IMG/VR virus record: IMGVR_UViG_3300030503_000573
Coordinates: 1-64,000 of that record
Source: a virus
DNA length: 64,000 nt
Reading direction: 5' to 3' (one strand)
Positions 1 through 64,000 of the stretch are shown in pieces. The position numbers were made by a program, and so were the translations under genes. The notes under the pieces are model-generated. The model was not told where the DNA came from. It saw nothing but the letters and a program-made list of their open reading frames with translations, and made no database searches. Numbering within the stretch: position 1 is the first letter of the stretch; every line of letters starts with the position of its first letter.

Positions 1-213
1 CCCCTGGAGGTTCGTCTGCTGGGCGACCGTCGGCAGCCCTATGCCCCACAGCTGGACCCAGGCGTTGCCTATCGGCGTCGCCTGCTGGTACACGCTCGCG
101 TCGACCCTCAGCTGGAGGGCCCGGGGGTTCCAGGTGCCGTCGTCGTTGTACGAAGAGTAGACGGTGGGCGAGCCCCCGGCGGCCGGCGTCACCTCCAGCC
201 GGTAGTACCTCAC
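1..213 (-). CDS. Baseplate hub-like protein, partial (runs off left edge)
   Basis: Open frame of 71 codons that starts with GTG at 213 and leaves the window without a stop. The GTG overlaps the TGA of the upstream gene (GTGA), the usual coupling in this operon. The N-terminus (VRYYRLEVTPAAGG, then a NPRALQLRVDASV segment and a WVQLWGIGLP segment) resembles short baseplate or hub proteins that follow the baseplate plug gene in myovirus tail modules; this is recalled family resemblance, not a search result. Position after the Dit-like and plug genes fits a baseplate role. The remainder lies beyond the window. Confidence 0.55.
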   Translation of the reverse strand, partial: MRYYRLEVTPAAGGSPTVYSSYNDDGTWNPRALQLRVDASVYQQATPIGNAWVQLWGIGLPTVAQQTNLQG

Positions 214-482
214 GTGACCTCGAAGTTCTGGGTGGACGCCCGGAAGACCATCGTGCTGGTCTTAAAGTAGCCAAACAGCAGGTTGATGTCGACGTTAGGT
301 GGCGAGGCGGTCAGCGCCTTCATGAAGATCAGCTGGCCGCTGAGCGTCGTGACGCTGAGGTACCAGCGCCGGCCGAACAGGCTCCAGCTCACCGTGGCCT
401 GGTACACCTGCCCGTCGAGGGTCGGCTTGAACGAGAAGGGCGCGTAGGGGCTCGGCGTGAAGGCCGTGTAGGTGGTGGTCAT
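210..482 (-). CDS. Baseplate plug-like protein (90 aa)
   Basis: A 90-residue protein rich in beta-strand pattern (DGQVYQATVSWSLFGRRWYL, then LSVTTLSGQLIFMKAL). It resembles the small OB-like baseplate plug family of phage Pam3 gp18 type, in which a short protein beginning with an aromatic-rich strand ends in an FEV/FEI motif. ATG at 482 overlaps the stop of the upstream Dit-like gene (ATGA). Context between a Dit-like protein and a hub-like protein supports a virion baseplate role. Family assignment is by remembered pattern. Confidence 0.5.
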   Translation of the reverse strand: MTTTYTAFTPSPYAPFSFKPTLDGQVYQATVSWSLFGRRWYLSVTTLSGQLIFMKALTASPPNVDINLLFGYFKTSTMVFRASTQNFEVT

Positions 483-1300
483 GAGCCAACGCCCAGGCCC
501 AGCTCAGAGGCCACGCTCGTCGCCCCGGAGAGGCCGAAGGCCGTGAGGCCAGACGAGACCGCAGGGGCGAGCGGCGAGGCCCCGCCGAGGGCCGAGAGCA
601 CGCCGCCCACGTTGGAGGCGTCTGGAGTTATGGAGCCGGCGACGGTCGAGGGCGGAACCCCGGGGGTGTTGCCCAGGCCACTCCAGGTCGGCGGGTCGCC
701 AGCCACCTGGGTGCCAGAGCTGATCTTGCTCATCAGGTTGTTCTGCGCGGCAGTGGCCGCCGCCTGGGTGATGAGAGGCTGGATGAAGTCCCACTGCCAC
801 TCGGTCTGGACCTGGAGCTGCTCGCCGCCCCCGCCGCCCGAGACGTCGCGCAGGGCCGTGAGCAGGCAGTCGGTGTAGGTGTACGCCGGGGTAGCCACCG
901 TGAAGGTGCCCCCGGCCGCTACGTGCTGCTGCAGCGTCTGCTGCAGCTGGGAGAACACGGAACTCTTGAGCTCGTAGGCCCCGTTGATGCTCGGGGCCGG
1001 GGCCGTCATGTGGAGCGAGACCTTCAGCGGCTCCATGATGATCGCGTTGGCCGCGACGACCCGGTTGGCCAGCGGGTAGGTCGCCACCGCCGCGTCGAAC
1101 AGCGTGGACCCCGGCAGCGGGCGGAAGGCTGCCACGTAGGCGTCTGGGCCGTTGTCCTCAGAGTCGCCGCCCGAGCCGAAGGCCCCGGGCTGGAGCAGGT
1201 TCAGCACCGGCATCATGCCGCCCGGCATGTTGGCCGCGACGCCCCCGGTCAGTATGATCGGGCAGACCTCATAGGTCAGCTGGAAGTCAGCCATCGCCAT
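479..1300 (-). CDS. Dit-like baseplate/tail protein (273 aa)
   Basis: The N-terminal 190 residues match the pattern of Dit-like myovirus tail proteins: SPIILTGG-type opening (here CPIILTGGVAANMPGGMMP), then a FRPLPGSTLFDAAVATYPLANR segment, VAANAIIMEPLKVSLHM, GGTFTVATPAYTYTDCLL and WQWDFIQPLIT. Such proteins form the ring joining the tail tube to the baseplate. The C-terminal ~80 residues are low-complexity Gly/Ser/Ala/Val. ATG at 1300 has a strong GGGAGGAGG ribosome site 8 nt upstream, so it is preferred over the second ATG six bases in. The gene follows the tape measure, as expected. Confidence 0.65.
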   Translation of the reverse strand: MAMADFQLTYEVCPIILTGGVAANMPGGMMPVLNLLQPGAFGSGGDSEDNGPDAYVAAFRPLPGSTLFDAAVATYPLANRVVAANAIIMEPLKVSLHMTAPAPSINGAYELKSSVFSQLQQTLQQHVAAGGTFTVATPAYTYTDCLLTALRDVSGGGGGEQLQVQTEWQWDFIQPLITQAAATAAQNNLMSKISSGTQVAGDPPTWSGLGNTPGVPPSTVAGSITPDASNVGGVLSALGGASPLAPAVSSGLTAFGLSGATSVASELGLGVGS

Positions 1301-1315
1301 GGGGCGGCCTCCTCC

Positions 1316-3094
1316 CTAGTTGGTCAGCGTGCCAGCCGGCACCTGGACCTGGGCACCGGTGTTGTTGTTGATGTTGACCTGGACCTGCTTCTGGGCCCAG
1401 AGCGCGTCGGCGTAGCCCTTGCGGTAGGCCGCCGTCGCATCGAGGCCCTTGCCGCCGCCGGCCGCGACCTCGTAGCGCCGCGAGAAGAAGTCGGCGGCCT
1501 CACCGGGGGTCTTGGTGGTCTGGAAGTCGGAGAACAGGCTCTCGCGGCCCTTGAAGTCATGCGCGAGGAAGAGCAGCTGCTCCTGCATCGCCTGCTTGTA
1601 GTCCTTGACGCTCGTCATGGTGTGGTGGAACATATCCATGTATTCCTTGGACCAGACCTGGTTGGTCTGGTCCCACTGGCCGAGCCCGAAGTGGAGCCGG
1701 CCGTGCTGGTCTACTACATGGTTGAAGGGATTGAGGGAGCTCTCGCGGTCGAGGTTGGCCGCGATGCCGAGCCCCTGCTGATTTGTGATGCCGAGGTTCT
1801 GCGAGAGCCACGCGGCGATCTTCGCATCCTTGATGCCGATCTTGCCGGGGGCGGTGATGGCCGCTGCGGCTCCGGCGTCCATGGTCGGGGTCGGCCCGGG
1901 TATCAGACCCAGCACCTGGAGCAGCTTCTCCAGCCCCGAGGCCACCTTGACGACGTTGTCGATGAAGGCCGGGGCCTTGGAGGCGAAGTCGTCGACGAAC
2001 TTCAGCAGGTGATCCTTGAAGTCCAGGAAGCCCTGGCGGAACCCCGGGCTCTCCAGCTGGTCGGCGAGCCAGTGGACGCCGTGGGCGAGGTCGTCAATCC
2101 ACTTCCCCAGCACCTTGTCCTTGAACAGCTTGTCGAGGAAGTAGGTGAGGGCCTCGCTCAGCTTGCCCAGCGGGCCAGCAAGCGGGGTGATCCAGCGGAT
2201 GAAGTCATTCTTCAGCGTCAGCCCGGCGCGCTCCAGCTGGGTGACGAACTCCTGCCAGGCCCGGTTCTCCTTGTCGGTCAGCCCGAGCTTGGTGTCCGCC
2301 CGGTAGTGGCCGAGCTGGGCATTGAGCTCCTCCTTGGACATGTTGCCCAGGCGGCGCAGGTCGTCCATGGAGATGCCCATGACCGCGAGCGCCTGGACAA
2401 CGGGGTCCTGGGCGGCGCGGTGGCCCTGCTTGTACAGGTCCTGGGCCTTGGAGAGCGTCTCGGCGAACAGCTCAGCCGGGTTCTTCTGCTGAAAGTCCTT
2501 GATGCCCAGAGCCTGGAAGGCCCACATCTGGCCAAAGTCCTGGCGGGCGTTGGCGATGCTCTCCAGGGCCGAGTTGACGTTGGCGAACCGGCCAAGGTTG
2601 ATGTTGGCGCTCTGCTGCTCGCCAGACGAGATGCCGAGCCCGAGCGCCGAGCGCCGGCTCTCGGCGACCCCTCCAATCATGTGCTCCAGGCCGAACAGGC
2701 CACCGAGGCCCAGCAGCCCGGCGAGGCCGCCTCCGATGGAAGTCCACTTCAGGAACTCAGAGGTGATCGAGGCCGCCTGCTTGGCCATGCCGGCCATGTC
2801 GGTCCACATCTTGTGCGTGGCCTTGGAGGCGTCTCGCACGCCCTGCCCCAGGTTCTTCCACAGCTTGACCTGCTTGGCGCTCTCGTCGGTGACGCGCTCG
2901 GCGGCGTCAGCCGCGTCCTCCATAGCGCCCATGGCATCCTGGAGCGGCTTGAGCATCTCGTCGACCGCCTCGGTGACGTAGCCCCACTCGCCCGGCAGCT
3001 CCTTGACGTCGGCCTTGTACTTCTCGAAGTCGGCCTGGAAGCGCTTGAATGCGTCGTCCCTGACGTCGACCTCAATGATGCTCTTGGCTACCAT
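1316..3094 (-). CDS. Tape measure protein with C-terminal tail lysozyme domain (592 aa)
   Basis: Long helical protein following the tail assembly chaperones, the canonical tape-measure position. The first ~230 residues are charged, coiled-coil-like helix; around residues 110-135 there is a hydrophobic Gly/Leu segment (GGGLAGLLGLGGLFG). Near the C-terminus (about residues 425-560) a phage tail lysozyme-like domain is visible: AAWLSQNLGITNQQGLGIAA, then LDRESSLNPFNH with the likely catalytic Glu, and HFGLGQWD. That domain would cut peptidoglycan during DNA injection. By the usual length rule, 592 residues implies a rather short tail. Overlapping starts in other frames are shadows. Confidence 0.85.
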   Translation of the reverse strand: MVAKSIIEVDVRDDAFKRFQADFEKYKADVKELPGEWGYVTEAVDEMLKPLQDAMGAMEDAADAAERVTDESAKQVKLWKNLGQGVRDASKATHKMWTDMAGMAKQAASITSEFLKWTSIGGGLAGLLGLGGLFGLEHMIGGVAESRRSALGLGISSGEQQSANINLGRFANVNSALESIANARQDFGQMWAFQALGIKDFQQKNPAELFAETLSKAQDLYKQGHRAAQDPVVQALAVMGISMDDLRRLGNMSKEELNAQLGHYRADTKLGLTDKENRAWQEFVTQLERAGLTLKNDFIRWITPLAGPLGKLSEALTYFLDKLFKDKVLGKWIDDLAHGVHWLADQLESPGFRQGFLDFKDHLLKFVDDFASKAPAFIDNVVKVASGLEKLLQVLGLIPGPTPTMDAGAAAAITAPGKIGIKDAKIAAWLSQNLGITNQQGLGIAANLDRESSLNPFNHVVDQHGRLHFGLGQWDQTNQVWSKEYMDMFHHTMTSVKDYKQAMQEQLLFLAHDFKGRESLFSDFQTTKTPGEAADFFSRRYEVAAGGGKGLDATAAYRKGYADALWAQKQVQVNINNNTGAQVQVPAGTLTN

Positions 3095-3095
3095 G

Positions 3096-3829
3096 TCACC
3101 TCGTCGCCTTGGTTGTCATGGCCCGGAAGAGCCCCATCGAGTAGCGCTGGCGCCAGGTGCCGGCGTCCACAAAGACCTTGTCGAACTCCAGCCGGCGCGC
3201 GACCGCGCCGAACCCGGGGCCCGAGGCCCAGTCTAGGTAGGTATGGTAGAGGGTGTTGCCCTCCGCGAGGTAGCGGCGGCCGGCGTCAAGGTCGGCAAGC
3301 CATCCCTCCACGCCGAAAAGGGCGACGAGGTAACTTCCCAGCCCCACATCCCAGCCGCGCTCGTCAGTATCGGCATCAGGACCGACCGCTTGTGCATGGC
3401 TGAGTTGACCATAAAAAAAGCCACGGCGGCCTCCACCTCCGCCGCCTCGTCAGCGCTGATGAGCCCCTGGTTCTTGGCGGCTTCCAGCGGCTGCTGGTCC
3501 CAGGTGCCGTCGACCTTGGGTGCCAGCACGGTGGTGCGGCGGCGGAACTCGCCCACCAGCCCCAGCTCGACCCCGTCGGGGCCCTCCCACCAGTTGCGGT
3601 CGCCGTCGCGCGCCGTCGAGGTGGCGACGTCCTTCAGCACCATGGGCATCACCTTGGGGCCCGCGAAGACGTGGAGCCGCTCGGCGTACAGCTTGGAGAA
3701 GGCCTTCGAGATGACCAGGTAGTAGAACTCAAAGGTCTCGCGCCTGATCGGCGTCGAGTAGCAGTACAGCTTAGCCTCGCCCCGGTCGATGGGTATGACG
3801 AGGTTAAGCTCGCGGTCCACGGTCGTCAT
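3096..3829 (-). CDS. Tail assembly chaperone GT-like fusion made by -1 frameshift
   Basis: Predicted longer product. Translation begins at ATG 3829, slips -1 at the T7 run (3419 to 3413) and continues in the other frame to the TGA at 3096-3098, adding about 105 residues. The -1 frame is open from the slip site to that stop and reads as plausible protein (GWDVGLGSYLVALFGVEGWL, later TWRQRYSMGLF). Location directly before the tape measure and after tube/sheath matches the lambda gpG/gpGT arrangement, where the fusion chaperones the tape measure. The slip site fits X XXY YYZ exactly. Confidence 0.8.
3233..3829 (-). CDS. Tail assembly chaperone G-like, short form (198 aa)
   Basis: Unshifted product. 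Residues 1-150 look like the conserved first half of myovirus tail chaperones (LNLVIPIDRGEAKLYCYSTP, VISKAFSKLYAERLHVFAGP, EGPDGVELGLVGEFRR, VAFFMVNSAMHKRSVL). The end (EVTSSPFSAWRDGLPTLTP) is the standard unshifted C-terminus. The last ~185 nt overlap the frameshift extension. The short form is normally made in excess of the fusion and is not part of the virion. Confidence 0.8.
   Translation of the reverse strand: MTTVDRELNLVIPIDRGEAKLYCYSTPIRRETFEFYYLVISKAFSKLYAERLHVFAGPKVMPMVLKDVATSTARDGDRNWWEGPDGVELGLVGEFRRRTTVLAPKVDGTWDQQPLEAAKNQGLISADEAAEVEAAVAFFMVNSAMHKRSVLMPILTSAAGMWGWEVTSSPFSAWRDGLPTLTPAAATSRRATPSTIPT
3413..3419 (-). promoter_or_regulatory. Programmed -1 ribosomal frameshift site (T TTT TTT)
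   Basis: On the minus strand the coding frame reads GCT TTT TTT ATG. The first T of the seven is the third base of GCT, so the heptamer is T TTT TTT in the canonical X XXY YYZ phase. The downstream frame is -1 relative to the chaperone gene and is open through 3096. Confidence 0.85.
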
Positions 3830-3859
3830 GTAGCGCCTCCCTCAAGGCGCGGGCTCAGG

Positions 3860-4324
3860 CTAGATCGCCGACGCGGCGGCCTGCTCCCACAGCTGGCTGT
3901 TGATGTAGTAGGTGCCTTGCAGCACCACGGTGAAGTCGACCGAGCCGCCGCTCATGGCCAGCTCGCTCGGGCCGCTCTTGATGGTGCAGTTCGACAGGTA
4001 GTAGGTGTCCCCCACCGGTGAGTCGGTCGTCAGCGTGACGTCGCCGATGAGGGCGCTCTGCTCCATCTGGCCCTTCCAGCTCCAGGCAAGCCCCTGCGCC
4101 CGGTTTAGGTGGATGGCAAGCGTGGCGATCTGATACGGGTTCGGCGACGGCACCGCCCCCGTCAGCGTCGGCAGGTAGGCGCTCGCCTCGCCCTCCAGCG
4201 TCAGCATCACGCCCTCGGGCGCCAGGAAGCTCGACGACACATTCAGGTCAGGGTTGTCGACGACCGAGACGTTGACGAGAAGCTTGTTGAGTGTGCCTTG
4301 GGGGATCAGCGGGTTCGAGGCCAT
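3860..4324 (-). CDS. Tail tube protein (154 aa)
   Basis: A 154-residue, beta-rich protein located immediately after the sheath and before the tail chaperones, the usual place of the tube subunit in contractile-tail phages. Features include an N-terminal MASNPLIPQGTLNKLLVNVS, a central TGAVPSPNPYQIATLAIHLN and a C-terminal VDFTVVLQGTYYINSQ strand pair typical of tube proteins that bind into hexameric rings. Exact family not confirmed; assignment rests on position, size and strand pattern. Confidence 0.7.
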   Translation of the reverse strand: MASNPLIPQGTLNKLLVNVSVVDNPDLNVSSSFLAPEGVMLTLEGEASAYLPTLTGAVPSPNPYQIATLAIHLNRAQGLAWSWKGQMEQSALIGDVTLTTDSPVGDTYYLSNCTIKSGPSELAMSGGSVDFTVVLQGTYYINSQLWEQAAASAI

Positions 4325-4362
4325 CGCGGCGCGGCTCCTGGGCTAGGGGTTCTGACCGGGGC

Positions 4363-5760
4363 CTAGCCTGCCACCAGGTCGGTGACGGTCAGGTCGAAGA
4401 GAATCTGGATGAAGCCGAGCTGCGGGATGAAGATGCAGCTGATGCCCGAGTACAGGCCCTGGCCGTAGTCGTTGGGGTTCTCGGCCGTGTAGGCGTTGAA
4501 CGGCTCGGCGTTGATGACGATCTGCCCGGCGTACAGGCCCGCGTTGTAGTTGGCGACGAACTGGGCGATGGGCAGCGAGGTCGCGATGACCTGGCCGTTG
4601 CCCAGCCCGTAGCTCACCGCCGACTTCATCGTCTGGACGGCCTTGGCCTGGAGGCGGTTGATGCCGTCCTGGTTGTAGTACAGCGGGTTGATGTTTGAGT
4701 TCGACCCGTTGATGACCAGGTTGGACAGGTTCAGGTTGATGTTGATCTGGGCCCAGTCGGCGGCGTACCAGAAGTTCCACATGTTCCCGTCGGACATCTT
4801 GCCGATGAAGACACAGGTGTTGGAGATGCCGCCCTCGTACCCGGTCCAGATCCAGTTGACGTTGTTGGTCCGCAGGGTCGAGAGGGTGGTGAGGTTGCCG
4901 GGTATAGGCCACGGCGTGACGCCGTAGACGAAGGCGTACTGGGCCGGGGGCACCTTGTTGGTGCTGGAGGGGTTCTGGCCGAGGGCCCAGGCGAACGGCG
5001 CGGCGCACGTGAACTCGGTCGAGGCGTTGCCCGGGGCGACGCCCGGGGCCTCGGCGAGGGCGTACACGCACTTGTGCGCCGCGTACCCAGAGTAGGTGCC
5101 AACGGTCGTGGTGACGTAGAAGTACGTCAGCATGTCCGGGTTGTCGTAGTCGGCCAGAATCTCGGTGAACGCCGACAGGGCGTCCCAGTCGCGAGGGACC
5201 AGCCAGTCGTACACGACCTTGGGGTTGGCGGTGATCCAGGCCTGGAGCTCCGGGGGCCCGAGGGCCACGTCCTGTTCGCCCAGCTCCAGCACGTAAATCT
5301 GCTGGTAGAAGCTCGTCTGCGCCCAGACGGTGTTGTTCATCTGCTGCAGCTCGATGGCCGACCACAGCGTGGCGGTGCCGGGGGTCGTCTCGGTGCCCGG
5401 GTTGGACGCCAGCGGGTAGGTGAAGGTCGAGGCCCCGGTGACAGTGGCCTGGAACTTGCCGTTGTAGCCGGCGGGCACCGCCCCCGCGATCAGCACCGGG
5501 ATGACGTCGCCGTTCGTCCACCCGTGCGGGTTGACAGTGGTGACCGTCGCGACCGAGGAGGCCCAGGTGATCGAGGTGATCGCCAGGGTCGGCGCCAGCA
5601 TGGTGGCGAGGTTCTGCGGGCCCGTCAGGGGCGTGAGCGAACCGACCTCGTTGGTGGTGCCACCCTGCGAGATGAGGGCCCCCGTGCGCTGCAGCGTCGA
5701 GGGCAGCGGCGCGAGCTGGACCTGGGTGTTGACTAGGACGATTGCCGTGGGGTCGGTCAT
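4363..5760 (-). CDS. Tail sheath protein (465 aa) with inserted beta domain
   Basis: Contractile sheath subunit. The core shows the sheath pattern: QQMNNTVWAQTSFYQQIYVLELG, then PKVVYDWLVPRDWD, DMLTYFYVTTTVGTYSGY, and a C-terminal domain with INPLYYNQDGINRLQAKAV and IPQLGFIQILFDLTVTDLVA. Residues ~61-130 look like an inserted domain (VNPHGWTNGDVIPVL, AGYNGKFQATVTGASTFTY) not needed for the sheath fold and resembling an insert in the head decoration protein of this phage. Together with the tube gene next door this makes the phage a myovirus. Confidence 0.85.
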   Translation of the reverse strand: MTDPTAIVLVNTQVQLAPLPSTLQRTGALISQGGTTNEVGSLTPLTGPQNLATMLAPTLAITSITWASSVATVTTVNPHGWTNGDVIPVLIAGAVPAGYNGKFQATVTGASTFTYPLASNPGTETTPGTATLWSAIELQQMNNTVWAQTSFYQQIYVLELGEQDVALGPPELQAWITANPKVVYDWLVPRDWDALSAFTEILADYDNPDMLTYFYVTTTVGTYSGYAAHKCVYALAEAPGVAPGNASTEFTCAAPFAWALGQNPSSTNKVPPAQYAFVYGVTPWPIPGNLTTLSTLRTNNVNWIWTGYEGGISNTCVFIGKMSDGNMWNFWYAADWAQININLNLSNLVINGSNSNINPLYYNQDGINRLQAKAVQTMKSAVSYGLGNGQVIATSLPIAQFVANYNAGLYAGQIVINAEPFNAYTAENPNDYGQGLYSGISCIFIPQLGFIQILFDLTVTDLVAG

Positions 5761-6021
5761 CTAGGCGTCTCCGGTCGGGTGCGGCTGTTCGTCGGTGATG
5801 GTCTGGGGCTCGGGGGCGGCTTCGGCCTCCGCAGGGGCTTCGGCCTCCTCCGGCTTCTCCGCTGGCGGAGTAGGTGCCTCGGCGACCTCGGTTGGCCGCT
5901 CGGGCACAGGGACCGGCTGCGGGGCCTCCTCCGGCACCTCCTCCGGCACCGAGACGCGGCCGAAGGCCCGTCGCCGGGCCTGCAGGTTCGCGATCTGGGC
6001 GAGCGGCCCCACGGCGGTCAT
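5761..6021 (-). CDS. Pro/Glu-rich small protein (86 aa)
   Basis: ATG at 6021 (MTAVGPLAQIANLQARRRAF) gives 86 residues. After a short helical N-terminus the protein is dominated by Pro, Glu, Ala and Val (PEEVPEEAPQPVPVPERP and repeats of EAPAEAEAAPE), suggesting a disordered, acidic tail. It stops 1 nt before the sheath ATG, so the two are translationally coupled. No family recognised; a virion surface extension or an assembly factor are both possible. A longer upstream reading in the same frame overlaps the next gene and is not needed. Confidence 0.6.
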   Translation of the reverse strand: MTAVGPLAQIANLQARRRAFGRVSVPEEVPEEAPQPVPVPERPTEVAEAPTPPAEKPEEAEAPAEAEAAPEPQTITDEQPHPTGDA

Positions 6022-6031
6022 GAGCAGGCTC

Positions 6032-6358
6032 CTACGCGGCGACCGCGAGGGTGAACGGCGCCAGCGAGGCCGTGTCGCCCGTCGCGTCCTGGGCCGTGAT
6101 AACGATGCCCGGGAAGCTGCCGTTGACCGTGGGGGTGCCGGCGACGGCCCCGGTGGTGCCATTGAGCGTGATGCCCGCCGGCAGGGCCCCGGCCGTCACC
6201 GAGTAGGTGTACGGCGAGTGGCCGTTGGCGGCTGTGACCGAGAACCCGGTGTACGCGGTCCCCTGCGTCGCCGAGGTCACCGGCGTGCCGCTGATGGTCA
6301 AGGCCGCAGCGGCGGCCGGCCCCACGGCGGCCACCTGCGTCAGGTGAGCGGGCTGCAT
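6032..6358 (-). CDS. Putative Ig-like (He_PIG type) domain protein (108 aa)
   Basis: After a ~22-residue N-terminal segment, the rest is one Ig-like domain of the He_PIG type, with the hallmark phrase PYTYSVTAGALPAGITLN, TGAVAGTPT and a final strand ITAQDATGDTASL. Such domains decorate phage virions and are thought to bind cell-surface carbohydrate weakly. It sits upstream of the sheath among other small virion genes. Role as a decoration or adhesion protein is inferred from domain type only. Confidence 0.65.
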   Translation of the reverse strand: MQPAHLTQVAAVGPAAAAALTISGTPVTSATQGTAYTGFSVTAANGHSPYTYSVTAGALPAGITLNGTTGAVAGTPTVNGSFPGIVITAQDATGDTASLAPFTLAVAA

Positions 6359-6365
6359 GGCCGGC

Positions 6366-6692
6366 CTAGAAAGAGAAGTTGCCGAAGGCGTAGACCTTCA
6401 CGTTCGCCCCGGTGACGACGGAGTAGCCGCCGTTGACCGAGGGCGCGTTCCACGGGATGAAGAACGGCACCAGGGAGGCGACCGAGCTTGCGCCCCCGGC
6501 GAAGACCTCCTCGTTGGTGCCCCCGTCGGAAATCTGGACCTCGCCGGGCGAGGTGGTCAGCGGCACGACGAGCAGGCCGATGAGCAGGTTGCCCGCGACC
6601 CCCGCGCTGCCCAGGGGCGTCGTCTCAGACGCCGGGCAGACCACGTAGGGGGCCGGGAGGTTTTGGGTAGCGATGGGGTTCTGCTGGCCCAT
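6366..6692 (-). CDS. Small virion-associated protein (108 aa)
   Basis: ATG at 6692 is chosen because AGAGGAG lies just upstream; a longer reading to 6737 would overlap the upstream gene. The protein is Gly/Val/Pro-rich with beta pattern (PAPYVVCPASETTPLGSAGV, NLLIGLLVVPLTTSPGEVQI, NGGYSVVTGANVKVYAFGNF). It resembles small head or tail decoration proteins in size and composition but matches no family I can name. Confidence 0.55.
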   Translation of the reverse strand: MGQQNPIATQNLPAPYVVCPASETTPLGSAGVAGNLLIGLLVVPLTTSPGEVQISDGGTNEEVFAGGASSVASLVPFFIPWNAPSVNGGYSVVTGANVKVYAFGNFSF

Positions 6693-6706
6693 GTGGGCGC
6701 ACTCCT

Positions 6707-7786
6707 CTAGATGACGACCTCGAAGGTCGGGATGCATGTCAGGATCAGCTGGCGGGCGACGTCCCTCACCCGGCTCTGCTGGTAGCTCACCTCAAAGTCG
6801 ACCGTCTTCTTCTGGGCCAGCACCGAGACCTCGGCCTGGGTTCGCTTGTCGTCTCGTATCACCGGGCCGCTCATCAGCCCGATGTCCGAGTACCGCCAGG
6901 AATGCCCGATGACCGCGTCCACCCAGTCGTACGCCGCGTTGGCGCGCACCCCGTACAGCGTGACCCGCACCCGGTCAGCCATCAGCTGGTAGCGCGAGCC
7001 GGTGGCGTCGTAGTACGGCACGGGCTGGAGCGCCCGGGTGGCGTCTGGGCTGATGTGGATGACCCCGTAGGGCGGCCTGATGTTGTCAGGCACCGCGAAC
7101 GAGGGGTACAGCGGGAAGTACGTAGTGAGGCCAAGCCAGATCGGCAGCGAGTTAGAGACCACGAGCGAGCGGCCGTCGAACCCCGTGAGGTCGTCGACCA
7201 GCTGCGGCTCCATCACCGGGTACAGGGCGTCGCCCTCGTAGTGGTGGAGGCCGGCCTGCTTGTAGTACTGGTGCGAGACCGTGAACGCGTACCGGTAGTC
7301 GCCCAGGCAGGCCACCCACATCTCGGTCGGGGCGATCTGGTTGAGCTCCTGGACCTCCTGGGTGGAGGTCAAGTGGATGCGGTTGACAGAGAAGCTCTCG
7401 GCCTCATCCTGGTTGTTCGTCGTGGTGACGTGCAGCGACGCCAGCACAGTCAGCTCGCACGCTGGGGTGACGACCTCGGGCGGCGCGTTGAAGGGGGCCG
7501 TGTTGAACGGCGAGGTGCCGAACTGGGCGCTCGGGCCCAGCAGGTCGGCACGAACCCAGAACACGAACCCGTCGAGCGGCAGCACCACGCGCACGTAGCG
7601 CCTGAAGGTGACCTGCTGCTGTTGGGAGATGACCCCGAGCCCGGCGCGCAGCGCTGAGGCCAGAGGGTTGGTGTCGGGGCCGCTCTCACCTGGAGAGGAA
7701 CCGTACGGGGCGGTCTGGGCCCAGGTGAGCGAGCCAGAGACCGCCGCCGCGCCCTGGATGGTGCCTGCGGCGTAGACGTCGCTCAC
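6707..7786 (-). CDS. Virion structural protein, neck/tail module (359 aa)
   Basis: A 359-residue protein between the putative neck genes and the sheath. Visible features: QQQQVTFRRYVRVVLPLDGFVFW near residue 60, VQELNQIAPTEMWVACLGDYRYAFTVSHQYYKQAGLHHY in the middle, and a C-terminal region YQLMADRVRVTLYGVRANAAYDWVDAV followed by VDFEVSYQQSRVRDVARQLI. The last block recalls tail-terminator-type proteins, which suggests a head-to-tail joining role; this is a weak inference from position. Confidence 0.55.
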   Translation of the reverse strand: MSDVYAAGTIQGAAAVSGSLTWAQTAPYGSSPGESGPDTNPLASALRAGLGVISQQQQVTFRRYVRVVLPLDGFVFWVRADLLGPSAQFGTSPFNTAPFNAPPEVVTPACELTVLASLHVTTTNNQDEAESFSVNRIHLTSTQEVQELNQIAPTEMWVACLGDYRYAFTVSHQYYKQAGLHHYEGDALYPVMEPQLVDDLTGFDGRSLVVSNSLPIWLGLTTYFPLYPSFAVPDNIRPPYGVIHISPDATRALQPVPYYDATGSRYQLMADRVRVTLYGVRANAAYDWVDAVIGHSWRYSDIGLMSGPVIRDDKRTQAEVSVLAQKKTVDFEVSYQQSRVRDVARQLILTCIPTFEVVI

Positions 7787-7795
7787 GCCGGGGGC

Positions 7796-8239
7796 CTAGT
7801 TCTCGCCGATGCTTGTCGACGTCGTGAGGATGGGGGTGAGGCCCACACCGATGGTGATCAGCGGCGAGATGGGCCCGGAGTACAGCAGCACCCCGCCCCC
7901 GGTCGACAGCGTGCCGATGCCCATGAAGGCAGCCGTTGCCGCCGCGCCCGAGGTCACGGTGGGGAAGGAGATGTTGGATGTGGGGTACAGGATGCCGGCT
8001 GACGAGACCGTGAAGCCGCCCGTCAGGCGGGCGACGGCGACCCGGGCGTACGGCGTGTAGCTCAGCTCAGCGGTCGCCTGGTTGCCACCCGGCCCGGGGT
8101 CGGTCGTGTGCAGCGAGATGTAGAGGTCGGCGAACTCCGCGCCCGAGGTGTCAGGCAGGAACAGCCCCGTGATGCCGCCGGTGCCGTTGAACAGGGCGTT
8201 CAGGAAGGCGTTGGCGAGGTATGTGGACTTGCCGCTCAT
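7796..8239 (-). CDS. Small virion protein of the LYISLHTTDPG family (147 aa)
   Basis: Starts with a short helix (YLANAFLNALFNGTG), then the phrase ADLYISLHTTDPGPGGNQ and SYTPYARVAVARL. This layout (VGLHTADPG, then YARVAV) recurs in a widespread family of small phage proteins often labelled tail fibre or structural. The remaining sequence is Gly/Ser/Thr beta pattern. Probably a virion component; precise location unknown. Confidence 0.6.
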   Translation of the reverse strand: MSGKSTYLANAFLNALFNGTGGITGLFLPDTSGAEFADLYISLHTTDPGPGGNQATAELSYTPYARVAVARLTGGFTVSSAGILYPTSNISFPTVTSGAAATAAFMGIGTLSTGGGVLLYSGPISPLITIGVGLTPILTTSTSIGEN

Positions 8240-8248
8240 CGCCGCTCC

Positions 8249-8767
8249 CTAGTTCCCTGTGACCCAGGCCTTCATCGAGGCCTGGTACAGACCCGAATAG
8301 CGGAAGGAGGCGCGGCGCGCGCCCTTCCCAGACTTCTTCCTCGGCGTGGTGCCCTGCCGGGCAGCCTTGGTAGGCACTCCCGGCACCCCGTAGCCTGCGA
8401 AGGCCTCCTCAGAGATGGCCGCCTTGAAGCCCTCTTCGATGAAGCCCATCGCGGGGGCGAGCAGGTCGGGCTTCGGGGGTGCCCCCGTCATCATGTCTTC
8501 TAGCTCACCTGCCATCGCGTCAGCGAAGGCGTCGGCCACGGCAAGCTCGTTGTTCTCGTACCAGACCTCCATGAGGTGGTACTTGTCCTCCAGCAGGGTC
8601 GCGACGTCACCCGTGGTCTCGTTCGGCGTCTTGGAGCCGCCGCCCTTCTTGGTGGCCCGCGCCTTCTTCGGATGCTGGGCCGGCCGCGCCTTGGCGACCG
8701 AGCGCACCGTGGGGGCGTCTGGGCCGTAGGGGACGTCGAGAACGCCCAGGTGGAGGGTGAGGGTCAC
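8249..8767 (-). CDS. Neck/head-tail connector-like protein (172 aa)
   Basis: A 172-residue basic protein with a Lys/Ala-rich stretch at residues ~25-45, a central helical region (VATLLEDKYHLMEVWYENNE, ADAFADAMAGELEDMM) and a C-terminal FRYSGLYQASMKAWV. The combination of a central helix and a final TGLYxxSxxAWV phrase resembles neck or tail-completion proteins in related myovirus head-tail modules. Its position between capsid and tail genes is consistent. Start ATG 8767 overlaps the next upstream gene by 4 nt. Confidence 0.5.
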   Translation of the reverse strand: MTLTLHLGVLDVPYGPDAPTVRSVAKARPAQHPKKARATKKGGGSKTPNETTGDVATLLEDKYHLMEVWYENNELAVADAFADAMAGELEDMMTGAPPKPDLLAPAMGFIEEGFKAAISEEAFAGYGVPGVPTKAARQGTTPRKKSGKGARRASFRYSGLYQASMKAWVTGN

Positions 8768-9102
8768 ACGCCACCTCCTACGATCTCGCCGTTGGTGATG
8801 AAGCCGTGCCAGTTGCCGCCCGGGCTGCCGTCGATGGACGGCCTAACCGTCAGGTTCTCGAACTCACCTTCTATGGACCAGTGCGTGCCCTCTCTGGAGC
8901 CTTGCACGTCGTGACGACCGAACTCACGGTCCTCATCGTCGCCCTTCAGCGCCTCGGCAAACAGCGCCCACTGCTCACGGTGCGGCGGAGAAGCGAGAAA
9001 GCAAGACTGCCAGCACTGACGCCGCGTCGGGCAACGAAAGATGAAGCCGACGCGGCGGCCATCCTTGACCAGCCACCTAGGCTCCAGCTCTGTGAGCCTC
9101 AC
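8764..9102 (-). CDS. DUF6527-like protein (112 aa)
   Basis: GTG at 9102 overlaps the TGA of the upstream gene (GTGA), so this start is preferred over a longer reading to 9156. The protein carries LEPRWLVKDGRRVGFIFRCP, THWSIEGEFENLTVRPSID and GNWHGFITNGEIVGG. The closing W..LTVRPSI...GNWHGFITNG pattern recalls the DUF6527 family of small phage/plasmid proteins. Two Cys in RCPTRRQCWQSC could bind a metal. Function unknown. Confidence 0.55.
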   Translation of the reverse strand: MRLTELEPRWLVKDGRRVGFIFRCPTRRQCWQSCFLASPPHREQWALFAEALKGDDEDREFGRHDVQGSREGTHWSIEGEFENLTVRPSIDGSPGGNWHGFITNGEIVGGGV

Positions 9103-9440
9103 GGTGCCAGCAGCTCGACCATGGTCACGACGTCTCCAGCCGTTCCCGACAGCCAAATCTCGCCCTGCCAGACAGGCGCGGCCCCACCAGTGAACTGCCC
9201 GTACGAAAAGCCCATCTCAGTGATGGGAATGCCGGGCATACCGGAATTGTTGACCGTGCTGTCGTACCAGAACCAGTCCGACCCCGAGCCGCTGACCACG
9301 AAGGCTGTCCAACCCACCCTGGCCGGGTTCGCTGGCAGGGCGCGCTGGGCTACTGTGTCCTGAGCGACCGTGACATTCGTGTTCTTGGTCGATGAGGCCG
9401 TCGTATTCGATGGCCAGACTGGTATTGGCCCCTGCGGCAT
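9099..9440 (-). CDS. Small Ser/Gly-rich virion protein (113 aa)
   Basis: A 113-residue beta-rich protein (NTNVTVAQDTVAQRALPANP, GWTAFVVSGSGSDWFWYDS, GEIWLSGTAGDVVTMVELL). The pattern resembles small decoration domains that present a single beta sandwich. No catalytic motif. A short GC hairpin lies just downstream of the preceding gene, at 9448-9464, inside the 24 nt gap. Confidence 0.5.
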   Translation of the reverse strand: MPQGPIPVWPSNTTASSTKNTNVTVAQDTVAQRALPANPARVGWTAFVVSGSGSDWFWYDSTVNNSGMPGIPITEMGFSYGQFTGGAAPVWQGEIWLSGTAGDVVTMVELLAP

Positions 9441-9447
9441 CGTCTAC

Positions 9448-9464
9448 CCCCCTGGTGGAGGGGG
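9448..9464. repeat. Short inverted repeat in late operon gap
   Basis: CCCCCT, 5 nt loop, AGGGGG. It lies between two late genes and precedes the start region of the 113 aa gene on the minus transcript. No T-run follows, so it may be an RNA-stability or translation-insulating hairpin and not a terminator. Confidence 0.4.
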
Positions 9465-9980
9465 CTACGGCGTCAGCCCCCACAGCGTGCCGACCTTCTG
9501 CGCCTCGCCCAGGTAGAAGCGCCCGTAAGGCGTCTGCAGCAGCTGGAGGTCGTCGATGGTCAGGTTCTCAAACGCCTTCGACACCGTCATGCTCTGCGAG
9601 GTGCCATCGTCGCCAGTCGAGTTGATGACCCCGGCGACGAACCCGTTGAGGTTCCACAGCGCCCGCCAGTAGGCGAAGTACGGCAGGGAATCTTCGCAGT
9701 TGGGCGGGTTCTTGTACGGCAGGGCGTTGGGCACGTCCGGACACCACTGGAACAGCCGGGCCGCCGCGAGGTTGTACACGCACAGCATGTACACCGGCCC
9801 AGGCACCTGCTGGAGCTGGGCGTTGACCTGGCCAAGGGCCCAGTTGTAGGTCCAGCCGATCCACTCCGACGTCGCCGGCAGCGAGACCGGCGGGATGCCG
9901 ATGGTGTCGTACAGGAAGGTGCTGTAGCCGGCCAGCGTGGGGCACGGCGTGAACACCATCTGCGGAGGGCAGGAGCCCAT
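9465..9980 (-). CDS. Head-tail adaptor-like protein (171 aa)
   Basis: A 171-residue protein in the neck region. It contains TSEWIGWTYNWALGQVNAQL, YMLCVYNLAAARLFQWCPD, YFAYWRALWNLNGFVAGVI and a conserved-looking end NLTIDDLQLLQTPYGRFYLG. The helical bundle followed by LxxLxTPYGRxYL resembles connector/adaptor proteins adjacent to the capsid genes of related phages. Assignment is by position and pattern. Confidence 0.55.
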   Translation of the reverse strand: MGSCPPQMVFTPCPTLAGYSTFLYDTIGIPPVSLPATSEWIGWTYNWALGQVNAQLQQVPGPVYMLCVYNLAAARLFQWCPDVPNALPYKNPPNCEDSLPYFAYWRALWNLNGFVAGVINSTGDDGTSQSMTVSKAFENLTIDDLQLLQTPYGRFYLGEAQKVGTLWGLTP

Positions 9981-10004
9981 GCGCCGGCCCTCCTGGGCTT
10001 CGTG

Positions 10005-10595
10005 CTACGCCGCGCGCCTCGCCGGGGCCTTGCCGCCCCGCTTGGGGCCGCCCTTCGGCGGAGCCTCACGGCGAACGCGGATGCCCTCCTCCAGGCGGGG
10101 GCCGTCGTCGTTGTCGCTCGGGCCCTCGACCTGCTCAAACTCGACGTCGACCTTGTCGGGCACCGCGATGTCGGTGTTCATCGCGGCGTTCATCTCCTCG
10201 ACCTGGTGCACGATGGCGTCAGACGAGACGATGGCCGCGTTGCGGCGGCGCACCTGGCCCTCGTGGGCCTTGAGGCCCTTGTTCATGCGGAAGATGTCGT
10301 TGATCTGGTTGGCCGTCATCTGGCGGCCCTCCTGGTAGATCAGCGTCACCACCGCGCGGCTCCGCTTGGCCTCCTCGGGCGTCTTGGCCCCGTAGGTCTT
10401 GAGCTGCTCGATGATCTCCGAGACCTGGGGCGGGGCGAGGTCGCCGTGGATGGGCTGCTGCTCGCCCGGGCGCAGGGGGGTGTGCTTGTTCCCCTGGAGG
10501 CGCGGGTTGAGCGGCATGCCGTCGGCGGCGAAGTCCAGGCGGTAGTAGAACCGCTGGTGCTGCCGGGTCGGGTTGGCGAGGAAAATCTTGGTCAT
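10005..10595 (-). CDS. Hypothetical head-region protein (196 aa)
   Basis: Directly downstream of the major capsid gene. N-terminus KIFLANPTRQHQRFYYRLDF and PRLQGNKHTPLRPGEQQPIH look like a folded domain; the C-terminal ~50 residues are charged and then strongly basic (PKGGPKRGGKAPARRAA), suggesting nucleic-acid contact. Similar proteins follow the capsid gene in related phages but their role is not known to me. Confidence 0.55.
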   Translation of the reverse strand: MTKIFLANPTRQHQRFYYRLDFAADGMPLNPRLQGNKHTPLRPGEQQPIHGDLAPPQVSEIIEQLKTYGAKTPEEAKRSRAVVTLIYQEGRQMTANQINDIFRMNKGLKAHEGQVRRRNAAIVSSDAIVHQVEEMNAAMNTDIAVPDKVDVEFEQVEGPSDNDDGPRLEEGIRVRREAPPKGGPKRGGKAPARRAA

Positions 10596-10633
10596 GTCCG
10601 GGGCTCCCTCAAGCTGGACGGTGGGTGGGGGTC

Positions 10634-10656
10634 GGGCGCGGCGGCGAGCCGCGCCC
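10634..10656. repeat. Strong hairpin between capsid gene and next gene
   Basis: Perfect 9 bp arms (GGGCGCGGC / GCCGCGCCC) with a 5 nt loop, immediately downstream of the major capsid stop on the minus transcript. There is no downstream T-run, so it may act as a processing or 3' stabilising hairpin, or a partial terminator that sets high capsid expression over downstream genes. Confidence 0.55.
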
Positions 10657-10658
10657 GC

Positions 10659-11678
10659 CTAGCTGTACGGAACGGAGATGATGGTGGTCGCCTGGGGTCG
10701 CACCGGCCACCCCGAGGAGATGCGCCACTCGGTGAGGTAGTCGGTCGCCCCGCCGGCCAGGGGCGAGATGATCTCGCGCGGCGCGGCCATGTCCGAGTAC
10801 TGTGCGTTGCACGTCTTGTTGCCGCTCAGCAACTTGGCAAACTCGTTGGTGCTGGGCTTGCGGGCCGCCGGCTTGGTGAGCTCCGGCATGGTCAGGATCA
10901 AGGCGTCGGTGCCGCCAGCCCCGGCCCCGATGAGGGTGTCATCGTAGGTCCAGGTCAGCTTGTCGCCGTTCTTGAGCAGCACCTCCTTGAAGACACCGGC
11001 GGTCGAGTCAGTGCCCGCGCCCTGGCGCTGGTACTGGGTCAGCTGGACCACGTTGTACTCGAACAGCCCGAGCACCCGCTGCGGGCCGATGAGGGTGAAT
11101 TCCTTGCCGATGCCCAGCTGGAGGGTCCGGGTCTTGATGCCCGCGACCTCCTGCATGAGGAAGAAGGCGAACTCGCCGTTGTCGTAGCTCTGGGCCGTTG
11201 TGTGGCCCCACTGGTCGGGCGGCAGCGTGACGGCGAGCGCGCCGTTGGCGTTGATGATACCCTCGCCGTTCTGCGGGTTCATGCCGTGGATGCACGCATC
11301 GCGGGCAAGCTGGTAGTGGGCCTGGCGGGAGCCCAGCTGGTAGCCGTCGGGCACCGCGATGTTCCAACGGCCGCCGGCCGAGACGTCGTGGTGGTCCCAG
11401 TTTGACCGCACGCGGGTCAGGTAGGTCGCGGTCGAGAAGTACGAGGCGACCAGGTCCACGCCCGGCAGCTCATTGTAGCTCGACTGGCCGACCGCGATCT
11501 TCGTGCGGAGGTTGAGCTGGCGCATGTACACGGCCAGGTCGTCCTCGCCGAGGCGGGCCCTGATCTCCCCCTCAGAGAGGAGCTCGATGAAGCCCGAGGG
11601 CTGGGAGTACTGCAGCAGAATCTCGGGCTCGGAGAAGCTCGGGTCCACCGTGATGTATGCGGGGGCCTGCAGGGCCAT
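10659..11678 (-). CDS. Major capsid protein (339 aa)
   Basis: Capsid protein of the DUF2184-like type. Typical phrases include GQSSYNELPGVDLVASYFST, RSNWDHHDVSAGGRWNIAVP, a region YDNGEFAFFLMQEVAGIKTR followed by LQLGIGKEFTLIGPQRVLG, and the closing EWRISSGWPVRPQATTI. Length (339 residues) fits HK97-fold capsids without a long prodomain. It is followed by a strong hairpin and preceded by decoration and scaffold-like genes. Confidence 0.85.
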   Translation of the reverse strand: MALQAPAYITVDPSFSEPEILLQYSQPSGFIELLSEGEIRARLGEDDLAVYMRQLNLRTKIAVGQSSYNELPGVDLVASYFSTATYLTRVRSNWDHHDVSAGGRWNIAVPDGYQLGSRQAHYQLARDACIHGMNPQNGEGIINANGALAVTLPPDQWGHTTAQSYDNGEFAFFLMQEVAGIKTRTLQLGIGKEFTLIGPQRVLGLFEYNVVQLTQYQRQGAGTDSTAGVFKEVLLKNGDKLTWTYDDTLIGAGAGGTDALILTMPELTKPAARKPSTNEFAKLLSGNKTCNAQYSDMAAPREIISPLAGGATDYLTEWRISSGWPVRPQATTIISVPYS

Positions 11679-11744
11679 TGATGTCTTCCTCTGATGGAGG
11701 GGTGGGGACTAGGGCCTCGCGACCCCGGCGGAGGTGAGGCGGCT

Positions 11745-12608
11745 CTAGATTTGGATGACCGCGCAGGAGCCGTTGAAGTTGTAGTTCGCGGTGTTGGTCT
11801 CAGAGTCGTACTCGACGGTGAGGCACCCGGTCGGCTGGACGTCGAGCACCTGGACGTTGATGGCCACCCCGGTGGTCAGCGAGCCGCCGGTGATGGTCAG
11901 CGTCAGGCCGGTCGCGATGGTGTACGTCACGGTCGACCCGGTGGTGCCGGGGCCGGTGGTGAACGTGCCGTTGATGTCGGCGAACGAGCCGGTGCCGGTG
12001 GCAGACGAGACCGTGACGCTGTCGCCCGGCGAGAGGTTCGCCGCGCTGGCCAGCGTGAGGGTGACCTCGCCGGTGGTGGAGTTGTAGGTGCCGGACGAGA
12101 CGGTGATGGCGCCGGTCGCCGGGATCAACAGCTGGTTGACATAGTCCCAGGCCACTGCCGCCGCGAGCGGGCCGCCCCGCAGGTCGACGAGCGCCGGGTC
12201 ACAGGCCACCGCGATGCGGGCGAACGACCCGAACGGGTAGTAGTTGACCTGCATGCCGGAGCCCGACATCGGCACGTTGCTGTCCGGCTGAATGATGGCC
12301 GAGTAGTTCTGGTCAGAGACCGAGAACCCGGCCAGCGGGTAGGAGCCGCCGGTGTAGCTGGTGGCGCGGCCGATGATCGGCCCCATGCCCACGAACGGGC
12401 CGCCGGAGCCGCCCGGCACCGAGGCGTAGACCCCGCACCCACCCCACATGGGAATCGTCTCGCTGTTGGCGAGGTAGCCGCCCCTCAGCCGGAACCGGCT
12501 CGACGGGTCGGGGTAGGCCGTGCCTTGGACCAGGCCTGCGGCGCTGGCGTCGGCGAAGAGGCCCTGGCCCACACCGGTGGACAGGGGGAACGGGACGTTG
12601 GCGGTCAT
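11745..12608 (-). CDS. Head decoration/cement protein with inserted beta domain (287 aa)
   Basis: Located between the scaffold-like gene and the capsid gene. The N-terminal half (LSTGVGQGLFADASAAGLV, PIIGRATSYTGGSYPLAGFS, SGMQVNYYPFGSFARIAVAC) and the end (QPTGCLTVEYDSETNTANYN) look like one domain, similar to cement proteins that cap capsid hexamers. Residues ~168-255 are a separate Thr/Ser/Gly beta domain (GEVTLTLASAANLSPGDSVTV, GTFTTGPGTTGSTVTYT) interrupting it. A similar module is inserted in the tail sheath. Confidence 0.65.
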   Translation of the reverse strand: MTANVPFPLSTGVGQGLFADASAAGLVQGTAYPDPSSRFRLRGGYLANSETIPMWGGCGVYASVPGGSGGPFVGMGPIIGRATSYTGGSYPLAGFSVSDQNYSAIIQPDSNVPMSGSGMQVNYYPFGSFARIAVACDPALVDLRGGPLAAAVAWDYVNQLLIPATGAITVSSGTYNSTTGEVTLTLASAANLSPGDSVTVSSATGTGSFADINGTFTTGPGTTGSTVTYTIATGLTLTITGGSLTTGVAINVQVLDVQPTGCLTVEYDSETNTANYNFNGSCAVIQI

Positions 12609-12637
12609 GGGAGAGCTGCCTCTGCTGAGAGTGGGTT

Positions 12638-12674
12638 GTGGTTGGGCGGGGCGGCCCCCCGGCCGCGCCCGGGC
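12638..12674. repeat. GC-rich hairpin upstream of decoration gene
   Basis: In the 66 nt gap between the scaffold-like gene and the decoration gene the minus transcript can form GCGGCC, 4 nt loop, GGCCGC. No T-run follows. Possibly an RNA processing or stability element separating two head genes. Confidence 0.35.
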
Positions 12675-13565
12675 TTAGGCGCGGTCGGCGACCGAGACGA
12701 CCGACTGGCGCGCCCCGTCCGCGAAGTCGTCCATCCAGGAGCGGGTGCGCCCGTAGTAGGTGCGCACCGTGTGGCCGCCGGGGGTGCGGTGCTCGTCGCA
12801 CCTCAGCACGCCCTCGGGCACCGAGATGGGGGCCTTGGCCACCTTGGCGGCGTCGGCGAAGACCTCGCGCTCGATGTTGTCGAAGGCGACGCCGTCAGAG
12901 ACGGCGTGGAGGTTGGCCTTCTCCCACGCCGGGGAGTGAACCTTGAGCTTGCCGACGATGCGGCGGCGGTAGGCCGGCAGGTCCTCGCCCAGAAGCGGAC
13001 GCGGCGCGTGGTCGCCAAAGGCGGCGAAGGCGGCGTCGGCCCGGCCCTGGTACTCCAGCATGTCGTTGTGGTCGCCGTCCGAGATGTTCTTGGGCACCAG
13101 ACGCTCGACGTCGGAGATGCGGCGGCCGAGCTTGTCGAGCTTGCCGAGCACCGCAGAGAAGGCGTCGGCCATCTCCTTGGGCATCTCGCCGTCCTTCATG
13201 GCGCCGTCCTTCTTCTTGTCGGCCACGACCTCCTTGGGCTCGTCTTCGCCCCGGTCTTCGCCCTCGTCCTTCTTGGCGTCCTTCTTGCCGTCTTCCTTGG
13301 CCTCCGGCTCTTCCTCGCCGTCGGCCTTCTTCTCGTCCGGCTCGTCCTCGCCGTCCTTCTTGTCTTCCTTGGCCTCGCCCTCCGGCTCGTGCTCACCGTC
13401 CTCGCGCTCCTCCAGGGCGTCGAGGCGCGAGCCGAAGTCGTCGAGCCGCGCGTCCAGCTTGGACAGGAACTTGTCCAGCATGGTGCCGCCGTCGGCATCC
13501 TTCTTGTCTTCTTCGCCTTCTTCGGCGTCGTGGCGGAACTCAGGCGCGAGGCGCTGGGTCATCAT
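12675..13565 (-). CDS. Acidic coiled-coil protein, scaffold candidate (296 aa)
   Basis: Residues ~20-125 are extremely charged, dominated by Lys, Glu and Asp (repeats of EDKKDGEDEPDEKKADGEEE type). The middle (MADAFSAVLGKLDKLGRRIS) is helical, and the C-terminal third (AYRRRIVGKLKVHSPAWEKA, GVLRCDEHRTPGGHTVRTYY) is folded-looking. A charged helical protein encoded between the maturation protease-like gene and the capsid is a good candidate for internal scaffold. An unusually long run of Asp/Glu/Lys codons marks the gene. Confidence 0.6.
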   Translation of the reverse strand: MMTQRLAPEFRHDAEEGEEDKKDADGGTMLDKFLSKLDARLDDFGSRLDALEEREDGEHEPEGEAKEDKKDGEDEPDEKKADGEEEPEAKEDGKKDAKKDEGEDRGEDEPKEVVADKKKDGAMKDGEMPKEMADAFSAVLGKLDKLGRRISDVERLVPKNISDGDHNDMLEYQGRADAAFAAFGDHAPRPLLGEDLPAYRRRIVGKLKVHSPAWEKANLHAVSDGVAFDNIEREVFADAAKVAKAPISVPEGVLRCDEHRTPGGHTVRTYYGRTRSWMDDFADGARQSVVSVADRA

Positions 13566-14815
13566 GATCTCCTGCTGTTCTGTCTGCGTCGCCGGGCGGC
13601 CATGGACCCCAGCTGAGCATCAATGAGGGCTGCCTTGGCCGTCAGCAGCCGAAGTGTTGAGCTGTAGTCGCGGCGCGGGGCCGGCTCGGCGTCGGCCCGC
13701 ACAAGCTCGCGCTCGGCGGCGTCCGCAATCGAGATGCCCTCGCTCACGCCCTGCTTGTCCCAGACCCCAGCGGGCACCACCGCCAGGTGGTCCAGCAGCG
13801 AGGGGTGGCCCTCCAGCAGGAACGGCGTGCCGTCCTCCATCTGGAGGCGAGAGTTGACCCCGGGCTCGCGGAAGACGACCGCCGGGCTGGTGCTGAGGCC
13901 CTGCTCCACGATGGCGCGGGCTGCCGACTCGTCGTAGACCCGGGCGATGGCCCAGACCTCGCCGTCCTGCGGCCGCGCGCCGAAGCGCAGGTAGGCAAAC
14001 ATCAGCGCCCCGATGATGCGGTCGAGGAACTCCTTGGTGTCGAGCGTCGCCTTGTCCTTCGGGTGTGCCATGATCACCGGCAGGCCGGCACAGCGCGCGC
14101 AGAACTCGGCGTTCATGTAGAGCGCCGGGTCTCGCCACACGTACTCGGTGACCGCCGTGCGGTAGCTCAGCCCGGTGCCGGTGACCCGCATGGCGAAGAG
14201 CCAGCAGTTCTCATAGCGCTGGGGGCTCGTGAGCCGCCCGGCCATGATGGCGCGGGCCACGCCCAGCTCGTCCATTCCTCCCCGGTCGAGGGCCACCCGC
14301 GCCCCGGGGTGAAGCGGCTCGGGCGGCGCGCTCACGTCGGCCCAGCACCACGCCGTGTGCTCGTCTGAGAGCACCGGCAGGAACTCGCGCTCCACCTGGG
14401 CACGGAAGGTCGTGTAGTCAACGTCGTCAGACGGGGGCGGCGGAGCTGCCGTGGGGTCCGAAGCTGGTCGAGGGCCCAGAGGCGGCCCCACGGCGGCCCC
14501 CGCCTCGACGGCTTGCGCCGCCGCTGCAGCTACGGGGTCTTGTGTGCCGGCCGGGTCGGCGGTGTTGGCCTCGACCTCGGCCGGTGTCTCTCGCGGCGCG
14601 ATGGTTCGCACCCAGTCAGCCAGCTGGTCGACCGGCACCTTGAGGCCGCACTCCTCTGCGGTCTCGCGCACGGCGGCCTCGGCCGGGCCCTCGCCTTCCT
14701 CCAGCTGGCCGCCGGGGAACGCCCACTGGCCGGGATGGTCAGACCCCGGGCCACGGCGCAGGAACAGCGCGCGGCCGGCCGGCGTGGTCAGAAGGATGCC
14801 GGCGCCCTTAAGCAT
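13562..14815 (-). CDS. NUDIX hydrolase fused to DUF2213 head-module domain (417 aa)
   Basis: Two domains. Residues ~1-75 form a NUDIX hydrolase with a complete NUDIX box (G-x5-E-x7-RETAEECGL), expected to bind Mg and cleave nucleoside diphosphate-X compounds. After an Ala/Pro linker (~80-130), residues ~130-400 are a DUF2213-type domain (TAVTEYVWRDPALYMNAEFC, GLPVIMAHP, EFLDRIIGALMFAYLRF, VWAIARVYDESAARAIV, SPAVVFREPG). DUF2213 proteins occupy the prohead-protease slot in many head modules, consistent with the following scaffold-like and capsid genes. A start at 14815 gives the intact NUDIX fold. Confidence 0.8.
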   Translation of the reverse strand: MLKGAGILLTTPAGRALFLRRGPGSDHPGQWAFPGGQLEEGEGPAEAAVRETAEECGLKVPVDQLADWVRTIAPRETPAEVEANTADPAGTQDPVAAAAAQAVEAGAAVGPPLGPRPASDPTAAPPPPSDDVDYTTFRAQVEREFLPVLSDEHTAWCWADVSAPPEPLHPGARVALDRGGMDELGVARAIMAGRLTSPQRYENCWLFAMRVTGTGLSYRTAVTEYVWRDPALYMNAEFCARCAGLPVIMAHPKDKATLDTKEFLDRIIGALMFAYLRFGARPQDGEVWAIARVYDESAARAIVEQGLSTSPAVVFREPGVNSRLQMEDGTPFLLEGHPSLLDHLAVVPAGVWDKQGVSEGISIADAAERELVRADAEPAPRRDYSSTLRLLTAKAALIDAQLGSMAARRRRQNSRRS

Positions 14816-14824
14816 GTGGTACTC

Positions 14825-15175
14825 CTAGCGGCCGGGGCCGCCGGAGCCCCTGATGGTGCCTGCCGCACGGCCGTTGGGCTGGGCGGCGGGGTCGGCAAGC
14901 GGTGCCTTGAGCGCGTGGGCGAACTGCTGGCGCTGGACCTCGCTCAGGTCTGCCAGCGCCAGCGTAAGCGTCATCATCGGCAGGGTCGAGGCCGTCGGGT
15001 CGGTGCCCAGCGAGGGCACGTCCCACCGAGAACCGGCCGCGATGTACGGCTTGCCCTCGACGACGACCATCTGGCCCAGGGGCGGGGTGTCAGGCCCGGC
15101 GCAGTACCCGAGCTGCTCCTCCTTCGCGCCCGGGCCGAGGCCAGACAGTGCGGTGATGCGGTACTTGATTGCCAT
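14825..15175 (-). CDS. Hypothetical protein (116 aa)
   Basis: A 116-residue protein between the two-helix membrane gene and the NUDIX-DUF2213 gene. N-terminus ISALSGLG-like (KYRITALSGLGPGAKEEQLG), then GQMVVVEGKPYIAAGSRWDV, a helical LTLALADLSEVQRQQFAHAL and a Gly/Pro/Arg tail. No family recognised. It stops 9 nt before the next start and is probably co-translated. Confidence 0.5.
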   Translation of the reverse strand: MAIKYRITALSGLGPGAKEEQLGYCAGPDTPPLGQMVVVEGKPYIAAGSRWDVPSLGTDPTASTLPMMTLTLALADLSEVQRQQFAHALKAPLADPAAQPNGRAAGTIRGSGGPGR

Positions 15176-15211
15176 GTGGTGTGCGGCTCCCTCAAGCCGG
15201 TGGTGCGAAGT

Positions 15212-15379
15212 CTAGGTGCCTGTGTGGGCTCCGCCAAGCTGGGTGATCGCCCAGATGATCGAGGCTGCGAACCACAGGCCAAAGGCGATGAGCCGGGCCT
15301 TGGGCCAGGCCCCGGCCGCGTCGAGCAGCATGAACAGGAAGCCGACGACGACCAGAATGACGAACAGGATGGTGACCAT
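15212..15379 (-). CDS. Small two-helix membrane protein (55 aa)
   Basis: ATG at 15379 with an AAGGAGG ribosome site about 8 nt upstream; stop TAG at 15212. The 55 residues contain two predicted membrane segments (VTILFVILVVVGFLFMLLD and IAFGLWFAASIIWAITQL) with a short loop AAGAWPKARL. It is flanked by late head genes. Possible roles: virion membrane contact during injection, or an accessory lysis protein. The function is not known. Confidence 0.65.
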   Translation of the reverse strand: MVTILFVILVVVGFLFMLLDAAGAWPKARLIAFGLWFAASIIWAITQLGGAHTGT

Positions 15380-15432
15380 GGGGTGGTCCTCCTTGCAGTG
15401 AGCCGCCCCCGGCTGTTGTGGTGTGAACGCGC

Positions 15433-16032
15433 CTAGCCGGCGTCGGCTCCCTCGGCGCGGCGGCGTTCCTGCTTGTTCTCGCGGCCCTCACGGTGGTGGC
15501 CGTGGGAGTCGTCCTTCCCGATGGGCCCGGCGCGCTTGTCGCCGAGGTTCTCCAGGCCGGCGTCCATCGCCGCACAGTCCCGCACCCGGCGCTCGGCCCG
15601 CCGCGTCGCCACCGCGTCACACCGGCGGGCGAGGCCGTCCAGCTTGGCGCACGCAGCGTCGAGGCGCTCGGCGGCGTCGGCGAGGTACTCGGGCTTCATG
15701 AGCGAGGCGGCCTCCCTGATGGCAAGCGCGACGGTGGAGGGGTCCTTGTTGATGTCCAAGTCCGCGTCCTTGCGCATCGGTGCCCTCCCGGCCAGCAGTC
15801 GGTTGATGGCGCTCACCTCACGACCGGAGAGCTTCTTGCCACCCGTCACGCCCGGAGTGTGTCCAGCCTTGACAGGCGTGTACTCGAAGCGGCCCTTGGG
15901 GGTGTCAGCGTCCATCTGCCCGTCCTTTCCCACAAACTCCTTGCCCACGGCCTGCGGCACCCCGCCGTAGCCACCCTTGGTGTGTGCGGCTGCCTCCATG
16001 AGGCGGTGCTGGGCCGGGCTCTTGGTGGGCAT
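15433..16032 (-). CDS. Phage protein with KSPAQHRLMEA N-terminal motif (199 aa)
   Basis: The first 40 residues (PTKSPAQHRLMEAAAHTKGG, VPQAVGKEFVGKDG) match a short motif found at the N-terminus of many small phage head-region proteins of unknown function. A second segment (KLSGREVSAINRLLAGRAPM) is followed by a helical, charged region with REAASLMKPEYLADAAERLD and a basic tail. Probably virion-associated or a head assembly factor. Confidence 0.55.
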   Translation of the reverse strand: MPTKSPAQHRLMEAAAHTKGGYGGVPQAVGKEFVGKDGQMDADTPKGRFEYTPVKAGHTPGVTGGKKLSGREVSAINRLLAGRAPMRKDADLDINKDPSTVALAIREAASLMKPEYLADAAERLDAACAKLDGLARRCDAVATRRAERRVRDCAAMDAGLENLGDKRAGPIGKDDSHGHHREGRENKQERRRAEGADAG

Positions 16033-16043
16033 CAGCAGACCCC

Positions 16044-16838
16044 TCAGTACTTCAAGGCTTTGGCCATATTGCGCTCGGCAGCCTCGGCGGCCTGCTTTGC
16101 CGCCTCCATCTTGCCCTCGCGCGCCAGCCCAGAGGCCATCTTAAAGCCCTCCTCTGCCATGCCGAAGTTTACGGATCGGCTCTGGAGGTTCTTCGCATAC
16201 TCACTGCTGAGGTCGATGCCCCTCAGCCGGCGAGCTATGTCAGCCATGTTTGAGTAGGCCTGCTTTGACTTCTGCAGCCAAACCTTGGCCTGCGGATCAA
16301 CCGCATCCCGCTTCCCCCGCCGGTTCAGCACCCGCTCGATAGCCTCGCGCTCCTTGGGGCCGAGGTAGTCGGAGGGCTTCTCGCCGTCGAGCCGCACGCT
16401 GCCTTGCTTCACCACCTCGAGCCGGCGCTCGGCGATGTGGACCGCCTCGCGCTTGGCCTCCTCGGCAGAGAAGGCCCGCACCTCGACCTTGATGGTGTGC
16501 TCGGTGCCGCCCTTGTCCATGCCGGTGACGTGGACGGTGAAGGGGGTGGCGGTGGTCTTGTCGCGCCGCCCGCTCCCGGTCACCTGGCTCTTCTGATACT
16601 CCACGAACACCTGGACCCGCTTGCCGTTGGGCATCTGGACCTGGCAGTGGCGGCCCTCGACCGGGTCCGAGAACAGCTCCCAGCGGCCCTCTCGCGCGCC
16701 GGCCTCCAGCTGGGCCTTGGTGCGACGCGTGTCGGCATCCCGCCGCGCCCGCCGCCGGGTGATCGCATCCGCTCGGGCGCTCAGCCCGTCGAGCTTGCCG
16801 ATGACGCGGTCGAAGCGGTCTTCGGTGGCTGCGTCCAT
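16044..16838 (-). CDS. Hypothetical helical head-region protein (264 aa)
   Basis: Arg-rich N-terminus (VIGKLDGLSARADAITRRRA) similar in style to the coiled coil of the preceding gene, a small beta-rich centre (HCQVQMPNGKRVQVFVEYQ, PFTVHVTGMDKGGTEHTIKV), and a long Ala/Glu/Lys helical C-terminus (EGFKMASGLAREGKMEAAKQ). No known family. Start ATG 16838 shares a base with the upstream stop. Confidence 0.5.
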   Translation of the reverse strand: MDAATEDRFDRVIGKLDGLSARADAITRRRARRDADTRRTKAQLEAGAREGRWELFSDPVEGRHCQVQMPNGKRVQVFVEYQKSQVTGSGRRDKTTATPFTVHVTGMDKGGTEHTIKVEVRAFSAEEAKREAVHIAERRLEVVKQGSVRLDGEKPSDYLGPKEREAIERVLNRRGKRDAVDPQAKVWLQKSKQAYSNMADIARRLRGIDLSSEYAKNLQSRSVNFGMAEEGFKMASGLAREGKMEAAKQAAEAAERNMAKALKY

Positions 16839-17149
16839 CAGACTACCACCAGCTCAGGCAGCATGCGAACCGTCCAGATCAGCACCCGCGCCCGGTTGTG
16901 CCAGCTGAGGGTCGGCAGCTCGGTGAGCAGCATGCGCGCGACGGCCCGGCGCGCAGCCGAAGCCCAGAGCCGGCGCTGATAGCGACCCCAGGCCCTCACA
17001 TCGGCGTCGCTGAGGTCAAGTTCCTCTGCAGTCAGCATGCGGGGCGGCACGCCATAGGCGCGGCTCACCATGTCAATCAGGCGGTCAAAGACCTTGTCCC
17101 GGCTGCTGGGCGAGGCCGGGTCGTAGGCCACCGGGCCGTTCTCCACCAT
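16838..17149 (-). CDS. Hypothetical small protein (103 aa)
   Basis: A 103-residue helical protein. KVFDRLIDMVSRAYGVPPRM is reminiscent of the helix preceding the clip in some portal proteins, but the protein is far too short to be a portal. It ends in a hydrophobic segment (RVLIWTVRMLPELVVV). Lies between the MuF-like gene and the next head gene. Confidence 0.45.
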   Translation of the reverse strand: MVENGPVAYDPASPSSRDKVFDRLIDMVSRAYGVPPRMLTAEELDLSDADVRAWGRYQRRLWASAARRAVARMLLTELPTLSWHNRARVLIWTVRMLPELVVV

Positions 17150-17159
17150 CAGGCCCTCC

Positions 17160-18011
17160 TCACTGACCAGCCGCCACCATAGCCTGGGCGCGCTCCAGCG
17201 CAGCTGCGCCTTTCTTTGTAAGACACTCCTTCGGCAGGTGCCTCAGGTTGTAGATGTACCGGTACCGGCAGCGGCAGAAGGGCTCCTCGGCTGGCCGGGT
17301 GACCTCGTCTGTGTAAAGGTGGCCCGCCTTGGCCACGAACCCCTGCTTCTCAGCCCAGGAGCCGCGCACCAGGTAGACCACCCCGTCACGCCGCTTGTGG
17401 TCAGGCCGGTAGTCATACCCCACCTCCCGCCAGTTCGAGTGCCACTCGGCCGCGATGGCCCCGCCGTCGGTCGCCACCACCTCGTTGACGCTGCTGACGA
17501 GCTTGTGACCCTGGTCGATGAGCACCCGGCGGTGCTCGTACGGCAGCTGGCGCAGCGGCTTGGTGATCTCCGCCTTCTGCTTGCGCTTCTTGGTCGTGTC
17601 CTCGGCCCCGCCGCGCGGCAGGCTCGTCCCCCACCCCGAGAAGCGGCGCAGGGTCTCCTCGACCCTCTGGGCCTTGTTGAGGCGGATGAGGTCCGCCGCC
17701 GCCAGTATGCGCCGGTCCAGCTCACTGCGAAGGTGCGGCTTGATGCGCTCCAGCGTGAAGCGGTCGAGCCCAAAGTGAAACCGGGAGATCGCCCCCCGGT
17801 CGACGTAGCGGCGGTAGACGGCCCCGAGCCCGGCGCGAAGCCAGCCCAGCACGGTCTCGTCTGAGGCAGTGGACGCCTCGGCAGCCTCGCGCAGCCGACG
17901 CTGCCAGTACAGCAGCCGCTCGGGGGTGTCGAAGCCGTGCTCGACCATGTCGCCGACGGCGGCCGTGACCACCTCGAAGTAGCTCGCGCCCGGGGGTGGC
18001 GGGGCGGGCAC
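17160..18011 (-). CDS. MuF/SPP1 gp7-like head morphogenesis protein (283 aa)
   Basis: Follows the portal gene, the usual place for minor head proteins of the MuF family. The C-terminal domain carries WREVGYDYRPDHKRRDGVVY, LVRGSWAEKQGFVAKAGHLY and a Cys/Arg motif EEPFCRCRYRYIYNLRHLP, which parallels the conserved H..C.C block of MuF domains that bind metal. The N-terminal half is helical. Such proteins are packaged in small numbers and assist head assembly or ejection. Confidence 0.7.
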   Translation of the reverse strand: MPAPPPPGASYFEVVTAAVGDMVEHGFDTPERLLYWQRRLREAAEASTASDETVLGWLRAGLGAVYRRYVDRGAISRFHFGLDRFTLERIKPHLRSELDRRILAAADLIRLNKAQRVEETLRRFSGWGTSLPRGGAEDTTKKRKQKAEITKPLRQLPYEHRRVLIDQGHKLVSSVNEVVATDGGAIAAEWHSNWREVGYDYRPDHKRRDGVVYLVRGSWAEKQGFVAKAGHLYTDEVTRPAEEPFCRCRYRYIYNLRHLPKECLTKKGAAALERAQAMVAAGQ

Positions 18012-18248
18012 CTACCCACCCCTGTCGTTCAGCTGCCGGTACGCCCGGGCGAACGCGTCAAAGCTCGCCTCGACCATCATGAGCGCCTCTTCCCTCGCGT
18101 CGTCGGCCTCGGCGTAGCGGGCCTGCCCGCTCAGCTGGTGGAAGATGGCGCTCAGGTCGTTGAACTTCATGAAGGCGATGCGGCCCTCGGCGATGTGGCT
18201 CATCGGCTCGGGGCGCTCTTCCCTCACCCACGGCTTGTTCTTGCTCAC
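18012..18248 (-). CDS. Hypothetical small helical protein (78 aa)
   Basis: A 78-residue protein between portal and MuF-like genes. Content: RIAFMKFNDLSAIFHQLSGQ and EEALMMVEASFDAFARAYRQ helices separated by a short charged stretch. ATG at 18248 overlaps the portal stop by 4 nt. No family recognised. Confidence 0.5.
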   Translation of the reverse strand: MSKNKPWVREERPEPMSHIAEGRIAFMKFNDLSAIFHQLSGQARYAEADDAREEALMMVEASFDAFARAYRQLNDRGG

Positions 18249-19852
18249 CGCCCGACCATCTCAGCGTGCGCGGCGTCTCGGCCACCCTTCAGCACCTTGA
18301 GCTTGCTCACCGAGTCTGTCAGCCCGCCGAGCGCCCGCTGGACGCGGGCCTCATGCGCAGCACGGTCGCTGTCTGCGGCAGCAAAGGGCTTGGGTACCGG
18401 CGGTGGCTTGGCGCCGGAACCGGGGCCGCCTTCCTCGCCGCCGGCCGCGCCAGCCTCGGCGAGCGCCTTGGCCTGGTCTGCCTGGTCACCGAGGTGCTCC
18501 TTGAGCGCGTCGATGTCCAGGTTGAGCGGGCTCGGGAACAGCAGCTCCAGCTCGTTGAAGTTGTCCTGCGCCCAGGCAATCAGGTCACCGGTGTTCTCCG
18601 GGTCGAGGGTGGGCGCCAGCACCTCGACTAAGGCGATGATCGCCTTGAGGCGGACGTCGTCAACCTTGACCTTCTCGCTGTCCGGTTCCTCCAGCAGGTT
18701 CGGCCAGGTGGCCGAGAAGGCGTTGCGCCACTCGTTGAAGGCCGCCTCGTACTTGACGCCCTTGAACTGGTCGGGGAAGCGCTTCTGCAGCGTCTTGTAG
18801 AACTCGGGGTTCCACGCCCGGCGCTGGACGATGCGGTCCATGAACTCGTACGCCGGGTCCATCCACACCCGGATGGTATTGACGAACTGGGCAACGTGCT
18901 TGGCGTCCTCGGTGCCCTCGCCGAAGCCCTCGGCGAAGGTCTCTGAGTTGAGCAGCTTGGCCGGCATGTCGCAGGCCACCGCGATGTTCTCCAGTATGTT
19001 GGACCTCGCGAGCTTGTACGCCCCGTCGAGGTTCTGCATGTTGAGGGTCTCGATGTTCTCATCTGTGGAGATCGAGAGCACCGAGGCGATCTGCGCCTCC
19101 TTGATCATCGACCGCTTCTGGCCGGCCACCGCTGCCATGATGTTGTCGATGATGGACCCGGGCTGGGCCATCTTGGCGATCAGCACCCCGGACTTCAGCG
19201 TGACCAGGTCGTCGGTCAGCAGCGTCTGGAGGAAGCTCTTGAGCGGGTACAGCGGACGCTGAAACACCGAGCGGCCCACGAACCCGAAGGCCGAGGTGGT
19301 GTACTCGATGTAGAGCGGCTCCTCGTTGAGCAGCGTCACCGTCCTGCTGCGGGCGTAGGGTACGCCCCCGACCGCGATGTGCTGGACCTTCTGAAACTCA
19401 GGCTTGTTGGGGTCCTGGCTCAGCACAAGCGAGCCGGCCGTGTTGAGCGGGTCCAGCACGTTGAACGCGATGGCCTGATCCCACAGACGGTCCCACTCGA
19501 CCTCGTCGGCTGGGTCGATGTCCTTGCCGACCAGCGCAATCGACGAGATGCCGTACGTGCGGGCCTGGCGCCCGAGGTTGAACAGGTGAGTGTCGGCCTT
19601 GACCGCGCGCCACTCGGCCTCGAAGGCCGTGATCAGCTCCTTCTCCAGGGCCACCGGGCAGGTGACGACGCGCCGCTGGCTCTGGGCCAGCGTGATCGGC
19701 GTGTCAGTCAGCTTCTTGCCGAGCGGGTGGTAGGCCTGGATGGTCTTGCACAGCTGGTAGCTCGGGGCTGACCCGGGCACGATGTCGTCTGCGCTCAGCA
19801 GCGAGACGAGCACCGACCCCGAGGCTGACGAGCTGAGCATCAGCTGGCTCAT
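18245..19852 (-). CDS. Portal protein (535 aa)
   Basis: Length, position after terL and sequence all fit a portal of the DUF1073-like family. Characteristic phrases: LFNLGRQARTYGISSIALVG, AFNVLDPLNTAGSLVLSQD, a region LLTDDLVTLKSGVLIAKMAQ, IASVLSISTDENIETLNMQN and SNILENIAVACDMPAKLLNS. The C-terminal ~80 residues become Ala/Gly/Pro-rich and disordered. The dodecameric portal forms the DNA entry and exit channel. ATG at 19852 overlaps the small membrane gene by 4 nt. Confidence 0.85.
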   Translation of the reverse strand: MSQLMLSSSASGSVLVSLLSADDIVPGSAPSYQLCKTIQAYHPLGKKLTDTPITLAQSQRRVVTCPVALEKELITAFEAEWRAVKADTHLFNLGRQARTYGISSIALVGKDIDPADEVEWDRLWDQAIAFNVLDPLNTAGSLVLSQDPNKPEFQKVQHIAVGGVPYARSRTVTLLNEEPLYIEYTTSAFGFVGRSVFQRPLYPLKSFLQTLLTDDLVTLKSGVLIAKMAQPGSIIDNIMAAVAGQKRSMIKEAQIASVLSISTDENIETLNMQNLDGAYKLARSNILENIAVACDMPAKLLNSETFAEGFGEGTEDAKHVAQFVNTIRVWMDPAYEFMDRIVQRRAWNPEFYKTLQKRFPDQFKGVKYEAAFNEWRNAFSATWPNLLEEPDSEKVKVDDVRLKAIIALVEVLAPTLDPENTGDLIAWAQDNFNELELLFPSPLNLDIDALKEHLGDQADQAKALAEAGAAGGEEGGPGSGAKPPPVPKPFAAADSDRAAHEARVQRALGGLTDSVSKLKVLKGGRDAAHAEMVGR

Positions 19853-19983
19853 GAGGCGAACCCGTGGGCGGTGTCAACGAACAGGTAGGCGAGCACAGCC
19901 CCGATGAGCGCCAGATAGAAGATCGCCCACCCCATGATGATCACGTCTCGGCGGCGGCGCTCGGCGCGGTCGGGGTCGCTCAT
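19849..19983 (-). CDS. Small single-pass membrane protein (44 aa)
   Basis: ATG at 19983 to TGA at 19849, starting 1 nt after the terL stop and overlapping portal ATGA-style. An Arg-rich N-terminus (SDPDRAERRRRD) is followed by one long hydrophobic segment (VIIMGWAIFYLALIGAVLAY). Positively charged N-terminus then helix predicts an N-in orientation. Located between terminase and portal, an unusual slot for a membrane protein. Function unknown. Confidence 0.6.
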   Translation of the reverse strand: MSDPDRAERRRRDVIIMGWAIFYLALIGAVLAYLFVDTAHGFAS

Positions 19984-21474
19984 CTAGAAGCCCCCCTTGT
20001 TGCCCAGGGCGAGTGCCACACCGTAGCAGAATGTGTCGAACACATCGTCAGCCCGCTTGGCCTCCTCGGGGTCGGCGATGGAGTAGTTCTCGACCTGGGA
20101 GATCAGGTGGTTCTTGGCCTCGCCCTTGAACACCACCACCCGGTCGTAGGCCCGGCGCGTCAGCTTGACCTTGCCGGTGCTCACGTAGCCCGACACGCTC
20201 AGCGCCCGGCCGTCCTTGCCGAGCGAGGTCAGCTTGGAGTTGATGGCGTGGGCCTTGGAGCCCTTGATGTTCTTCTGCTGCTGGAGCAGTATGATGCCCG
20301 ACGAGGCGTCCTCGATCCACACCCCCAGGTAGCCCTGGCGCGCGCCGAGGTCGCGGGCCATCTGCTCGCCGACCGTCTGCACGCTAGGCAGCCAAGCCTC
20401 CAGCGAGGCCCCCTCCAGCTGCCGGTAGTCGTAGTCGATGACCGCCAGCGGGTAGCCGCAGCCGCCGAACTTGGTGACCGCGAAGTACGTGGTGGCCACG
20501 CCGTCGTGGTTCTTGCCCGTCTTGGCCGCCGTGTCCATGACCGCGAAGACCGCGTCGCAGACCTTGGGCACCTCGATTGGCGCCCCGTTGACCAGCATGT
20601 TCTGCAGGTCAAAGAACTTCTGGCCGCTCCACCTGATCTTCCAGTTGCCCCTCAGCAGCCGCTCGCGCTCGACGAGGGGCAGGGCAAGCAGGTTGGCCAT
20701 GTAGCGCGGGTCGGCCCGCAGCAGCGCCTTGTTGTCGCTGAGCAGCGACGGTATGAAGGTCAGGCTCTTGGGCGGGATCGGCCTGTTCTCAACCGGGTCG
20801 ACGTAGTTGACGAGGTCGAGGGGGTCGTCTGCCCAGACCAGGTCGTCGCCAACACGAACGAACCACCGCACCGCGCCGGCCCGCTCTGGTATGGCGAGCC
20901 CCGTGTTCTGGTCAATCCACCACTCAATGAGCTTGGCGACCCAGCTGTCGCAGTCGGGGTTGCACGTCGCCCTGATGTAGGGCTCGACCCCGCACGTAGA
21001 GCGGTTGCGGCTCACCATGTACCAGAACTGGTAGGCCGAGAAGTGGGTCAGCTCGTCGAAGCAGATCAGCGGTATCTGCGAGCCCTGGTAGTCGAGCACA
21101 TTCTTGTCGTGCTCCAGGTGGGCGAACGTGACGCTCGCCCCGCTCGGCCACCGCCACCACAGGTCGTACTCGCGCGGCTTCGGCGGGTTCGGCAGCTGGG
21201 TGTACAGCTTGAGGCTCTCGTCCCACAGCGCACCCTCGTTCCTAATCTGGACCGAGGTGCGCCGGAAGAAGACCGCGCCGAAGTCGCGCCGGTGGGTGTG
21301 GCGCAGTGGCTCCATGAGGAGGGCCCAGGTCTTGCCGCCGCCGGCCGCCCCGCCATAGATGGCGATGTCGGCCGGGGTGCTCAGAAAGGCCGTCTGCGGC
21401 CCCGGCTGCGGGCCGAGGGTGCCAGGCGGCTGAGCGTCGAGTACGTCGAGGCCGCCGGCCCGTGCCCTGCCCAA
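19984..21474 (-). CDS. terL: Terminase large subunit (496 aa)
   Basis: ATP-driven packaging motor. ATPase domain: Walker A GGAAGGGKT near residue 45 and Walker B LICFDE near residue 140, followed by the coupling motif region ATCNPDCD. The C-terminal RNase H-like nuclease domain begins with VMDTAAKTGKNHDG (first catalytic Asp) and has a second acidic site in GVWIEDASSG; a final acidic pair is in KRADDVFDTF. Start is TTG at 21474, one base after the terS stop; no ATG or GTG is available nearby. The complete set of motifs indicates a functional headful- or cos-type terminase. Confidence 0.9.
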   Translation of the reverse strand: MGRARAGGLDVLDAQPPGTLGPQPGPQTAFLSTPADIAIYGGAAGGGKTWALLMEPLRHTHRRDFGAVFFRRTSVQIRNEGALWDESLKLYTQLPNPPKPREYDLWWRWPSGASVTFAHLEHDKNVLDYQGSQIPLICFDELTHFSAYQFWYMVSRNRSTCGVEPYIRATCNPDCDSWVAKLIEWWIDQNTGLAIPERAGAVRWFVRVGDDLVWADDPLDLVNYVDPVENRPIPPKSLTFIPSLLSDNKALLRADPRYMANLLALPLVERERLLRGNWKIRWSGQKFFDLQNMLVNGAPIEVPKVCDAVFAVMDTAAKTGKNHDGVATTYFAVTKFGGCGYPLAVIDYDYRQLEGASLEAWLPSVQTVGEQMARDLGARQGYLGVWIEDASSGIILLQQQKNIKGSKAHAINSKLTSLGKDGRALSVSGYVSTGKVKLTRRAYDRVVVFKGEAKNHLISQVENYSIADPEEAKRADDVFDTFCYGVALALGNKGGF

Positions 21475-21475
21475 G

Positions 21476-22213
21476 CTAGGCCCCGGCCGCGATGGCCTCT
21501 GGCGTCACCACCTCGCCCGTCAGCTGGGGCAGGCCGTTGATGACTTCCGAGTCGTTGCGCCCGTTGTCAGGCAGCGCGAAGATCGCCACACCGTGGTTGA
21601 CCTGGATGGGCGCGCCGTCGGGGCCCGAGACCTCGTGGCGCTGGACGTCCTTCTCGAACAGGCCCAGGTGCCGCATCAGCTTCTCCAGGGCCTCCAGCTT
21701 CGGGTGCATGCGCACCTCGACCTGGCCATCCTTGGTGATCTTGACCGAGGCCACGGCAGCGGCGGTCGCGGCCGGTATCTCGGCGCTAGACTTCGGCTTG
21801 GCCCAAGGCATCTCGACGTACCGCACCATCGCGGCCTCCGAGAGCTGGTCAAAGGGCAGCTTCTTCCCATCCGCGTCGTACGGGATGGCGACCTCCTGCA
21901 TGCCCCACTCGATCACGTCGGTGATCTTGGCCCGGGCGACGTCGGCGAGGATGCTCAGAATCTCGGCCTGGCTCATGGCCAGGTAGTCGGCCACCAGCTT
22001 GCGGTGGGCCGCGATGGCTTCCTGGACCAGCGGGTTCTCCAAGAAGCCCGCCGCCGTCACCTGGGCCATGCTCGGCTTGGCGCCGCACCGCAGGGCCGCC
22101 TGGGTGGGGTTGAGGTCCTCGAAGTACTCGCGCACGAAGCGGTGCTGCTGGGGCGTGAGGTCACGCTTGGCGGGCACCGGGTCCTGCTTGCGGGTGTTGT
22201 GGCGTGTGGCCAA
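21476..22213 (-). CDS. terS: Terminase small subunit (245 aa)
   Basis: DNA-recognition subunit. The N-terminal ~60 residues contain a helix-turn-helix of the Terminase_2 type (LTPQQHRFVREYFEDLNPTQ, AALRCGAKPSMAQVTAAGFL). The middle region is helical (AEILSILADVARAKITDVIE) and the C-terminus contains KLEALEKLMRHLGLFEKDVQ, a typical oligomerisation/terL-contact block. TTG at 22213 is preferred because AAGGAG sits 9 nt upstream; a GTG at 22249 in the same frame has no ribosome site. Directly upstream of terL. Confidence 0.8.
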   Translation of the reverse strand: MATRHNTRKQDPVPAKRDLTPQQHRFVREYFEDLNPTQAALRCGAKPSMAQVTAAGFLENPLVQEAIAAHRKLVADYLAMSQAEILSILADVARAKITDVIEWGMQEVAIPYDADGKKLPFDQLSEAAMVRYVEMPWAKPKSSAEIPAATAAAVASVKITKDGQVEVRMHPKLEALEKLMRHLGLFEKDVQRHEVSGPDGAPIQVNHGVAIFALPDNGRNDSEVINGLPQLTGEVVTPEAIAAGA

Positions 22214-22327
22214 GGGCCTCGGCTCCTTGGGTTCGCGGGTGCTTCGCACACCACATTCGGCCCGGGGCCGTGATGTGCTCGGGCGACCCCCTCAGGTCAC
22301 CGCCTAGCTGGTCGCCTGGGGCCTGTC

Positions 22328-22933
22328 TTAGACCGTATGGCGGGCTAGGACGGGAGCAGCGCGGTCTGCCTGCTCCGGAGATGAAGTCTTGCCAACTACC
22401 TTGCCGAGCAGCTTGAAGTCAAGGGACACGTCCACCTTGCCCCCCAGCATTTCAAGCCAAACCTTCACTTGGCCACTGCGGTCCAGATCGGCGACCGAGC
22501 TGATCTGCGCCGTCAGCCCGGCAAAGGGGCCCGCCGACCCCGAGAGCTTGACCGCGTCGCCGACCCTGAGGCGCAGGGTGGTAGACAGCTTGGTGGAGTC
22601 CCACGACCGTATGCGCCCATCCTCACCCGCGACCGCGCGCAGGGCGTCTATGACGGGGTCAGGCACGGCGAGGGGTACACGGTCTACCCCGCTGCGCAGC
22701 ACGTCCACGATGCCCCGTGCACAGAGTAACGGCGTGGGGTTGGGGGCGTCTGCGAACAGGTAGCGCGGGAAGATCGGCTCGTCACGGTCGACGAGGCGGA
22801 ACTGGTGGCGGCGGAACCGCTGCCGGCGCTTCACGCGCTCGTGTGGGAGAAAGACGGCCGCCCCGAGCCGCTCCAGCTCGTCACGGGCCAGGAACTCACG
22901 GCGCGGCTCGCACCACATTGCCCACCAGGTCAT
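22328..22933 (-). CDS. NusG/RfaH-like transcription elongation factor (201 aa)
   Basis: First gene of the late (minus) operon. N-terminal NGN domain: WWAMWCEPRREFLARDELER, GAAVFLPHERVKRR and PIFPRYLFAD, followed by GIVDVLRSGVDRVPLAVPD. C-terminal KOW domain: LRLRVGDAVKLSGSAGPFAG, LTAQISSVADLDRSGQVKVW. Such proteins bind RNA polymerase and suppress pausing or couple transcription to translation. Being at the head of a ~22 kb operon suggests an operon-specific antiterminator, analogous to RfaH, ActX or LoaP; that role is inference. Divergent to the regulator at 23042. Confidence 0.8.
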   Translation of the reverse strand: MTWWAMWCEPRREFLARDELERLGAAVFLPHERVKRRQRFRRHQFRLVDRDEPIFPRYLFADAPNPTPLLCARGIVDVLRSGVDRVPLAVPDPVIDALRAVAGEDGRIRSWDSTKLSTTLRLRVGDAVKLSGSAGPFAGLTAQISSVADLDRSGQVKVWLEMLGGKVDVSLDFKLLGKVVGKTSSPEQADRAAPVLARHTV

Positions 22934-23041
22934 GGGAAAGAGATAGCGCGGGGCCGGGCTGAAAGTCTAGGCTAAGAGTCACGAATGATGCTGGATTACC
23001 AGCTCGGCCTTGTGTTGGCTACGCCAACAGGAGAATGTAGT
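22934..23041. promoter_or_regulatory. Divergent promoter gap with 7 bp inverted repeat
   Basis: The 108 bp between the divergent NusG-like gene and the winged-helix-like gene must contain promoters for both late and regulator transcripts. At 23013-23029 it holds TGTTGGC TAC GCCAACA, a perfect 7 bp inverted repeat whose right arm touches the AGGAG ribosome site of the plus-strand gene. It could be an operator dimer site or an RNA hairpin covering the ribosome site. No consensus -35/-10 pair is obvious. Confidence 0.55.
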
Positions 23042-23770
23042 ATGAAGTCAGCTCTTTGGAGAGAGGTCGTCGTCAAGAAGCGCCTGCCCGGGCACGGCAA
23101 CAAGTACGCGCTCGCGCGCCCCTGCCTCCAGACCCTCGCGCAGCTCAGACAGGTGGGCCACGAGGTGATGTGGCGGGGAAAGGCGGTGCGCCTCTCGACC
23201 ATCCAGGCCCACGTGCTGGACTACCTCATCTGCCGGTCGCCAGACTGGAGCGACTGGCGCTCGATCTACCGCAACTGCTGGCCTAACCCCACCTTCAAGC
23301 CCGGCCTCGCTGCCCTCGTCGCTGACGTCATGTCCAAGCTGAGGCAGCGATTGCCCGACCTGCTGGAGAGCGGACGCGAGGTGAACAAGACCAACGGCCA
23401 GGGCTGGCGCATCAAGTCTGAGCACCTCGCCGGCCGCCGCCTGCTGGACCCGGCCCCGGCCCAGGAGAACACCGCAGGACCCATCTACTGGAGGCGTGGC
23501 ACCCGGGTGCGGTGGAGGGGTCAGACCGCAGACCTCACCACGGCCGAGGCCGAGCTGCTGACCGACCTCTCTGCTCAGCGCACCTGGACCCACTGGAGGC
23601 TCAGCTTCTGCCGCCTGTGGCCCGAGAGGGCCCAGGAGCTGACCGAGCGGGGCCGACACTCCGCCTACTGCGCAATCGAGCGCCGGCTGCAGGAGAAGCT
23701 GCCTGGGCTGGTCGAGCGCAATCCCGCCAACCCTGCCCAGAGGCGCATGAACCCTGCGGCCCTAGACTAG
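23042..23770 (+). CDS. Tandem winged-helix-like regulator (242 aa)
   Basis: Start ATG 23042 has AGGAG 8 nt upstream and replaces a longer reading from 22985. The protein seems to contain two copies of a winged-helix domain of OmpR C-terminal style: residues ~35-120 (MWRGKAVRLSTIQAHVLDYL, SIYRNCWPNP, ALVADVMSKLRQRLPDLLES) and ~160-240 (VRWRGQTADLTTAEAELLTD, FCRLWPERAQ, CAIERRLQEKLPGLVERNPA). The duplicated W-R-G, then T-x-x-E/Q-x-x-x-L pattern supports a duplication. Placed at the divergent control region, it is a candidate switch regulator. DNA binding is inferred. Confidence 0.6.
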   Translation: MKSALWREVVVKKRLPGHGNKYALARPCLQTLAQLRQVGHEVMWRGKAVRLSTIQAHVLDYLICRSPDWSDWRSIYRNCWPNPTFKPGLAALVADVMSKLRQRLPDLLESGREVNKTNGQGWRIKSEHLAGRRLLDPAPAQENTAGPIYWRRGTRVRWRGQTADLTTAEAELLTDLSAQRTWTHWRLSFCRLWPERAQELTERGRHSAYCAIERRLQEKLPGLVERNPANPAQRRMNPAALD

Positions 23771-24323
23771 GGGCCCCGGCCGCCCTAAGCTGTTGCCTCC
23801 AGCCGACAACAGATGAGCACCGCTCCGAACCTATCTTAAGATACCGACTTAGGTCATTGATCTTACCACCAGCGGAAAACCTCTTCTAAATCAGAGGCCC
23901 GCTCGGTTTATTAGGTCATCTTAGGTAGTTTCAATCGGCTAGGACTTTCCAACGCACCCTGCGTCTCGCCGGCTCCTTGCCCAGGCTAGGAGTACGCACT
24001 AAGTCCGTTCTGCGGAGCGCCTCCTTATTTATCTTAAGTTAATATAATAAAGGGGGGTAAGTAATAATGGGCCTCAGTAAACCCAGGACTTTCGTCAACC
24101 ACCACACGCTTACCTTCTCGCCCTCTAGGCTGCTCCGACTTAAGTTAGTCCTCAGAGGTCCCATCACCACCGCCCCCTTGCCCCAGCCCCACGCCCCGGG
24201 CTAGCCTACCTAAGTCCAGACCGGGCGGCCCCACTGTCGCTCGGTTGCCGGCCTCAGGCCGGTGCCTGCCGGGGGGAGTGGTTGCCCGGCGGGATGGCCC
24301 ATCATAAGGAGCCACACGACCCC
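23771..24323. promoter_or_regulatory. Non-coding control region: palindromes, GACTTA repeats, AT-rich core
   Basis: About 550 bp without a convincing gene on either strand. Contents: a 12 bp palindrome TATCTTAAGATA (23832-23843); CTTAAG also at 24033 and 24139; GACTTAGG at 23846, CTAAGTCC at 23999 and 24210, GACTTAAG at 24137; AGGACTTTC twice (23941 and 24085); an AT-rich stretch 24025-24075 with an exact TATAAT at 24043; and a CCGGCC TCA GGCCGG hairpin at 24248-24262. It ends in the CATAAGGAG leader at 24303. It probably holds early promoters and could hold the replication origin. Confidence 0.65.
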
Positions 24324-24380
24324 ATGCCCACAGACGAAGTCCTAGCCCGGGGGCTCGCCCACCTCACCCGCTACGCCTAG
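24324..24380 (+). other. 18-codon leader ORF ending in an in-frame amber codon
   Basis: ATG at 24324 has an ideal CATAAGGAG ribosome site and reads 18 codons to TAG at 24378. The same frame continues open past the TAG into the next gene, whose first ATG is at 24402. Either this is a short leader peptide with reinitiation at 24402, or a former 120-codon gene interrupted by a nonsense change (one base from GAG or CAG), or a readthrough site. Confidence 0.6.
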
Positions 24381-24401
24381 CTGGTAGACCGCGAAGACCT
24401 C

Positions 24402-24686
24402 ATGGTCATCAACGGTGCGCGCTACCGCGAAGACGCCCAGGCCATACGCCGCGTGATCGCCGCAGCCCGGCCCTGGGAACCTGTAGGGCCTGACACCCCG
24501 GTCAACACCTGGCTCTACACGGCCCGCGAGGGCGAGCGCGGGGTCAACCTGTGCATGCTGCTGAGGATTGACGGCTTAGACGAGTGGGTTGAGGCCGGCT
24601 CGGGCGCCACCACCGTCACCCACCACAGCTTCGCCGCCCCGACGCACTACATGGTGCCCCTGGCGCTGCCGTGGGAGGTGGGGTGA
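24402..24686 (+). CDS. Hypothetical early protein (94 aa)
   Basis: First complete gene of the early operon. Contains VINGARYREDAQAIRRVIAA, TPVNTWLYTAREGERGVNLC and DEWVEAGSGATTVTHHSFAA. No family recognised. The frame extends upstream through an amber codon to an ATG at 24324 with the real ribosome site; ATG 24402 itself has no good ribosome site, so translation may depend on the leader ORF. Its stop overlaps the next start (TGATG). Confidence 0.5.
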   Translation: MVINGARYREDAQAIRRVIAAARPWEPVGPDTPVNTWLYTAREGERGVNLCMLLRIDGLDEWVEAGSGATTVTHHSFAAPTHYMVPLALPWEVG

Positions 24687-25312
24687 TGACCGATCACGCG
24701 GAAGCGCTGGCGGAGGCGTTGCAAGCCATCGTCGCTCCCCACGGCAATTGGAGGGCGACCGACCTGTCTGGCCCGCGCGGCATGAATGCGGAGATCGCCA
24801 GAGACGTGCTCCGCGCCTACACCGCCGCCAAGGCCCAACCTGCGGACTCCGATGTTTGCCCGCACGACAGGAAGTCGTGCTTTGTAGGGCGCGATACAGA
24901 CGACGCCCACTTCCGCTGCGGGACCGTCGCTTGTCCCAATCCGCTAAACCCGAACGCGCTTCCTGCCCAACCTGCGGGCGGGGAGGGGGAATGGGTGATG
25001 GTGCCGAGGGAGGCGACAGCGGACATGGTTAAGTCCGGACGGTCAGCCCGAGCAGAGGTCGGACGCGATACCGGCTCAAACTTGGTGAGGGCTTGTTATG
25101 CCGCCATGCTCGTGGCCGCTCCCGCCGCCCCTCCAGCCATAGAGGCACAGTGGAGGCCAATTACAGATGAAGCCGTCCAGGCCGCATGGAGCGCGTGGTG
25201 CGCGACTCCGGAGGTCAAGCACGCGCAAACCGGCGAACCCGTCTCTGACTCGTTGGTTGCTATGAGAGCGGCTCTCGAAGCTGCTCGCACCCACCGGAGC
25301 CAGCAGCAATGA
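24686..25312 (+). CDS. Hypothetical modular early protein (208 aa)
   Basis: Start ATG 24686 shares a base with the upstream stop. The C-terminal half carries the common phage/prophage module EWVMVPREATADMVKSG, then RACYAAMLVAAPAAPP, seen attached to DUF551-like and other small early proteins. Upstream there is a Cys/His cluster (VCPHDRKSCFVGRD, AHFRCGTVACPNP) that could bind zinc. Function unknown; likely host-interaction or accessory. Confidence 0.5.
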   Translation: MTDHAEALAEALQAIVAPHGNWRATDLSGPRGMNAEIARDVLRAYTAAKAQPADSDVCPHDRKSCFVGRDTDDAHFRCGTVACPNPLNPNALPAQPAGGEGEWVMVPREATADMVKSGRSARAEVGRDTGSNLVRACYAAMLVAAPAAPPAIEAQWRPITDEAVQAAWSAWCATPEVKHAQTGEPVSDSLVAMRAALEAARTHRSQQQ

Positions 25313-25530
25313 CCTCCAGGGCAAAGTGGGCCGGCACGGCACTCCAGATCGCGGGCGTGTTCGCGATGTCCTCCCGCCTCGCACCCCCGTGGGCTGCCTT
25401 CATGATCATGTTCGCCGGCTCGCTGGTCTGGTCGAGCGCCGCCGTGCTCACCCGCGACTGGCCAGCAGCCACACTCAACCTCGCCTTCGTCGGCTCCAAC
25501 CTGCTCGGCATCTGGAGGTGGACACAGTGA
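25309..25530 (+). CDS. Small membrane protein, two or three helices (73 aa)
   Basis: ATGA overlap with the preceding gene. Hydrophobic segments: ALQIAGVFAMSSRLAPPWAA, FMIMFAGSLVWSSAAVLTRD and LNLAFVGSNLLGIWRW. The arrangement resembles a fragment of a PnuC-like or generic inner-membrane protein but is too short for a transporter. Unknown function; inner membrane location is likely. Confidence 0.55.
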   Translation: MTSRAKWAGTALQIAGVFAMSSRLAPPWAAFMIMFAGSLVWSSAAVLTRDWPAATLNLAFVGSNLLGIWRWTQ

Positions 25531-27245
25531 CCGACGAGCCCCCCGTCAAGCTCTGCCTCGGTGGCTCGCTGCCCCCCTTCCTCGCCCGGGCGCTCGCCGA
25601 GGGGGCCGGCCGCCTGCTCACCCCGGCGCCAGAGCCCGAGCCAGAGGCAGCGCCGAAGACGCGCTCTGGGCAGGTGATGTCGTCGCTGCCGGAGGAGGCC
25701 TACCTCGTGCGGGTCGCCGCTCCCTACTGGAGCCAGCACGGGCACCCGGCTGGGTTCACCCCACCCCCCACCGCCACCCCCTACCAGGCCGAGCACGCAG
25801 CCCTTCACGCCCTCGACAAGGCCTGGGGCCTGCTGTGGGAGCAGGGCACCGGCAAGACCTTCGCCATCATCCACGACGCCGCCGCGCTCTTCGCTGCCGG
25901 CCACATACGGGTGATGATCGTCGTCGCCCCGGCGGGCGTGCACCTCAACTGGACGCGCGAGGAGCTGCCGAAGCACTGGCCGCCCTCGGCCCCGCCGGTC
26001 GACGCCTTCGAGTGGGACCCCCAGCGGACGGAGCAGAAGGGCTACGTGGCCGTGTTCCGGTCCTGGCTCGACCGGCTGGCCTCCAAGCCCGGGCGTGCCT
26101 ACGTGCTCGCCCTCGCCTACGACGGGGCTGCGACCGAGGCCGGCAACATCGCCATCCGCAGGGCGCTCAAGGCAGCAGGCGGCCTCGCGCTGTACGTGGC
26201 CGACGAGTCGCAGCGCATCAAGACGCCGGGTGCGACCCGCACCAAGCGCATCATTGCCCAGGGGCACCTGGCCTCGCACCGCCGCATCGCCAGCGGCACG
26301 CCGGCCGAGACGCCGTACGACTTCTACACCCAGCTTCGGTTCCTCGACCCGCTGTTCTGGATACGGGAACTCGATGTGGACACGTTCACCGCCTTCCGCT
26401 CCTACTTCTCCGAGTACGAAGACGCCTACGGGGCGGGCGGCCGGCGCTACCCGAGCTTCAAGAACTACCGCCGGCTCGATGAGCTTCAGGCCCTTCTGGG
26501 CAAGGCCACGAGCCGGGTGCTGAAGCCCGAGGGGCTGCCGGCCCAGACCTACGGCCGGGTGGTCCACCCGATGACCAACTCGCAGCGGCGGGCGTACGAG
26601 GAGCTTCACACCGAGGCGATGACCCTGCTGGACTCCAACGAGCTGGTCACGGCGGAGCTCGCGCTCACCCTCGCGCTGCGGCTCAACCAGATATGCGCCG
26701 GCCACGTGAGGGCGGTGGCCGGGGGCGAGCCGTTCCTCTTCCCGGGCAACCCGCGCGGCGCGGCGCTTGGCGACTACCTGGAGGACCACGCAAGGCAGCC
26801 CCACCTGGTCTGGTACGCATTTCAGCCCGACGAGGCCCAGGTGGAGGAGGCCTGCGCGCGGGCCGCGCTGAGCATGGCCTTCTACCGGGGCGACGACGAT
26901 GGCCGCGCGATCAGGAGCTTCAAGGATGGCTCGGTCGACGTGCTGGCGGGCAACCTGAGCTCAGGCATGGCCGAGGGCCACACGCTCGTGCGGGCCGCCT
27001 CGGGGCTGTACTTTAGCCGCACGTGGCGCACAATCCAGCGGCGGCAGAGCGAGGACCGCATCCACCGCATCGGCCAGACCGAGCCGGTCCACTACGTCGA
27101 CTTCGTGGCCGACCGCTCGCCTGCCGACGAGCGGCAGCTGGACTGCCTCAGGGGCAAGCGGGCGACGGTCGACCTGGTCATGGGTGACCCGCCGGAGAAG
27201 GCGCGGGCCTGGCTGCGTAGTGCTATATCTGGAGAGGGTAGATGA
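25527..27245 (+). CDS. SNF2-family DNA helicase/translocase (572 aa)
   Basis: GTG at 25527 overlaps the previous stop (GTGA) and has GGAGG 8 nt upstream. Motif I is WEQGTGKTFA (about residue 105), motif II VADESQRIK, motif III SGTPAETPYDFYTQL. The C-terminal RecA lobe ends with the SNF2-type motif V/VI block NLSSGMAEGHTLVRAASGLY and RRQSEDRIHRIGQT. Phage SNF2 proteins act in replication, recombination or transcription displacement; no fused nuclease is visible here. First large enzyme gene of the early operon. Confidence 0.85.
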   Translation: MTDEPPVKLCLGGSLPPFLARALAEGAGRLLTPAPEPEPEAAPKTRSGQVMSSLPEEAYLVRVAAPYWSQHGHPAGFTPPPTATPYQAEHAALHALDKAWGLLWEQGTGKTFAIIHDAAALFAAGHIRVMIVVAPAGVHLNWTREELPKHWPPSAPPVDAFEWDPQRTEQKGYVAVFRSWLDRLASKPGRAYVLALAYDGAATEAGNIAIRRALKAAGGLALYVADESQRIKTPGATRTKRIIAQGHLASHRRIASGTPAETPYDFYTQLRFLDPLFWIRELDVDTFTAFRSYFSEYEDAYGAGGRRYPSFKNYRRLDELQALLGKATSRVLKPEGLPAQTYGRVVHPMTNSQRRAYEELHTEAMTLLDSNELVTAELALTLALRLNQICAGHVRAVAGGEPFLFPGNPRGAALGDYLEDHARQPHLVWYAFQPDEAQVEEACARAALSMAFYRGDDDGRAIRSFKDGSVDVLAGNLSSGMAEGHTLVRAASGLYFSRTWRTIQRRQSEDRIHRIGQTEPVHYVDFVADRSPADERQLDCLRGKRATVDLVMGDPPEKARAWLRSAISGEGR

Positions 27246-27361
27246 GGACTGTCATCATCGCCCTCACCGCCATGCTGCTGTCCGGGTGCGCCCTGCTGGA
27301 GCCGATGCACTGCGGGCCGAAGGGCAACGACGGTGGCGAGTGTGAACTAGGGAGACTCTGA
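27242..27361 (+). CDS. Very small lipoprotein (39 aa)
   Basis: ATG at 27242 overlaps the helicase stop (ATGA). The first 16 residues are a lipoprotein signal (RTVIIALTAMLLSGC) with lipobox LLSG-C; the mature peptide is only about 24 residues and has two more Cys (MHC and GEC). Small phage lipoproteins of this kind can act in superinfection exclusion or envelope modification during early infection; no specific function is shown. Confidence 0.65.
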   Translation: MRTVIIALTAMLLSGCALLEPMHCGPKGNDGGECELGRL

Positions 27362-27364
27362 CAG

Positions 27365-27616
27365 ATGATCAGCCGATACAAGCGCTACCGCAAGGGCAGC
27401 CTCGCCGACCAGGTGTACCTCCACGGGCCACCGCACGTGTGGCAGCCGTCCAGGGTCATCAAGGCTGCCCCGCTGATTGTGCCGTCGCGCCAGGTCAGCC
27501 GGGCCCGGGAGCGCGCTAGCCTCAAGCGAGGGACGCACGCTATGTCCTCTCAAATCCAGCTCCGGGCGCTGCGCGAGGCCCGGGCTATCAGGGACGGAAG
27601 GAGCGAGTTCGAATGA
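27365..27616 (+). CDS. Hypothetical basic protein (83 aa)
   Basis: An 83-residue basic protein (SRYKRYRKGSLADQVYLHGP, VPSRQVSRARERASLKRGTH). It begins 3 nt after the lipoprotein stop and overlaps the next gene by 4 nt. No domain recognised. Confidence 0.5.
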   Translation: MISRYKRYRKGSLADQVYLHGPPHVWQPSRVIKAAPLIVPSRQVSRARERASLKRGTHAMSSQIQLRALREARAIRDGRSEFE

Positions 27617-27930
27617 CCATGCCCGCGCGCCTCAGCGCCAAGCGGTTCCACCGCCGCACCCTGCCCGACGGCTTCGTGCCGGCGTACAGGTACCCCGTCA
27701 CGCGCCGGCACCGCCGGGCCGCCCTCGCCTGGGCGATCAAGGACGCGAAGCGCGACCCCGACGCGGTGCTCAAGTTCCAGCTCGCGCTTGAGGAGCTGCG
27801 GGCCACCTTTCACGCCTCGGTTGAGGCCGGGCTCGACCCCAAGTACCTCAACTCGCAGGCCCGTCAGATGCGCCAGCTCAAGCGCGCGGCGGCGGTGGCC
27901 AAGCGGTTCGCGAGGAAGCCAGCGCAATGA
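27613..27930 (+). CDS. Hypothetical basic helical protein (105 aa)
   Basis: Arg/Lys-rich throughout (AKRFHRRTLPDGFVPAYRYP, RRHRRAALAWAIKDAKRDP, ARQMRQLKRAAAVAKRFARK). Predicted mostly helical after residue 35. The high positive charge would allow nucleic-acid or ribosome binding, but no named family fits. Confidence 0.5.
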   Translation: MTMPARLSAKRFHRRTLPDGFVPAYRYPVTRRHRRAALAWAIKDAKRDPDAVLKFQLALEELRATFHASVEAGLDPKYLNSQARQMRQLKRAAAVAKRFARKPAQ

Positions 27931-28142
27931 TGAGCCGCTTTGAGTTCCTCGTCTTTCTGGCCATGGCCCTGGACCTGACTGTGTTCGCGGTCGACGGAGT
28001 TGTAGAAGGCTACTTCATGCACAGGCCACCAGGCGTCATAGCCATAGGCGCGGTGGCCTTCATGGGCCTGCTAGCATTCATCATACTGTGGGTCTTTATT
28101 GTCGAAGCCATCCGGTGCACGAGGTGGCATCGTGACTACTGA
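27927..28142 (+). CDS. Membrane protein, two helices (71 aa)
   Basis: Hydrophobic segments FLVFLAMALDLTVFAVDGVV and GAVAFMGLLAFIILWVFIV flank a short loop with MHRPPG; the C-terminus is basic. ATGA overlap with the preceding gene. Probable inner membrane protein of unknown function. Confidence 0.55.
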   Translation: MMSRFEFLVFLAMALDLTVFAVDGVVEGYFMHRPPGVIAIGAVAFMGLLAFIILWVFIVEAIRCTRWHRDY

Positions 28143-28707
28143 ACGCGACGGCGACCGAGCCACGGAGCAGGAAGAGGCTCCGCTTGACCCGAAGGAAGCA
28201 CCGGCGGTCGCCGCCGACAGGGAGGGGGCGGCGGGGGCCCGTAAGCCCCGGGTGACGACCAGCGCCGCCCCCTCCCGACCCCTCATCTTCGCCCCGCACC
28301 TGCCGATGCGCCGCGACCCCGAGACCCGGGCCTTCGTGCCCTCCATGGACCTGCGGCCGGTCTCGGCCCACGGCCAGCTGCGGTTCCTCATCCCAGGCGA
28401 CCACTGGGAGGTCGAGCGCATCCAGTCTTGCCCCGACGAGGCCCTAGCTACGATGACCCTGGGCCTCGCGCCGTACGACCACGCCCGGGGCGACGCCCTG
28501 CTGCTGGTAGGCTCGCCCCTGCTGATGGCCCTCATGGGGGCTGCGGCCGCCCCCCTGGGCCGCCCCCTCCGCTTCTTGCTGTGGCAGCGGCAGGAGCGGG
28601 TCTACGAGGCCTTCGAGGCCCACCCGGCCAGCTGCGCCGAAGCGTTGATAGCTCAAGCGAATGAGATAGCGCGCGGCCCCGGCCGGGCCGATAGTCACGC
28701 CTCATAA
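28132..28707 (+). CDS. Hypothetical protein (191 aa)
   Basis: GTG at 28132 with GAGGTGG a few bases upstream overlaps the previous gene by 11 nt. N-terminal ~45 residues are acidic/Ala-rich and look disordered. The folded part contains PHLPMRRDPETRAFVPSMDL, HGQLRFLIPGDHWEVERIQS and a hydrophobic GDALLLVGSPLLMALMGAAA, followed by FLLWQRQERVYEAFEAHPAS. No family recognised. Confidence 0.5.
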   Translation: MTTERDGDRATEQEEAPLDPKEAPAVAADREGAAGARKPRVTTSAAPSRPLIFAPHLPMRRDPETRAFVPSMDLRPVSAHGQLRFLIPGDHWEVERIQSCPDEALATMTLGLAPYDHARGDALLLVGSPLLMALMGAAAAPLGRPLRFLLWQRQERVYEAFEAHPASCAEALIAQANEIARGPGRADSHAS

Positions 28708-28729
28708 GGCAAGAGGGGAACTCACCGAA

Positions 28730-29533
28730 ATGTCGCTCAAGGCTCGCCAGGGCGGATGCGAGGAAGCATCGCCATTCTCGCGGGAAGGCTACATCCCGTG
28801 CAACGCTCCCGCCGTGCGCATGATCAGCTGGCCTGATCGTGGTGAGGGCCCCTACCGCATGTGTGGGGCGTGCGCCGACCACAGCGTGAGGAACCGGGGC
28901 GCCACTGACATTGGCCCGTACGAGGGGCCGCCACTCACGGCTGTTCCACTGAGGGCCGACACGCTCACGGCCGACGCCGCCGCATACGAGGCCGACGCCG
29001 CAGACCCCACCGCGCAGGACGAGAACCTGCTGAGCCGCATCACCCGCCTCGCCCGCGAGGCCCGCGAGGCGGAGGCCGACGTGGAGCGCGCGAACGCCGC
29101 ACTCAAGGCTGCGCAGGACCGGGTGCGCGGGCTGGTCGAGAACATGCTGCCCAACGCCATGGACGAGGCCCAGCAGAAGAAGCTCACCACCACCGACGGG
29201 TGGGAGCTGTCGCGCGGCGAGATACTGCGGGCGTCGATACCGCCCGCGCTGCTCGACCGGGCGATCATGTGGCTCAACGCCAACGGGGCCGGCTCCATCG
29301 TCAAGCGCGAATTCAAGCTGGAGTTCGGCAAGGGCGAGGACCAGAAGGCCGCCGAGGCGCACGACCTGCTGCTGTCCAGGGGCTTCGCCCACGGCGACAA
29401 GCAGAGCGTCCACCCCCAGACCCTCCAGGCCACGCTCAAGGAGAAGATGGCCGCCGGGCAGGAGGTGCCCATGGACCTGTTCGGGGTGTACATACAGCCC
29501 ATCGTGCGCATGAAAGGTCCAAAGGGCGCGTGA
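28730..29533 (+). CDS. Zinc-ribbon-like and coiled-coil protein (267 aa)
   Basis: The N-terminal ~60 residues hold paired Cys motifs (REGYIPCNAPAVRM and YRMCGACADH), suggesting a small zinc ribbon. Residues ~95-140 are an acidic/Arg coiled coil (RITRLAREAREAEADVERAN). The C-terminal ~120 residues form a separate domain (PPALLDRAIMWLNANGAGSI, VKREFKLEFGKGEDQKAAEA, ending FGVYIQPIVRMKGPKG) which I have seen repeatedly in phage early regions without a known function. Next to recombination/replication-type genes. Confidence 0.55.
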   Translation: MSLKARQGGCEEASPFSREGYIPCNAPAVRMISWPDRGEGPYRMCGACADHSVRNRGATDIGPYEGPPLTAVPLRADTLTADAAAYEADAADPTAQDENLLSRITRLAREAREAEADVERANAALKAAQDRVRGLVENMLPNAMDEAQQKKLTTTDGWELSRGEILRASIPPALLDRAIMWLNANGAGSIVKREFKLEFGKGEDQKAAEAHDLLLSRGFAHGDKQSVHPQTLQATLKEKMAAGQEVPMDLFGVYIQPIVRMKGPKGA

Positions 29534-29649
29534 TGGGCTTCCTCGTCAACCTCGGCCTCGCCGTGCTGTTCACCCTTGCCACAGGTGCGCTGGGTGCTGG
29601 CCTGTTCGAGCTTGGCTGGGCGATGATGCACACGCCGGTGTGTCGCTAG
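29533..29649 (+). CDS. Very small membrane protein (38 aa)
   Basis: ATG at 29533 shares a base with the upstream stop; TAG at 29647. One predicted membrane helix (FLVNLGLAVLFTLATGALGA) followed by FELGWAMMHTPVCR. Start and stop are both tightly coupled with neighbours. Function unknown. Confidence 0.55.
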   Translation: MGFLVNLGLAVLFTLATGALGAGLFELGWAMMHTPVCR

Positions 29650-29871
29650 ATGGGCAGCGCCATTCAGAAGGCCACTGCTGTCGCTGGGCTGATCGCCTCG
29701 ATGACTGCCGCCTACTGGATAGGTTTCCAGACGAGCAACGACCAGTTTGAACACCCCGCGTCATGCGGGGCGCAGGTGCCTGCGCCGGGGCACCCTAAAG
29801 AGCCCGCCGCATCTAGCACAGGAGGCCCGAGTGGCCACAGCAACGAAGGAGAAGCCGCCCGTCGGCGGTGA
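29650..29871 (+). CDS. Small membrane-anchored protein (73 aa)
   Basis: Starts directly after the previous TAG. Residues ~8-28 form one hydrophobic helix (ATAVAGLIASMTAAYWIGFQ); the rest is a short polar tail (EHPASCGAQVPAPGHPKEPA). Overlaps the next gene by 41 nt, so the C-terminus may be shorter in function than it appears. No family recognised. Confidence 0.45.
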   Translation: MGSAIQKATAVAGLIASMTAAYWIGFQTSNDQFEHPASCGAQVPAPGHPKEPAASSTGGPSGHSNEGEAARRR

Positions 29872-30742
29872 GCAGGACCACGTCGACCCCAAGACGGGCG
29901 AGCTGGTCTCAGCAGAAGACCAGGCCCGGGCGCTCGCCCTGGCCGACGCAGAGGCCTACGACGAGGACGCCGGGGCCGGCTTTGAGAACCAGACGGCGGC
30001 CGACGTCGCGGTCCCGTTCCTCGCCGTGCTGCAGCCGACCTCGCCCCAGGTCCAGAGCGACCACCCCGACGCCCCCCGCCCCGGCGGCATCATCAACACC
30101 ACCACCGGTGCTGTGGTGCTGGGCTCGGTAGGCATGCTGTTCGTGCCGGCCCTCACGCGCCACGTCTTCGTGGAGTGGGTGGACCGCGACAAGGGCGGTG
30201 GCTACATCGGGGAGCACGAGGTCGACTCAGACCTCATCAAGCGGGTGCGCACCACCCAGCCGCTCGGCGACTACAAGCACCCCGAGACCGGCAACGACCT
30301 GGTCGAGACCTTCTACGTCTACGGCCTCCAGGTTGGCGACGACGGCATCGGGTGGCCGGCGATCTTCCCGTTCTCCTCGACGTTCATCCGCCCCTACCGC
30401 GACTGGATGTTCAAGGCGAAGTCCATCTCCATCAAGCTGCCCGACAGGGTGCTGACGAACCTGCCGCTCTTCGCCCACACCTGGCGCATCAAGACCGTGC
30501 GCAACGAGAAGAACGGCAACACCTGGTTCACCCCGGTGGTCGGCTTCGCGGGCAACGACGCCGAGGACAGCCGGAACCCGCCGACTTCGCAGCTGTACGA
30601 GGGCGCCAAGCAGGTGCGGGCGGCGATCTCCTCCGGGGCCCTGCGCGCCGCGACCGAGACTCTGGCCGGCGGTGGCAAGCCGGAGGACGGAGCCGGCCGC
30701 GAGGGTCGCGAGACCAAGAAGGCGGCGAACGCGCCGTTCTAG
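29831..30742 (+). CDS. Early protein, possible ssDNA-metabolism factor (303 aa)
   Basis: GTG at 29831 with AGGAGG 6 nt upstream. Middle region: AVPFLAVLQPTSPQVQSDHP, VLGSVGMLFVPALTRHVFVE, FSSTFIRPYRDWMFKAKSIS and LFAHTWRIKTVRNEKNGNTW, a beta-rich single-domain look; the C-terminal 40 residues are flexible and end NAPF. Homologues sit next to helicases in phage early operons, suggesting a ssDNA-binding or annealing accessory, but I cannot name a family. The gene lies directly before a RecD-like helicase. Confidence 0.5.
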   Translation: MATATKEKPPVGGEQDHVDPKTGELVSAEDQARALALADAEAYDEDAGAGFENQTAADVAVPFLAVLQPTSPQVQSDHPDAPRPGGIINTTTGAVVLGSVGMLFVPALTRHVFVEWVDRDKGGGYIGEHEVDSDLIKRVRTTQPLGDYKHPETGNDLVETFYVYGLQVGDDGIGWPAIFPFSSTFIRPYRDWMFKAKSISIKLPDRVLTNLPLFAHTWRIKTVRNEKNGNTWFTPVVGFAGNDAEDSRNPPTSQLYEGAKQVRAAISSGALRAATETLAGGGKPEDGAGREGRETKKAANAPF

Positions 30743-30832
30743 CCGAACGGCCGGGGGAAGCGAAGACCCCGGCCCAGGCCCCGCCGAGAAGTTCCCCTCC
30801 CGGCGGGGCCGCCCCCTTGATGGAGCACACCC

Positions 30833-32080
30833 GTGGACGGCTCTGGACTCTCATGGAACCCCCAGCAGCAGGGGGCCCTCGACCGGGCCCGGCGCTGGCT
30901 GGACGCGCCCGTGCGGGCCGAGAGCCAGGTCTTCCGCATGTTCGGGTACGCAGGCGTCGGCAAGACGACACTGGCCCGCACGCTGGCGCAGCACGCCGGC
31001 CCGGGGGTGCTGGCCGCCGCCTACACCGGCAAGGCGGCCCACGTGCTGACGCAGAAGGGGCTGCCGGCCCAGACCATCCACAGCCTCATCTACGACCCCG
31101 CCGGCATGGACAACCGGAAGGAAGCCGCGCTCCGGTTGGAGCTGTCACAGCTGGAGCAGGTGCAGGAGGCCGAGCCGAACCCGCTGACCGAGCAGCGCAT
31201 CGAAGCGCTCCAGCACGCCATCGAGAAGGCCCGCGCGAGCGCCCAGATGCGGTGGACGCTCAAGGAGTACTCGGACCTCGCCGACGCCTCGCTGCTGATA
31301 CTCGACGAGGTCTCCATGGTCGACGAGGAGGTGGCCCGCGACCTGCTGAGCTTCGGGGTGCGGGTGCTGTGTCTGGGCGACCCGGCCCAGCTGCCACCGG
31401 TGCGGGGCGCGGGGTTCTTCATGGACGCCGAGCCGGACGTGCTGCTCACCGAGGTGGTGCGGCAGGCGGCTGACAACCCCATCCTCGCGCTGGCCACGGC
31501 CGCCCGCGAAGGCCGGAGCATACCGTACGGTGAGTGGGAGACCGCCGCCGGCTCGGCGCGCGTGGTGCGCCGCGTAGGAGCCGAGAGCGCCCAGACAGCT
31601 GACCAGATCATCTGCGGCACCAACCGCAAGCGCCAGTCCATCAACGCCCGCATGCGGCAGCTGAAGGGCATGCTGGGCTACGACATGCCGCAGCCCGGCG
31701 AGCGCCTCATCTGCCTGCGCAACGACCGCGAGCGCGGGCTGCTCAACGGGCAGATGTGGGGTGTGCTGGACCGCGACGGGCCGGTTTGGAGCCCGGGGGA
31801 CGAGGCGGTTGACCTGTGGCTCCAGGAGGAAGGCTCCGACCGTGTGGAGCACCTGCTGGTCGAGGCCCCTGGGTTGCTCGACGAGGCCCAGCTGTCCAAG
31901 TGGCCGCTCGCGGCCCAGATGACGTGGGGCTACGCAGTGACCGTGCACAAGGCTCAGGGAAGCGAGTGGGGCCGGGTGCTGATGTTCGACGACTGGCCTG
32001 GCTCGGGCGAGGAGCGGCAGCGCTGGCTGTACACGGGGCTGACCCGGGCAGCGCGCGAGCTGGTGCTGGTGAGGGAGTGA
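30833..32080 (+). CDS. RecD/Dda-like SF1B DNA helicase (415 aa)
   Basis: Superfamily 1B helicase acting 5' to 3'. Motif I FGYAGVGKTTLA (about residue 38), motif Ia YTGKAAHVL, motif II LILDEVSMVD, motif III LCLGDPAQLPPV, motif V WGYAVTVHKAQGSEW and motif VI YTGLTRAARELVL. Length matches Dda/Pif1-like phage helicases. GTG at 30833 has GGAG upstream. A role in origin melting, replication restart or recombination is likely by analogy with T4 Dda. Confidence 0.9.
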   Translation: MDGSGLSWNPQQQGALDRARRWLDAPVRAESQVFRMFGYAGVGKTTLARTLAQHAGPGVLAAAYTGKAAHVLTQKGLPAQTIHSLIYDPAGMDNRKEAALRLELSQLEQVQEAEPNPLTEQRIEALQHAIEKARASAQMRWTLKEYSDLADASLLILDEVSMVDEEVARDLLSFGVRVLCLGDPAQLPPVRGAGFFMDAEPDVLLTEVVRQAADNPILALATAAREGRSIPYGEWETAAGSARVVRRVGAESAQTADQIICGTNRKRQSINARMRQLKGMLGYDMPQPGERLICLRNDRERGLLNGQMWGVLDRDGPVWSPGDEAVDLWLQEEGSDRVEHLLVEAPGLLDEAQLSKWPLAAQMTWGYAVTVHKAQGSEWGRVLMFDDWPGSGEERQRWLYTGLTRAARELVLVRE

Positions 32081-32316
32081 TGAGGAAAGAACGCAGCACC
32101 GAGCTGGGGCTGACCTTCATCATGGTCAGGCAGGTCAGGGACCAGCATGGGGTCACCGTCGTGCTGCGGGCAGTCGACTCTGCGGTGGATGAGGCCACAA
32201 TGCTGCCCGGGGGCACCCGCGTGACTGGTGAGCTCAGCTTTACCTTCACAGACATGGTATCCTTTGATCAGATGAGCTGGGACTTCCGCCGGCCAGTCAA
32301 GGGGAGTGTGGGGTGA
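32080..32316 (+). CDS. Hypothetical small protein (78 aa)
   Basis: A 78-residue beta-rich protein (LGLTFIMVRQVRDQHGVTVV, GTRVTGELSFTFTDMVSFDQ). Start ATG 32080 shares a base with the helicase stop. No family recognised. Confidence 0.5.
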   Translation: MRKERSTELGLTFIMVRQVRDQHGVTVVLRAVDSAVDEATMLPGGTRVTGELSFTFTDMVSFDQMSWDFRRPVKGSVG

Positions 32317-32819
32317 GGCCAGTCCTGGTGGGCATAGCGCCGAGCCGTCCAGGGTCGGAAGGGCAGCCACTCTCGGCGCTCGGCGGCCGCAGTACGGGGG
32401 CAACGCTGGCCGAGCTGGCTGGGCTCTCGGCGTCCCAGTACATGATGCGCTTCGACCGGGTGAACCTCTGCGCCACTACCCAGGCCAGCACGATCAGGAC
32501 GTCAGTCGGGCGGCCCTACGCCGAGATGCTGGCAGGTTCGCTGCTGCGGGGCCGGCGCGTCGTCCTTCTGGGCATGAACGTGGTCGAGTGCTTTGGGCTG
32601 GAGGAGTTCCGGTGTGACCTGGCCGAGTGGTTCGATACCAGGGAGATCAGGCCACAGGCGGGCTGGGCCGGCTACCGTGCTGGCATGGTCCCGCCATTCA
32701 ACTACGCCATCCTGCCGCACCCCAGCGGGCGCAACCGCTGGTACAACGAACCCGCCAACCGCGAGCGCGCCCGGGCCTTCATGACCGAGCTGGCCGAGGG
32801 CTGGGAAGGAGCCGACTGA
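32313..32819 (+). CDS. UDG-superfamily-like protein (168 aa)
   Basis: GTG at 32313 overlaps the prior stop. Sequence follows the uracil-DNA-glycosylase-like layout: VGIAPSRPG near the N-terminus (in place of GEAPG), a middle FDRVNLCATTQ, a strand VVLLGMNVVECFGL, and a C-terminal YAILPHPSGRNRWYN similar to the PHPS/HPSP loop. The catalytic water-activating residue of classical UDG is not certain, so this may be a UDG-fold protein with another job. In a phage likely to carry modified thymine/uracil bases, a base-editing or protective role is possible. Confidence 0.55.
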   Translation: MRPVLVGIAPSRPGSEGQPLSALGGRSTGATLAELAGLSASQYMMRFDRVNLCATTQASTIRTSVGRPYAEMLAGSLLRGRRVVLLGMNVVECFGLEEFRCDLAEWFDTREIRPQAGWAGYRAGMVPPFNYAILPHPSGRNRWYNEPANRERARAFMTELAEGWEGAD

Positions 32820-33100
32820 TGCCACACCTCACCCGCGCCCTGCGCGTCATCTCCAACACCGGCGTCGTTGCCTTCATCGGCCTGTCGGTCTACTACTCGT
32901 ACACCGGCGACCACCACGCCTCGACCTACTCGATGCTGTGGGCGATCTTCTTCCGCCTGCTGATCACCGAGCAGAACTTCCAGCGCCGGGCCGAGGAGCG
33001 CTCGGCCGAGCGAACCCGAATAGACACCGTCAGAGACGGCGCGGCGGCCCTTGCGAGGGCTGGGACCGCCGCGCCAACCCAGCCCCAGGAGGACAGATGA
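32819..33100 (+). CDS. Membrane-anchored small protein (93 aa)
   Basis: One or two hydrophobic segments near the N-terminus (VISNTGVVAFIGLSVYYSY, STYSMLWAIFFRLLITEQ) and a charged coiled-coil-like C-terminus (NFQRRAEERSAERTRIDTVR). ATG overlaps the upstream stop and the ORF ends in an ATGA overlap with the HNH gene. Function unknown. Confidence 0.5.
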   Translation: MPHLTRALRVISNTGVVAFIGLSVYYSYTGDHHASTYSMLWAIFFRLLITEQNFQRRAEERSAERTRIDTVRDGAAALARAGTAAPTQPQEDR

Positions 33101-33681
33101 ACTACGGGCGTGTGTACCGCGAGTTCATCGCCGACCGACTGGGGAAGCAGGCCCAGCTGGAGGTGTATGAGACGCATCACATCAGACCGCGCTGCCTCAA
33201 GGGAGGCGACGAGCCCAGCAACCTGATTAGGTTGAGCGCTCCAGATCACCTCTTCGCTCATCTGCTGCTCGCCCGCATACACGGAGGCGCGCTCGCGTTC
33301 TCATTCATCTGGATGCTGGGCATGCAGAAGTATGCTGGGAGGCGTTCGCGCAGGACCTATGAGCAGCTGAGGGCGCAGCACCGAGCCCATGTGAGCAGCC
33401 TCAGAAGCGGGGCCTCAGCATCTGAGGTCACCCGCCAGAGGCAGAGCGAGGCTGCCGTCAGACGCTTCAAGGACTCTGAGCAACTAAGACGCCACATCGA
33501 GGCGCGGCGCGGGAGGCCACAGCCGCCGCGCTCAGATGCCCACAGGGAGAGCCTGAGGCGCTCAGCGGCGCTCTGGCAGTCGAAGCCGGAGGCGAAGGCC
33601 GCAGCGAGTGAGCGCGCCCGCAAGCAGTGGCAGCCTGGAGGCTGTCTGTACGAGAAGTTCAAGGGGAATAGCAACGCATGA
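33097..33681 (+). CDS. HNH homing-type endonuclease (194 aa)
   Basis: N-terminal HNH domain: VYETHHIRPRCLKGGDEPSN and LIRLSAPDHLFAHLLLARIH, with the H-H pair, Asn and following His expected of the family. The rest is Arg/Ser/Lys/Ala-rich with repeated short motifs (DAHRESLRRSAALWQSK) like the DNA-binding tails of homing endonucleases. Located directly before nrdJ, a frequent neighbour of homing genes. Good ribosome site CCAGGAGGACAG. Confidence 0.75.
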   Translation: MNYGRVYREFIADRLGKQAQLEVYETHHIRPRCLKGGDEPSNLIRLSAPDHLFAHLLLARIHGGALAFSFIWMLGMQKYAGRRSRRTYEQLRAQHRAHVSSLRSGASASEVTRQRQSEAAVRRFKDSEQLRRHIEARRGRPQPPRSDAHRESLRRSAALWQSKPEAKAAASERARKQWQPGGCLYEKFKGNSNA

Positions 33682-35663
33682 CCGAGATGTCCGCCAGGGC
33701 GAAGGCGATATTCATACGCACCTACAGCCGGCCGAAGGAGGGCGGCGGGTACGAGACCTATGAAGAAGTCATGGAGCGCGTCACCGGCCACCAGCGCTGG
33801 CTCTGGGAGCGCTCTCTGGGCCGGGCGCTCGACCCCCGAGAGGAGGCTGAGCTGGGTGCCCTAAAGGCCCTCTTCCTGGCGCGCAAATGCATGCCAGCCG
33901 GACGCACCCTGTGGCTCGGCGGCACTGAGATAGCCCGCAGCCGGGAGATCAGCCAGTTCAACTGCTCCGGGCTCGTCGTCAAGACTATCCATGATGTCGT
34001 GGACGTCGCGTGGCTCTTGTTAAATGGCGCGGGGGTGGGGGCCAAGCCCACGCAGGGCGTGCTGAACGGCTTCGCCAGACCCATCGACGACGTGAGGGTG
34101 ATACGGTCCGAGCGCACCGAGAAGGGCGGCGAGGAGCACAACACCGAGACCTTCGACCGCGAGACCGGGGTGTGGACCATCCGGGTCGGCGACAGCGGTG
34201 AGGCCTGGGCCAAGGCTGTGGGCAAGCTGCTGGGAGGCAAGTGGGCGGCGAGGTCTCTGGTGCTGGACTTCTCCCAGATCAGGCCAGAGGGCTCGCTGCT
34301 GGCGAGGTATGGGTGGCGCTCCTCGGGCGACTCGGTCATCTCGGTTGAGATGGTCAAGATGGCTTCCCTGCTTAGCCGCCGGGCCGGCCAGCTGCTCTCC
34401 AAGCTGGACATCGCTGACATCGTCAACCACCTCGGGGTCATCCAGACGGGCCGTCGTGGGGCCGAGATACTGCTGATGGACAGCGATGACCCCGAGGCCG
34501 ACGCCTTCGCTGCCTTCAAGGCCCGCTACTGGGAGCGGCCGGAGACGCACCACAGGGCTCAGAGCAACAACTCCCTGGTGTTCTCAGACCGGCCGAGCAG
34601 GACACGGCTGCGGGAGATATTCGACGAGATGATGTCTAACGGCGGCAATGAGCCGGGCTTCATCAACGGCGAGGCCGCCCGAGCACGCGCCCCCTGGTTC
34701 TACACCGTCAATCCTTGTGCTGAGATACTGCTGGCCGACCGGGGCCTGTGCAACCTAACCGAGACCTCGGTGGCCGCCTTCGACCGCATGGACGACCTGC
34801 TTGAGGCTCTGAGGCTGATCGCCCGGGCGAACTACAGGCAGACGCTGGTGGAACTCGACGACGGTATTCTGCAGCGCTCCTGGCACGAGAACCAGGCATT
34901 CCTGAGGCTGTGCGGGGTCTCCCTCACCGGGGTGGCCCAGCGGCCGGACCTCACGGCCCACGACCTGCGCATGATGAGAAACGCGGCTGTGAGCGGGGCC
35001 TGGGCGATGGCCGATGAGCTGGGTACCCCGCGCCCCAAGAATGTCACCTGCGTGAAGCCGTCCGGCACGCTGGGCAAGGTGATGGACGCCGCCGAGGGGG
35101 CCCACGTGCCGCCCGGCCGCCACATCATCAACTCTGTGGTCTACGCCCGCACCGACCCGCTGGTGGGCCGGCTACGCGAGGCTGGGTATCGGGTCAGGCC
35201 ACATCCGACGGCCGAGACGCAGGTGCTGGTTGCCTTCCCGGTTGAGTTCAGCGGTGGTCACTTTACGCCGGAGCCGGGACCGACCGGCGGCACCATGTGG
35301 GTGAATCGAGAGACGGCGCTCGCCCAGCTCAGGCGGTATCGGCTGCTGCAGGAGAACTTCTCGGACCAGAATGTATCGCTCACGGTCAGCTACACGCCCG
35401 ACGAGGTCGACGGCGTGTGCGACTGGCTGTACGCAAACTGGGGCGGCTACGTGGGTGTAGCCTGGATGCTGCGGATGGACCCAGCCACGACGCCCGAGAG
35501 CGTAGGGGCCCCATACCTGCCCCAGCAGGTGGTGACGCAGGAGGCCTACGCCGAGTACATCGCCGAGCTGCGCGAAGTCGACTGGGAAGACGCGGGCGGT
35601 GCGGTCGAGGAGAATGACGCCCTCGACCCGGATTGCGAGGGCGGGGTATGCCCGGTGAGGTGA
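33678..35663 (+). CDS. nrdJ: Class II (B12-dependent) ribonucleotide reductase (661 aa)
   Basis: Reduces ribonucleoside triphosphates to deoxy forms using adenosylcobalamin. Visible active-site elements: FNCSG with the first catalytic Cys, NPCAEILL in the barrel core, CVKPSGTLGKV, and a C-terminal redox pair CEGGVCPVR. Length and motif order fit NrdJ. The 50-residue start overlaps the HNH gene ATGA-style. The enzyme supplies dNTPs for replication independent of oxygen; the dUMP-to-hmdUMP route downstream would draw on this pool. Confidence 0.9.
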   Translation: MTEMSARAKAIFIRTYSRPKEGGGYETYEEVMERVTGHQRWLWERSLGRALDPREEAELGALKALFLARKCMPAGRTLWLGGTEIARSREISQFNCSGLVVKTIHDVVDVAWLLLNGAGVGAKPTQGVLNGFARPIDDVRVIRSERTEKGGEEHNTETFDRETGVWTIRVGDSGEAWAKAVGKLLGGKWAARSLVLDFSQIRPEGSLLARYGWRSSGDSVISVEMVKMASLLSRRAGQLLSKLDIADIVNHLGVIQTGRRGAEILLMDSDDPEADAFAAFKARYWERPETHHRAQSNNSLVFSDRPSRTRLREIFDEMMSNGGNEPGFINGEAARARAPWFYTVNPCAEILLADRGLCNLTETSVAAFDRMDDLLEALRLIARANYRQTLVELDDGILQRSWHENQAFLRLCGVSLTGVAQRPDLTAHDLRMMRNAAVSGAWAMADELGTPRPKNVTCVKPSGTLGKVMDAAEGAHVPPGRHIINSVVYARTDPLVGRLREAGYRVRPHPTAETQVLVAFPVEFSGGHFTPEPGPTGGTMWVNRETALAQLRRYRLLQENFSDQNVSLTVSYTPDEVDGVCDWLYANWGGYVGVAWMLRMDPATTPESVGAPYLPQQVVTQEAYAEYIAELREVDWEDAGGAVEENDALDPDCEGGVCPVR

Positions 35664-35673
35664 GGAGAACAAG

Positions 35674-36234
35674 ATGACGCGCCATGCAATGATAGACTTA
35701 GAGACCCTCGGGGTAGGCCCCCGCGCGGTCATCGTCCAGGTAGGGATATGCTTCTTTGACCCGTGGGCTCCCAAGCACGTGGCCGACCTGGAGGGCCACT
35801 CCTGGAATGTGGACCCGGAGTCGTGCGCCTCCCTGGGCGGCCAGTATGATGGCAGCACCATCATGTGGTGGCTAGCTCAAAGCGCAGTGACGCGCGAAGG
35901 GATTGCGCCGGGAGCATCTCGCTGGGTCATGCGGTCGGTGCTGAACGTTCTCACAGCCGTCATGCAGAGGGGCGCGGCGGTCGAGGGTGTCTGGGCGCAG
36001 GGCGCGGCCTTCGACATCCCCATCCTGGAGCACTACTTCTCGACGGCCGGGTTAGAAGTTCCCTGGGGCTATGGCCGGGTTCGCGACACCCGCACGGTGT
36101 ACTGGGCTGCCGAGTCCCTTGGCTGGCAGCGCGACAGGAGCACCACGGCCCACTCGGCGCTCGCCGACTGCCGGGCCCAGGTCGCCCAGCTGCAGTCGGC
36201 GCTCGCCGTCATCGGCAGCAGCAGGCAGCCATGA
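35674..36234 (+). CDS. DnaQ-like 3'-5' exonuclease (186 aa)
   Basis: DEDDh exonuclease related to exodeoxyribonuclease VIII/Rv2179c-like proteins. ExoI motif MIDLETLG (Asp and Glu), ExoII region WAQGAAFDIPIL, ExoIII TAHSALADCRAQVAQL with the H and D. Short single-domain length. Acts on ssDNA or RNA 3' ends, perhaps in recombination or nucleotide salvage. Follows nrdJ with an 8 nt gap. Confidence 0.85.
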   Translation: MTRHAMIDLETLGVGPRAVIVQVGICFFDPWAPKHVADLEGHSWNVDPESCASLGGQYDGSTIMWWLAQSAVTREGIAPGASRWVMRSVLNVLTAVMQRGAAVEGVWAQGAAFDIPILEHYFSTAGLEVPWGYGRVRDTRTVYWAAESLGWQRDRSTTAHSALADCRAQVAQLQSALAVIGSSRQP

Positions 36235-36440
36235 GCAAGTTCGGCGACGAGAGCGATACCTACGACCTGGAGTACCTCGGCCTCACCCGTGCAGGCAACG
36301 CCTACATGGTTGACGACGGCGACGGCAACACCGTCTTCCTGCCGACGAGCCGGGTTGAGCCGGTGGGCGCGCTCGTCGTCAACAAGACGTGCAAGTTCGA
36401 CATCCCCAACTGGCTCGCCGAGCGCGAGGGCCTATGTTAG
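36231..36440 (+). CDS. Hypothetical small acidic protein (69 aa)
   Basis: ATG 36231 overlaps the exonuclease stop. Sequence includes YDLEYLGLTRAGNAYMVDDG and GALVVNKTCKFDIPNWLAER. No family recognised. It ends 12 nt before the first of three repeated promoter blocks, closing its transcription unit. Confidence 0.5.
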   Translation: MSKFGDESDTYDLEYLGLTRAGNAYMVDDGDGNTVFLPTSRVEPVGALVVNKTCKFDIPNWLAEREGLC

Positions 36441-36452
36441 CCAAAATACCAC

Positions 36453-36518
36453 TTGACTTACCCACCGGTGGTCACTAAGGGAGGGGGTGGGCGCGAGGCG
36501 TGCCCGCATCATAAGGAG
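36453..36518 (+). promoter_or_regulatory. Repeated phage promoter-leader block, copy 1
   Basis: TTGACT (36453-36458), 17 nt spacer TACCCACCGGTGGTCAC, then TAAGGG as a weak -10-like hexamer, GGGCGCGAG at 36489 and CATAAGGAG ending at 36518. Nearly the same block occurs at 55190 and 58650. It starts a unit whose first gene is a candidate SSB. Confidence 0.75.
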
Positions 36519-36528
36519 GCCAGACCAG

Positions 36529-36858
36529 ATGACGAAGAGCCAGCCCCAGTTCGCCTTCACGGTGCGCCGGACCACCTATGAGTTCGAGGGTCGCTACGTC
36601 TCGACCAGCACTCAGGTCGTCTCCCGCGAATACTTCTGCTCGGCGGCTGGGGCCGCGTTCGCCTGCCGCCGCGCCGGTGACCCCGGCGACACGACCGACG
36701 GTGGCGTCTGTGGCGCGATTGAGAAGCTCCAGCCCGGCATGGTCTATGACTTCCAGCTCAATCAATGGGTTCCCGGCATGGAGTGGAAGCCCTGGTACGG
36801 AGAGGCGTGGGCGGCTCGCGAGCCGGTCGCCGATCCCTTTGACGACATGCCGTTCTGA
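36529..36858 (+). CDS. Candidate single-stranded DNA-binding protein (109 aa)
   Basis: ATG at 36529 follows the conserved leader; a longer GTG reading is unnecessary. The body contains FAFTVRRTTYEFEGRYVSTS and GAIEKLQPGMVYDFQLNQWV, a compact beta-rich domain plausible as an OB fold. The C-terminus PVADPFDDMPF is very close to the acidic tip of bacterial SSB (DDDIPF) that docks replication and repair enzymes. Size is smaller than E. coli SSB. Being first behind a strong repeated promoter fits an abundant replication protein. The OB fold is inference. Confidence 0.5.
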   Translation: MTKSQPQFAFTVRRTTYEFEGRYVSTSTQVVSREYFCSAAGAAFACRRAGDPGDTTDGGVCGAIEKLQPGMVYDFQLNQWVPGMEWKPWYGEAWAAREPVADPFDDMPF

Positions 36859-36886
36859 AGCATCAATCAGCATAAGGAGACATCAG

Positions 36887-37450
36887 ATGACCCGCACCCG
36901 CCGCCCCGCTGGCTCCCGTGCCCACCCTGTCACCACCACCCTCGGCTCGGCCTTTGAAGATGGCCGCTCCGATGTCGAGGGCCTCTACGAGGAGATGAAC
37001 GACTGGGCCTCCAACATGGAGGGCAACAGCATGGAGCACCTGCCCAAGTACGACGAGGTCACCGAGGCCCGCGACGCGCTGGAGACAGCCAACGACACCC
37101 TCGGCGGCATCGAGCCGCCAGACGCCATCGCTGACCTGGAGGTCCACTTCACGACTGACACGCGCCAGAACGCCCAGAGCCGCTCGGGCCGTATGGGGAA
37201 TGTCCTGCAGGCCCTGGGCGCGGCCAAGGACGCCGCCGAGGCCTGGATGGAGGAAAACCCTGAGCTGGAGGTCAGCGAACCAGACGAGGAATTCATCGAC
37301 GGCAACGAACCCCTGGAGGAAGAAGAGAAGGTCACCCAGGAGCAGGTCGAAGAGCGCGAGGCTGCCCGCACCGAGGTCGAAGAATTCCTCAACGAGCTGG
37401 ACAGCGCCATCAGCGAGGCCGAGGGGGTCAGCTTCCCCGGCATGTACTAG
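36887..37450 (+). CDS. Acidic coiled-coil protein (187 aa)
   Basis: Preceded by a CATAAGGAG leader. Strongly acidic and helical (DVEGLYEEMNDWASNMEGNS, KYDEVTEARDALETANDTLG, EPLEEEEKVTQEQVEEREAA). A central PDAIADLEVHFTTDTRQNAQ separates two helical arms. No family recognised; acidic helical proteins of early operons often bind host basic partners. Confidence 0.5.
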   Translation: MTRTRRPAGSRAHPVTTTLGSAFEDGRSDVEGLYEEMNDWASNMEGNSMEHLPKYDEVTEARDALETANDTLGGIEPPDAIADLEVHFTTDTRQNAQSRSGRMGNVLQALGAAKDAAEAWMEENPELEVSEPDEEFIDGNEPLEEEEKVTQEQVEEREAARTEVEEFLNELDSAISEAEGVSFPGMY

Positions 37451-37484
37451 CCTATCCCACCCACCAGCATAAGGAGACCACCTC

Positions 37485-38174
37485 ATGACCAACACCACCT
37501 ACACCACCAAGCGGGCGGCCATAGCCGGCGCGCGCCGCGCCCTCGCCAAGGCGGGCGTCGAGAACGCCCTGAGCCAGGTCCACTTCAACGTCCACCTGCG
37601 GGAGGACAGCGACGAGTGGTACTGGGCGGCGGTGGACCTGACGCCGGCTGAGCGGAAGGCCCAGGTGACCAAGCCCTCAGGCAAGTCCTTTCCCGACGCT
37701 GACCCTGGTTCGACCAGGGAGCTGGCCGATCAGAAGGCCGCCCGCCAGTCTCGCGCGGCCAAGCAGGCCATCGCCGAGACCACGGCCAGGACGCCGCCCA
37801 CCCCGCCGCCCACCCCGCCGGTCGCTCCGGCCGAGCGCTGGCGCAAGCCCAAGCGCGCCGAGCCGTCGAAGATCGCCTACCGGCCGCGCTCGGGCTCGCA
37901 GCAGCGGGCGGCCTACGAGCTGCTCACCAGCCCGGACTACCCCGAGGGCATCGAGGCCCAGACCTTCTGCGACCTCATGAACCCGTGGGTCAAGCCTGGC
38001 GCGACGCCGTGGACCCCCGCCAACACCTGGGGCTTTCTCAACTACCTGCTCGTCAGCCAGAAGGGCTACGGCCTGAGCTTCGACGGCACCCGGTTCCGCC
38101 TGCTGGTGCCGAAGGACGAGCGCGACCCGGTCGCGCGCAAGGCCGACCCGCTGCCGCCGATGAAGGCGAAGTGA
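37485..38174 (+). CDS. Hypothetical protein with Pro-rich linker (229 aa)
   Basis: Preceded by CATAAGGAG. N-terminal ~80 residues form one domain (KRAAIAGARRALAKAGVENA, HFNVHLREDSDEWYWAAVDL); a TPPTPPPTPPVAPA linker separates a C-terminal ~75-residue domain (GSQQRAAYELLTSPDYPEGI, TFCDLMNPWVKPGATPWTPA) that may be a winged helix. Function unknown. Confidence 0.5.
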   Translation: MTNTTYTTKRAAIAGARRALAKAGVENALSQVHFNVHLREDSDEWYWAAVDLTPAERKAQVTKPSGKSFPDADPGSTRELADQKAARQSRAAKQAIAETTARTPPTPPPTPPVAPAERWRKPKRAEPSKIAYRPRSGSQQRAAYELLTSPDYPEGIEAQTFCDLMNPWVKPGATPWTPANTWGFLNYLLVSQKGYGLSFDGTRFRLLVPKDERDPVARKADPLPPMKAK

Positions 38175-38383
38175 TGCGCAAGCCCACCACCCACCAGAGC
38201 TCCGTCATCGAGCTGCTCCGGCTCGGGCATGTCACGCCCGAGCCGCACGCCCCCCGCGCGGCGGTGGCCCACTACGAGGCCAACCCGGCGGCGGCCGTGT
38301 GGGTGGTCGCCCGTACCCTCAGCGGTGCCAACCTCACCGAGATGTGGCGCGTCCACCCCGACGGCCGCGCGGAGCAGTTCTGA
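38174..38383 (+). CDS. Hypothetical small protein (69 aa)
   Basis: Start ATG shares a base with the previous stop. Sequence HQSSVIELLRLGHVTPEPHA, AVWVVARTLSGANLTEMWRV. No family recognised. It leads directly into the amidoligase gene and is probably co-translated. Confidence 0.45.
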   Translation: MRKPTTHQSSVIELLRLGHVTPEPHAPRAAVAHYEANPAAAVWVVARTLSGANLTEMWRVHPDGRAEQF

Positions 38384-39348
38384 TGAGCATCAGCATGAGA
38401 GGCTGGACCTACGGGGCCGAGCACGAGTTCGTGGACTGGCCACGGTCGAGGCCGCTCCCTGCGGGGTGCACCGCCCTGACGAATGAGTACACCATCGTCA
38501 ACTCGACCGGGGTGGCGACCGACCCGCACCACGACCCGGCCCGGCGCACCTACGCCTGGGGCCACGAGGTCAACACCCCGCCGACCGACGACATCGGGGG
38601 CCAGGTCGGCATCATGATGGAGCTGCTGGAGGCGCTGCCCGAGGCCCGCGTCAACTACCGCTCTGAGCTCAACATCCACATCCGGGTGCCAGGCCTGCGA
38701 GACGACCTCGCGGCGCTGAAGCGCCTCGCCGACTACAACGGCCGCCACCTGAGGACCGCCGTCGAGCTGGTCGACCCCATGAGCCCCCCGGTGCGCTCCC
38801 TGGGCATGACCGACGACGAGTGGGAGGGCGCCAAGCGCAACTACGTGGTGCGCCGCAACTTCCAGCACCGGGTGCTGCCGCCCGACCGCACGGCCCGCCA
38901 GCTGGCGGCTGCCACCACCACTGAGTTCTTCGAGGCCGAGGTGCCGAAGGCGAGGGGCAACGGCCGCCCGATGTGGCACGCCCAGCCCCGGTGCGCGGTA
39001 AACCTGCGGCAGCTGCTGCAGACCGACACGGTGGAGTTCCGCCACTGGGCGGGGACGCTGAACGCCGGCTTGTTCCAGAACGCTGGGCTCTGGTGCATGT
39101 TGTACCTGCGAGGAGCCCTCTTCGATCCTGATACTGCGCCAACAGCTCTGTGGAATGGAATGGCGAGCAGCTTGTTAGAATTCCCACCCCAGCACCCCTA
39201 CGAGCACTGGAAGGAGCGTCGTTTCCGCGCCACCACCCACGACGGCTCCAACCGCCGTGACGAGATTCTACGCAACATCGCGGCCATCGAGAGCGGCGAG
39301 TTCGACGACCTGCCCGAGTCGGTCGCACCTAGGAGGCTGCCGCTGTGA
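38383..39348 (+). CDS. Amidoligase (COOH-NH2 ligase), 321 aa
   Basis: Matches the phage amidoligase family: WTYGAEHEFVDWPRSR at the N-terminus, WGHEVNTPPTDDIGG, LNIHIRVPGLRDDLAALKR, and a C-terminal LRQLLQTDTVEFRHWAGTLN. These enzymes are related to glutamine synthetase/ATP-grasp ligases and join a carboxylate to an amine with ATP. It opens a run of genes (FAD enzyme, PanD) that look like a small-molecule or base-tailoring pathway. ATG shares a base with the prior stop; GTGA overlap with the next gene. Confidence 0.75.
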   Translation: MSISMRGWTYGAEHEFVDWPRSRPLPAGCTALTNEYTIVNSTGVATDPHHDPARRTYAWGHEVNTPPTDDIGGQVGIMMELLEALPEARVNYRSELNIHIRVPGLRDDLAALKRLADYNGRHLRTAVELVDPMSPPVRSLGMTDDEWEGAKRNYVVRRNFQHRVLPPDRTARQLAAATTTEFFEAEVPKARGNGRPMWHAQPRCAVNLRQLLQTDTVEFRHWAGTLNAGLFQNAGLWCMLYLRGALFDPDTAPTALWNGMASSLLEFPPQHPYEHWKERRFRATTHDGSNRRDEILRNIAAIESGEFDDLPESVAPRRLPL

Positions 39349-40193
39349 CGCGCATCGACGTAGCCGTCATCGGCGGGGGCCTGTTCGGGCGCACCATCGC
39401 GGCCGAGATGTGGGCCCAGGGACGGGAGTGTCAGGTACTCGACGACGCGCGGCCCTGGAGGGGCTCGGCCCCGGCCGCCTGCCTGATGCGGCCAAGCTGG
39501 TTCTCCAAGATGGAGAGGGGCGAGTACGTCGCCTCGATGGACCGGCTGGACCGGCTGTTCGGGGTCAAGAAGGTCAGGTTCGAGACGCCCGCAGGGCCGG
39601 CCGACCTGGACTGGGTGGACCCAGCCGTGGTGATGCGGCCGGACGCCTGTGTCATACCGGCGACGGTCACCGACATCTGGCGCGGCGAGGGCTACTGGGC
39701 GCTCAGCGTCAACACAGGACAGCCGGTCCACGCCCGCTCGGTCGTCGTGGCCACCGGCGTTTGGGTGCCGGAGCTTGTCAGGACGCCCCACAACATCACC
39801 GCCCTCGGCGGGTGGGCCGTGACCTGGGCATGGCCCTACGAGCGCCAGCAGGGCCCGAGCCGCCTGGAGCCGTGGGCTCCCTACAAGCAGCTCATCGGCT
39901 TCCAGCGGGGGGCTTGGGAGTGGTGGGCCGGCGACGGCACGGCGCTCCTCCCGGGATCGCTCACGCCAGAACGGCGCGACGCCTCCGAGAACCGCCTCCT
40001 GGCCTTCGGCAAGCGCCTTGGCCTAGCGGGTGTCGCCAGCATCACGGGCGGCCTCCGGCCGAAGGTTCCCGGGCTGCGCGCGCCGGCCCTCGTCGAGGAG
40101 GTCGCGCCCGGCCTGTGGATCGCGACCGGCGGCGCAAAGAACGGAACCCTTGGCGCGGCCTGGGCCTCGCTCCAGCTGAAGGACAGGCTCTAG
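39345..40193 (+). CDS. FAD-dependent oxidoreductase, DAO-like (282 aa)
   Basis: N-terminal Rossmann FAD motif IDVAVIGGGLFGRTIAAEMW, followed by QVLDDARPWRGSAPAACLM. The middle has VVVATGVWVPELVRTPHN, and the end ITGGLRPKVPGLRAPALVEE and WIATGGAKNGTLGAAWASL, as in the second dinucleotide contact of glycine oxidase/DAO enzymes. Such FAD enzymes act on glycine-derived side chains in known thymidine hypermodification pathways. GTG start overlaps the amidoligase stop (GTGA), giving strong coupling. Substrate is unknown. Confidence 0.75.
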   Translation: MTRIDVAVIGGGLFGRTIAAEMWAQGRECQVLDDARPWRGSAPAACLMRPSWFSKMERGEYVASMDRLDRLFGVKKVRFETPAGPADLDWVDPAVVMRPDACVIPATVTDIWRGEGYWALSVNTGQPVHARSVVVATGVWVPELVRTPHNITALGGWAVTWAWPYERQQGPSRLEPWAPYKQLIGFQRGAWEWWAGDGTALLPGSLTPERRDASENRLLAFGKRLGLAGVASITGGLRPKVPGLRAPALVEEVAPGLWIATGGAKNGTLGAAWASLQLKDRL

Positions 40194-40559
40194 ATGCGCT
40201 TCGTGCTCCGCTCCAAGCTCCACAACGCCACGGTCACCGAGGCGAACCTGCTGTACGTGGGCTCGATCACCATCGACGAGCACCTCATGGAGGTCGTCGG
40301 CCTGTGGCCCGGCGAGCGCGTGCTGGTGGTCTCCAACACGAGCGGGGCCCGCCTGGAGACCTACGTCATCACCGGCGACCGCTACTCCGGGGCGATCTGC
40401 ATGAACGGGGCCGCCGCCCACCTCATCTCGGCCGGCGAGCAGGTCATCATCATGGGCTTCGAGCTGGCCGAGCGGCCCATCACACCGGCCGTGGCCCTGT
40501 GCACGCCTAATAACCAGGTAGCACGCATGCTAAGCGAAATCTCAGGAGAGTTCCTATGA
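40194..40559 (+). CDS. panD: Aspartate 1-decarboxylase PanD (121 aa)
   Basis: Converts L-aspartate to beta-alanine with a pyruvoyl group made by self-cleavage. Sequence is clearly PanD: KLHNATVTEANLLYVGSITI with catalytic Lys8, Tyr21 and the Gly23-Ser24 cleavage site; Arg53, Thr56 and Tyr57 in GARLETYVITG; and MNGAAAHLI with Asn71. All active-site residues known from E. coli PanD are present at -1 numbering. ATG begins right after the FAD gene stop. A phage panD inside a base-modification-like cluster is unusual; beta-alanine could feed the amidoligase or CoA synthesis. Confidence 0.9.
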   Translation: MRFVLRSKLHNATVTEANLLYVGSITIDEHLMEVVGLWPGERVLVVSNTSGARLETYVITGDRYSGAICMNGAAAHLISAGEQVIIMGFELAERPITPAVALCTPNNQVARMLSEISGEFL

Positions 40560-40729
40560 TCCAAGCCCTCGTCATGGCAGTGATGCTGTGCGCGCTAGTG
40601 GTGGTCACCGCCAAGGTGCTGACCCTGCTGCTGCGCCTCGTGCTGGTGCTCGCCGGCATGGCGGTGCTGGCCGTGCTCGGGGCAGCCACATTCCTCATCA
40701 CGCTCGCCGCGTCTGTTGCGAGCGCCTAG
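40556..40729 (+). CDS. Very hydrophobic small membrane protein (57 aa)
   Basis: ATGA overlap with panD. Almost entirely hydrophobic: VMAVMLCALVVVTAKVLTLL and LRLVLVLAGMAVLAVLGAAT, then ITLAASVASA; predicted two transmembrane helices or a hairpin. Role unknown; it separates panD from the pilin gene. Confidence 0.5.
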   Translation: MIQALVMAVMLCALVVVTAKVLTLLLRLVLVLAGMAVLAVLGAATFLITLAASVASA

Positions 40730-40779
40730 AGACCCGCGCGCGGCGGCTTCCGCGCACAGCAAGAAGGAGGACTACGACT

Positions 40780-40938
40780 ATGGACAAGATCATGAGCTAC
40801 CTGGGCGACGAAGGCGGTGCCAGCGCCGCTGAGTACGCCTTGATCCTGGCGCTGATCGCCCTGGTGATCATCGTCAGCGTCACGACCCTCGGCACCAACA
40901 TCAACGGTGTCTTCTCGCACGCTGCCAAGTCTATCTGA
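40780..40938 (+). CDS. Flp/Tad-type type IVb prepilin (52 aa)
   Basis: A short leader (MDKIMSYLGDEGG) ends in Gly13, followed by mature ASAAEYALILALIALVIIV, placing Glu at mature position 5 and Tyr at position 6 exactly as in Flp pilins cleaved by the TadV/CpaA peptidase. The remainder (TLGTNINGVFSHAAKSI) is the short Flp tail. Start ATG 40780 has AAGAAGGAGG 9 nt upstream; a 50 nt gap precedes it and a GC hairpin follows at 40951. Expected to enter the inner membrane and be processed as a pilin. Highly atypical in a phage. Confidence 0.8.
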   Translation: MDKIMSYLGDEGGASAAEYALILALIALVIIVSVTTLGTNINGVFSHAAKSI

Positions 40939-40950
40939 CGCGGCGCGGCG

Positions 40951-40973
40951 GCCCGGGGTGGTGAGCCCCGGGC
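40951..40973 (+). repeat. Hairpin after pilin gene
   Basis: GCCCGGGG, 7 nt loop TGGTGAG, CCCCGGGC: perfect 8 bp stem just downstream of the pilin stop. No T-run, so possibly a partial terminator or 3' stabiliser insulating the pilin message from the next gene. Confidence 0.55.
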
Positions 40974-40982
40974 GACTACCTT

Positions 40983-41543
40983 GTGAATCATATGGAGTTC
41001 TCAGACGTGGCCAGGGCGATGTTCTACGACAGCTATCAGGACGAAGTGAGGGACTGGATGCTCCAGACCTTCCCGCCCGAGGTCTGCCAGGACCGGGTCG
41101 AACGCGCCGACCGCCTGCTGGAGGAGGTCTTCGAGCTGCTCCAGAGCGGAGGCTACGACCCGGCGCGGGTCGCAATGATCCGCGACTACGTCTGGGGCCG
41201 ACCGGTCGGCGAGCCGGCGCAGGAGGTGGGTGGTGTCGCTGTGACCCTCGCGGCCTACTGCTGGGTGCACGGCCTTGACTACGAGGCTGCTGCCAGGGCC
41301 GAGGTGGCCCGGGTGTGGACCATGATTGATGTCATCCGCAGGAAGCAGGCGGCCAAGCCCAAGGGGAGCCCGCTGCCGGTCGCGGTGGACCACCCGGCGG
41401 AGGCTCCTGTATCCAGAACAGCTGTCATGATATTTGGACAGCCTAAGCTGTACTATGAGGTCTACGAATGCGATCCTCGTGATGGCGCGATGTGGACTGA
41501 TGAGCGCGTCACGTCATGGTTTAGAGGCGAGCCGCTGCCGTGA
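40983..41543 (+). CDS. MazG-like NTP pyrophosphohydrolase (186 aa)
   Basis: All-alpha MazG-type enzyme: ERADRLLEEVFELLQSGGYD with the E-x-x-E metal ligands, GEPAQEVGGVAVTLAAYCWV with a further Glu, and an IRRKQAAKPKGSPLP tail that recurs in phage MazG-like proteins. Expected to hydrolyse dNTPs to dNMP and PPi, shaping the nucleotide pool. Start is GTG 40983 or ATG 40992 (183 aa); the first is only weakly preferred. C-terminal 40 residues extend beyond the MazG fold. Confidence 0.75.
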   Translation: MNHMEFSDVARAMFYDSYQDEVRDWMLQTFPPEVCQDRVERADRLLEEVFELLQSGGYDPARVAMIRDYVWGRPVGEPAQEVGGVAVTLAAYCWVHGLDYEAAARAEVARVWTMIDVIRRKQAAKPKGSPLPVAVDHPAEAPVSRTAVMIFGQPKLYYEVYECDPRDGAMWTDERVTSWFRGEPLP

Positions 41544-41935
41544 CCAGAACCGTCCCCCGCACCTCGCCCCCGCTCGACCTGGAGCTGGTCGCGCGCACCC
41601 TGCGCACCGCCACCTACCGGGCCTGGATGCTGAGCCTGACCAACAACCGCATGGCCGTGCGCTCCTACGAGGAGATGAAGGCCCCGGAGGTCGGGCAGAT
41701 GGTCGTCGAGCTGACGACCATCTGGGCGCGTGCGTTCGACCTCAAGGGCGTCGGGGAGCTGGTGCTCGTAGCCCAGGAGAGGATCGACCTCGGCGGTGAG
41801 CCCTGGGACGAGGTCTTCCAAGGCACCCCGTGCCCGACCGAGCCAGTCTACTACGTCAAGAACCTAGACGGCACCGTGACCCGCTGGACGAACTGCCAGC
41901 TGCTAGCCTGCCCAGCAGACCTGGGGCTAGTCTAG
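41540..41935 (+). CDS. Hypothetical protein (131 aa)
   Basis: GTG 41540 overlaps the MazG stop. Contains LELVARTLRTATYRAWMLSL and MKAPEVGQMVVELTTIWARA, helical, and a C-terminal EPVYYVKNLDGTVTRWTNCQ. No family recognised. Confidence 0.45.
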   Translation: MTRTVPRTSPPLDLELVARTLRTATYRAWMLSLTNNRMAVRSYEEMKAPEVGQMVVELTTIWARAFDLKGVGELVLVAQERIDLGGEPWDEVFQGTPCPTEPVYYVKNLDGTVTRWTNCQLLACPADLGLV

Positions 41936-41940
41936 CACCC

Positions 41941-42261
41941 ATGACCCGCCCCATCCACTTCACCCCGGCCGACGTCGAGCGCTTCCTGAGCTTCGTCGTG
42001 CCCGCGCTTGACGGCTGCCACCACTGGGCAGGTGGCACGAGCTGCGGTGGCCACAACACGAGCGAATACGGCTCGTTCTGGGTGGACGGGCGCGGGGTGC
42101 GTGCCCACATCTTCGCCGCCGTCGCGCTGGGCGACGGGCACGCGCCGGGCAACCACGTCGACCACCTGTGCGTGACGTCGCTGTGCGTCAACCCAGCCCA
42201 CCTGGAGGACGTGCCCCCGCCGGTGAACCAGGCGCGGAAGCTGGAGCGGCGGAGGCGTTGA
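41941..42261 (+). CDS. HNH endonuclease, zinc-binding type (106 aa)
   Basis: Compact HNH_3-like protein: CHHWAGGTSCGGHNTSEYGS, then VRAHIFAAVALGDGHAPG, HVDHLCVTSLCVNPAHLEDV with the H-D-H-L-C and N-P-x-H-L signature. Short length suggests a stand-alone homing or packaging-type HNH. Interrupts the modification cluster between MazG-like and aGPT-like genes. Confidence 0.75.
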   Translation: MTRPIHFTPADVERFLSFVVPALDGCHHWAGGTSCGGHNTSEYGSFWVDGRGVRAHIFAAVALGDGHAPGNHVDHLCVTSLCVNPAHLEDVPPPVNQARKLERRRR

Positions 42262-42578
42262 TGGCCCACCCCTCCACCCTCATGGCCATCGCGGCTGGCG
42301 ACTACCGCCTGTTCTGGGTGCGGGTTGGCCCGACCTCGGCGCACACCGCGTGCTGCTGCCCGGCCCACGCCCTCGACAAGCTGGTGATGATCGGCGTGCT
42401 GCGCAGCGACGGCCGCCACCCGGCCGAGGGCGGCGAGATTGACGGCCGGTTCGTGCACTGGTTCTTGGCCCACCCAGAAGACCTCGACCGGCCGATGGGG
42501 CAGGGCGAGGTCGACTTCATCCAGGCCGCGTGCGAGAGCGCGGGGCTGAGCAGCATCGTGAGCGAGGCGAGGAACTAG
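42261..42578 (+). CDS. Hypothetical Cys/His-containing protein (105 aa)
   Basis: Shares a base with the HNH stop. Contains VRVGPTSAHTACCCPAHALD and FVHWFLAHPEDLDRP; the CCCP run could bind metal. No family recognised. Confidence 0.45.
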   Translation: MAHPSTLMAIAAGDYRLFWVRVGPTSAHTACCCPAHALDKLVMIGVLRSDGRHPAEGGEIDGRFVHWFLAHPEDLDRPMGQGEVDFIQAACESAGLSSIVSEARN

Positions 42579-42580
42579 CA

Positions 42581-43477
42581 ATGATGGAAGTCGAAGACTT
42601 TGGCCGCCTGCTGATCGAGACCGGCGACCTCGACCCGGTGTACGTGGCGCTGAACCGCATGCGTTGGCCGGGCGGGTTCGCCCAGAGGGACCGCTGGCTG
42701 CAGGCGTACTGGTGCTGCTACCACGTGGGGGCCAGCTGCTGGCTCGCCGAGGTTCCGGACTTCTGGGGCTTCATGCGGCTGGCCGCCGTCAACGAGCGGC
42801 CGTCTCCCCTGGGCGGCCGGTGGCCCAGGGCGGCCGAGCGCCGCCACTGGCGGGGTCAGGCAGCCATAGACAGCGTCAACGACCTGGAGCGCCGCTACGG
42901 CAACCCGAACGCCCCTGACAAGAGCTGGTCCATGGTGCGGTACTGCGGCTTCGACGTCGAGCGGGAGGACATCCACCAGCCCAAGGTCCCCCTCGCGCTG
43001 ATTGAGGCCCGCGTCAAGGAGCACACCGGCTTCGGGCCCTGGATCGCCTTCAAGGTCGCCGACATGCTGGAGCGGTGCTGCGGGGTGCCGGTCGAGTTCG
43101 GCAACGCGCCGATGTTCTACGACAGCCCGAAGAAGGCCGCGCTGGCGCTGTTCAAGATGAGGGCCGGCCTGCCAGCCGCTGCCAAGGTCAAGGACGAGCT
43201 GGGGGCCATCTCCCAGGTCTCAGCCCACCTGCTGCGCACCATAGGCGACCTGGAGGCCCCCGGCGGGGGCCGGGCGTGCGGGCTGCCCGAGGTCGAGACC
43301 GTGCTGTGCAAGTGGGGCTCCCACCTCAGCGGCCACTATCCGCCGGGGAAGGACATCGCCGAGATTTATGAGGGGCTGTCCGAGTGGGAGACAGTCAGCC
43401 CGCTGGCCAGGAAGTTCCTCGCGGCGATGCCTGTTGACCAAGCAAAGCTGCTAGGTGCGGCCCCGGCTGCGGCCTAG
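42581..43477 (+). CDS. DNA-glycosylase-like aGPT-Pplase family protein (298 aa)
   Basis: Resembles the alpha-glutamyl/putrescinyl thymine pyrophosphorylase families that act on modified thymine in DNA. Diagnostic phrases: DPVYVALNRMRWPGG, RDRWLQAYWCCYHVGASCWL, MRLAAVNERPSPLGG, FGPWIAFKVADMLERCCGVP and ALFKMRAGLPAAAKVKDELG, a helical HhH-glycosylase-like fold. Predicted to transfer an amine or amino acid to a pyrophosphorylated hydroxymethyl-dU in DNA. ATG 42581 preferred. Adjacent to three P-loop kinases. Confidence 0.65.
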   Translation: MMEVEDFGRLLIETGDLDPVYVALNRMRWPGGFAQRDRWLQAYWCCYHVGASCWLAEVPDFWGFMRLAAVNERPSPLGGRWPRAAERRHWRGQAAIDSVNDLERRYGNPNAPDKSWSMVRYCGFDVEREDIHQPKVPLALIEARVKEHTGFGPWIAFKVADMLERCCGVPVEFGNAPMFYDSPKKAALALFKMRAGLPAAAKVKDELGAISQVSAHLLRTIGDLEAPGGGRACGLPEVETVLCKWGSHLSGHYPPGKDIAEIYEGLSEWETVSPLARKFLAAMPVDQAKLLGAAPAAA

Positions 43478-43503
43478 GTTAACCACTGACATAAGGAGCT
43501 CAC

Positions 43504-44142
43504 ATGGGCTGGGTACTCAACATACGCGGGACCAACGGGTCAGGGAAGAGCCACCTCGTGCGCTCGATGCTGCCGACGCCTGAGTATAGGCCAAATGTTA
43601 ACCTAGCCCGCTACGACTCACCGACGAAGCGCTACCCTGACCGCAAGAATGTAGTACCAGGGTATGTACTCAGTGAGCGAGACCTCGGACTGTTTGGTGT
43701 TGTTGGCTCCTACGAGACCCCGACAGGCGGCCTCGACGGAGTGCCAACATTTGCGGCTCAGATCGCGAGCTGTGCTCAGCTGCTCAACGACAACGAGTGC
43801 TGTACAGTCCTCGCCGAGGGCGTGCTGGCCTCCACGGTCTTCGGAGCCTGGGGCGCGTTCGCCGATGACCTCTCGCGGTTATCTCGACACCGTATGGCGT
43901 TCCTCTACATGAGCACGCCGGTTGACGTATGCCTGATGCGCATCACCGAGCGCCAGATTAAGGCCGGTCGCATCAGGGATATCAACGAGCAGCTGGTGCG
44001 CGACAAGGTGCGGGCCGTCGCCGCGACCCGCGAGCGGGCGCTGGCCGCCGGCCACGCGGTGTTCGACCTGCCGTTCGGGCTGGAGCGCGTGGCGCTGACT
44101 GGCATCATGCGCGGCGACATGGAGAGCTACCGTGGGAACTAG
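43504..44142 (+). CDS. P-loop kinase, 5-hmdU DNA kinase-like, paralogue 1 (212 aa)
   Basis: Preceded by CATAAGGAG. Walker A IRGTNGSGKSHLVR; central ERDLGLFGVVGSYETP; a TVLAEGVLAS element likely holding a catalytic acid; and FLYMSTPVDVCLMRITERQI as a lid/Walker B-like region. Small single-domain kinase. By comparison with known systems it would phosphorylate 5-hydroxymethyl-dU in DNA. More divergent from paralogues 2 and 3 than they are from each other. Confidence 0.7.
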   Translation: MGWVLNIRGTNGSGKSHLVRSMLPTPEYRPNVNLARYDSPTKRYPDRKNVVPGYVLSERDLGLFGVVGSYETPTGGLDGVPTFAAQIASCAQLLNDNECCTVLAEGVLASTVFGAWGAFADDLSRLSRHRMAFLYMSTPVDVCLMRITERQIKAGRIRDINEQLVRDKVRAVAATRERALAAGHAVFDLPFGLERVALTGIMRGDMESYRGN

Positions 44143-44761
44143 GCTGATAATCAACCTGCGTGGGCCCAACGGGGCCGGCAAGACGACGGTGGCCCGGGGG
44201 TTCCTGGAGCACAAGACTATCGACCTGGAGCCATACAGATACATCAACTCTGAGGGTCGAAGCAGAAGCTGGCCTATAGCCCAATGCAAGGCGCCAGGCC
44301 TCCAGCTGCCTATCTACGTGCTTGGACGCTATGATGTCCAGCAGGGCGGCTGTGACACGGAGAAGGACATGGACGCCATAGAGCGCTGCGTCCAGTGGGC
44401 CGTGGACAACCTCACCGATGGTCACATCTTCTTCGAGGGCTTCGTGGTCTCCAAGAGCGGCGGCCGGTGGCTGGAGTTCGCCGGGCGCAACGAGCGGGCT
44501 GGGAAGGGTCGCTACGTCTGGGCCTTCCTGAGGCCCAACCTCAACGAGCTGGAGGCACGCATCAAGGGCCGCAATGGCGGCAAGGAGGTCAAGCTTCCAC
44601 TCCTTGACAACACGATGCGCACAGTTGACCTCATTCGCAACAAGGCAAAGGCCCTCGTCACCGACCGCCGGTTCCTGGTGGACCTGGACTGGCAGCTCAG
44701 CGCGCCCATGGTTACCGAGCAGCTGATCCTACGCTTACAGCAGCTGGAGGCCGTCCGATGA
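44132..44761 (+). CDS. P-loop kinase, 5-hmdU DNA kinase-like, paralogue 2 (209 aa)
   Basis: GTG 44132 overlaps paralogue 1 by 11 nt. Walker A NLRGPNGAGKTTVARG; middle IYVLGRYDVQQGGCDTEKDM and VDNLTDGHIFFEGFVVSKSG, where FFEGF carries the probable general base Glu; then YVWAFLRPNLNELEARI. Shares the GRYD..GGCD and H-[IL]-F-F-E-G-F pattern with paralogue 3, indicating tandem duplication. Confidence 0.7.
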   Translation: MGTRLIINLRGPNGAGKTTVARGFLEHKTIDLEPYRYINSEGRSRSWPIAQCKAPGLQLPIYVLGRYDVQQGGCDTEKDMDAIERCVQWAVDNLTDGHIFFEGFVVSKSGGRWLEFAGRNERAGKGRYVWAFLRPNLNELEARIKGRNGGKEVKLPLLDNTMRTVDLIRNKAKALVTDRRFLVDLDWQLSAPMVTEQLILRLQQLEAVR

Positions 44762-45384
44762 CTACCCGAGTCATCGTCAACATCAGGGGTGCCAACGCCA
44801 GCGGCAAGACGACGCTGATGCGCCGCGTGATTGGGTCTGCGCCATACGTAGACCTAGGCCAGTTTCCAGACGCCCAGGGGAAGATGGGCTTCGTCCAAGG
44901 CCACCAGTTCTCGCTGGAGGGGTTCGAGCTGCCCTTCCTGGTCATCGGCCGGTACGATGCGTCCAAGTACTCGGGGTGCGACAAGATCAAGAGCGCTGAC
45001 CAGATCGAGGGGGTGTTGCGCTGGGCCATAGACGGCGGCTTCGCCGGCCACGTCCTCTTCGAGGGCTTCCGGGTCTCCAAGAGCTGGGCCCGCTTCGCCG
45101 CCGTGCGCAACTGGTGCGTGAGCAACCATCATGCCAGCTGGGTGTGGGCCTTCCTGCGCGCCGAGCCCGAGCTGATCTTTGAGCGCTCGGCCGCCCGGCG
45201 CGAGGCCGACGCGAGGCCCATTGACAAGGAGGAGCTCGCGGCAGTGTGCCGGGTGATGGCCTCCACCTGGCGCAAGGCCAAGGTGGCGATGCCACGAGAC
45301 TGCCTGGACCTGGACGCCTCGCAGCCGACCGAGGTGCTGTACGCGCAGCTGCTCGGGCGCATCAAGATGCTGGAGTCGGCGTGA
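44758..45384 (+). CDS. P-loop kinase, 5-hmdU DNA kinase-like, paralogue 3 (208 aa)
   Basis: ATGA overlap with paralogue 2. Walker A NIRGANASGKTTLMRR; FLVIGRYDASKYSGCDKIKS; WAIDGGFAGHVLFEGFRVSK; WVWAFLRAEPELIFERSAAR. Close relative of paralogue 2. Consecutive duplication with maintained motifs argues each paralogue is under selection and may act at different steps (for example mono- then pyrophosphorylation), which is inference. Confidence 0.7.
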   Translation: MTTRVIVNIRGANASGKTTLMRRVIGSAPYVDLGQFPDAQGKMGFVQGHQFSLEGFELPFLVIGRYDASKYSGCDKIKSADQIEGVLRWAIDGGFAGHVLFEGFRVSKSWARFAAVRNWCVSNHHASWVWAFLRAEPELIFERSAARREADARPIDKEELAAVCRVMASTWRKAKVAMPRDCLDLDASQPTEVLYAQLLGRIKMLESA

Positions 45385-46373
45385 TGGACGTCGGCCCGCT
45401 GGTCGCCTGGGTGAATGAGCGCGAGGCGGTGCGGCTTAGGAAGGCTATCATTGCTGCTGGCGTTGACAGCTGGGGCCTAGAAGCCGGCTCCCTCACTCGT
45501 GATGTCTGGGGCGAGCATCCCAGAGACTACTGGCAGCTGGGTCACCTCACCGACGACCCCATCCTTCAGCAGTTCAAGTTCTGCAACGTCCGCCGCGAAG
45601 ACGACCGGGTGACTGTCTGGGTTCGCGAGCACATCAGGGAGCCGTATGCCGACCAGCAGCACCTGTGGCTCATGCTGGCCATCGCGAGGACGATCAACTG
45701 GCCCCCGGCGCTGCTGGAGCTGATCAGGGGCGGAGCCGAGGGCGTGTCCTCGTTCCCCAACATGCAGGACTTCGATCCGCGCTGCATGGCCCAGGTGCTG
45801 GAGGCGCGGCGGGCGCGTGGCGAGAAGGTCGAGACCGGCGCGTACATGATCAGGGCGGAGAGCCGGAAGGACAAGCCCTGGTACAGCTGGTCGAAGCAGC
45901 GGTATATCGCAGAGATCGTGATTGGCCATCTCTGGTACATGCGGGCCAGCTGGAAGCATGACTTTGAAAAGAAGAAGCTGACTACGCTGGAGCGCACCTG
46001 GGAAATTTTCCAGGAATATGACGGCTGGGGCCCATTCATGGCCTTCCAGGTCATCGTCGACCTCGCACACACCCGCTACCTGCGAGACGCGCCCGACCGC
46101 TCTAGCTGGGCCGCGCTCGGGCCCGGCTCGCGCCGGGGGCTGAACCGGCTGTACGGCCGGCCGGTGACAACTGGGCTGACGCAGGCCCAGGGTCTGGAGG
46201 AGATGCGAGAGGTCCAGGCGGCGGTGAACGCGCCGGGCGTGCTGGCGCCGTGGGTCGAGAAGATCGCGCTGAGCGACATACAGAACTGCTTGTGCGAGAC
46301 GGATAAATACCTCAGGGTAAGGAACGGCGAGGGTCGGCCGAGGGCCCTCTACAAGCCATGGAGTGGGTGGTGA
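45384..46373 (+). CDS. 5-hmdU DNA kinase helical-domain/aGPT-Pplase2-like protein (329 aa)
   Basis: Helical protein with the phrase DPILQQFKFCNVRREDDRVT, VWVREHIREPYADQQHLWLM and YTGAYMIRAESRKDKPWYSW-like middle (here ETGAYMIRAESRKDK), then WEIFQEYDGWGPFMAFQVIV. This pattern fits the helical domain associated with 5-hmdU DNA kinases and the related aGPT-Pplase clade 2. As a stand-alone protein next to kinases it may form a complex with them or carry out the transfer step. ATG shares a base with the previous stop. Confidence 0.65.
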   Translation: MDVGPLVAWVNEREAVRLRKAIIAAGVDSWGLEAGSLTRDVWGEHPRDYWQLGHLTDDPILQQFKFCNVRREDDRVTVWVREHIREPYADQQHLWLMLAIARTINWPPALLELIRGGAEGVSSFPNMQDFDPRCMAQVLEARRARGEKVETGAYMIRAESRKDKPWYSWSKQRYIAEIVIGHLWYMRASWKHDFEKKKLTTLERTWEIFQEYDGWGPFMAFQVIVDLAHTRYLRDAPDRSSWAALGPGSRRGLNRLYGRPVTTGLTQAQGLEEMREVQAAVNAPGVLAPWVEKIALSDIQNCLCETDKYLRVRNGEGRPRALYKPWSGW

Positions 46374-46375
46374 GC

Positions 46376-46597
46376 ATGATCAATCGGATCAACCAGCTTA
46401 TGGTGCGAACCCGATGCTTTGCTGGCCTCCACCCTCGGGTAATCTCTGGTCGAGGGATGTGGGGCGACGCTGGCACCTGCCTGGTATGCGGAGCCGACGG
46501 CTATGGCCTCAAGGGCCTTCACAACACAGACCTCGCCGATGCAAGCGAAGATGACCGAGAGCGCCTGAGGGTGCTGGACGAGCAGAGGACGGCCTGA
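46376..46597 (+). CDS. Hypothetical small protein (73 aa)
   Basis: Probable start ATG 46376 (alternatives GTG 46370 or ATG 46358, no clear ribosome site decides). Has a CLVCGADGYGLKG zinc-like pair and RTRCFAGLHPRV. Ends in a TGATG overlap with the thymidylate-synthase homologue. Function unknown. Confidence 0.4.
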   Translation: MINRINQLMVRTRCFAGLHPRVISGRGMWGDAGTCLVCGADGYGLKGLHNTDLADASEDDRERLRVLDEQRTA

Positions 46598-47685
46598 TGC
46601 ACACCATCCACGCCCGCAACGTCAACGACGCCCTACACGCCGGCCTGATGCTGGTCCACAGCCACGGCATCCCGGAGACGAGCCGCAATGGTCCGGTCCT
46701 CCGCGTGCCCGAGCCGGTGGCCACCGTGTACGCCCGGCCGTGCGAGCGCGTGCTGATCCAGCCGTGGCGCGACGCCAACCCGTTCTTCCACCTCGTCGAG
46801 GCCTTCTGGATGCTCGCCGGGCGCGACGACCTGCGGCAGCTGACGCCCTACGTGTCCCGCATGAGGGAGTTCTCCGACGACGGCGGGGTGACGCAGCCCG
46901 GGGCGTACGGGAAGCGGTGGCGCGATCACGTCAAGAGCCCTTTCCTGGGCGGCATCGACCAGCTCAGCTGGGTAGCCGGGAGGCTTAGAGAGGACCCCAG
47001 CGACCGGCGCTGCGTCATTCAGATGTGGGACGCCAGCGTGGACATCCACAAAGCGTCCATCGGTGGCAACGACGCCCCGTGCAACCTCACGGCCACGCCC
47101 TACGTCGCGGCCGGCGCGCTCCACCTCGCGGTGTTCTGCCGCTCCAATGACATCATCTGGGGCGCATACGGCGCCAACGCGGTGCACTTCTCGGTGCTGC
47201 TGGAGTACCTGGCGGCGCGGGTTGGGGTGCCGGTCGGGACATACACGCAGGTGAGCATCAACTACCATGCCTACCTCAGCACCTTCCCCAAGGTCATGCC
47301 GGTCGAGGCGGCGCAGCCGTACAGCGTGAGCGGATTTGACGCCCTTCAACCCATACCTATGTTTTCAGAATGGTTGGTCGGCGGCGAAGATCGGGAATGC
47401 GAGCGCATCTTCCAGGAGGACCTCAGGGTCTTCTTCGAGGAGGGCCCCTTCGCCTACGCCACCGCCGGGCGCATTCCCTTCATGCGCCGGGTGCTGGTGC
47501 CTATGTGCCTGGCCCACCAGCACTGGCGCACGAAGAAGGGCGAGGACCGCTACCTCGGCGCGCTGGAGATTCTGCGCAGCTGCGCCGCGCCGGACTGGCG
47601 CCGGGCCGCCGAGGAGTGGGTTGGCCGCCGGTACGACAGGTGGAAGCTCGCCGCAGACGACGGAGCCCACGATGCTGAGGGATAG
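46597..47685 (+). CDS. Thymidylate synthase homologue, likely dUMP hydroxymethylase (362 aa)
   Basis: Thymidylate-synthase fold with NDAPCNLTATPYVAAGALHL (catalytic Cys in DAPCNL), FCRSNDIIWGAYGANAVHFS (the R-S-x-D phosphate site and a dUMP-type Asn), and VSINYHAYLSTFPKV. Phage members with this pattern act as dUMP or dCMP hydroxymethylases, making 5-hydroxymethyl nucleotides for incorporation. The Asn favours dUMP. It ends the modification cluster. Overlaps the next gene by 14 nt. Confidence 0.7.
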   Translation: MHTIHARNVNDALHAGLMLVHSHGIPETSRNGPVLRVPEPVATVYARPCERVLIQPWRDANPFFHLVEAFWMLAGRDDLRQLTPYVSRMREFSDDGGVTQPGAYGKRWRDHVKSPFLGGIDQLSWVAGRLREDPSDRRCVIQMWDASVDIHKASIGGNDAPCNLTATPYVAAGALHLAVFCRSNDIIWGAYGANAVHFSVLLEYLAARVGVPVGTYTQVSINYHAYLSTFPKVMPVEAAQPYSVSGFDALQPIPMFSEWLVGGEDRECERIFQEDLRVFFEEGPFAYATAGRIPFMRRVLVPMCLAHQHWRTKKGEDRYLGALEILRSCAAPDWRRAAEEWVGRRYDRWKLAADDGAHDAEG

Positions 47686-47842
47686 CGAAGCCCACCAGGA
47701 GTTCGTGCGTCGCCACGCCATCTTCATGGAGCAGATCAAGCGCGCCGAGCGCCGGCGCTACCTGAGCCGGATGTTCTTTGGCGGGCTGATCTGGGGCCTG
47801 GGCTTCGCCCTCGGCCTCGCTGCGGCCCGCATTCTTCACTAG
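47672..47842 (+). CDS. Small membrane protein (56 aa)
   Basis: ATG at 47672 overlaps the TS homologue. Charged N-terminal half (HAIFMEQIKRAERRRYLSRM) then one membrane helix (FFGGLIWGLGFALGLAAARI). Function unknown. Confidence 0.5.
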   Translation: MLRDSEAHQEFVRRHAIFMEQIKRAERRRYLSRMFFGGLIWGLGFALGLAAARILH

Positions 47843-47854
47843 GGACCATAGGAA

Positions 47855-48454
47855 ATGCCCAAGCTCTTTGACCGCGTCAGGCTCGCCCGCGAGGGGGCGG
47901 CCGTCGAGCGCGCCCACCAGCACCCCCACCTGCAGCGCTACTCGGTCGGGCACCACTCGCTCGATGTGGTCACGCTGGTGGTGCTGTGCTGGAAGCACGA
48001 CCACGGCGGCGAGCTCCCCCGGGCCGAGCTGCTCGTGGCAGCGGCCTTTCACGACGTTGCCGAGCGCGTCACCGGCGACCTGCCAAGTCCCATCAAGGAC
48101 CGCTGCCGCGATGCCCTGGGCGAGATCGAGAAGGAGGTGGACCGCTACCTCGGGGTGGACGTCGGGCTGCGGGAGGACGAGCAGTGGTACCTCAAGAGCT
48201 GCGACAAGCTGGAGCTGTACCTGTGGGCCCACGAGGAGGCCAGCCGGGGCAATTGCCGCTTCCTGGGCTGGTGCCGGGTGTACGAGCAGAACTGGCAGTA
48301 TGAGCCGCCGCCTGAGTCCGTCAAGCGCATCGTCGAGGCTGTCGACCACGCGGGCCACATACCTGTTCTGCCGGGCGACCCGACCGACATGATCAGGCTC
48401 GGGCTCGCCAACATGGCCGCCGAGCAGCGCTCGGGAGTGCGCACCGATGGATGA
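47855..48454 (+). CDS. YfbR-like HD-domain 5'-deoxynucleotidase (199 aa)
   Basis: HD phosphohydrolase: YSVGHHSLDVVTLVVLCWKH gives the first His, AAAFHDVAERVTGDLPSPIK the His-Asp pair, and SCDKLELYLWAHEEA a later Asp. This layout matches 5'-deoxyribonucleotidases of the YfbR group that remove phosphate from dNMPs. In context it could drain unwanted dTMP and favour the hydroxymethyl nucleotide. Confidence 0.8.
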   Translation: MPKLFDRVRLAREGAAVERAHQHPHLQRYSVGHHSLDVVTLVVLCWKHDHGGELPRAELLVAAAFHDVAERVTGDLPSPIKDRCRDALGEIEKEVDRYLGVDVGLREDEQWYLKSCDKLELYLWAHEEASRGNCRFLGWCRVYEQNWQYEPPPESVKRIVEAVDHAGHIPVLPGDPTDMIRLGLANMAAEQRSGVRTDG

Positions 48455-48842
48455 GCGCATCGAGGCGCGGCAGTACGGGGGCGACCACTACCGAGGCACG
48501 ATCAAGCACTGGGACATCTGCGAGAGGTGGGACGTGCCCTACCTGGAGGGCAACGCCACCAAGTACATCGAACGCTACGACCGCAAGGGCTCGCCCGTTG
48601 CCGACCTCACGAAGGCCGGCTCCTACCTGGCCAAGGCCATCGAGACGCGCGGCCGGCCCAGGCGCATAGTGCCGGAGGCCGAGGTGCTGCGCTGGGCGAT
48701 AGGCGCACAGCTGGATGGCTGGAAGCTCCACATGATGCGCCTGATCCTGTGTGAGGGCCGAGACGAGAGCCTGAGTGTGGCGCTCGACTTTCTCCACGGT
48801 CGGCTGGCCATGCTGGAGCGAGAGCGGCCAGCCGAAGCATGA
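48447..48842 (+). CDS. DUF3310-containing protein (131 aa)
   Basis: First ~65 residues carry the DUF3310 pattern RQYGGDHYRGTIKHWDICER, NATKYIERYDRKG and DLTKAGSYLAKAIE, a small phage domain near nucleotide metabolism genes. The remaining part is helical (AEVLRWAIGAQLDGWKLHMM). Function unsettled. Overlaps the previous gene by 8 nt. Confidence 0.7.
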   Translation: MDERIEARQYGGDHYRGTIKHWDICERWDVPYLEGNATKYIERYDRKGSPVADLTKAGSYLAKAIETRGRPRRIVPEAEVLRWAIGAQLDGWKLHMMRLILCEGRDESLSVALDFLHGRLAMLERERPAEA

Positions 48843-49174
48843 GCCCCCACTCCCCCCAGCAGTGCGCCCTTGACGTCATCGCGGCCTTCGGCGGCGCGAC
48901 GCTGGCCCAGGTCATGGGCCGCACCCGGGGGCCCGCCCCGGTGTGCCTGCGGCGGTGGCTCGCGCAGTGGGTGTGGTGGCGCATCAGGGGCGGCGACGGC
49001 GTGAACCTGCTGAGCGGCCCGAGCTACGCCGCGACCGGCCGGGCCTGGGGCCGGCACCACGTCACCATCATGGGGGCGAGGGCGAAGACCCGCGACTACC
49101 TCGCGGGGCACCCCGAGGTGGCCGCTGAGGTCGAGCGCATAATCAGCTGGAAGACGGGGCAGCGCCCTGCATGA
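48839..49174 (+). CDS. DnaA C-terminal-like HTH protein (111 aa)
   Basis: Small helical protein with a final GPSYAATGRAWGRHHVTIMG, ARAKTRDYLAGHPEVAAEVE, which parallels the DnaA domain IV signature (IGxxFGRRDHSTVxHA). An N-terminal helix has VCLRRWLAQWVWWRIRGG. It may bind phage DNA near the origin. Sits immediately before the DNA polymerase with 4 nt overlap. Confidence 0.6.
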   Translation: MSPHSPQQCALDVIAAFGGATLAQVMGRTRGPAPVCLRRWLAQWVWWRIRGGDGVNLLSGPSYAATGRAWGRHHVTIMGARAKTRDYLAGHPEVAAEVERIISWKTGQRPA

Positions 49175-51120
49175 GCCAGCTCCAGGCCACGCTGTTCCCC
49201 CCGGAGAGCGCCTGGAGGCCGCCCCGCCTGGGCCACCTGCCCCAGGACTGGTCGATGTTCCCCCGCATCGGCCTCGACACCGAGACCGAGGACCGCTACC
49301 TCAAGACCCTCGGGCCCGGGGTGAGGCGCGGCGGCCGCATCGTCGGGGTCTCACTGTGCTTCCCGGGACTCCGCAGCTGGTACCTACCCATCGGCCACGC
49401 GGGCGGCGACAACATGGAGGACGCGGACCGGGTGCTGGAGTACCTCCGCGCCTGCGCGAAGGGCTACACCGGCGAGGTCGTCGGGGCGAACCTCAGCTAC
49501 GATGTCGACTACCTCGCCGAGGCCGGCGTGGACCTGACCCACGCCCAGCTGCTGGACATCCAGGTGGCCGAACCCCTCATCGACGAGCTGCAGTGGAGCT
49601 ACTCGCTGGAGAGCATCGCGCAGCGACACGGGCTGGGTGGCAAGGAAGAGGGGCTGCTGAGGGAGGCTGCCGAAGCATACCGCGTCGACCCCAAGGCTGG
49701 CCTCCACCTGCTGCCGGCCCGCTACGTCGGTCCCTACGCTGAGGAGGATGCGGCCCTCCCGCTCCGCATACTTGAGCGGCAGGAGGCCATCATCGAGGAG
49801 CGCGGCCTGGGCCCCATCTGGGCCCTGGAGAAGCGGGTCACCCCGGCCCTCATCGCCATGCGCCGCCGGGGCGTCGCCATCGACCACGACGCGCTGTCCA
49901 AGGTCGAGCGGTACTCACTGGCCGAGGAGAGCAAGGCCTGGGCCACGCTGCAGCGCGAGACCGGCGTAGCCGTGAAGGTCGGTGACGCCATGAAGGCCGA
50001 CGTGGTAGCAGCGGCCATAAGGCCGGCCGGGCTGATCCCGCCGAAGACCGCGACCGGCAAGCCGTCCATCACCAAGCAGTGGCTCGACGCCCTCAAGCAC
50101 CCGGTCGCCGAGGCCGTGCGCCGGGCCCGCAAGATGAGCCAGCTGCGCACCACCTTCGTCGCCTCGGTGCGCGAGCACGAGGTGCGGGGCCGCGTTCACT
50201 GCACGTTCAACCAGGTCGTCACCTCAGACGAGGAGGACAAGACCGTCGGTGGGCGCTATGGCCGCCTGAGCTGCTGCGACCCAAACCTCCAGCAGCAGCC
50301 GGCGCGAGACCCGGAGATCGGCCCGATGTGGCGCTCCGTGTACGTGCCGGACCACGGGTGCGAGTGGGGCTCGCTCGACTACTCCCAGCAGGAGCCGGGC
50401 CTCGCCATCCACTTCGCGGTCGCGGCCGGCCCGGACCTCATAGGCGAGCGGGGCTACGAGAGCGCCGTGGCGGCCATGGAGGCCAAGTGGCGCGACCCGA
50501 GCCTGGACTACCACACCAACTTCACCGCCATGGTGCACGGCGAGTACGTCTTCGGCCTGGACAAGAAGGCCCTCAAGCTGCTGCGCGATCCGTGCAAGAA
50601 CATCTTCCTCGGCATCTGCTACGGCGAGGGCGGCCCCAAGCTGTGCCGCGACCTGGGCTACCCCACGCAGATCATCGAGGACCACCACGGCCGCAAGCGC
50701 GAGGTCGCGGGCCCAGAGGGGCAGGCGCTGCTCGACCTCGTGGATGCCCGCGTGCCGTACGTGCGGAAGATTTCAGCGGCGGTCGAGCGGGTGGCCAAGG
50801 AGCGCGGCTTCATCGTCACCGGCGGGGGCCGCCAACTCCACTTCCCGACCGACCAGTGGGGCAACTACGACTGGACCTGGAAGGCGTTCAACCGCCTCAT
50901 CCAGGGCACAGCTGCCGACCAGATGAAGACAGCGACCGCCGTGCTGCACGAGGCCGGCGTGCCCCTGCAGCTCCAGGTCCACGACGAGCTGGACCTGAGC
51001 CTGGCCGGGGGCCGGCCCGAGGGCGAGCGCTACGCCCGGGAGATGGTTGAGTGCTTCCCGCTCCGGGTGCCGGTGCGGGTCGACGTCGAGGTGGGCCCGA
51101 GCTGGGGGAAGATCGCTTGA
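49171..51120 (+). CDS. DNA polymerase I, family A (649 aa)
   Basis: N-terminal 3'-5' exonuclease: GLDTETED (Exo I), ANLSYDVDYLAEAG (Exo II) and YAEEDAALPLRI (Exo III). Polymerase domain: motif A LDYSQQEPGLAIHFA, motif B region RDPCKNIFLGICYGEGGPKL with Lys and Tyr-Gly, motif C LQVHDELDLS. Motif A departs from the usual DYSQIELR (Ile and Arg positions changed), and the fingers helix starts CKNIFLG in place of KAINFG. Length without a 5' nuclease domain is normal for phage replicases. Main replicative polymerase of this phage. Confidence 0.9.
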   Translation: MSQLQATLFPPESAWRPPRLGHLPQDWSMFPRIGLDTETEDRYLKTLGPGVRRGGRIVGVSLCFPGLRSWYLPIGHAGGDNMEDADRVLEYLRACAKGYTGEVVGANLSYDVDYLAEAGVDLTHAQLLDIQVAEPLIDELQWSYSLESIAQRHGLGGKEEGLLREAAEAYRVDPKAGLHLLPARYVGPYAEEDAALPLRILERQEAIIEERGLGPIWALEKRVTPALIAMRRRGVAIDHDALSKVERYSLAEESKAWATLQRETGVAVKVGDAMKADVVAAAIRPAGLIPPKTATGKPSITKQWLDALKHPVAEAVRRARKMSQLRTTFVASVREHEVRGRVHCTFNQVVTSDEEDKTVGGRYGRLSCCDPNLQQQPARDPEIGPMWRSVYVPDHGCEWGSLDYSQQEPGLAIHFAVAAGPDLIGERGYESAVAAMEAKWRDPSLDYHTNFTAMVHGEYVFGLDKKALKLLRDPCKNIFLGICYGEGGPKLCRDLGYPTQIIEDHHGRKREVAGPEGQALLDLVDARVPYVRKISAAVERVAKERGFIVTGGGRQLHFPTDQWGNYDWTWKAFNRLIQGTAADQMKTATAVLHEAGVPLQLQVHDELDLSLAGGRPEGERYAREMVECFPLRVPVRVDVEVGPSWGKIA

Positions 51121-51175
51121 TGCATCAGAAGCACCCACTAGCGCTGCGCCGCGCGGGCCCGCTAAGGTGGCACTC

Positions 51176-51454
51176 ATGACCTCCGTCAAGAGCTGGGCCA
51201 ACGGGGCTGAACCGGGCGAACGCATCGTCTACCGCCAGAGCTGGATTGGCGAAGAACACAACCCCATCACGATGGAGGAGCGCCAGGCCATGGCTGATGC
51301 GATGGCGGCCCACACAGCCGCCCTCGTCTTCCTCGCGCAGCGCCGGCTGCCGAACAAGACGCTGTACGAGGCCACCCGAATCTCGCTGCGCACCGCGCAG
51401 GCGCTCGGCCTCGCGCCGAAGCCGGAGCGCCGCCACGCGGCGATGCGCGCATGA
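51176..51454 (+). CDS. Hypothetical helical protein (92 aa)
   Basis: AAGGTGG ribosome site 6 nt before ATG 51176. Sequence RIVYRQSWIGEEHNPITMEE, RQAMADAMAAHTAALVFLAQ, EATRISLRTAQALGLAP suggests a helix-turn-helix-like end. A 55 bp gap after the polymerase gene holds no obvious signal besides the ribosome site. ATGA overlap with dcd. Confidence 0.45.
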   Translation: MTSVKSWANGAEPGERIVYRQSWIGEEHNPITMEERQAMADAMAAHTAALVFLAQRRLPNKTLYEATRISLRTAQALGLAPKPERRHAAMRA

Positions 51455-51939
51455 TACTCGGGGCCTGGGAGATCAGCAGCCGGGCCCTCCTGTGGCCCTG
51501 CCAGCCCCGCTGCGAGGTCGAGCACACCGAGGGCCGCCGGGTGAGCCACGGCCTCGGGCCGGCCGGGTACGACCTCCAGCTGGACCTGACGTCGCACCCT
51601 GACGCTCAGGACGGCGGCACACGCCACCTGTTCATCTCGCCGGGCTCATTCCTGCTCGCGTCGACCGTCGAGTGCTTCAACATGCCGGCCGATGTCATAG
51701 GCATCGTCCACGACAAGTCGAGCTGGGCGCGCCAGGGCCTGTGCGTCCAGAACACAGTCATCGAGCCGGGCTGGCGCGGCTACCTGACCCTGGAGCTGAC
51801 GAACCACTCGCGCCACGTCATCCGCCTGGAGCACGGCCTCGGCATCGCCCAGGTGGTGTTCCACGAGGTGCTCAACCCTGGCGAGGCATACAGCGGCAAG
51901 TACCAGGACCAGGAACCCGGCCCACAGGCGGCGCGGTGA
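51451..51939 (+). CDS. dcd: dCTP deaminase/dUTPase family protein (162 aa)
   Basis: Trimeric dUTPase-fold enzyme of the Dcd type: GLGPAGYDLQLDL, MPADVIGIVHDKSSWARQGL (the DKSSWAR substrate loop), NTVIEPGWRGYLTLELTNHS with the Glu used for deamination, and GLGIAQVVFHEV, GEAYSGKYQDQ. Converts dCTP to dUTP (perhaps to dUMP in bifunctional members), increasing the uracil nucleotide pool for the TS-like hydroxymethylase. ATGA overlap upstream. Confidence 0.8.
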   Translation: MILGAWEISSRALLWPCQPRCEVEHTEGRRVSHGLGPAGYDLQLDLTSHPDAQDGGTRHLFISPGSFLLASTVECFNMPADVIGIVHDKSSWARQGLCVQNTVIEPGWRGYLTLELTNHSRHVIRLEHGLGIAQVVFHEVLNPGEAYSGKYQDQEPGPQAAR

Positions 51940-52535
51940 TGGAGCGGCGCGAGGCGGCCTTCTGGGAGCGCGTCAGGCCGAGGCTGCTGAGCCTGGACCC
52001 CATCAGGGTGGAGAACGTGCTGGGCAACAGCTTCCCTGACGTCGACTACTCCCACGGCCTCATTGAGCTGAAGTACGTCGAGGACTGGGGCAAGCGCCGG
52101 CAGGCGGCCCACGTCGACTACGAGTTTGGCCAGGCGGCCGTGCTGGTGCGCCGGTGGCGGGCCGGGGGCCTGAGCTGGGTGCTGGTGGGCATCGGAGAGG
52201 AGGTCTTCCTCGTCTCGGGGTTCGACGCCGCAACCGTCGGAGCCCCGCTCCTGCGGGAGGAGTGGCTCGACCTGGCCTGCTGGCACACCGTGTGGCCGCC
52301 GACCGCCGCCGACCACGAGCGGCTGCTCGCGTGGCTGCGAGGGCGCTTCGGGCGGCTCTCGCTCGCCGACCAGGCCCTGCTGACGCGGCTGCGGTGCCTG
52401 ACGCGCCGTGAGGCGGCGGCCTGCTCCATAGCAAATGCGAGCGGCGAGCGCTGGAGCGTAGAGCGCGTCACAGCGGCAGAGAAGGGCCGCAGCGACACCG
52501 ACGCGGCCAAGCTGCTGGACTACTTCAACACCTGA
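51939..52535 (+). CDS. PD-(D/E)XK nuclease-like protein (198 aa)
   Basis: Contains VENVLGNSFPDVDYSHGLIE followed by LKYVEDW, a clear P-D-x(n)-(E)-L-K catalytic motif, then QAAVLVRRWRAGGLSWVLVG and an EEVFLVSG strand: the alpha-beta-beta core of restriction/Holliday-junction-type nucleases. C-terminal helical region may bind DNA. Possible resolvase or recombination nuclease. Confidence 0.65.
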   Translation: MERREAAFWERVRPRLLSLDPIRVENVLGNSFPDVDYSHGLIELKYVEDWGKRRQAAHVDYEFGQAAVLVRRWRAGGLSWVLVGIGEEVFLVSGFDAATVGAPLLREEWLDLACWHTVWPPTAADHERLLAWLRGRFGRLSLADQALLTRLRCLTRREAAACSIANASGERWSVERVTAAEKGRSDTDAAKLLDYFNT

Positions 52536-52550
52536 GGGGGACCGCCGGGG

Positions 52551-54926
52551 GTGCCCCAGACCGACACCGCAGCCTCTGTTGCCTTCCTGCTCTGGGCGGC
52601 CCCCGAGGGGCCGTGGAACCTCACGGCCATCAGCCCAGAGACGCGGGACACCGAGACCCGCACATTCACGTCCACGGAGGACGCTGCGGCCTGGGTGTCG
52701 CAGGTCCAGTCGCGCGAGACGAAGTGTGGCAAGGGTTGGAACGTGTACTTCATGGTCAACCCGGCGCGGGCCCCGCTGCGCAAGAAGGCCTCCAAGGAGG
52801 ATGTCGAGGCGCTGGCGTTCCTCCATGTCGACGTGGACCCGCCCAAGGGACAGCCCCTCGGGCCGGCGCGGGCGGCGATACTGGAGCGTCTGGAGGCGTT
52901 CGAGCCGCGCCCGAGCGCGGTCATAGACTCAGGCGGGGGCTACCAGGCCTTCTGGAGGCTGGATGACGCCCTCTACATAGGCGGGTCAGAGGTGCGCTGG
53001 GCCGAGGCCGAGGCGTACAACCAGCAGCTGGAGCTGGTGCTAGGCGGTGACCACTGCTGGAACATCGACCGCATCATGCGGCTGCCCGGCACCGTCAACG
53101 TGCCCGACGCCAAGAAGGCGGCGGCCGGTCGCGAGCCGGCCCTTGCCGCGGTCATCTGGGCCGAGGACACCGTCTACCCGCTCCACACGTTCATGCCGGC
53201 CCCGCGCGTCGCCGCCCAGGAGGGCGGCTCGGCCCCGGTCGGCACCGTCAAGCTGAGTGGCAACCTCAAGCCCGTTACCTTGGAGGAGCTGCCCGAGGGG
53301 GTCACCCCCCGCATGCGGGCGCTGATCCAGCACGGGTACGATCCCGACGACATAACCAAGTACGCCTCACGGTCGGAGGCCACCTGGGCCATCTCGTGCT
53401 CGCTCGTGCGGGCCGGGTGCACAGACGACACCATCGCCTCGGTGCTGCTCGACCGCGAGTTCGGCATCTCGGCCCACTGCTTAGCCCAGAGGCGCTCGGT
53501 CGAGTACGCGGCCCGCCAGATCGCCCGGGCGCGGGAAGAGGTCGAGGAGCCCTGGCTGCGCAAGCTCAACGAGCGCCACGCGGTCATCGCCGACCTCGGC
53601 GGCAAGTGCCGCATCATTTCTGAGGTGAGCGACCCGGTGATGAGGCGGTCGCGGCTGTCCAAGCAGAGCTTCGAGGACTTCCGCAACCGCTACCTGAACC
53701 ACTTCGTCCAGGTTGGGTCTGACGCCAAGGGCAAGCCCATCTTCAAGAGCGCCGGCACCTGGTGGCTAGCCCACCCGCTGAGGCGGCAGTTCGAGAGCCT
53801 CGTGTTCGCCCCCGGCACCGAGGTGGACGGCGCGTACAACCTGTGGCGCGGGTTCGCGTGCGAGGCCGTGCCCGGCCAGCACCACGAGCCCTACCTGGAG
53901 CACCTGCACTCCAACATCTGCGGCGGCCGGGACGACCACTACGAGTACCTGCTGAGCTGGATGGCGCGGGTGGTGCAGAACCCGGCCGAGGCCGGCGAGA
54001 TTTCGATTGTGCTGCGGGGCGGTATGGGGGCCGGCAAGGGCACGGCGGTTCAGGGCTTCGGCCGGCTCTTCGGCCGCCACTTCCTCCACATCAACTCGGC
54101 CCGCCACCTCGTCGGGCAGTTCAACGCCCACCTGAGGGACTGCGTGCTGCTGTTCGCTGACGAGGCCTTCTTCGCCGGCGACAAGCAGCACGAGAGCGTG
54201 CTCAAGACGATGATCACCGAGGACACCCTCGTGGTCGAGGGCAAGGGGGTGGACGCCGAGGTGGGCCCCAACTACATCCACCTGATGATGGCCTCCAACA
54301 AGGAGTGGGTGGTGCCGGCCGGGGCCGACGAGCGCCGCTTCTTCGTGGTCGACGTCGGCGAGGCCCAGAAGCAGAACGCCACCTACTTCGGGAAGATCGC
54401 CCGGGCGATGTCCAACGGCGGGGCCGAGAGCCTGCTCCACTTCCTGATGACCCGAGACCTATCGGGGTACGAGGTGCGGGCCGTGCCACAGACTGAGGCG
54501 CTGCGCGACCAGAAGCTGTACTCCCTCGGGCCGGAGGAGAGCTGGTGGCTTGAGCGTCTGATGGACGGCCGCATCACGGCCGCCTCGCGTGAGTGGCTGA
54601 CGAGCGTCACCAAGGAGCGCCTACAGGGCGACTACGTGCGCCACTGCGAGCAGCTGAGGTCATTCCGCCGGGCGGCACCGACCGCCCTGGGCCGCTTCCT
54701 GAGCCGGGTGATGGGCGAGGGGTGGCCCAGGTCAGTGCAGCGGCTCACCGACGTCGAGAAGACGGGGCCTGACGGCCGCATCGAGGTGGTGCGGGAGCGC
54801 GTGTACTTTTACGACCTGCCGGACCTCGCCGCGTGCCGGGCGAGCTGGGAACGGCTGTACGGGCGGTTCGACTGGCCGGGGGAGGACGACCGGCCGGCGA
54901 GGGCCAATGAAGGAGCACCATTCTGA
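52551..54926 (+). CDS. AEP primase fused to SF3-type helicase (791 aa)
   Basis: N-terminal primase of the archaeo-eukaryotic/RepB type: LAFLHVDVDPPKG (acidic metal site), VIDSGGGYQAFWRL and WNIDRIMRLPGTVNVP. Middle region FGISAHCLAQRRSVEYAARQ is a small linker domain. C-terminal DUF5906-like SF3 helicase: RGGMGAGKGTAVQG (Walker A), VLLFADEAFFAGD (Walker B) and MMASNKEWVVPAGADERRFF (sensor and Arg finger). A combined primase-helicase supports self-sufficient replication. GTG start with GAGGGGG upstream; ends EGAPF. Confidence 0.85.
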   Translation: MPQTDTAASVAFLLWAAPEGPWNLTAISPETRDTETRTFTSTEDAAAWVSQVQSRETKCGKGWNVYFMVNPARAPLRKKASKEDVEALAFLHVDVDPPKGQPLGPARAAILERLEAFEPRPSAVIDSGGGYQAFWRLDDALYIGGSEVRWAEAEAYNQQLELVLGGDHCWNIDRIMRLPGTVNVPDAKKAAAGREPALAAVIWAEDTVYPLHTFMPAPRVAAQEGGSAPVGTVKLSGNLKPVTLEELPEGVTPRMRALIQHGYDPDDITKYASRSEATWAISCSLVRAGCTDDTIASVLLDREFGISAHCLAQRRSVEYAARQIARAREEVEEPWLRKLNERHAVIADLGGKCRIISEVSDPVMRRSRLSKQSFEDFRNRYLNHFVQVGSDAKGKPIFKSAGTWWLAHPLRRQFESLVFAPGTEVDGAYNLWRGFACEAVPGQHHEPYLEHLHSNICGGRDDHYEYLLSWMARVVQNPAEAGEISIVLRGGMGAGKGTAVQGFGRLFGRHFLHINSARHLVGQFNAHLRDCVLLFADEAFFAGDKQHESVLKTMITEDTLVVEGKGVDAEVGPNYIHLMMASNKEWVVPAGADERRFFVVDVGEAQKQNATYFGKIARAMSNGGAESLLHFLMTRDLSGYEVRAVPQTEALRDQKLYSLGPEESWWLERLMDGRITAASREWLTSVTKERLQGDYVRHCEQLRSFRRAAPTALGRFLSRVMGEGWPRSVQRLTDVEKTGPDGRIEVVRERVYFYDLPDLAACRASWERLYGRFDWPGEDDRPARANEGAPF

Positions 54927-55177
54927 TGCGCGCAAAAGATGTCTACTTGAAGATGTACGAGCCCACAAGCTCGTACATAAAGCCCCGGCTCCCGCGCCTG
55001 TTTGTGAAGGTTGAGGGACCCCCTTACTGTGAGGACATCGAGATGGAGTACGCAGCTCCTGACGGCACGACCGAAGACGACCTCGTCAAGCTCGCCCAGA
55101 TGCTTGCCCAGGGTCTCAGCGTTGGGCCACCAGAGCTGTGGCACGCGACGCACCCGCCGATCCGGCACGCAAGATGA
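54926..55177 (+). CDS. Hypothetical small protein (83 aa)
   Basis: Shares a base with the primase-helicase stop. Contains DVYLKMYEPTSSYIKPRLPR and DDLVKLAQMLAQGLSVGPPE. Last gene before promoter copy 2. No family recognised. Confidence 0.5.
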   Translation: MRAKDVYLKMYEPTSSYIKPRLPRLFVKVEGPPYCEDIEMEYAAPDGTTEDDLVKLAQMLAQGLSVGPPELWHATHPPIRHAR

Positions 55178-55189
55178 ACAAAAGAACGC

Positions 55190-55254
55190 TTGACTTACCA
55201 ACCGGCCACCACTAAGAGTGGAGTTGGGCGCGAGCTGTGCCTGATCATAAGGAG
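55190..55254 (+). promoter_or_regulatory. Repeated phage promoter-leader block, copy 2
   Basis: TTGACT (55190-55195), 17 nt spacer TACCAACCGGCCACCAC, TAAGAG (55213-55218), GGGCGCGAG at 55226 and CATAAGGAG ending at 55254. Spacing and conserved blocks equal those of copies 1 and 3. Confidence 0.75.
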
Positions 55255-55264
55255 ACCCGAGCAG

Positions 55265-55882
55265 ATGACCTTCACCCACGGCTTTGTTCGCCATCGTCGC
55301 CCGGCCCCGGTCCGGCGCGACCCCGCCGTGATCGCAGCTGAGAAGGCCGCCGCCGACGCCAAGGCGATGACCTGCCAAATCTGCGGCCGCCGCATCTTCG
55401 CCGAGGCCGGCGTGATCGCCCACCACGGCTACCAGCGCCCCTACGAGGGCGTCCAGACGGCGAGCTGCTACGGGGCCCGCAAGCTGCCGTTTGAGGTCAC
55501 CTGCGACGACCTCCAGAAGGACTACGACCAGGCCCACGCTCAGCGCGACAAGGTCGCCGAGCACCGGGCCAAGGTCGCCGCGAGCAAGGCCCAGGTGGTT
55601 GTCCAGTGGGAAGACTACTGGTTGCCACGGCGCGACCGCCGGACTCACAGCGCCTTCATCACCCCTGAAACCTTCGAGGCGGTTCGCGACGCGAACGCCC
55701 AGGCCTTCCGCCGCAACAGCTGGAACACCTACGAGCGCGCCCAGCAGACGCACCTGGGCAAGCTCGATGCCAGCCTGAACCGCCTCGACGACTACCTCAG
55801 GTGGCAGCGGGGCCGGCTGCTGGCCTGGAAGGCCACGCACCGCGCCGGGACCGCTGGTGAAGCAACCTGGGTGGCGCTCTAG
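55265..55882 (+). CDS. Zinc-finger-like coiled-coil protein (205 aa)
   Basis: ATG 55265 after the leader; the longer TTG reading is discarded. Residues ~35-70 hold MTCQICGRRIFAEAGVIAHH and GVQTASCYGA, an apparent Cys2-His/Cys zinc finger. The rest is a coiled coil (DLQKDYDQAHAQRDKVAEHR, NTYERAQQTHLGKLDASLNR). Stop codon lies inside a strong hairpin at 55869. Possible early DNA- or host-factor binder. Confidence 0.5.
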   Translation: MTFTHGFVRHRRPAPVRRDPAVIAAEKAAADAKAMTCQICGRRIFAEAGVIAHHGYQRPYEGVQTASCYGARKLPFEVTCDDLQKDYDQAHAQRDKVAEHRAKVAASKAQVVVQWEDYWLPRRDRRTHSAFITPETFEAVRDANAQAFRRNSWNTYERAQQTHLGKLDASLNRLDDYLRWQRGRLLAWKATHRAGTAGEATWVAL

Positions 55883-55890
55883 CGCCACCC
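55869..55890 (+). repeat. Perfect 10 bp hairpin at gene end
   Basis: GGGTGGCGCT CT AGCGCCACCC, containing the TAG stop of the zinc-finger gene in its apex. It is followed by a CATAAGGAG leader for the next gene. Without a T-run it may be an attenuator or an RNase-resistant 3' end. Confidence 0.55.
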
Positions 55891-55916
55891 ACCACAGCAT
55901 AAGGAGACCACGCCAG

Positions 55917-56165
55917 ATGACCCCCGAAGCCGCAGCCCTCTACGAGCCGAAGCTCACCGCCTGGAACACCACCTTCGCCTGCCGCACCGTCTCGGCCCTC
56001 ACCCACGGGGTGGAGGTCGCACGGCGCGCGAAGTGCTGGCTCCGCCGGGCTAACATCCTCGCCCAGGTGAGCCGCGACGGCGTCACCCGGCTGACGATGC
56101 TGGTGCCCGCCGCGATGAGCGACGACCAGGCCATCGAAGCATTCAAGAAGGCACTCGCCCAATGA
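55917..56165 (+). CDS. Hypothetical small protein (82 aa)
   Basis: ATG 55917 after CATAAGGAG. Contains TVSALTHGVEVARRAKCWLR and LTMLVPAAMSDDQAIEAFKK. ATGA overlap downstream. No family recognised. Confidence 0.5.
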   Translation: MTPEAAALYEPKLTAWNTTFACRTVSALTHGVEVARRAKCWLRRANILAQVSRDGVTRLTMLVPAAMSDDQAIEAFKKALAQ

Positions 56166-56332
56166 CCCCCCGCCACTGGGCCTGGGCGCGACTCGCTGCC
56201 GTGGTGGCAGGTGTCGCCACCGGGTGCTGGCTAGGGGGCTCGCCCCTCGCGGCCAGCGCCGTCGTGCTGCTGGGCGTGCTCGCCCTCGTCGCCCTGGCCT
56301 GCGCGGCCTCAATCAGAAGGAACATGTACTGA
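56162..56332 (+). CDS. Small membrane protein (56 aa)
   Basis: ATGA overlap with the preceding gene; TGATG with the next. Two hydrophobic segments (LAAVVAGVATGCWLGGSPLA and ASAVVLLGVLALVALACAAS) and a basic end. Not recognised. Confidence 0.5.
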   Translation: MTPRHWAWARLAAVVAGVATGCWLGGSPLAASAVVLLGVLALVALACAASIRRNMY

Positions 56333-57492
56333 TGACCCTCACCGCCACCACCCTCACCGAGGAGCAGCGCTCCATCATCGCCAAGGTAGAGAAGCTCATG
56401 CGGCTCGCCGGCAACAACCCCAACGAGGCCGAGAGCGCCTCGGCGACCGCCCGGGCCATGGAGCTGCTGGCGGCGTACAACCTGGACCTCGGCGTGGTCG
56501 AGCGCGAGGGCGGCGACGGGGGCCGGCGCGGCGAGGAGAAGCTGCTCGGCGGCTTCTACGACTACGAGCGCGACCTGTGGCACCGGGTGGCAGACCTCAA
56601 CTTCTGCCTCTACTGGAACCAGCACACCCGCGTGTGGAAGACGGCTAAGGCCGAGCGCGAGTACGAGCTGGGCATTGCCAACTGGCTGGCCGGCCTGAAG
56701 GCTGAGGACCCCGCGCGGCACGACCGCTACGTCAAGGAGGACGGCTCACTAACCAGCCTGGGCCAGAGAGCCGTGCCCTGGCGCCTCGACGCCCTCCGCC
56801 GCAACGGCAAGAAGCGCGTTCGCCAGCACCGGCTCGTCGGCCGCCAGGTCAACGTGGCCGCGACCCGGGCGATGATGATGTACCTGTCGGGGGCCATCGA
56901 GCGCCTCACCCGCGAGCGGCTGGAGGCCCGCATCACCGGCAACATCGGCTACTGCGACAAGCAGCAGCTCAGCTACCAGCTGTTCTCCCGCTGGGCCACC
57001 TCGTACCGCGAGGGCATCGCAGCCCGCATCGGCGAGAAGCTCTGGGACCGCCGGCAGGCCCAGATCAAGGAGGAGGCGAAGGCGGCTGAGGAGGCCCGCC
57101 GCCGGGCCCAGGAAGCCGGCATGAAGGGGGCGTCCACCGAGACCGGGGTGACGCTGTTCACGCTGCGCCAGAGCGAGCGGGACGCCAACTTCGACGCGCT
57201 GTACGGCGAGGGGTGGAGCGCGAAGCGAGCCGCCGAGGCCGCCGCCCGCGCAGCCGCAGACGCGGCGGCCGAGGCCGAGTACACCGCGTGGGCCGCCGCC
57301 CACCCCGAGGAGGCCCGCAAGAAGGAGGCCGAGCGCGAGAAGGAGGCCCGCAAGCGGTCGGCCCGCTCTTTCCGGGGCGGCAGCTCGGAGAAGGAGCGCG
57401 ACTGGGGTGCCTACCGCGCCGGGTATGCGCGCGGCGAGGAGATCGGCCTCGACCAGCAGGCCGGGTCGACCAAGGTGGCGGGGGTGCTGTGA
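56332..57492 (+). CDS. DUF2786-containing protein (386 aa)
   Basis: Residues ~10-50 carry DUF2786 (IIAKVEKLMRLAGNNPNEAE, ATARAMELLAAYNLDLG), common in phage and plasmid early genes. A second conserved block follows (DYERDLWHRVADLNFCLYWN, VGRQVNVAATRAMMMYLSGA). The C-terminal third is an Ala/Glu/Arg-rich helix. Function unknown; likely cytoplasmic and possibly peptidase-like by general family association, which is uncertain. Confidence 0.65.
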   Translation: MTLTATTLTEEQRSIIAKVEKLMRLAGNNPNEAESASATARAMELLAAYNLDLGVVEREGGDGGRRGEEKLLGGFYDYERDLWHRVADLNFCLYWNQHTRVWKTAKAEREYELGIANWLAGLKAEDPARHDRYVKEDGSLTSLGQRAVPWRLDALRRNGKKRVRQHRLVGRQVNVAATRAMMMYLSGAIERLTRERLEARITGNIGYCDKQQLSYQLFSRWATSYREGIAARIGEKLWDRRQAQIKEEAKAAEEARRRAQEAGMKGASTETGVTLFTLRQSERDANFDALYGEGWSAKRAAEAAARAAADAAAEAEYTAWAAAHPEEARKKEAEREKEARKRSARSFRGGSSEKERDWGAYRAGYARGEEIGLDQQAGSTKVAGVL

Positions 57493-58418
57493 TGGCCGAC
57501 CACGGCACATACCGCGCCTACGTCGAGCGCCGGTTCCGGCAGTCCACGCTCGACCTCATCGGCAAGATCAACGAGGTGATCGCCGAGTACGAGCCCCAGG
57601 GCTTCTCGCTAACGGTGCGCCAGATGCACTACCAGTTCGTGAGCCGGGGCTGGCTGCCCAACAGCGACAAGACGTACAAGAGCATCCAGGGGGCCATCTC
57701 TGATGGCCGGCTCGCGGGCCTCATCAGCTGGACGGCCATCGAGGACCGGGGCCGCAACCTGATGGGCCTCAACCACGTCTCGGGCCCAGGCGAGGCGGTC
57801 GCCCAGGCGGCCCGCAACTTCCGCCTGGACCTGTGGAGCGACCAGGAGTGGCGGCCCGAGGTGTGGGTGGAGAAGCAGGCGCTGGAGGGCGTCATCGGCT
57901 CGATCTGCAACGAGCTGCGCGTGGACTTCTACGCGTGCAAGGGCTACAACTCACAAAGCATGCAGTGGGAGGCCGGCCAGCGCTTCGCGACCCGGGTGCA
58001 CCGGGGGCAGCGCCCCATCGTGTTCCACCTGGGCGACCACGACCCGTCCGGCCTCGACATGACGCGCGACAACCGCGAGCGGCTGGCGCTGTTCGCCGGG
58101 GTGCCGGTGTACGTCCAGAGGCTGGCGCTGAACCTAGACCAGATTGACCGCTACGACCCGCCGCCGAACTACGCCAAGACGACCGACAGCCGAATCGAGG
58201 ACTACAAGGCGATGATGGACGCGGCCGGCCGGGACCACACCGAGAGCTGGGAACTCGACGCCCTCGACCCCCGCACCATCCGCAACCTGATCAAGGACGC
58301 CGTCGGCCGCCTGCGCGACGAGGCGAAGTGGGAGGCCCGGCTGGCGCAGGAGGTTGCCGACCGCGAGGCGCTGGAGGACGTGATTGACATGATGGGCGGC
58401 GGAGGTGGTGATGGCTGA
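57492..58418 (+). CDS. Topo VI A/Spo11-like TOPRIM protein (308 aa)
   Basis: N-terminal winged-helix (5Y-CAP-like) region LTVRQMHYQFVSRGWLPNSD, in which the Tyr of RQMHYQ falls where the catalytic Tyr sits in Topo VI A/Spo11. TOPRIM core: PEVWVEKQALEGVIGSI (catalytic Glu) and IVFHLGDHDPSGLDMTRD (D-x-D). Single-subunit size resembles phage and mobile-element mini-A proteins. It could make or manage double-strand DNA breaks. A GHKL ATPase gene lies 2.4 kb downstream in the next promoter unit. Confidence 0.75.
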   Translation: MADHGTYRAYVERRFRQSTLDLIGKINEVIAEYEPQGFSLTVRQMHYQFVSRGWLPNSDKTYKSIQGAISDGRLAGLISWTAIEDRGRNLMGLNHVSGPGEAVAQAARNFRLDLWSDQEWRPEVWVEKQALEGVIGSICNELRVDFYACKGYNSQSMQWEAGQRFATRVHRGQRPIVFHLGDHDPSGLDMTRDNRERLALFAGVPVYVQRLALNLDQIDRYDPPPNYAKTTDSRIEDYKAMMDAAGRDHTESWELDALDPRTIRNLIKDAVGRLRDEAKWEARLAQEVADREALEDVIDMMGGGGGDG

Positions 58419-58653
58419 CCGCATCCCGGTCCGCCGCGTCGGCCTCAAGTACGACCCGGCCGGGGCTCCGCACGTCCACGCCGAGGCCGAGGGCCCAGAC
58501 GGCGAGACCTACCTGTGGGAGCTGCGCGAGCCGCCCGGGGCGCATCCGGAGCTGATCAGGCGGGCGTTCCACGCCGCGTGCCAGGCCGGCTCGATAGACC
58601 CAGAGCGGTGGGTTCGGCGCGAGCGGGTGGCTTCAGGCCAAAACAGCGCTTGA
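58411..58653 (+). CDS. Hypothetical small protein (80 aa)
   Basis: ATG 58411 with GGAGGTGGTG upstream, overlapping the TOPRIM gene by 8 nt. Sequence YDPAGAPHVHAEAEGPDGET and LIRRAFHAACQAGSIDPERW. Its end runs into promoter copy 3. No family recognised. Confidence 0.5.
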   Translation: MADRIPVRRVGLKYDPAGAPHVHAEAEGPDGETYLWELREPPGAHPELIRRAFHAACQAGSIDPERWVRRERVASGQNSA

Positions 58654-58714
58654 CTTACCCACTGAGAGCCACTAGCTAGGGGGTGGGCGCGAGCTGTGCT
58701 CACATCATAAGGAG
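58650..58714 (+). promoter_or_regulatory. Repeated phage promoter-leader block, copy 3
   Basis: TTGACT (58650-58655), 17 nt spacer TACCCACTGAGAGCCAC, TAGCTA (58673-58678), GGGCGCGAG at 58685 and CATAAGGAG ending at 58714, 9 nt before the helicase ATG. The -35 overlaps the last codons of the preceding gene. Confidence 0.75.
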
Positions 58715-58723
58715 AACCCGAGA

Positions 58724-60235
58724 ATGACCCCGACAGCCCAGCAGGCCACCTACGTCGAGGCGCTCCTGACGACCTCGAACCACACCGCCCTCATCGCCCG
58801 CGCCGGCTGCGGCAAGACCTCGACAATCCTGCTGGGCGTCCAGGCCATTCTGAAGGCCACGCCCCGCGCGGAGATCGTCGTCGCCGCCTACAACAAGGCC
58901 ATCGCCGACGAGGTCGGTGAGAAGCTCAAGGTGATGGGCCTGACCGACTGGCGCCAGGTCCAGGCGTCCACGATGCACTCGCTGGGCTTCGGCCTGCTGC
59001 GGTTCGCCTTCAAGCCTACCATCGACGACAAGAAGGTGCGCAAGCTGGTGGACCAGCGCAACGATGACATCTCGGCCCAGTACTCCACGCAGATCATCTC
59101 GCTGGTGGGCTACGCCAAGCAGGCCGGCGTCGGCTTCTTCCCGGACAGCCCCATCGGCAACGTCCAGGTCTGGCACGACCTCGCCGATCACTTCGACGTC
59201 AACGGGCTCGACGACACGAGCGAGGCCGACGCGGTGGTGGAGGCGGCCCAGGCGGTCTACCGCGCCTCGCTGGCCCAGACCGACATCATCGACTTCGACG
59301 ACATGATCCTGTTCCCGCTGATCAAGAACATGCGCGTCCGCTTCGGCAAGGACCACATCTTCCTCGACGAGGCGCAGGACGCCTCCCGCGTGCGCCAGGC
59401 GCTCGCCCGCAAGTTCCTCAAGCCCGGCGGCCGGCTCCACGTCGTCGGCGACGACCGCCAGGCGATCTACGGCTTCTCAGGAGCCGACGCCGCCGCGCTC
59501 GACAACCTGGTGCGCGAGATGGGCTGCGCGGTCTACCCGCTGAACGTCACGTGGCGCTGCCCCAAGGCCGTGGTGGCCCTGGCCCAGACCATCGTGCCGG
59601 ACATCGAGGCAGCCCCGAGCGCGCCGGAGGGAGAGGTGTCCAGCGTGAGCGGGAAGGAGGCAATTGACGCCCTCGTCGCCGGCCTCGGCCCGACCGACGC
59701 CGTGCTGTGCCGCAACACCGCGCCCCTCATCGAGCTGGCCTTCCGCCTGATCCGCCAGGGGAAGCCTTGCAAGGTCGAAGGTCGGGCCATAGGCGACGGC
59801 CTCATCAACCTGGCCCAGCGGTGGAAGGTCAAGACCATCGACGCCTTCCTGGGCCGCCTGGAGGCATACCAGGACCGCGAGATGCAGAAGGCGCTAGCGA
59901 AGGGGAGCGAGGCCAAGGCTCAGGAGGTCGAGGACCGCTGTGAGACCCTGCGCACCATTGCCCAGGCCTGTGTTTCAGCCAACAAGACTCAGGTGAGCGA
60001 CATCGTCGCCTACATCAACGAACTCTTTGCCGACGGCGCGACGGGCGTGACGGTGCTGGCCACGGCGCACCGCTCAAAGGGTCGCGAGTGGCCCCGGGTG
60101 GTGCTGTGGGGCAACAACAGGTACGCCCCGAGCCGGGCTGCCAAGCAGGCCTGGCAGCAGTCTCAGGAGCAGAATCTCATCTACGTGATGTTCACGAGGG
60201 CGCAGAGGGAGCTGGTCTTTGTTGACCTTCCCTAG
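58724..60235 (+). CDS. UvrD/PcrA-like SF1A helicase (503 aa)
   Basis: Motif I LIARAGCGKTSTIL, motif Ia VVAAYNKAIADE, motif II HIFLDEAQDAS, motif III VVGDDRQAIYGFSGAD, motif IV NVTWRCPKAVV, motif V ATAHRSKGREWPRVVLWG and motif VI YVMFTRAQRELVFVD. Length is short for UvrD, as in phage variants lacking extended 1B/2B insertions. Likely 3'-5' helicase in replication or repair. First gene of the third promoter unit. Confidence 0.9.
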   Translation: MTPTAQQATYVEALLTTSNHTALIARAGCGKTSTILLGVQAILKATPRAEIVVAAYNKAIADEVGEKLKVMGLTDWRQVQASTMHSLGFGLLRFAFKPTIDDKKVRKLVDQRNDDISAQYSTQIISLVGYAKQAGVGFFPDSPIGNVQVWHDLADHFDVNGLDDTSEADAVVEAAQAVYRASLAQTDIIDFDDMILFPLIKNMRVRFGKDHIFLDEAQDASRVRQALARKFLKPGGRLHVVGDDRQAIYGFSGADAAALDNLVREMGCAVYPLNVTWRCPKAVVALAQTIVPDIEAAPSAPEGEVSSVSGKEAIDALVAGLGPTDAVLCRNTAPLIELAFRLIRQGKPCKVEGRAIGDGLINLAQRWKVKTIDAFLGRLEAYQDREMQKALAKGSEAKAQEVEDRCETLRTIAQACVSANKTQVSDIVAYINELFADGATGVTVLATAHRSKGREWPRVVLWGNNRYAPSRAAKQAWQQSQEQNLIYVMFTRAQRELVFVDLP

Positions 60236-60794
60236 GCCCTTTGAGGCCCTCCCTTCTGGCTGCGTCGCCTGCTTCAAGATGCTGCCGCGAGGGGAGCGCG
60301 TTGCCGAGCCGCCGGCGCTCAACTTCGAGAAGTTCGACCTCACCTACGAAGGCGAGCGCTGGCGCGCGAGTCGGCTGTCGTTCTACCTCAACAAACACCC
60401 CATTCCGCGCGCCCCGCCCCGGGGCGGGGACCAGTTCGTGCTCCACACCTGCGACAACGACTGGTGCATCAACCACGACCACCTGTACCTCGGAACGATA
60501 CAGCAGAACACCAAGGACAAGTTCGAGCGCCACCCGACCATCAGGCAGATTCTCTCCAAGAGCGCCAGCTGGAAGGGTCGCTCAGAAGAGTCCAAGGCGG
60601 CGTCTCTGAGCGGCCTGTACGGCCAGCCCGGGAAGCCTTCCTACGAGAGGTCTCAGGAGAGCCGGGCGCGCTCGGCCAACTCCAAGCGAAGAGACTGGAA
60701 CAGCCTCACCCCTGAGAAGCGAGCCGAGCGCGGCCGGAAGATCGCTGAGGGTATACGAAGGGCCCGCGCCAGATACGTCGACGAACCCACTTAA
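60219..60794 (+). CDS. HNH endonuclease, homing type (191 aa)
   Basis: Probable TTG start at 60219 overlaps the helicase stop by 17 nt. HNH core: RASRLSFYLNKHPIP, then FVLHTCDNDWCINHDHLYLG with H-x-C-D-N-x-x-C-x-N-x-x-H-L, followed by TIQQNTKDKFERHP. The C-terminal half is Lys/Arg/Ser-rich with DNA-binding character. Third HNH gene in the window, placed between two conserved genes as homing endonucleases are. Confidence 0.7.
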   Translation: MLTFPRPFEALPSGCVACFKMLPRGERVAEPPALNFEKFDLTYEGERWRASRLSFYLNKHPIPRAPPRGGDQFVLHTCDNDWCINHDHLYLGTIQQNTKDKFERHPTIRQILSKSASWKGRSEESKAASLSGLYGQPGKPSYERSQESRARSANSKRRDWNSLTPEKRAERGRKIAEGIRRARARYVDEPT

Positions 60795-60811
60795 CAGAAG
60801 GAACCAACGCA

Positions 60812-62059
60812 ATGCCCGACGTCGTCAGCTTCGTGAACCGTGGCCTCGTACCCTGGGAGGCCATCACCACCATGGGCATCTCGGTCAAGGAGGTCGAGAA
60901 CCCCATCGGGTTCTTCGGCACCGGGCTCAAGTACGCCATCGCCTCGCTGCTGCGCACCGGCCAACAGGTGACCATCTGGCGTGGCCTAGAGCGCGCCGAC
61001 TTCTCCGTCCAGGTCGACCTGGTGCGGGGGAAGGAGTTCTCCTTTGTGTGCATGGCGGTCGACGGTGGCGACCCGTGGCGGCTCGGCTTCACGACCCTTC
61101 TGGGCCAGACCTGGGAGCCGTGGATGGTCTTCCGGGAGCTCTACTCCAACATGCTCGACGAGGGCGGTTCGATGCACTGGGGGCGGCCGGAGCCGGCCGA
61201 GGGCCACACAGTCATCACCGTCAGGGGCACCGAGTTCGCTGACGCCGCTACGCGCCGTGACGAGATTTTCCTCCAGAGCACCCCGCTGTTCGCGACCTCC
61301 ATGACGGAGATACACCCGCCCGGGAGGAGCCCCACCGCAGTGTTCTACCGGGGCGTTAAGATTCACAACCTGCAGAACCCAGGGGTGTTCACCTACAACA
61401 TCTTGACCAAGATGGAGCTGACCGAGGACCGCACCTTGAAGTGGGTCTACTATGCTGACAGCTGGATAATGAACACCCTGTCCCAGTGCGAAGACGCTGG
61501 GATACTAGAGGCCGCACTGGTCGGTCGCAACGAGAACCTGGAGGCCAAGAACAACTACACCCCCGCCTCTGTGACCGATGCCTGGGCAGACATCATCATG
61601 GACCTGACCGAGCGCCGGGGCCGGGCCAACGTCGCGGTCTGGGCCGTCGTCGCGGCCGAGTCACACCTCCACCGGGCGGCCCGCGTCAAGGCGGCGCAGC
61701 TGACCGCCCAGGAGAAGGCCATGCTCGCCGACACCCTGGGCTTCCTGCGGTCGGTGGGGGTCGACGTCACGGCCCCGGTCGTCGTCACCGAGAGCCTCGG
61801 GCGCGGGGTCACCGGGCTCGCCGTCAGGGGCACCATCTACCTGAGCCGCATCGCCCTCGTCAACGGACCCGACTACCTGGCGGGCACCATACTGGAGGAG
61901 CACCTCCACCTGACCCACGACTTCGAGGACGAGACACGCCCATTCCAAGACTTCCTGATCAACTTCGTGATCCAGCTGCTGCGCGGGCGGGCGGCCGAGG
62001 TTGCCCTGGCCCAGAAGAAGGAGGTCACGGCCCCAGCCGTCGAGCAGTTCCCCTTCTGA
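60812..62059 (+). CDS. GHKL-type ATPase-like protein (415 aa)
   Basis: N-terminal segment VVSFVNRGLVPWEAITTMGI, SVKEVENPIGFFGTGLKYAI; then FRELYSNMLDEGG, which fits the GHKL N-box (E-x-x-x-N-x-x-D-E). Phage proteins with this pattern are annotated as ATP-binding proteins of unknown role. The C-terminal ~100 residues form another domain with LAGTILEEHLHLTHDFEDET. Ends FPF. Last plus-strand gene before the terminator. Could pair with the Topo VI A-like protein; inference. Confidence 0.65.
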   Translation: MPDVVSFVNRGLVPWEAITTMGISVKEVENPIGFFGTGLKYAIASLLRTGQQVTIWRGLERADFSVQVDLVRGKEFSFVCMAVDGGDPWRLGFTTLLGQTWEPWMVFRELYSNMLDEGGSMHWGRPEPAEGHTVITVRGTEFADAATRRDEIFLQSTPLFATSMTEIHPPGRSPTAVFYRGVKIHNLQNPGVFTYNILTKMELTEDRTLKWVYYADSWIMNTLSQCEDAGILEAALVGRNENLEAKNNYTPASVTDAWADIIMDLTERRGRANVAVWAVVAAESHLHRAARVKAAQLTAQEKAMLADTLGFLRSVGVDVTAPVVVTESLGRGVTGLAVRGTIYLSRIALVNGPDYLAGTILEEHLHLTHDFEDETRPFQDFLINFVIQLLRGRAAEVALAQKKEVTAPAVEQFPF

Positions 62060-62139
62060 GCCCCACCGCGCAGGAGGAGGCACCGTAGGGCTGGCCCGCT
62101 GCCACGCAGCTGTAGGTCTGTATGGCGCCGGGGACGAAA

Positions 62140-62169
62140 AAGGCCCGGAGGGCTTCCCCTCCGGGCCTT
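62140..62169. terminator. Bidirectional intrinsic terminator
   Basis: 13 bp perfect stem (AAGGCCCGGAGGG / CCCTCCGGGCCTT) with 4 nt loop CTTC, an A-run before it (from 62136) and CTTCTT after it. Lies between convergent plus-strand early genes and the minus-strand lysis cassette, so it can stop both transcripts. Confidence 0.9.
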
Positions 62170-62197
62170 CTTGCCGAGCGGCGATGTAGGCGTCAGG

Positions 62198-62422
62198 CTA
62201 GGCGGGCTCGCCTCCCGCTCCAGCGCCAGCGGCCTGGAGCGCCGCGAGGGCCCCCGCCATCTGGGTGTTGAGCGCGGCCCACTGGGCGGCGGTCGGGTCG
62301 GTTCCGCCCGAGATGACGGCCTGGACCTCGGCGATGAGGGCCTTGACGGAGGCCACGTCACCGAGGATCGAGGGGATCAGCTGGAGCGCCGCGAGGACGA
62401 ACTGGAGGGCTGAGGGGCTCAA
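62198..62422 (-). CDS. Small Ala-rich helical protein (74 aa)
   Basis: TTG start at 62422, one base after the previous stop. N-terminus SALQFVLAALQLIPSILGDV has amphipathic/hydrophobic character, followed by AQWAALNTQMAGALAALQAA. Last gene of the lysis cassette. Possible pinholin- or lysis-associated peptide, or virion part; undetermined. Confidence 0.5.
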   Translation of the reverse strand: MSPSALQFVLAALQLIPSILGDVASVKALIAEVQAVISGGTDPTAAQWAALNTQMAGALAALQAAGAGAGGEPA

Positions 62423-62423
62423 G

Positions 62424-62783
62424 TCACTTCACCTTCACGGTTGACGTGTCGGCCTGGAGGGCTGACACGGCGGCCTTGGCCGCTGCTACGGCCGCCGCGA
62501 TCTGCGCGGCGGTCCCCTTGGCCGTGACGACGCCCTGCGCGGTGAGCACCGCAGAGGATGCCGCCTGGGCGTCGGTGATCATCTTGGAGACGACCGCCGG
62601 GTTCGAACACAGCGAAGCCCCGGTGGAGCACGCCGGCAGGCCGGCGTAGGTCGTCGCCACCTGGATGGCGCCCGTCAACGCCGCCTCTGTGGCGTAGAGG
62701 GTCTGGGCGGGGTCCGAGCCAGTCATGCTCGCGCACCCCGCCAGCGCCAGGGCGCATGCCCCGGCGGCGAGCGCCGCCCTCAA
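62424..62783 (-). CDS. Lipoprotein in lysis cassette (119 aa)
   Basis: TTG at 62783 overlaps the previous stop (TTGA). Lipoprotein signal RAALAAGACALALAGC with lipobox LALAGC near residue 18; mature part is Ala/Thr-rich helix with one Cys pair (LPACSTGASLCSNP). Its position next to endolysin and holin-like genes makes an outer-membrane disruption role (o-spanin-like) possible, though no typical Pro-rich spanin sequence is seen. Confidence 0.6.
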   Translation of the reverse strand: MRAALAAGACALALAGCASMTGSDPAQTLYATEAALTGAIQVATTYAGLPACSTGASLCSNPAVVSKMITDAQAASSAVLTAQGVVTAKGTAAQIAAAVAAAKAAVSALQADTSTVKVK

Positions 62784-63079
62784 GCGGGCACGCTGATCTT
62801 GGCGGCGGTGTACTTGGAGATGGTGGCGTAGGCCGCCGCCTGCACCTCGGCCGCCTTGGCGTCGAGGAAGGCGTTCCACTCTGGCACCAGCTCGGGCGCG
62901 ATGGTCGGCGCAGCCGTGTCAACGACGGCGTCAGTGGCCTTCTGGACCAGCTTCTCGCCGTCGGTGATGGCCTCGTTGGCGATGCCCGTCTCGGTGCCCG
63001 GGGGCAGCGAGTCCAGGAAGCCGGCGAGCTTGGCCTTGATGGCGGCCCAGTCGTCAGCGAGTTCTTGTTGGAGCGGCAC
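62780..63079 (-). CDS. Hypothetical helical protein, lysis cassette (99 aa)
   Basis: GTG 63079 with AGGAGG 6 nt upstream; the longer reading to 63574 is a shadow of the endolysin. Sequence WAAIKAKLAGFLDSLPPGTE, EKLVQKATDAVVDTAAPTIA and AFLDAKAAEVQAAAYATISK. No membrane helix. Unknown function; between holin candidate and lipoprotein. Confidence 0.55.
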   Translation of the reverse strand: MPLQQELADDWAAIKAKLAGFLDSLPPGTETGIANEAITDGEKLVQKATDAVVDTAAPTIAPELVPEWNAFLDAKAAEVQAAAYATISKYTAAKISVPA

Positions 63080-63123
63080 GGTGTCCTCCTGTGGGACGGG
63101 GCTGGGCTTGGTAGCAGCCGGGC

Positions 63124-63450
63124 TCAGCCCAGGGGCCGGCTGCTGGGCTGGGGGATTATAGGCCTGGAGGCGGCCTGGGCAAGGGGCCCGGTGGGGTTGT
63201 CGGCGATCTCGGCCATCTTTCCCTTGACGGCGACCGGGTCCAGGTTCTGGAGCAGCCACGCGATCACCAGCAGCCCGGCCGAGGTCGCCCAGGCGGCCTG
63301 GCTCGGGGGCACCACCTTGAGGTGGATGAGGATCGGCACGATTGTGGCCACGATGATGCGGGCGTTGGCGGCCACCCAGCTTCGGAAGAAGCCCGAGGTG
63401 ACGATGTTGAGGAACGTGGCCCAGAGCCACGCGAAGAACTTCTTGATCAC
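63124..63450 (-). CDS. Holin candidate (108 aa)
   Basis: GTG 63450 with GAGGGTG just upstream. N-terminus KKFFAWLWATFLNIVTSGFF, then two membrane segments (NARIIVATIVPILIHL and TSAGLLVIAWLLQNL) separated by a short loop with KVVPPSQAA, and a polar tail. Two helices plus position right after the endolysin fit a class II holin. No sequence family confirmed. Confidence 0.6.
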   Translation of the reverse strand: MIKKFFAWLWATFLNIVTSGFFRSWVAANARIIVATIVPILIHLKVVPPSQAAWATSAGLLVIAWLLQNLDPVAVKGKMAEIADNPTGPLAQAASRPIIPQPSSRPLG

Positions 63451-63482
63451 AGCGGCACCCTCGTGACGCGGGCCGGTTGGCC

Positions 63483-63995
63483 CTACTGGTTGTAGAAGAC
63501 GTGGGCCCACAGCGTGCAGGCCAGCTTGGCGCGGACGGCCCACACCGGAGCGGCAGGCACCCCGCTCGGGGCATAGTACAGCACGGTGGTGGGGCCGAAC
63601 CCGGTGCCGACCCCGGCGTCGCCGCGCCACGCCGGCCCGGGCTCGAAGCTCATCGGCCGCCCGGCGGCCCAGGCGCTCGCGTCGAGCGTGGCCTGGACGG
63701 CGCGCTCCCACACCCCGTCCTCGGCCTGGAACTGAGCCTGCAGCGCGACGGCGCGCGCCATCGCCGCGTCGGCGTCGAAGGCGACCTCGACGTACCGGCC
63801 GGACACCCAGTCGTCCCAGAAGCCGGAGAAGGCCCACTTGTGGAGCACGGTGCCCGCCATGGAACCGTCACTCTGGTAGTGGAGCCTCATGCGGTTGAGT
63901 ATCACGGCCGCGACGGCGGCCTGCCCCTCGGGCGGCTGGTTGGCCCCCTCGTCGGCGACCGCCGTGGCCCACAGCTCGGCGTCTGTGAGGGTCAC
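63483..63995 (-). CDS. Endolysin, SleB/CwlJ-type cell wall hydrolase (170 aa)
   Basis: Hydrolase_2 family: ELWATAVADEGANQPPEGQA, AVAAVILNRMRLHYQ with the catalytic Glu in the DEGAN/EG segment, and WAFSGFWDDWVSG, as in germination-type lytic transglycosylases used as endolysins by many alphaproteobacterial phages. GTG at 63995 is the best start inside the window, but the frame is still open to the right edge, so a longer N-terminus beyond 64000 cannot be excluded. Confidence 0.8.
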   Translation of the reverse strand: MTLTDAELWATAVADEGANQPPEGQAAVAAVILNRMRLHYQSDGSMAGTVLHKWAFSGFWDDWVSGRYVEVAFDADAAMARAVALQAQFQAEDGVWERAVQATLDASAWAAGRPMSFEPGPAWRGDAGVGTGFGPTTVLYYAPSGVPAAPVWAVRAKLACTLWAHVFYNQ

Positions 63996-64000
63996 CGGGG

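Follow-up and report, generated by a model that had tools for sequence, protein, structure and literature searches.

Why should a phage encode the subunit of a bacterial pilus? The question is raised by a short open reading frame (ORF) in a stretch of 64,000 nucleotides, referred to here as the window, which corresponds to positions 1 to 64,000 of the IMG/VR virus record IMGVR_UViG_3300030503_000573. A preliminary description, made from the sequence alone, had taken this ORF for a Flp/Tad type IVb prepilin gene in a moron-like cassette, whose product could poison Tad pilus assembly against superinfection or alter the host surface. Here we examine the identity of the gene product, its genomic setting, its recurrence in other viral sequences and the roles it may have.

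The pilin gene and its product

The ORF (Table 1) encodes a protein of 52 residues, MDKIMSYLGDEGGASAAEYALILALIALVIIVSVTTLGTNINGVFSHAAKSI, of which MDKIMSYLGDEGG precedes and ASAAEYALILALIALVIIVSVTTLGTNINGVFSHAAKSI follows the predicted cleavage site. Cleavage would occur between G13 and A14, in the context ASAAEY already pointed out in the preliminary description, and is predicted to leave a mature pilin of 39 amino acids with Glu at position 5 and Tyr at position 6. The cleavage motif of Flp/Tad pilins, G/xxxxE(Y/F) with the slash marking the cut, is present. The product matches Pfam family PF04964 (Flp_Fap) at E 4.5e-13, its score of 49.2 bits exceeding the gathering cut-off (32.2), and a profile search of the whole 73,083-base record found this single Flp_Fap copy (E 9.3e-14). 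A PDB search with the prepilin returned two distinct sequences, both of them Tad pilins, 8u1k (PilA) and 8u2b/8ucr, with E values of 2e-7 and 4.5e-7. The solved mature chains of 8u1k and 8u2b both start at the residue corresponding to A14, in agreement with the predicted cleavage site, and over the aligned mature part 21 of 37 residues are identical to 8u1k. With these PilA-type Flp/Fap major pilins (type IVb/Tad, type IVc) the window pilin has in common the short leader, the cut between G and A, E5-Y6, a single long hydrophobic helix and the segment VTTLGTN; it differs in being phage-borne, in having no adjacent tad genes and in its C-terminal residues. The ORF thus almost certainly encodes a genuine Flp prepilin, as had been proposed.

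The AlphaFold model consists of one helix (residues 11-51, pLDDT mostly >90 in mid-helix), and a structure search with this single-helix model gave no match, a result that is uninformative. No Flp family rose above noise in a PHROGs search. A longer in-frame ORF starting with GTG at 40588 was rejected as the start, since it overlaps another ORF and the Shine-Dalgarno sequence belongs to the ATG.

Table 1. Features of the pilin gene and its surroundings (window positions)
Feature	Position	Strand	Basis or remark
FAD oxidoreductase, kin to that of Pseudomonas phage PaMx11 and similar phages	39345..40193	+	context
PanD-type aspartate decarboxylase	40194..40559	+	TIGR00223 117.7 bits (cut-off 106); Pfam E 1.5e-37
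57-aa hydrophobic ORF	40556..40729	+	directly upstream of pilin gene; overlaps panD stop
Shine-Dalgarno sequence AGGAGG	40765..40770	+	sequence; 9 nt 5' of ATG; strong
Flp/Tad type IVb prepilin gene	40780..40938	+	52 aa; Pfam PF04964 and PDB PilA match
13-residue leader MDKIMSYLGDEGG, predicted substrate of host prepilin peptidase	40780..40818	+	sequence; solved mature PilA begins one residue on
Predicted mature pilin ASAAEY...KSI, single long helix	40819..40935	+	PDB match and structure model
G+C-rich hairpin 3' of stop codon, without T-run	40951..40973	+	fold -27 kcal/mol, z -1.49
phrog_14118 protein, MazG-like by eye	40983..41543	+	context
Amino acid:DNA transferase ADDT (thymine hypermodification)	42530..43477	+	PF18724 E 8.5e-16

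Phage context and genomic setting

The 73 kb record is that of a genuine contractile-tailed phage. The minus strand codes for sheath, portal, large terminase and tape-measure-like proteins, the plus strand for helicases, ribonucleotide reductase, a thymidylate synthase-family enzyme, DNA polymerase and primase. These contractile-tail, head and replication genes in the same record bear out the phage origin of the pilin gene. A search of the record for Phage_integrase gave no match, so that the phage looks virulent. Its best relatives are scattered among Rhizobium, Pseudomonas, enterobacterial and Roseobacter phages, and the host is likely Gram-negative. It is very improbable that the pilin gene owes its place here to a chimeric contig or a host fragment. 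The record is linear and has no end repeats, and another Flp-bearing record, discussed below, does resemble a host fragment; against an artefact, phage operon genes with matching GC3 lie within about 50 bp on either side of the pilin gene, and both arms of the record hold structural and replication genes. Moreover, fragments 99.98-100% identical to the window at 15.2-22.9 kb occur in other metagenomes (L210, L211 and L219) and are the same phage in sibling samples.

The pilin gene lies inside a thymine-hypermodification cluster (window 39345-47685). This cluster comprises the FAD oxidoreductase, the PanD-type decarboxylase, ADDT, hmdU-kinase-like ORFs (three in tandem, with Pfam applied to the first only) and a thymidylate synthase-family enzyme. 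The gene has a strong ribosome site of its own, as the preliminary description had stated. Of the cassette-like flanks described there, the non-coding stretches are short (50 and 44 bp), and a downstream hairpin does exist. The hairpin, however, has no T-run and is ordinary for a genome of 68% GC, and near the gene neither a sigma-70 promoter (consensus scan) nor a terminator-like site was found. The gene lies on the same strand as the surrounding operon, and its GC3 of 0.87 is similar to that of the adjoining phage genes. Since a moron would have its own promoter and terminator, and the hairpin is ordinary, we do not accept the moron cassette for the window copy. It fits well in phiLM21-like prophages: the loci L163-L184 include a group kin to Rhizobium/Sinorhizobium prophages in which the pilin gene is opposite in strand to its neighbours and occupies a variable slot between the terminase and NusG genes. 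In phage phiLM21 itself, the corresponding slot is occupied by tRNA-Met and an HNH gene.

Flp/Tad pilins are usually, not obligatorily, accompanied by a tad locus. Record-wide searches of the window phage found neither a TadA/T2SSE ATPase nor a prepilin peptidase (Peptidase_A24), and the pilin would therefore act only via host machinery, most likely the Tad pathway. A missing tad locus does not exclude membership among the pilins, since 45 of 80 bacterial Flp loci are also without TadA detected within about 6 kb.

By homology, none of 59 ADDT relatives has a Flp pilin, and none was found in those searched record-wide or in the PanD and portal relatives; the portal relatives are mostly fragments, and the ADDT and portal relatives compared include many fragments and none close to the window phage. 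Because relatives of the DNA-modification locus do without it, the pilin appears dispensable. Its absence from these relatives would suit a functionless host gene that the window phage acquired recently, as would the lack of a close homologue of the window pilin. We consider this improbable, in view of the phage-like GC3, the strong Shine-Dalgarno sequence, the intact motif and the purifying selection on the pilins of other phages. Searches of phage and plasmid collections by tblastn with the pilins gave no matches, probably because a query so short and hydrophobic is masked as low-complexity sequence. Flp pilins should occur on plasmids; as the plasmid searches were empty too, the negative result in the phage databases is uninformative on absence.

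Orphan Flp pilins in other viral sequences

The preliminary description had suggested a search for Flp homologues in other phages. IMG/VR was scanned first with the window pilin and then with patterns from four pilin alignments (one reference pilin in alignment A3 served as search seed only; the comparison with PilA uses PDB sequences). Flp pilins were found on about 50 viral contigs, and this recurrence of orphan Flp pilins across viruses is the new element here. None of 49 Flp-bearing viral records, the window's included, has a T2SSE/TadA ATPase, and one has a prepilin peptidase (L158, a short record, probably a piece of host DNA wrongly classed as viral). A single family model detected the large terminase in 21 of 48 Flp-bearing records, and two contigs, L002 and L003, look by eye like ordinary phages, to judge from tail or head genes. 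A single TadA model of our own making found TadA at most about 6 kb from the pilin in 35 of 80 bacterial loci versus 0 of 53 viral loci. As the remaining 45 bacterial loci are also without nearby TadA, orphan status alone is no proof of phage adaptation.

The tree of these short sequences is poorly resolved, also as to the placement of the window pilin, but the phage pilins are polyphyletic: the best tree requires 10 or more label changes, and well-supported branches force 3. Their motif styles are those of different host groups. In several phage groups with comparable pilin pairs, dN/dS is about 0.08-0.29, which indicates that the pilins of those groups are maintained; these values cover the pilins of other phages, no close homologue of the window pilin having been found. 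The recurrence on some 50 viral contigs suggests that phages may repeatedly borrow the Flp subunit to interfere with or alter host pili. On the 47 kb siphovirus-like contig L002, two intact Flp pilin genes stand in tandem (10001-10395); synonymous divergence between them is saturated, and amino-acid changes are few.

The preliminary description had considered a phage pilin undescribed. This was too strong, since Flp pilins are annotated as putative adhesion factors in the Vibrio harveyi prophages phi345 and phiGAN1709 (PMC12482185) and tabulated by annotation in phiLM21-like prophages of S. meliloti (PMC12429752). What stands is that we found no literature report of a Flp pilin in a lytic-looking phage; a phrase search of the literature found no functional study of phage-encoded pilins. 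The V. harveyi and S. meliloti genes are likewise Flp genes in tailed phages with a putative function. Their carriers are temperate, whereas the window phage, 73 kb in size and with a contractile tail, has no recognisable integrase, and its pilin gene, unlike theirs, sits in a DNA-hypermodification cluster.

Possible roles of the phage pilin

The mechanism we prefer, and regard as plausible, would be the poisoning of host pili against superinfection. We put forward tentatively, at a little below even confidence, that the product acts as a decoy pilin in the host Tad pathway, lowering or altering piliation and so limiting superinfection or re-adsorption. The gene would derive from a Tad-piliated bacterium. 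In an infected cell the prepilin would enter the inner membrane, a TadV/CpaA-type peptidase of the host would cleave it after G13, and the product would join the host Tad pilin pool. The foreign subunit might then compete with host pilin or co-assemble into the pilus. Piliation of the infected host would be lowered or altered, and fewer later adsorptions could follow, whether other pilus-dependent phages are concerned or progeny of the phage itself that would attach to debris or pili. The analysis itself establishes the pilin identity, the intact cleavage motif, the phage context, the lack of a recognisable Tad ATPase or peptidase, the recurrence in viruses and, in other phages, purifying selection; processing, co-assembly, the effect on pili and the gain to the phage are inferred.

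The small phage proteins Tip, Aqs1, Zip and Pf4 pVII are established blockers of type IV pili (PMC11656802, PMC11436027), and the outcome proposed here is alike, i.e. fewer or altered pili and superinfection exclusion. They target PilB, PilZ or PilC/PilJ and concern type IVa pili, whereas the window pilin is of the Tad type. That none of these known blockers is itself a pilin counts against the decoy, as does the dispensability of the gene, which is missing from relatives of the DNA-modification locus.

Alternatively, the product may be a functional replacement pilin through which the adhesion or surface of the host is changed and which, as conversion-type cargo, aids the infected population without blocking pili. 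The motif is intact and well conserved, the mature part is near Caulobacter-type PilA, the V. harveyi prophage pilins have been interpreted as adhesion factors (PMC12482185), and L002 carries two pilins in tandem. The gain for a soon-lysing cell is hard to see with a phage that looks virulent, having no recognisable integrase, and we hold this alternative to be unlikely.

Returning to the decoy pilin, its extension to a whole class, in which orphan Flp pilins would be widespread, repeatedly acquired dominant-negative or decoy subunits that hijack host Tad assembly, is more doubtful than the proposal for the window phage. If true, it would amount to a pilus-blocking strategy whose inhibitor is itself a pilin. 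Phages feeding foreign pilins into Tad pili would exert a new control of a major phage receptor and adhesin, and such small natural proteins, easily expressed, could serve as probes of Tad assembly. Prophage Flp genes should not be taken for virulence factors on annotation alone.

A further alternative is a pilin-derived small membrane protein put to another use, holin-like or as an inhibitor of prepilin peptidase that does not enter pili. The product is small, forms a single helix and adjoins the second hydrophobic ORF, and the pilins of L002 and L003 lie near tail or lysis genes. In the window phage, the likely lysis genes are on the minus strand at about 62.2-64.6 kb, some 20 kb from the pilin gene and on the opposite strand, and membership of a lysis cassette was rejected on these grounds. 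Conservation also extends beyond the cleavage site into the pilus-forming helix. We rate such a use as rather improbable.

The 57-aa hydrophobic ORF matches no family above cut-off (one sub-threshold Pfam match) and is possibly a partner of the pilin. The PanD gene abuts the FAD oxidoreductase gene (40193/40194) and was found in 0 of 59 ADDT relatives; the enzyme could decarboxylate a DNA-borne amino acid and not act in pantothenate synthesis. Between the pilin region and ADDT lies an ORF (41932-42261) that is HNH-endonuclease-like by eye and akin to ORFs that several viral contigs carry close to ADDT.
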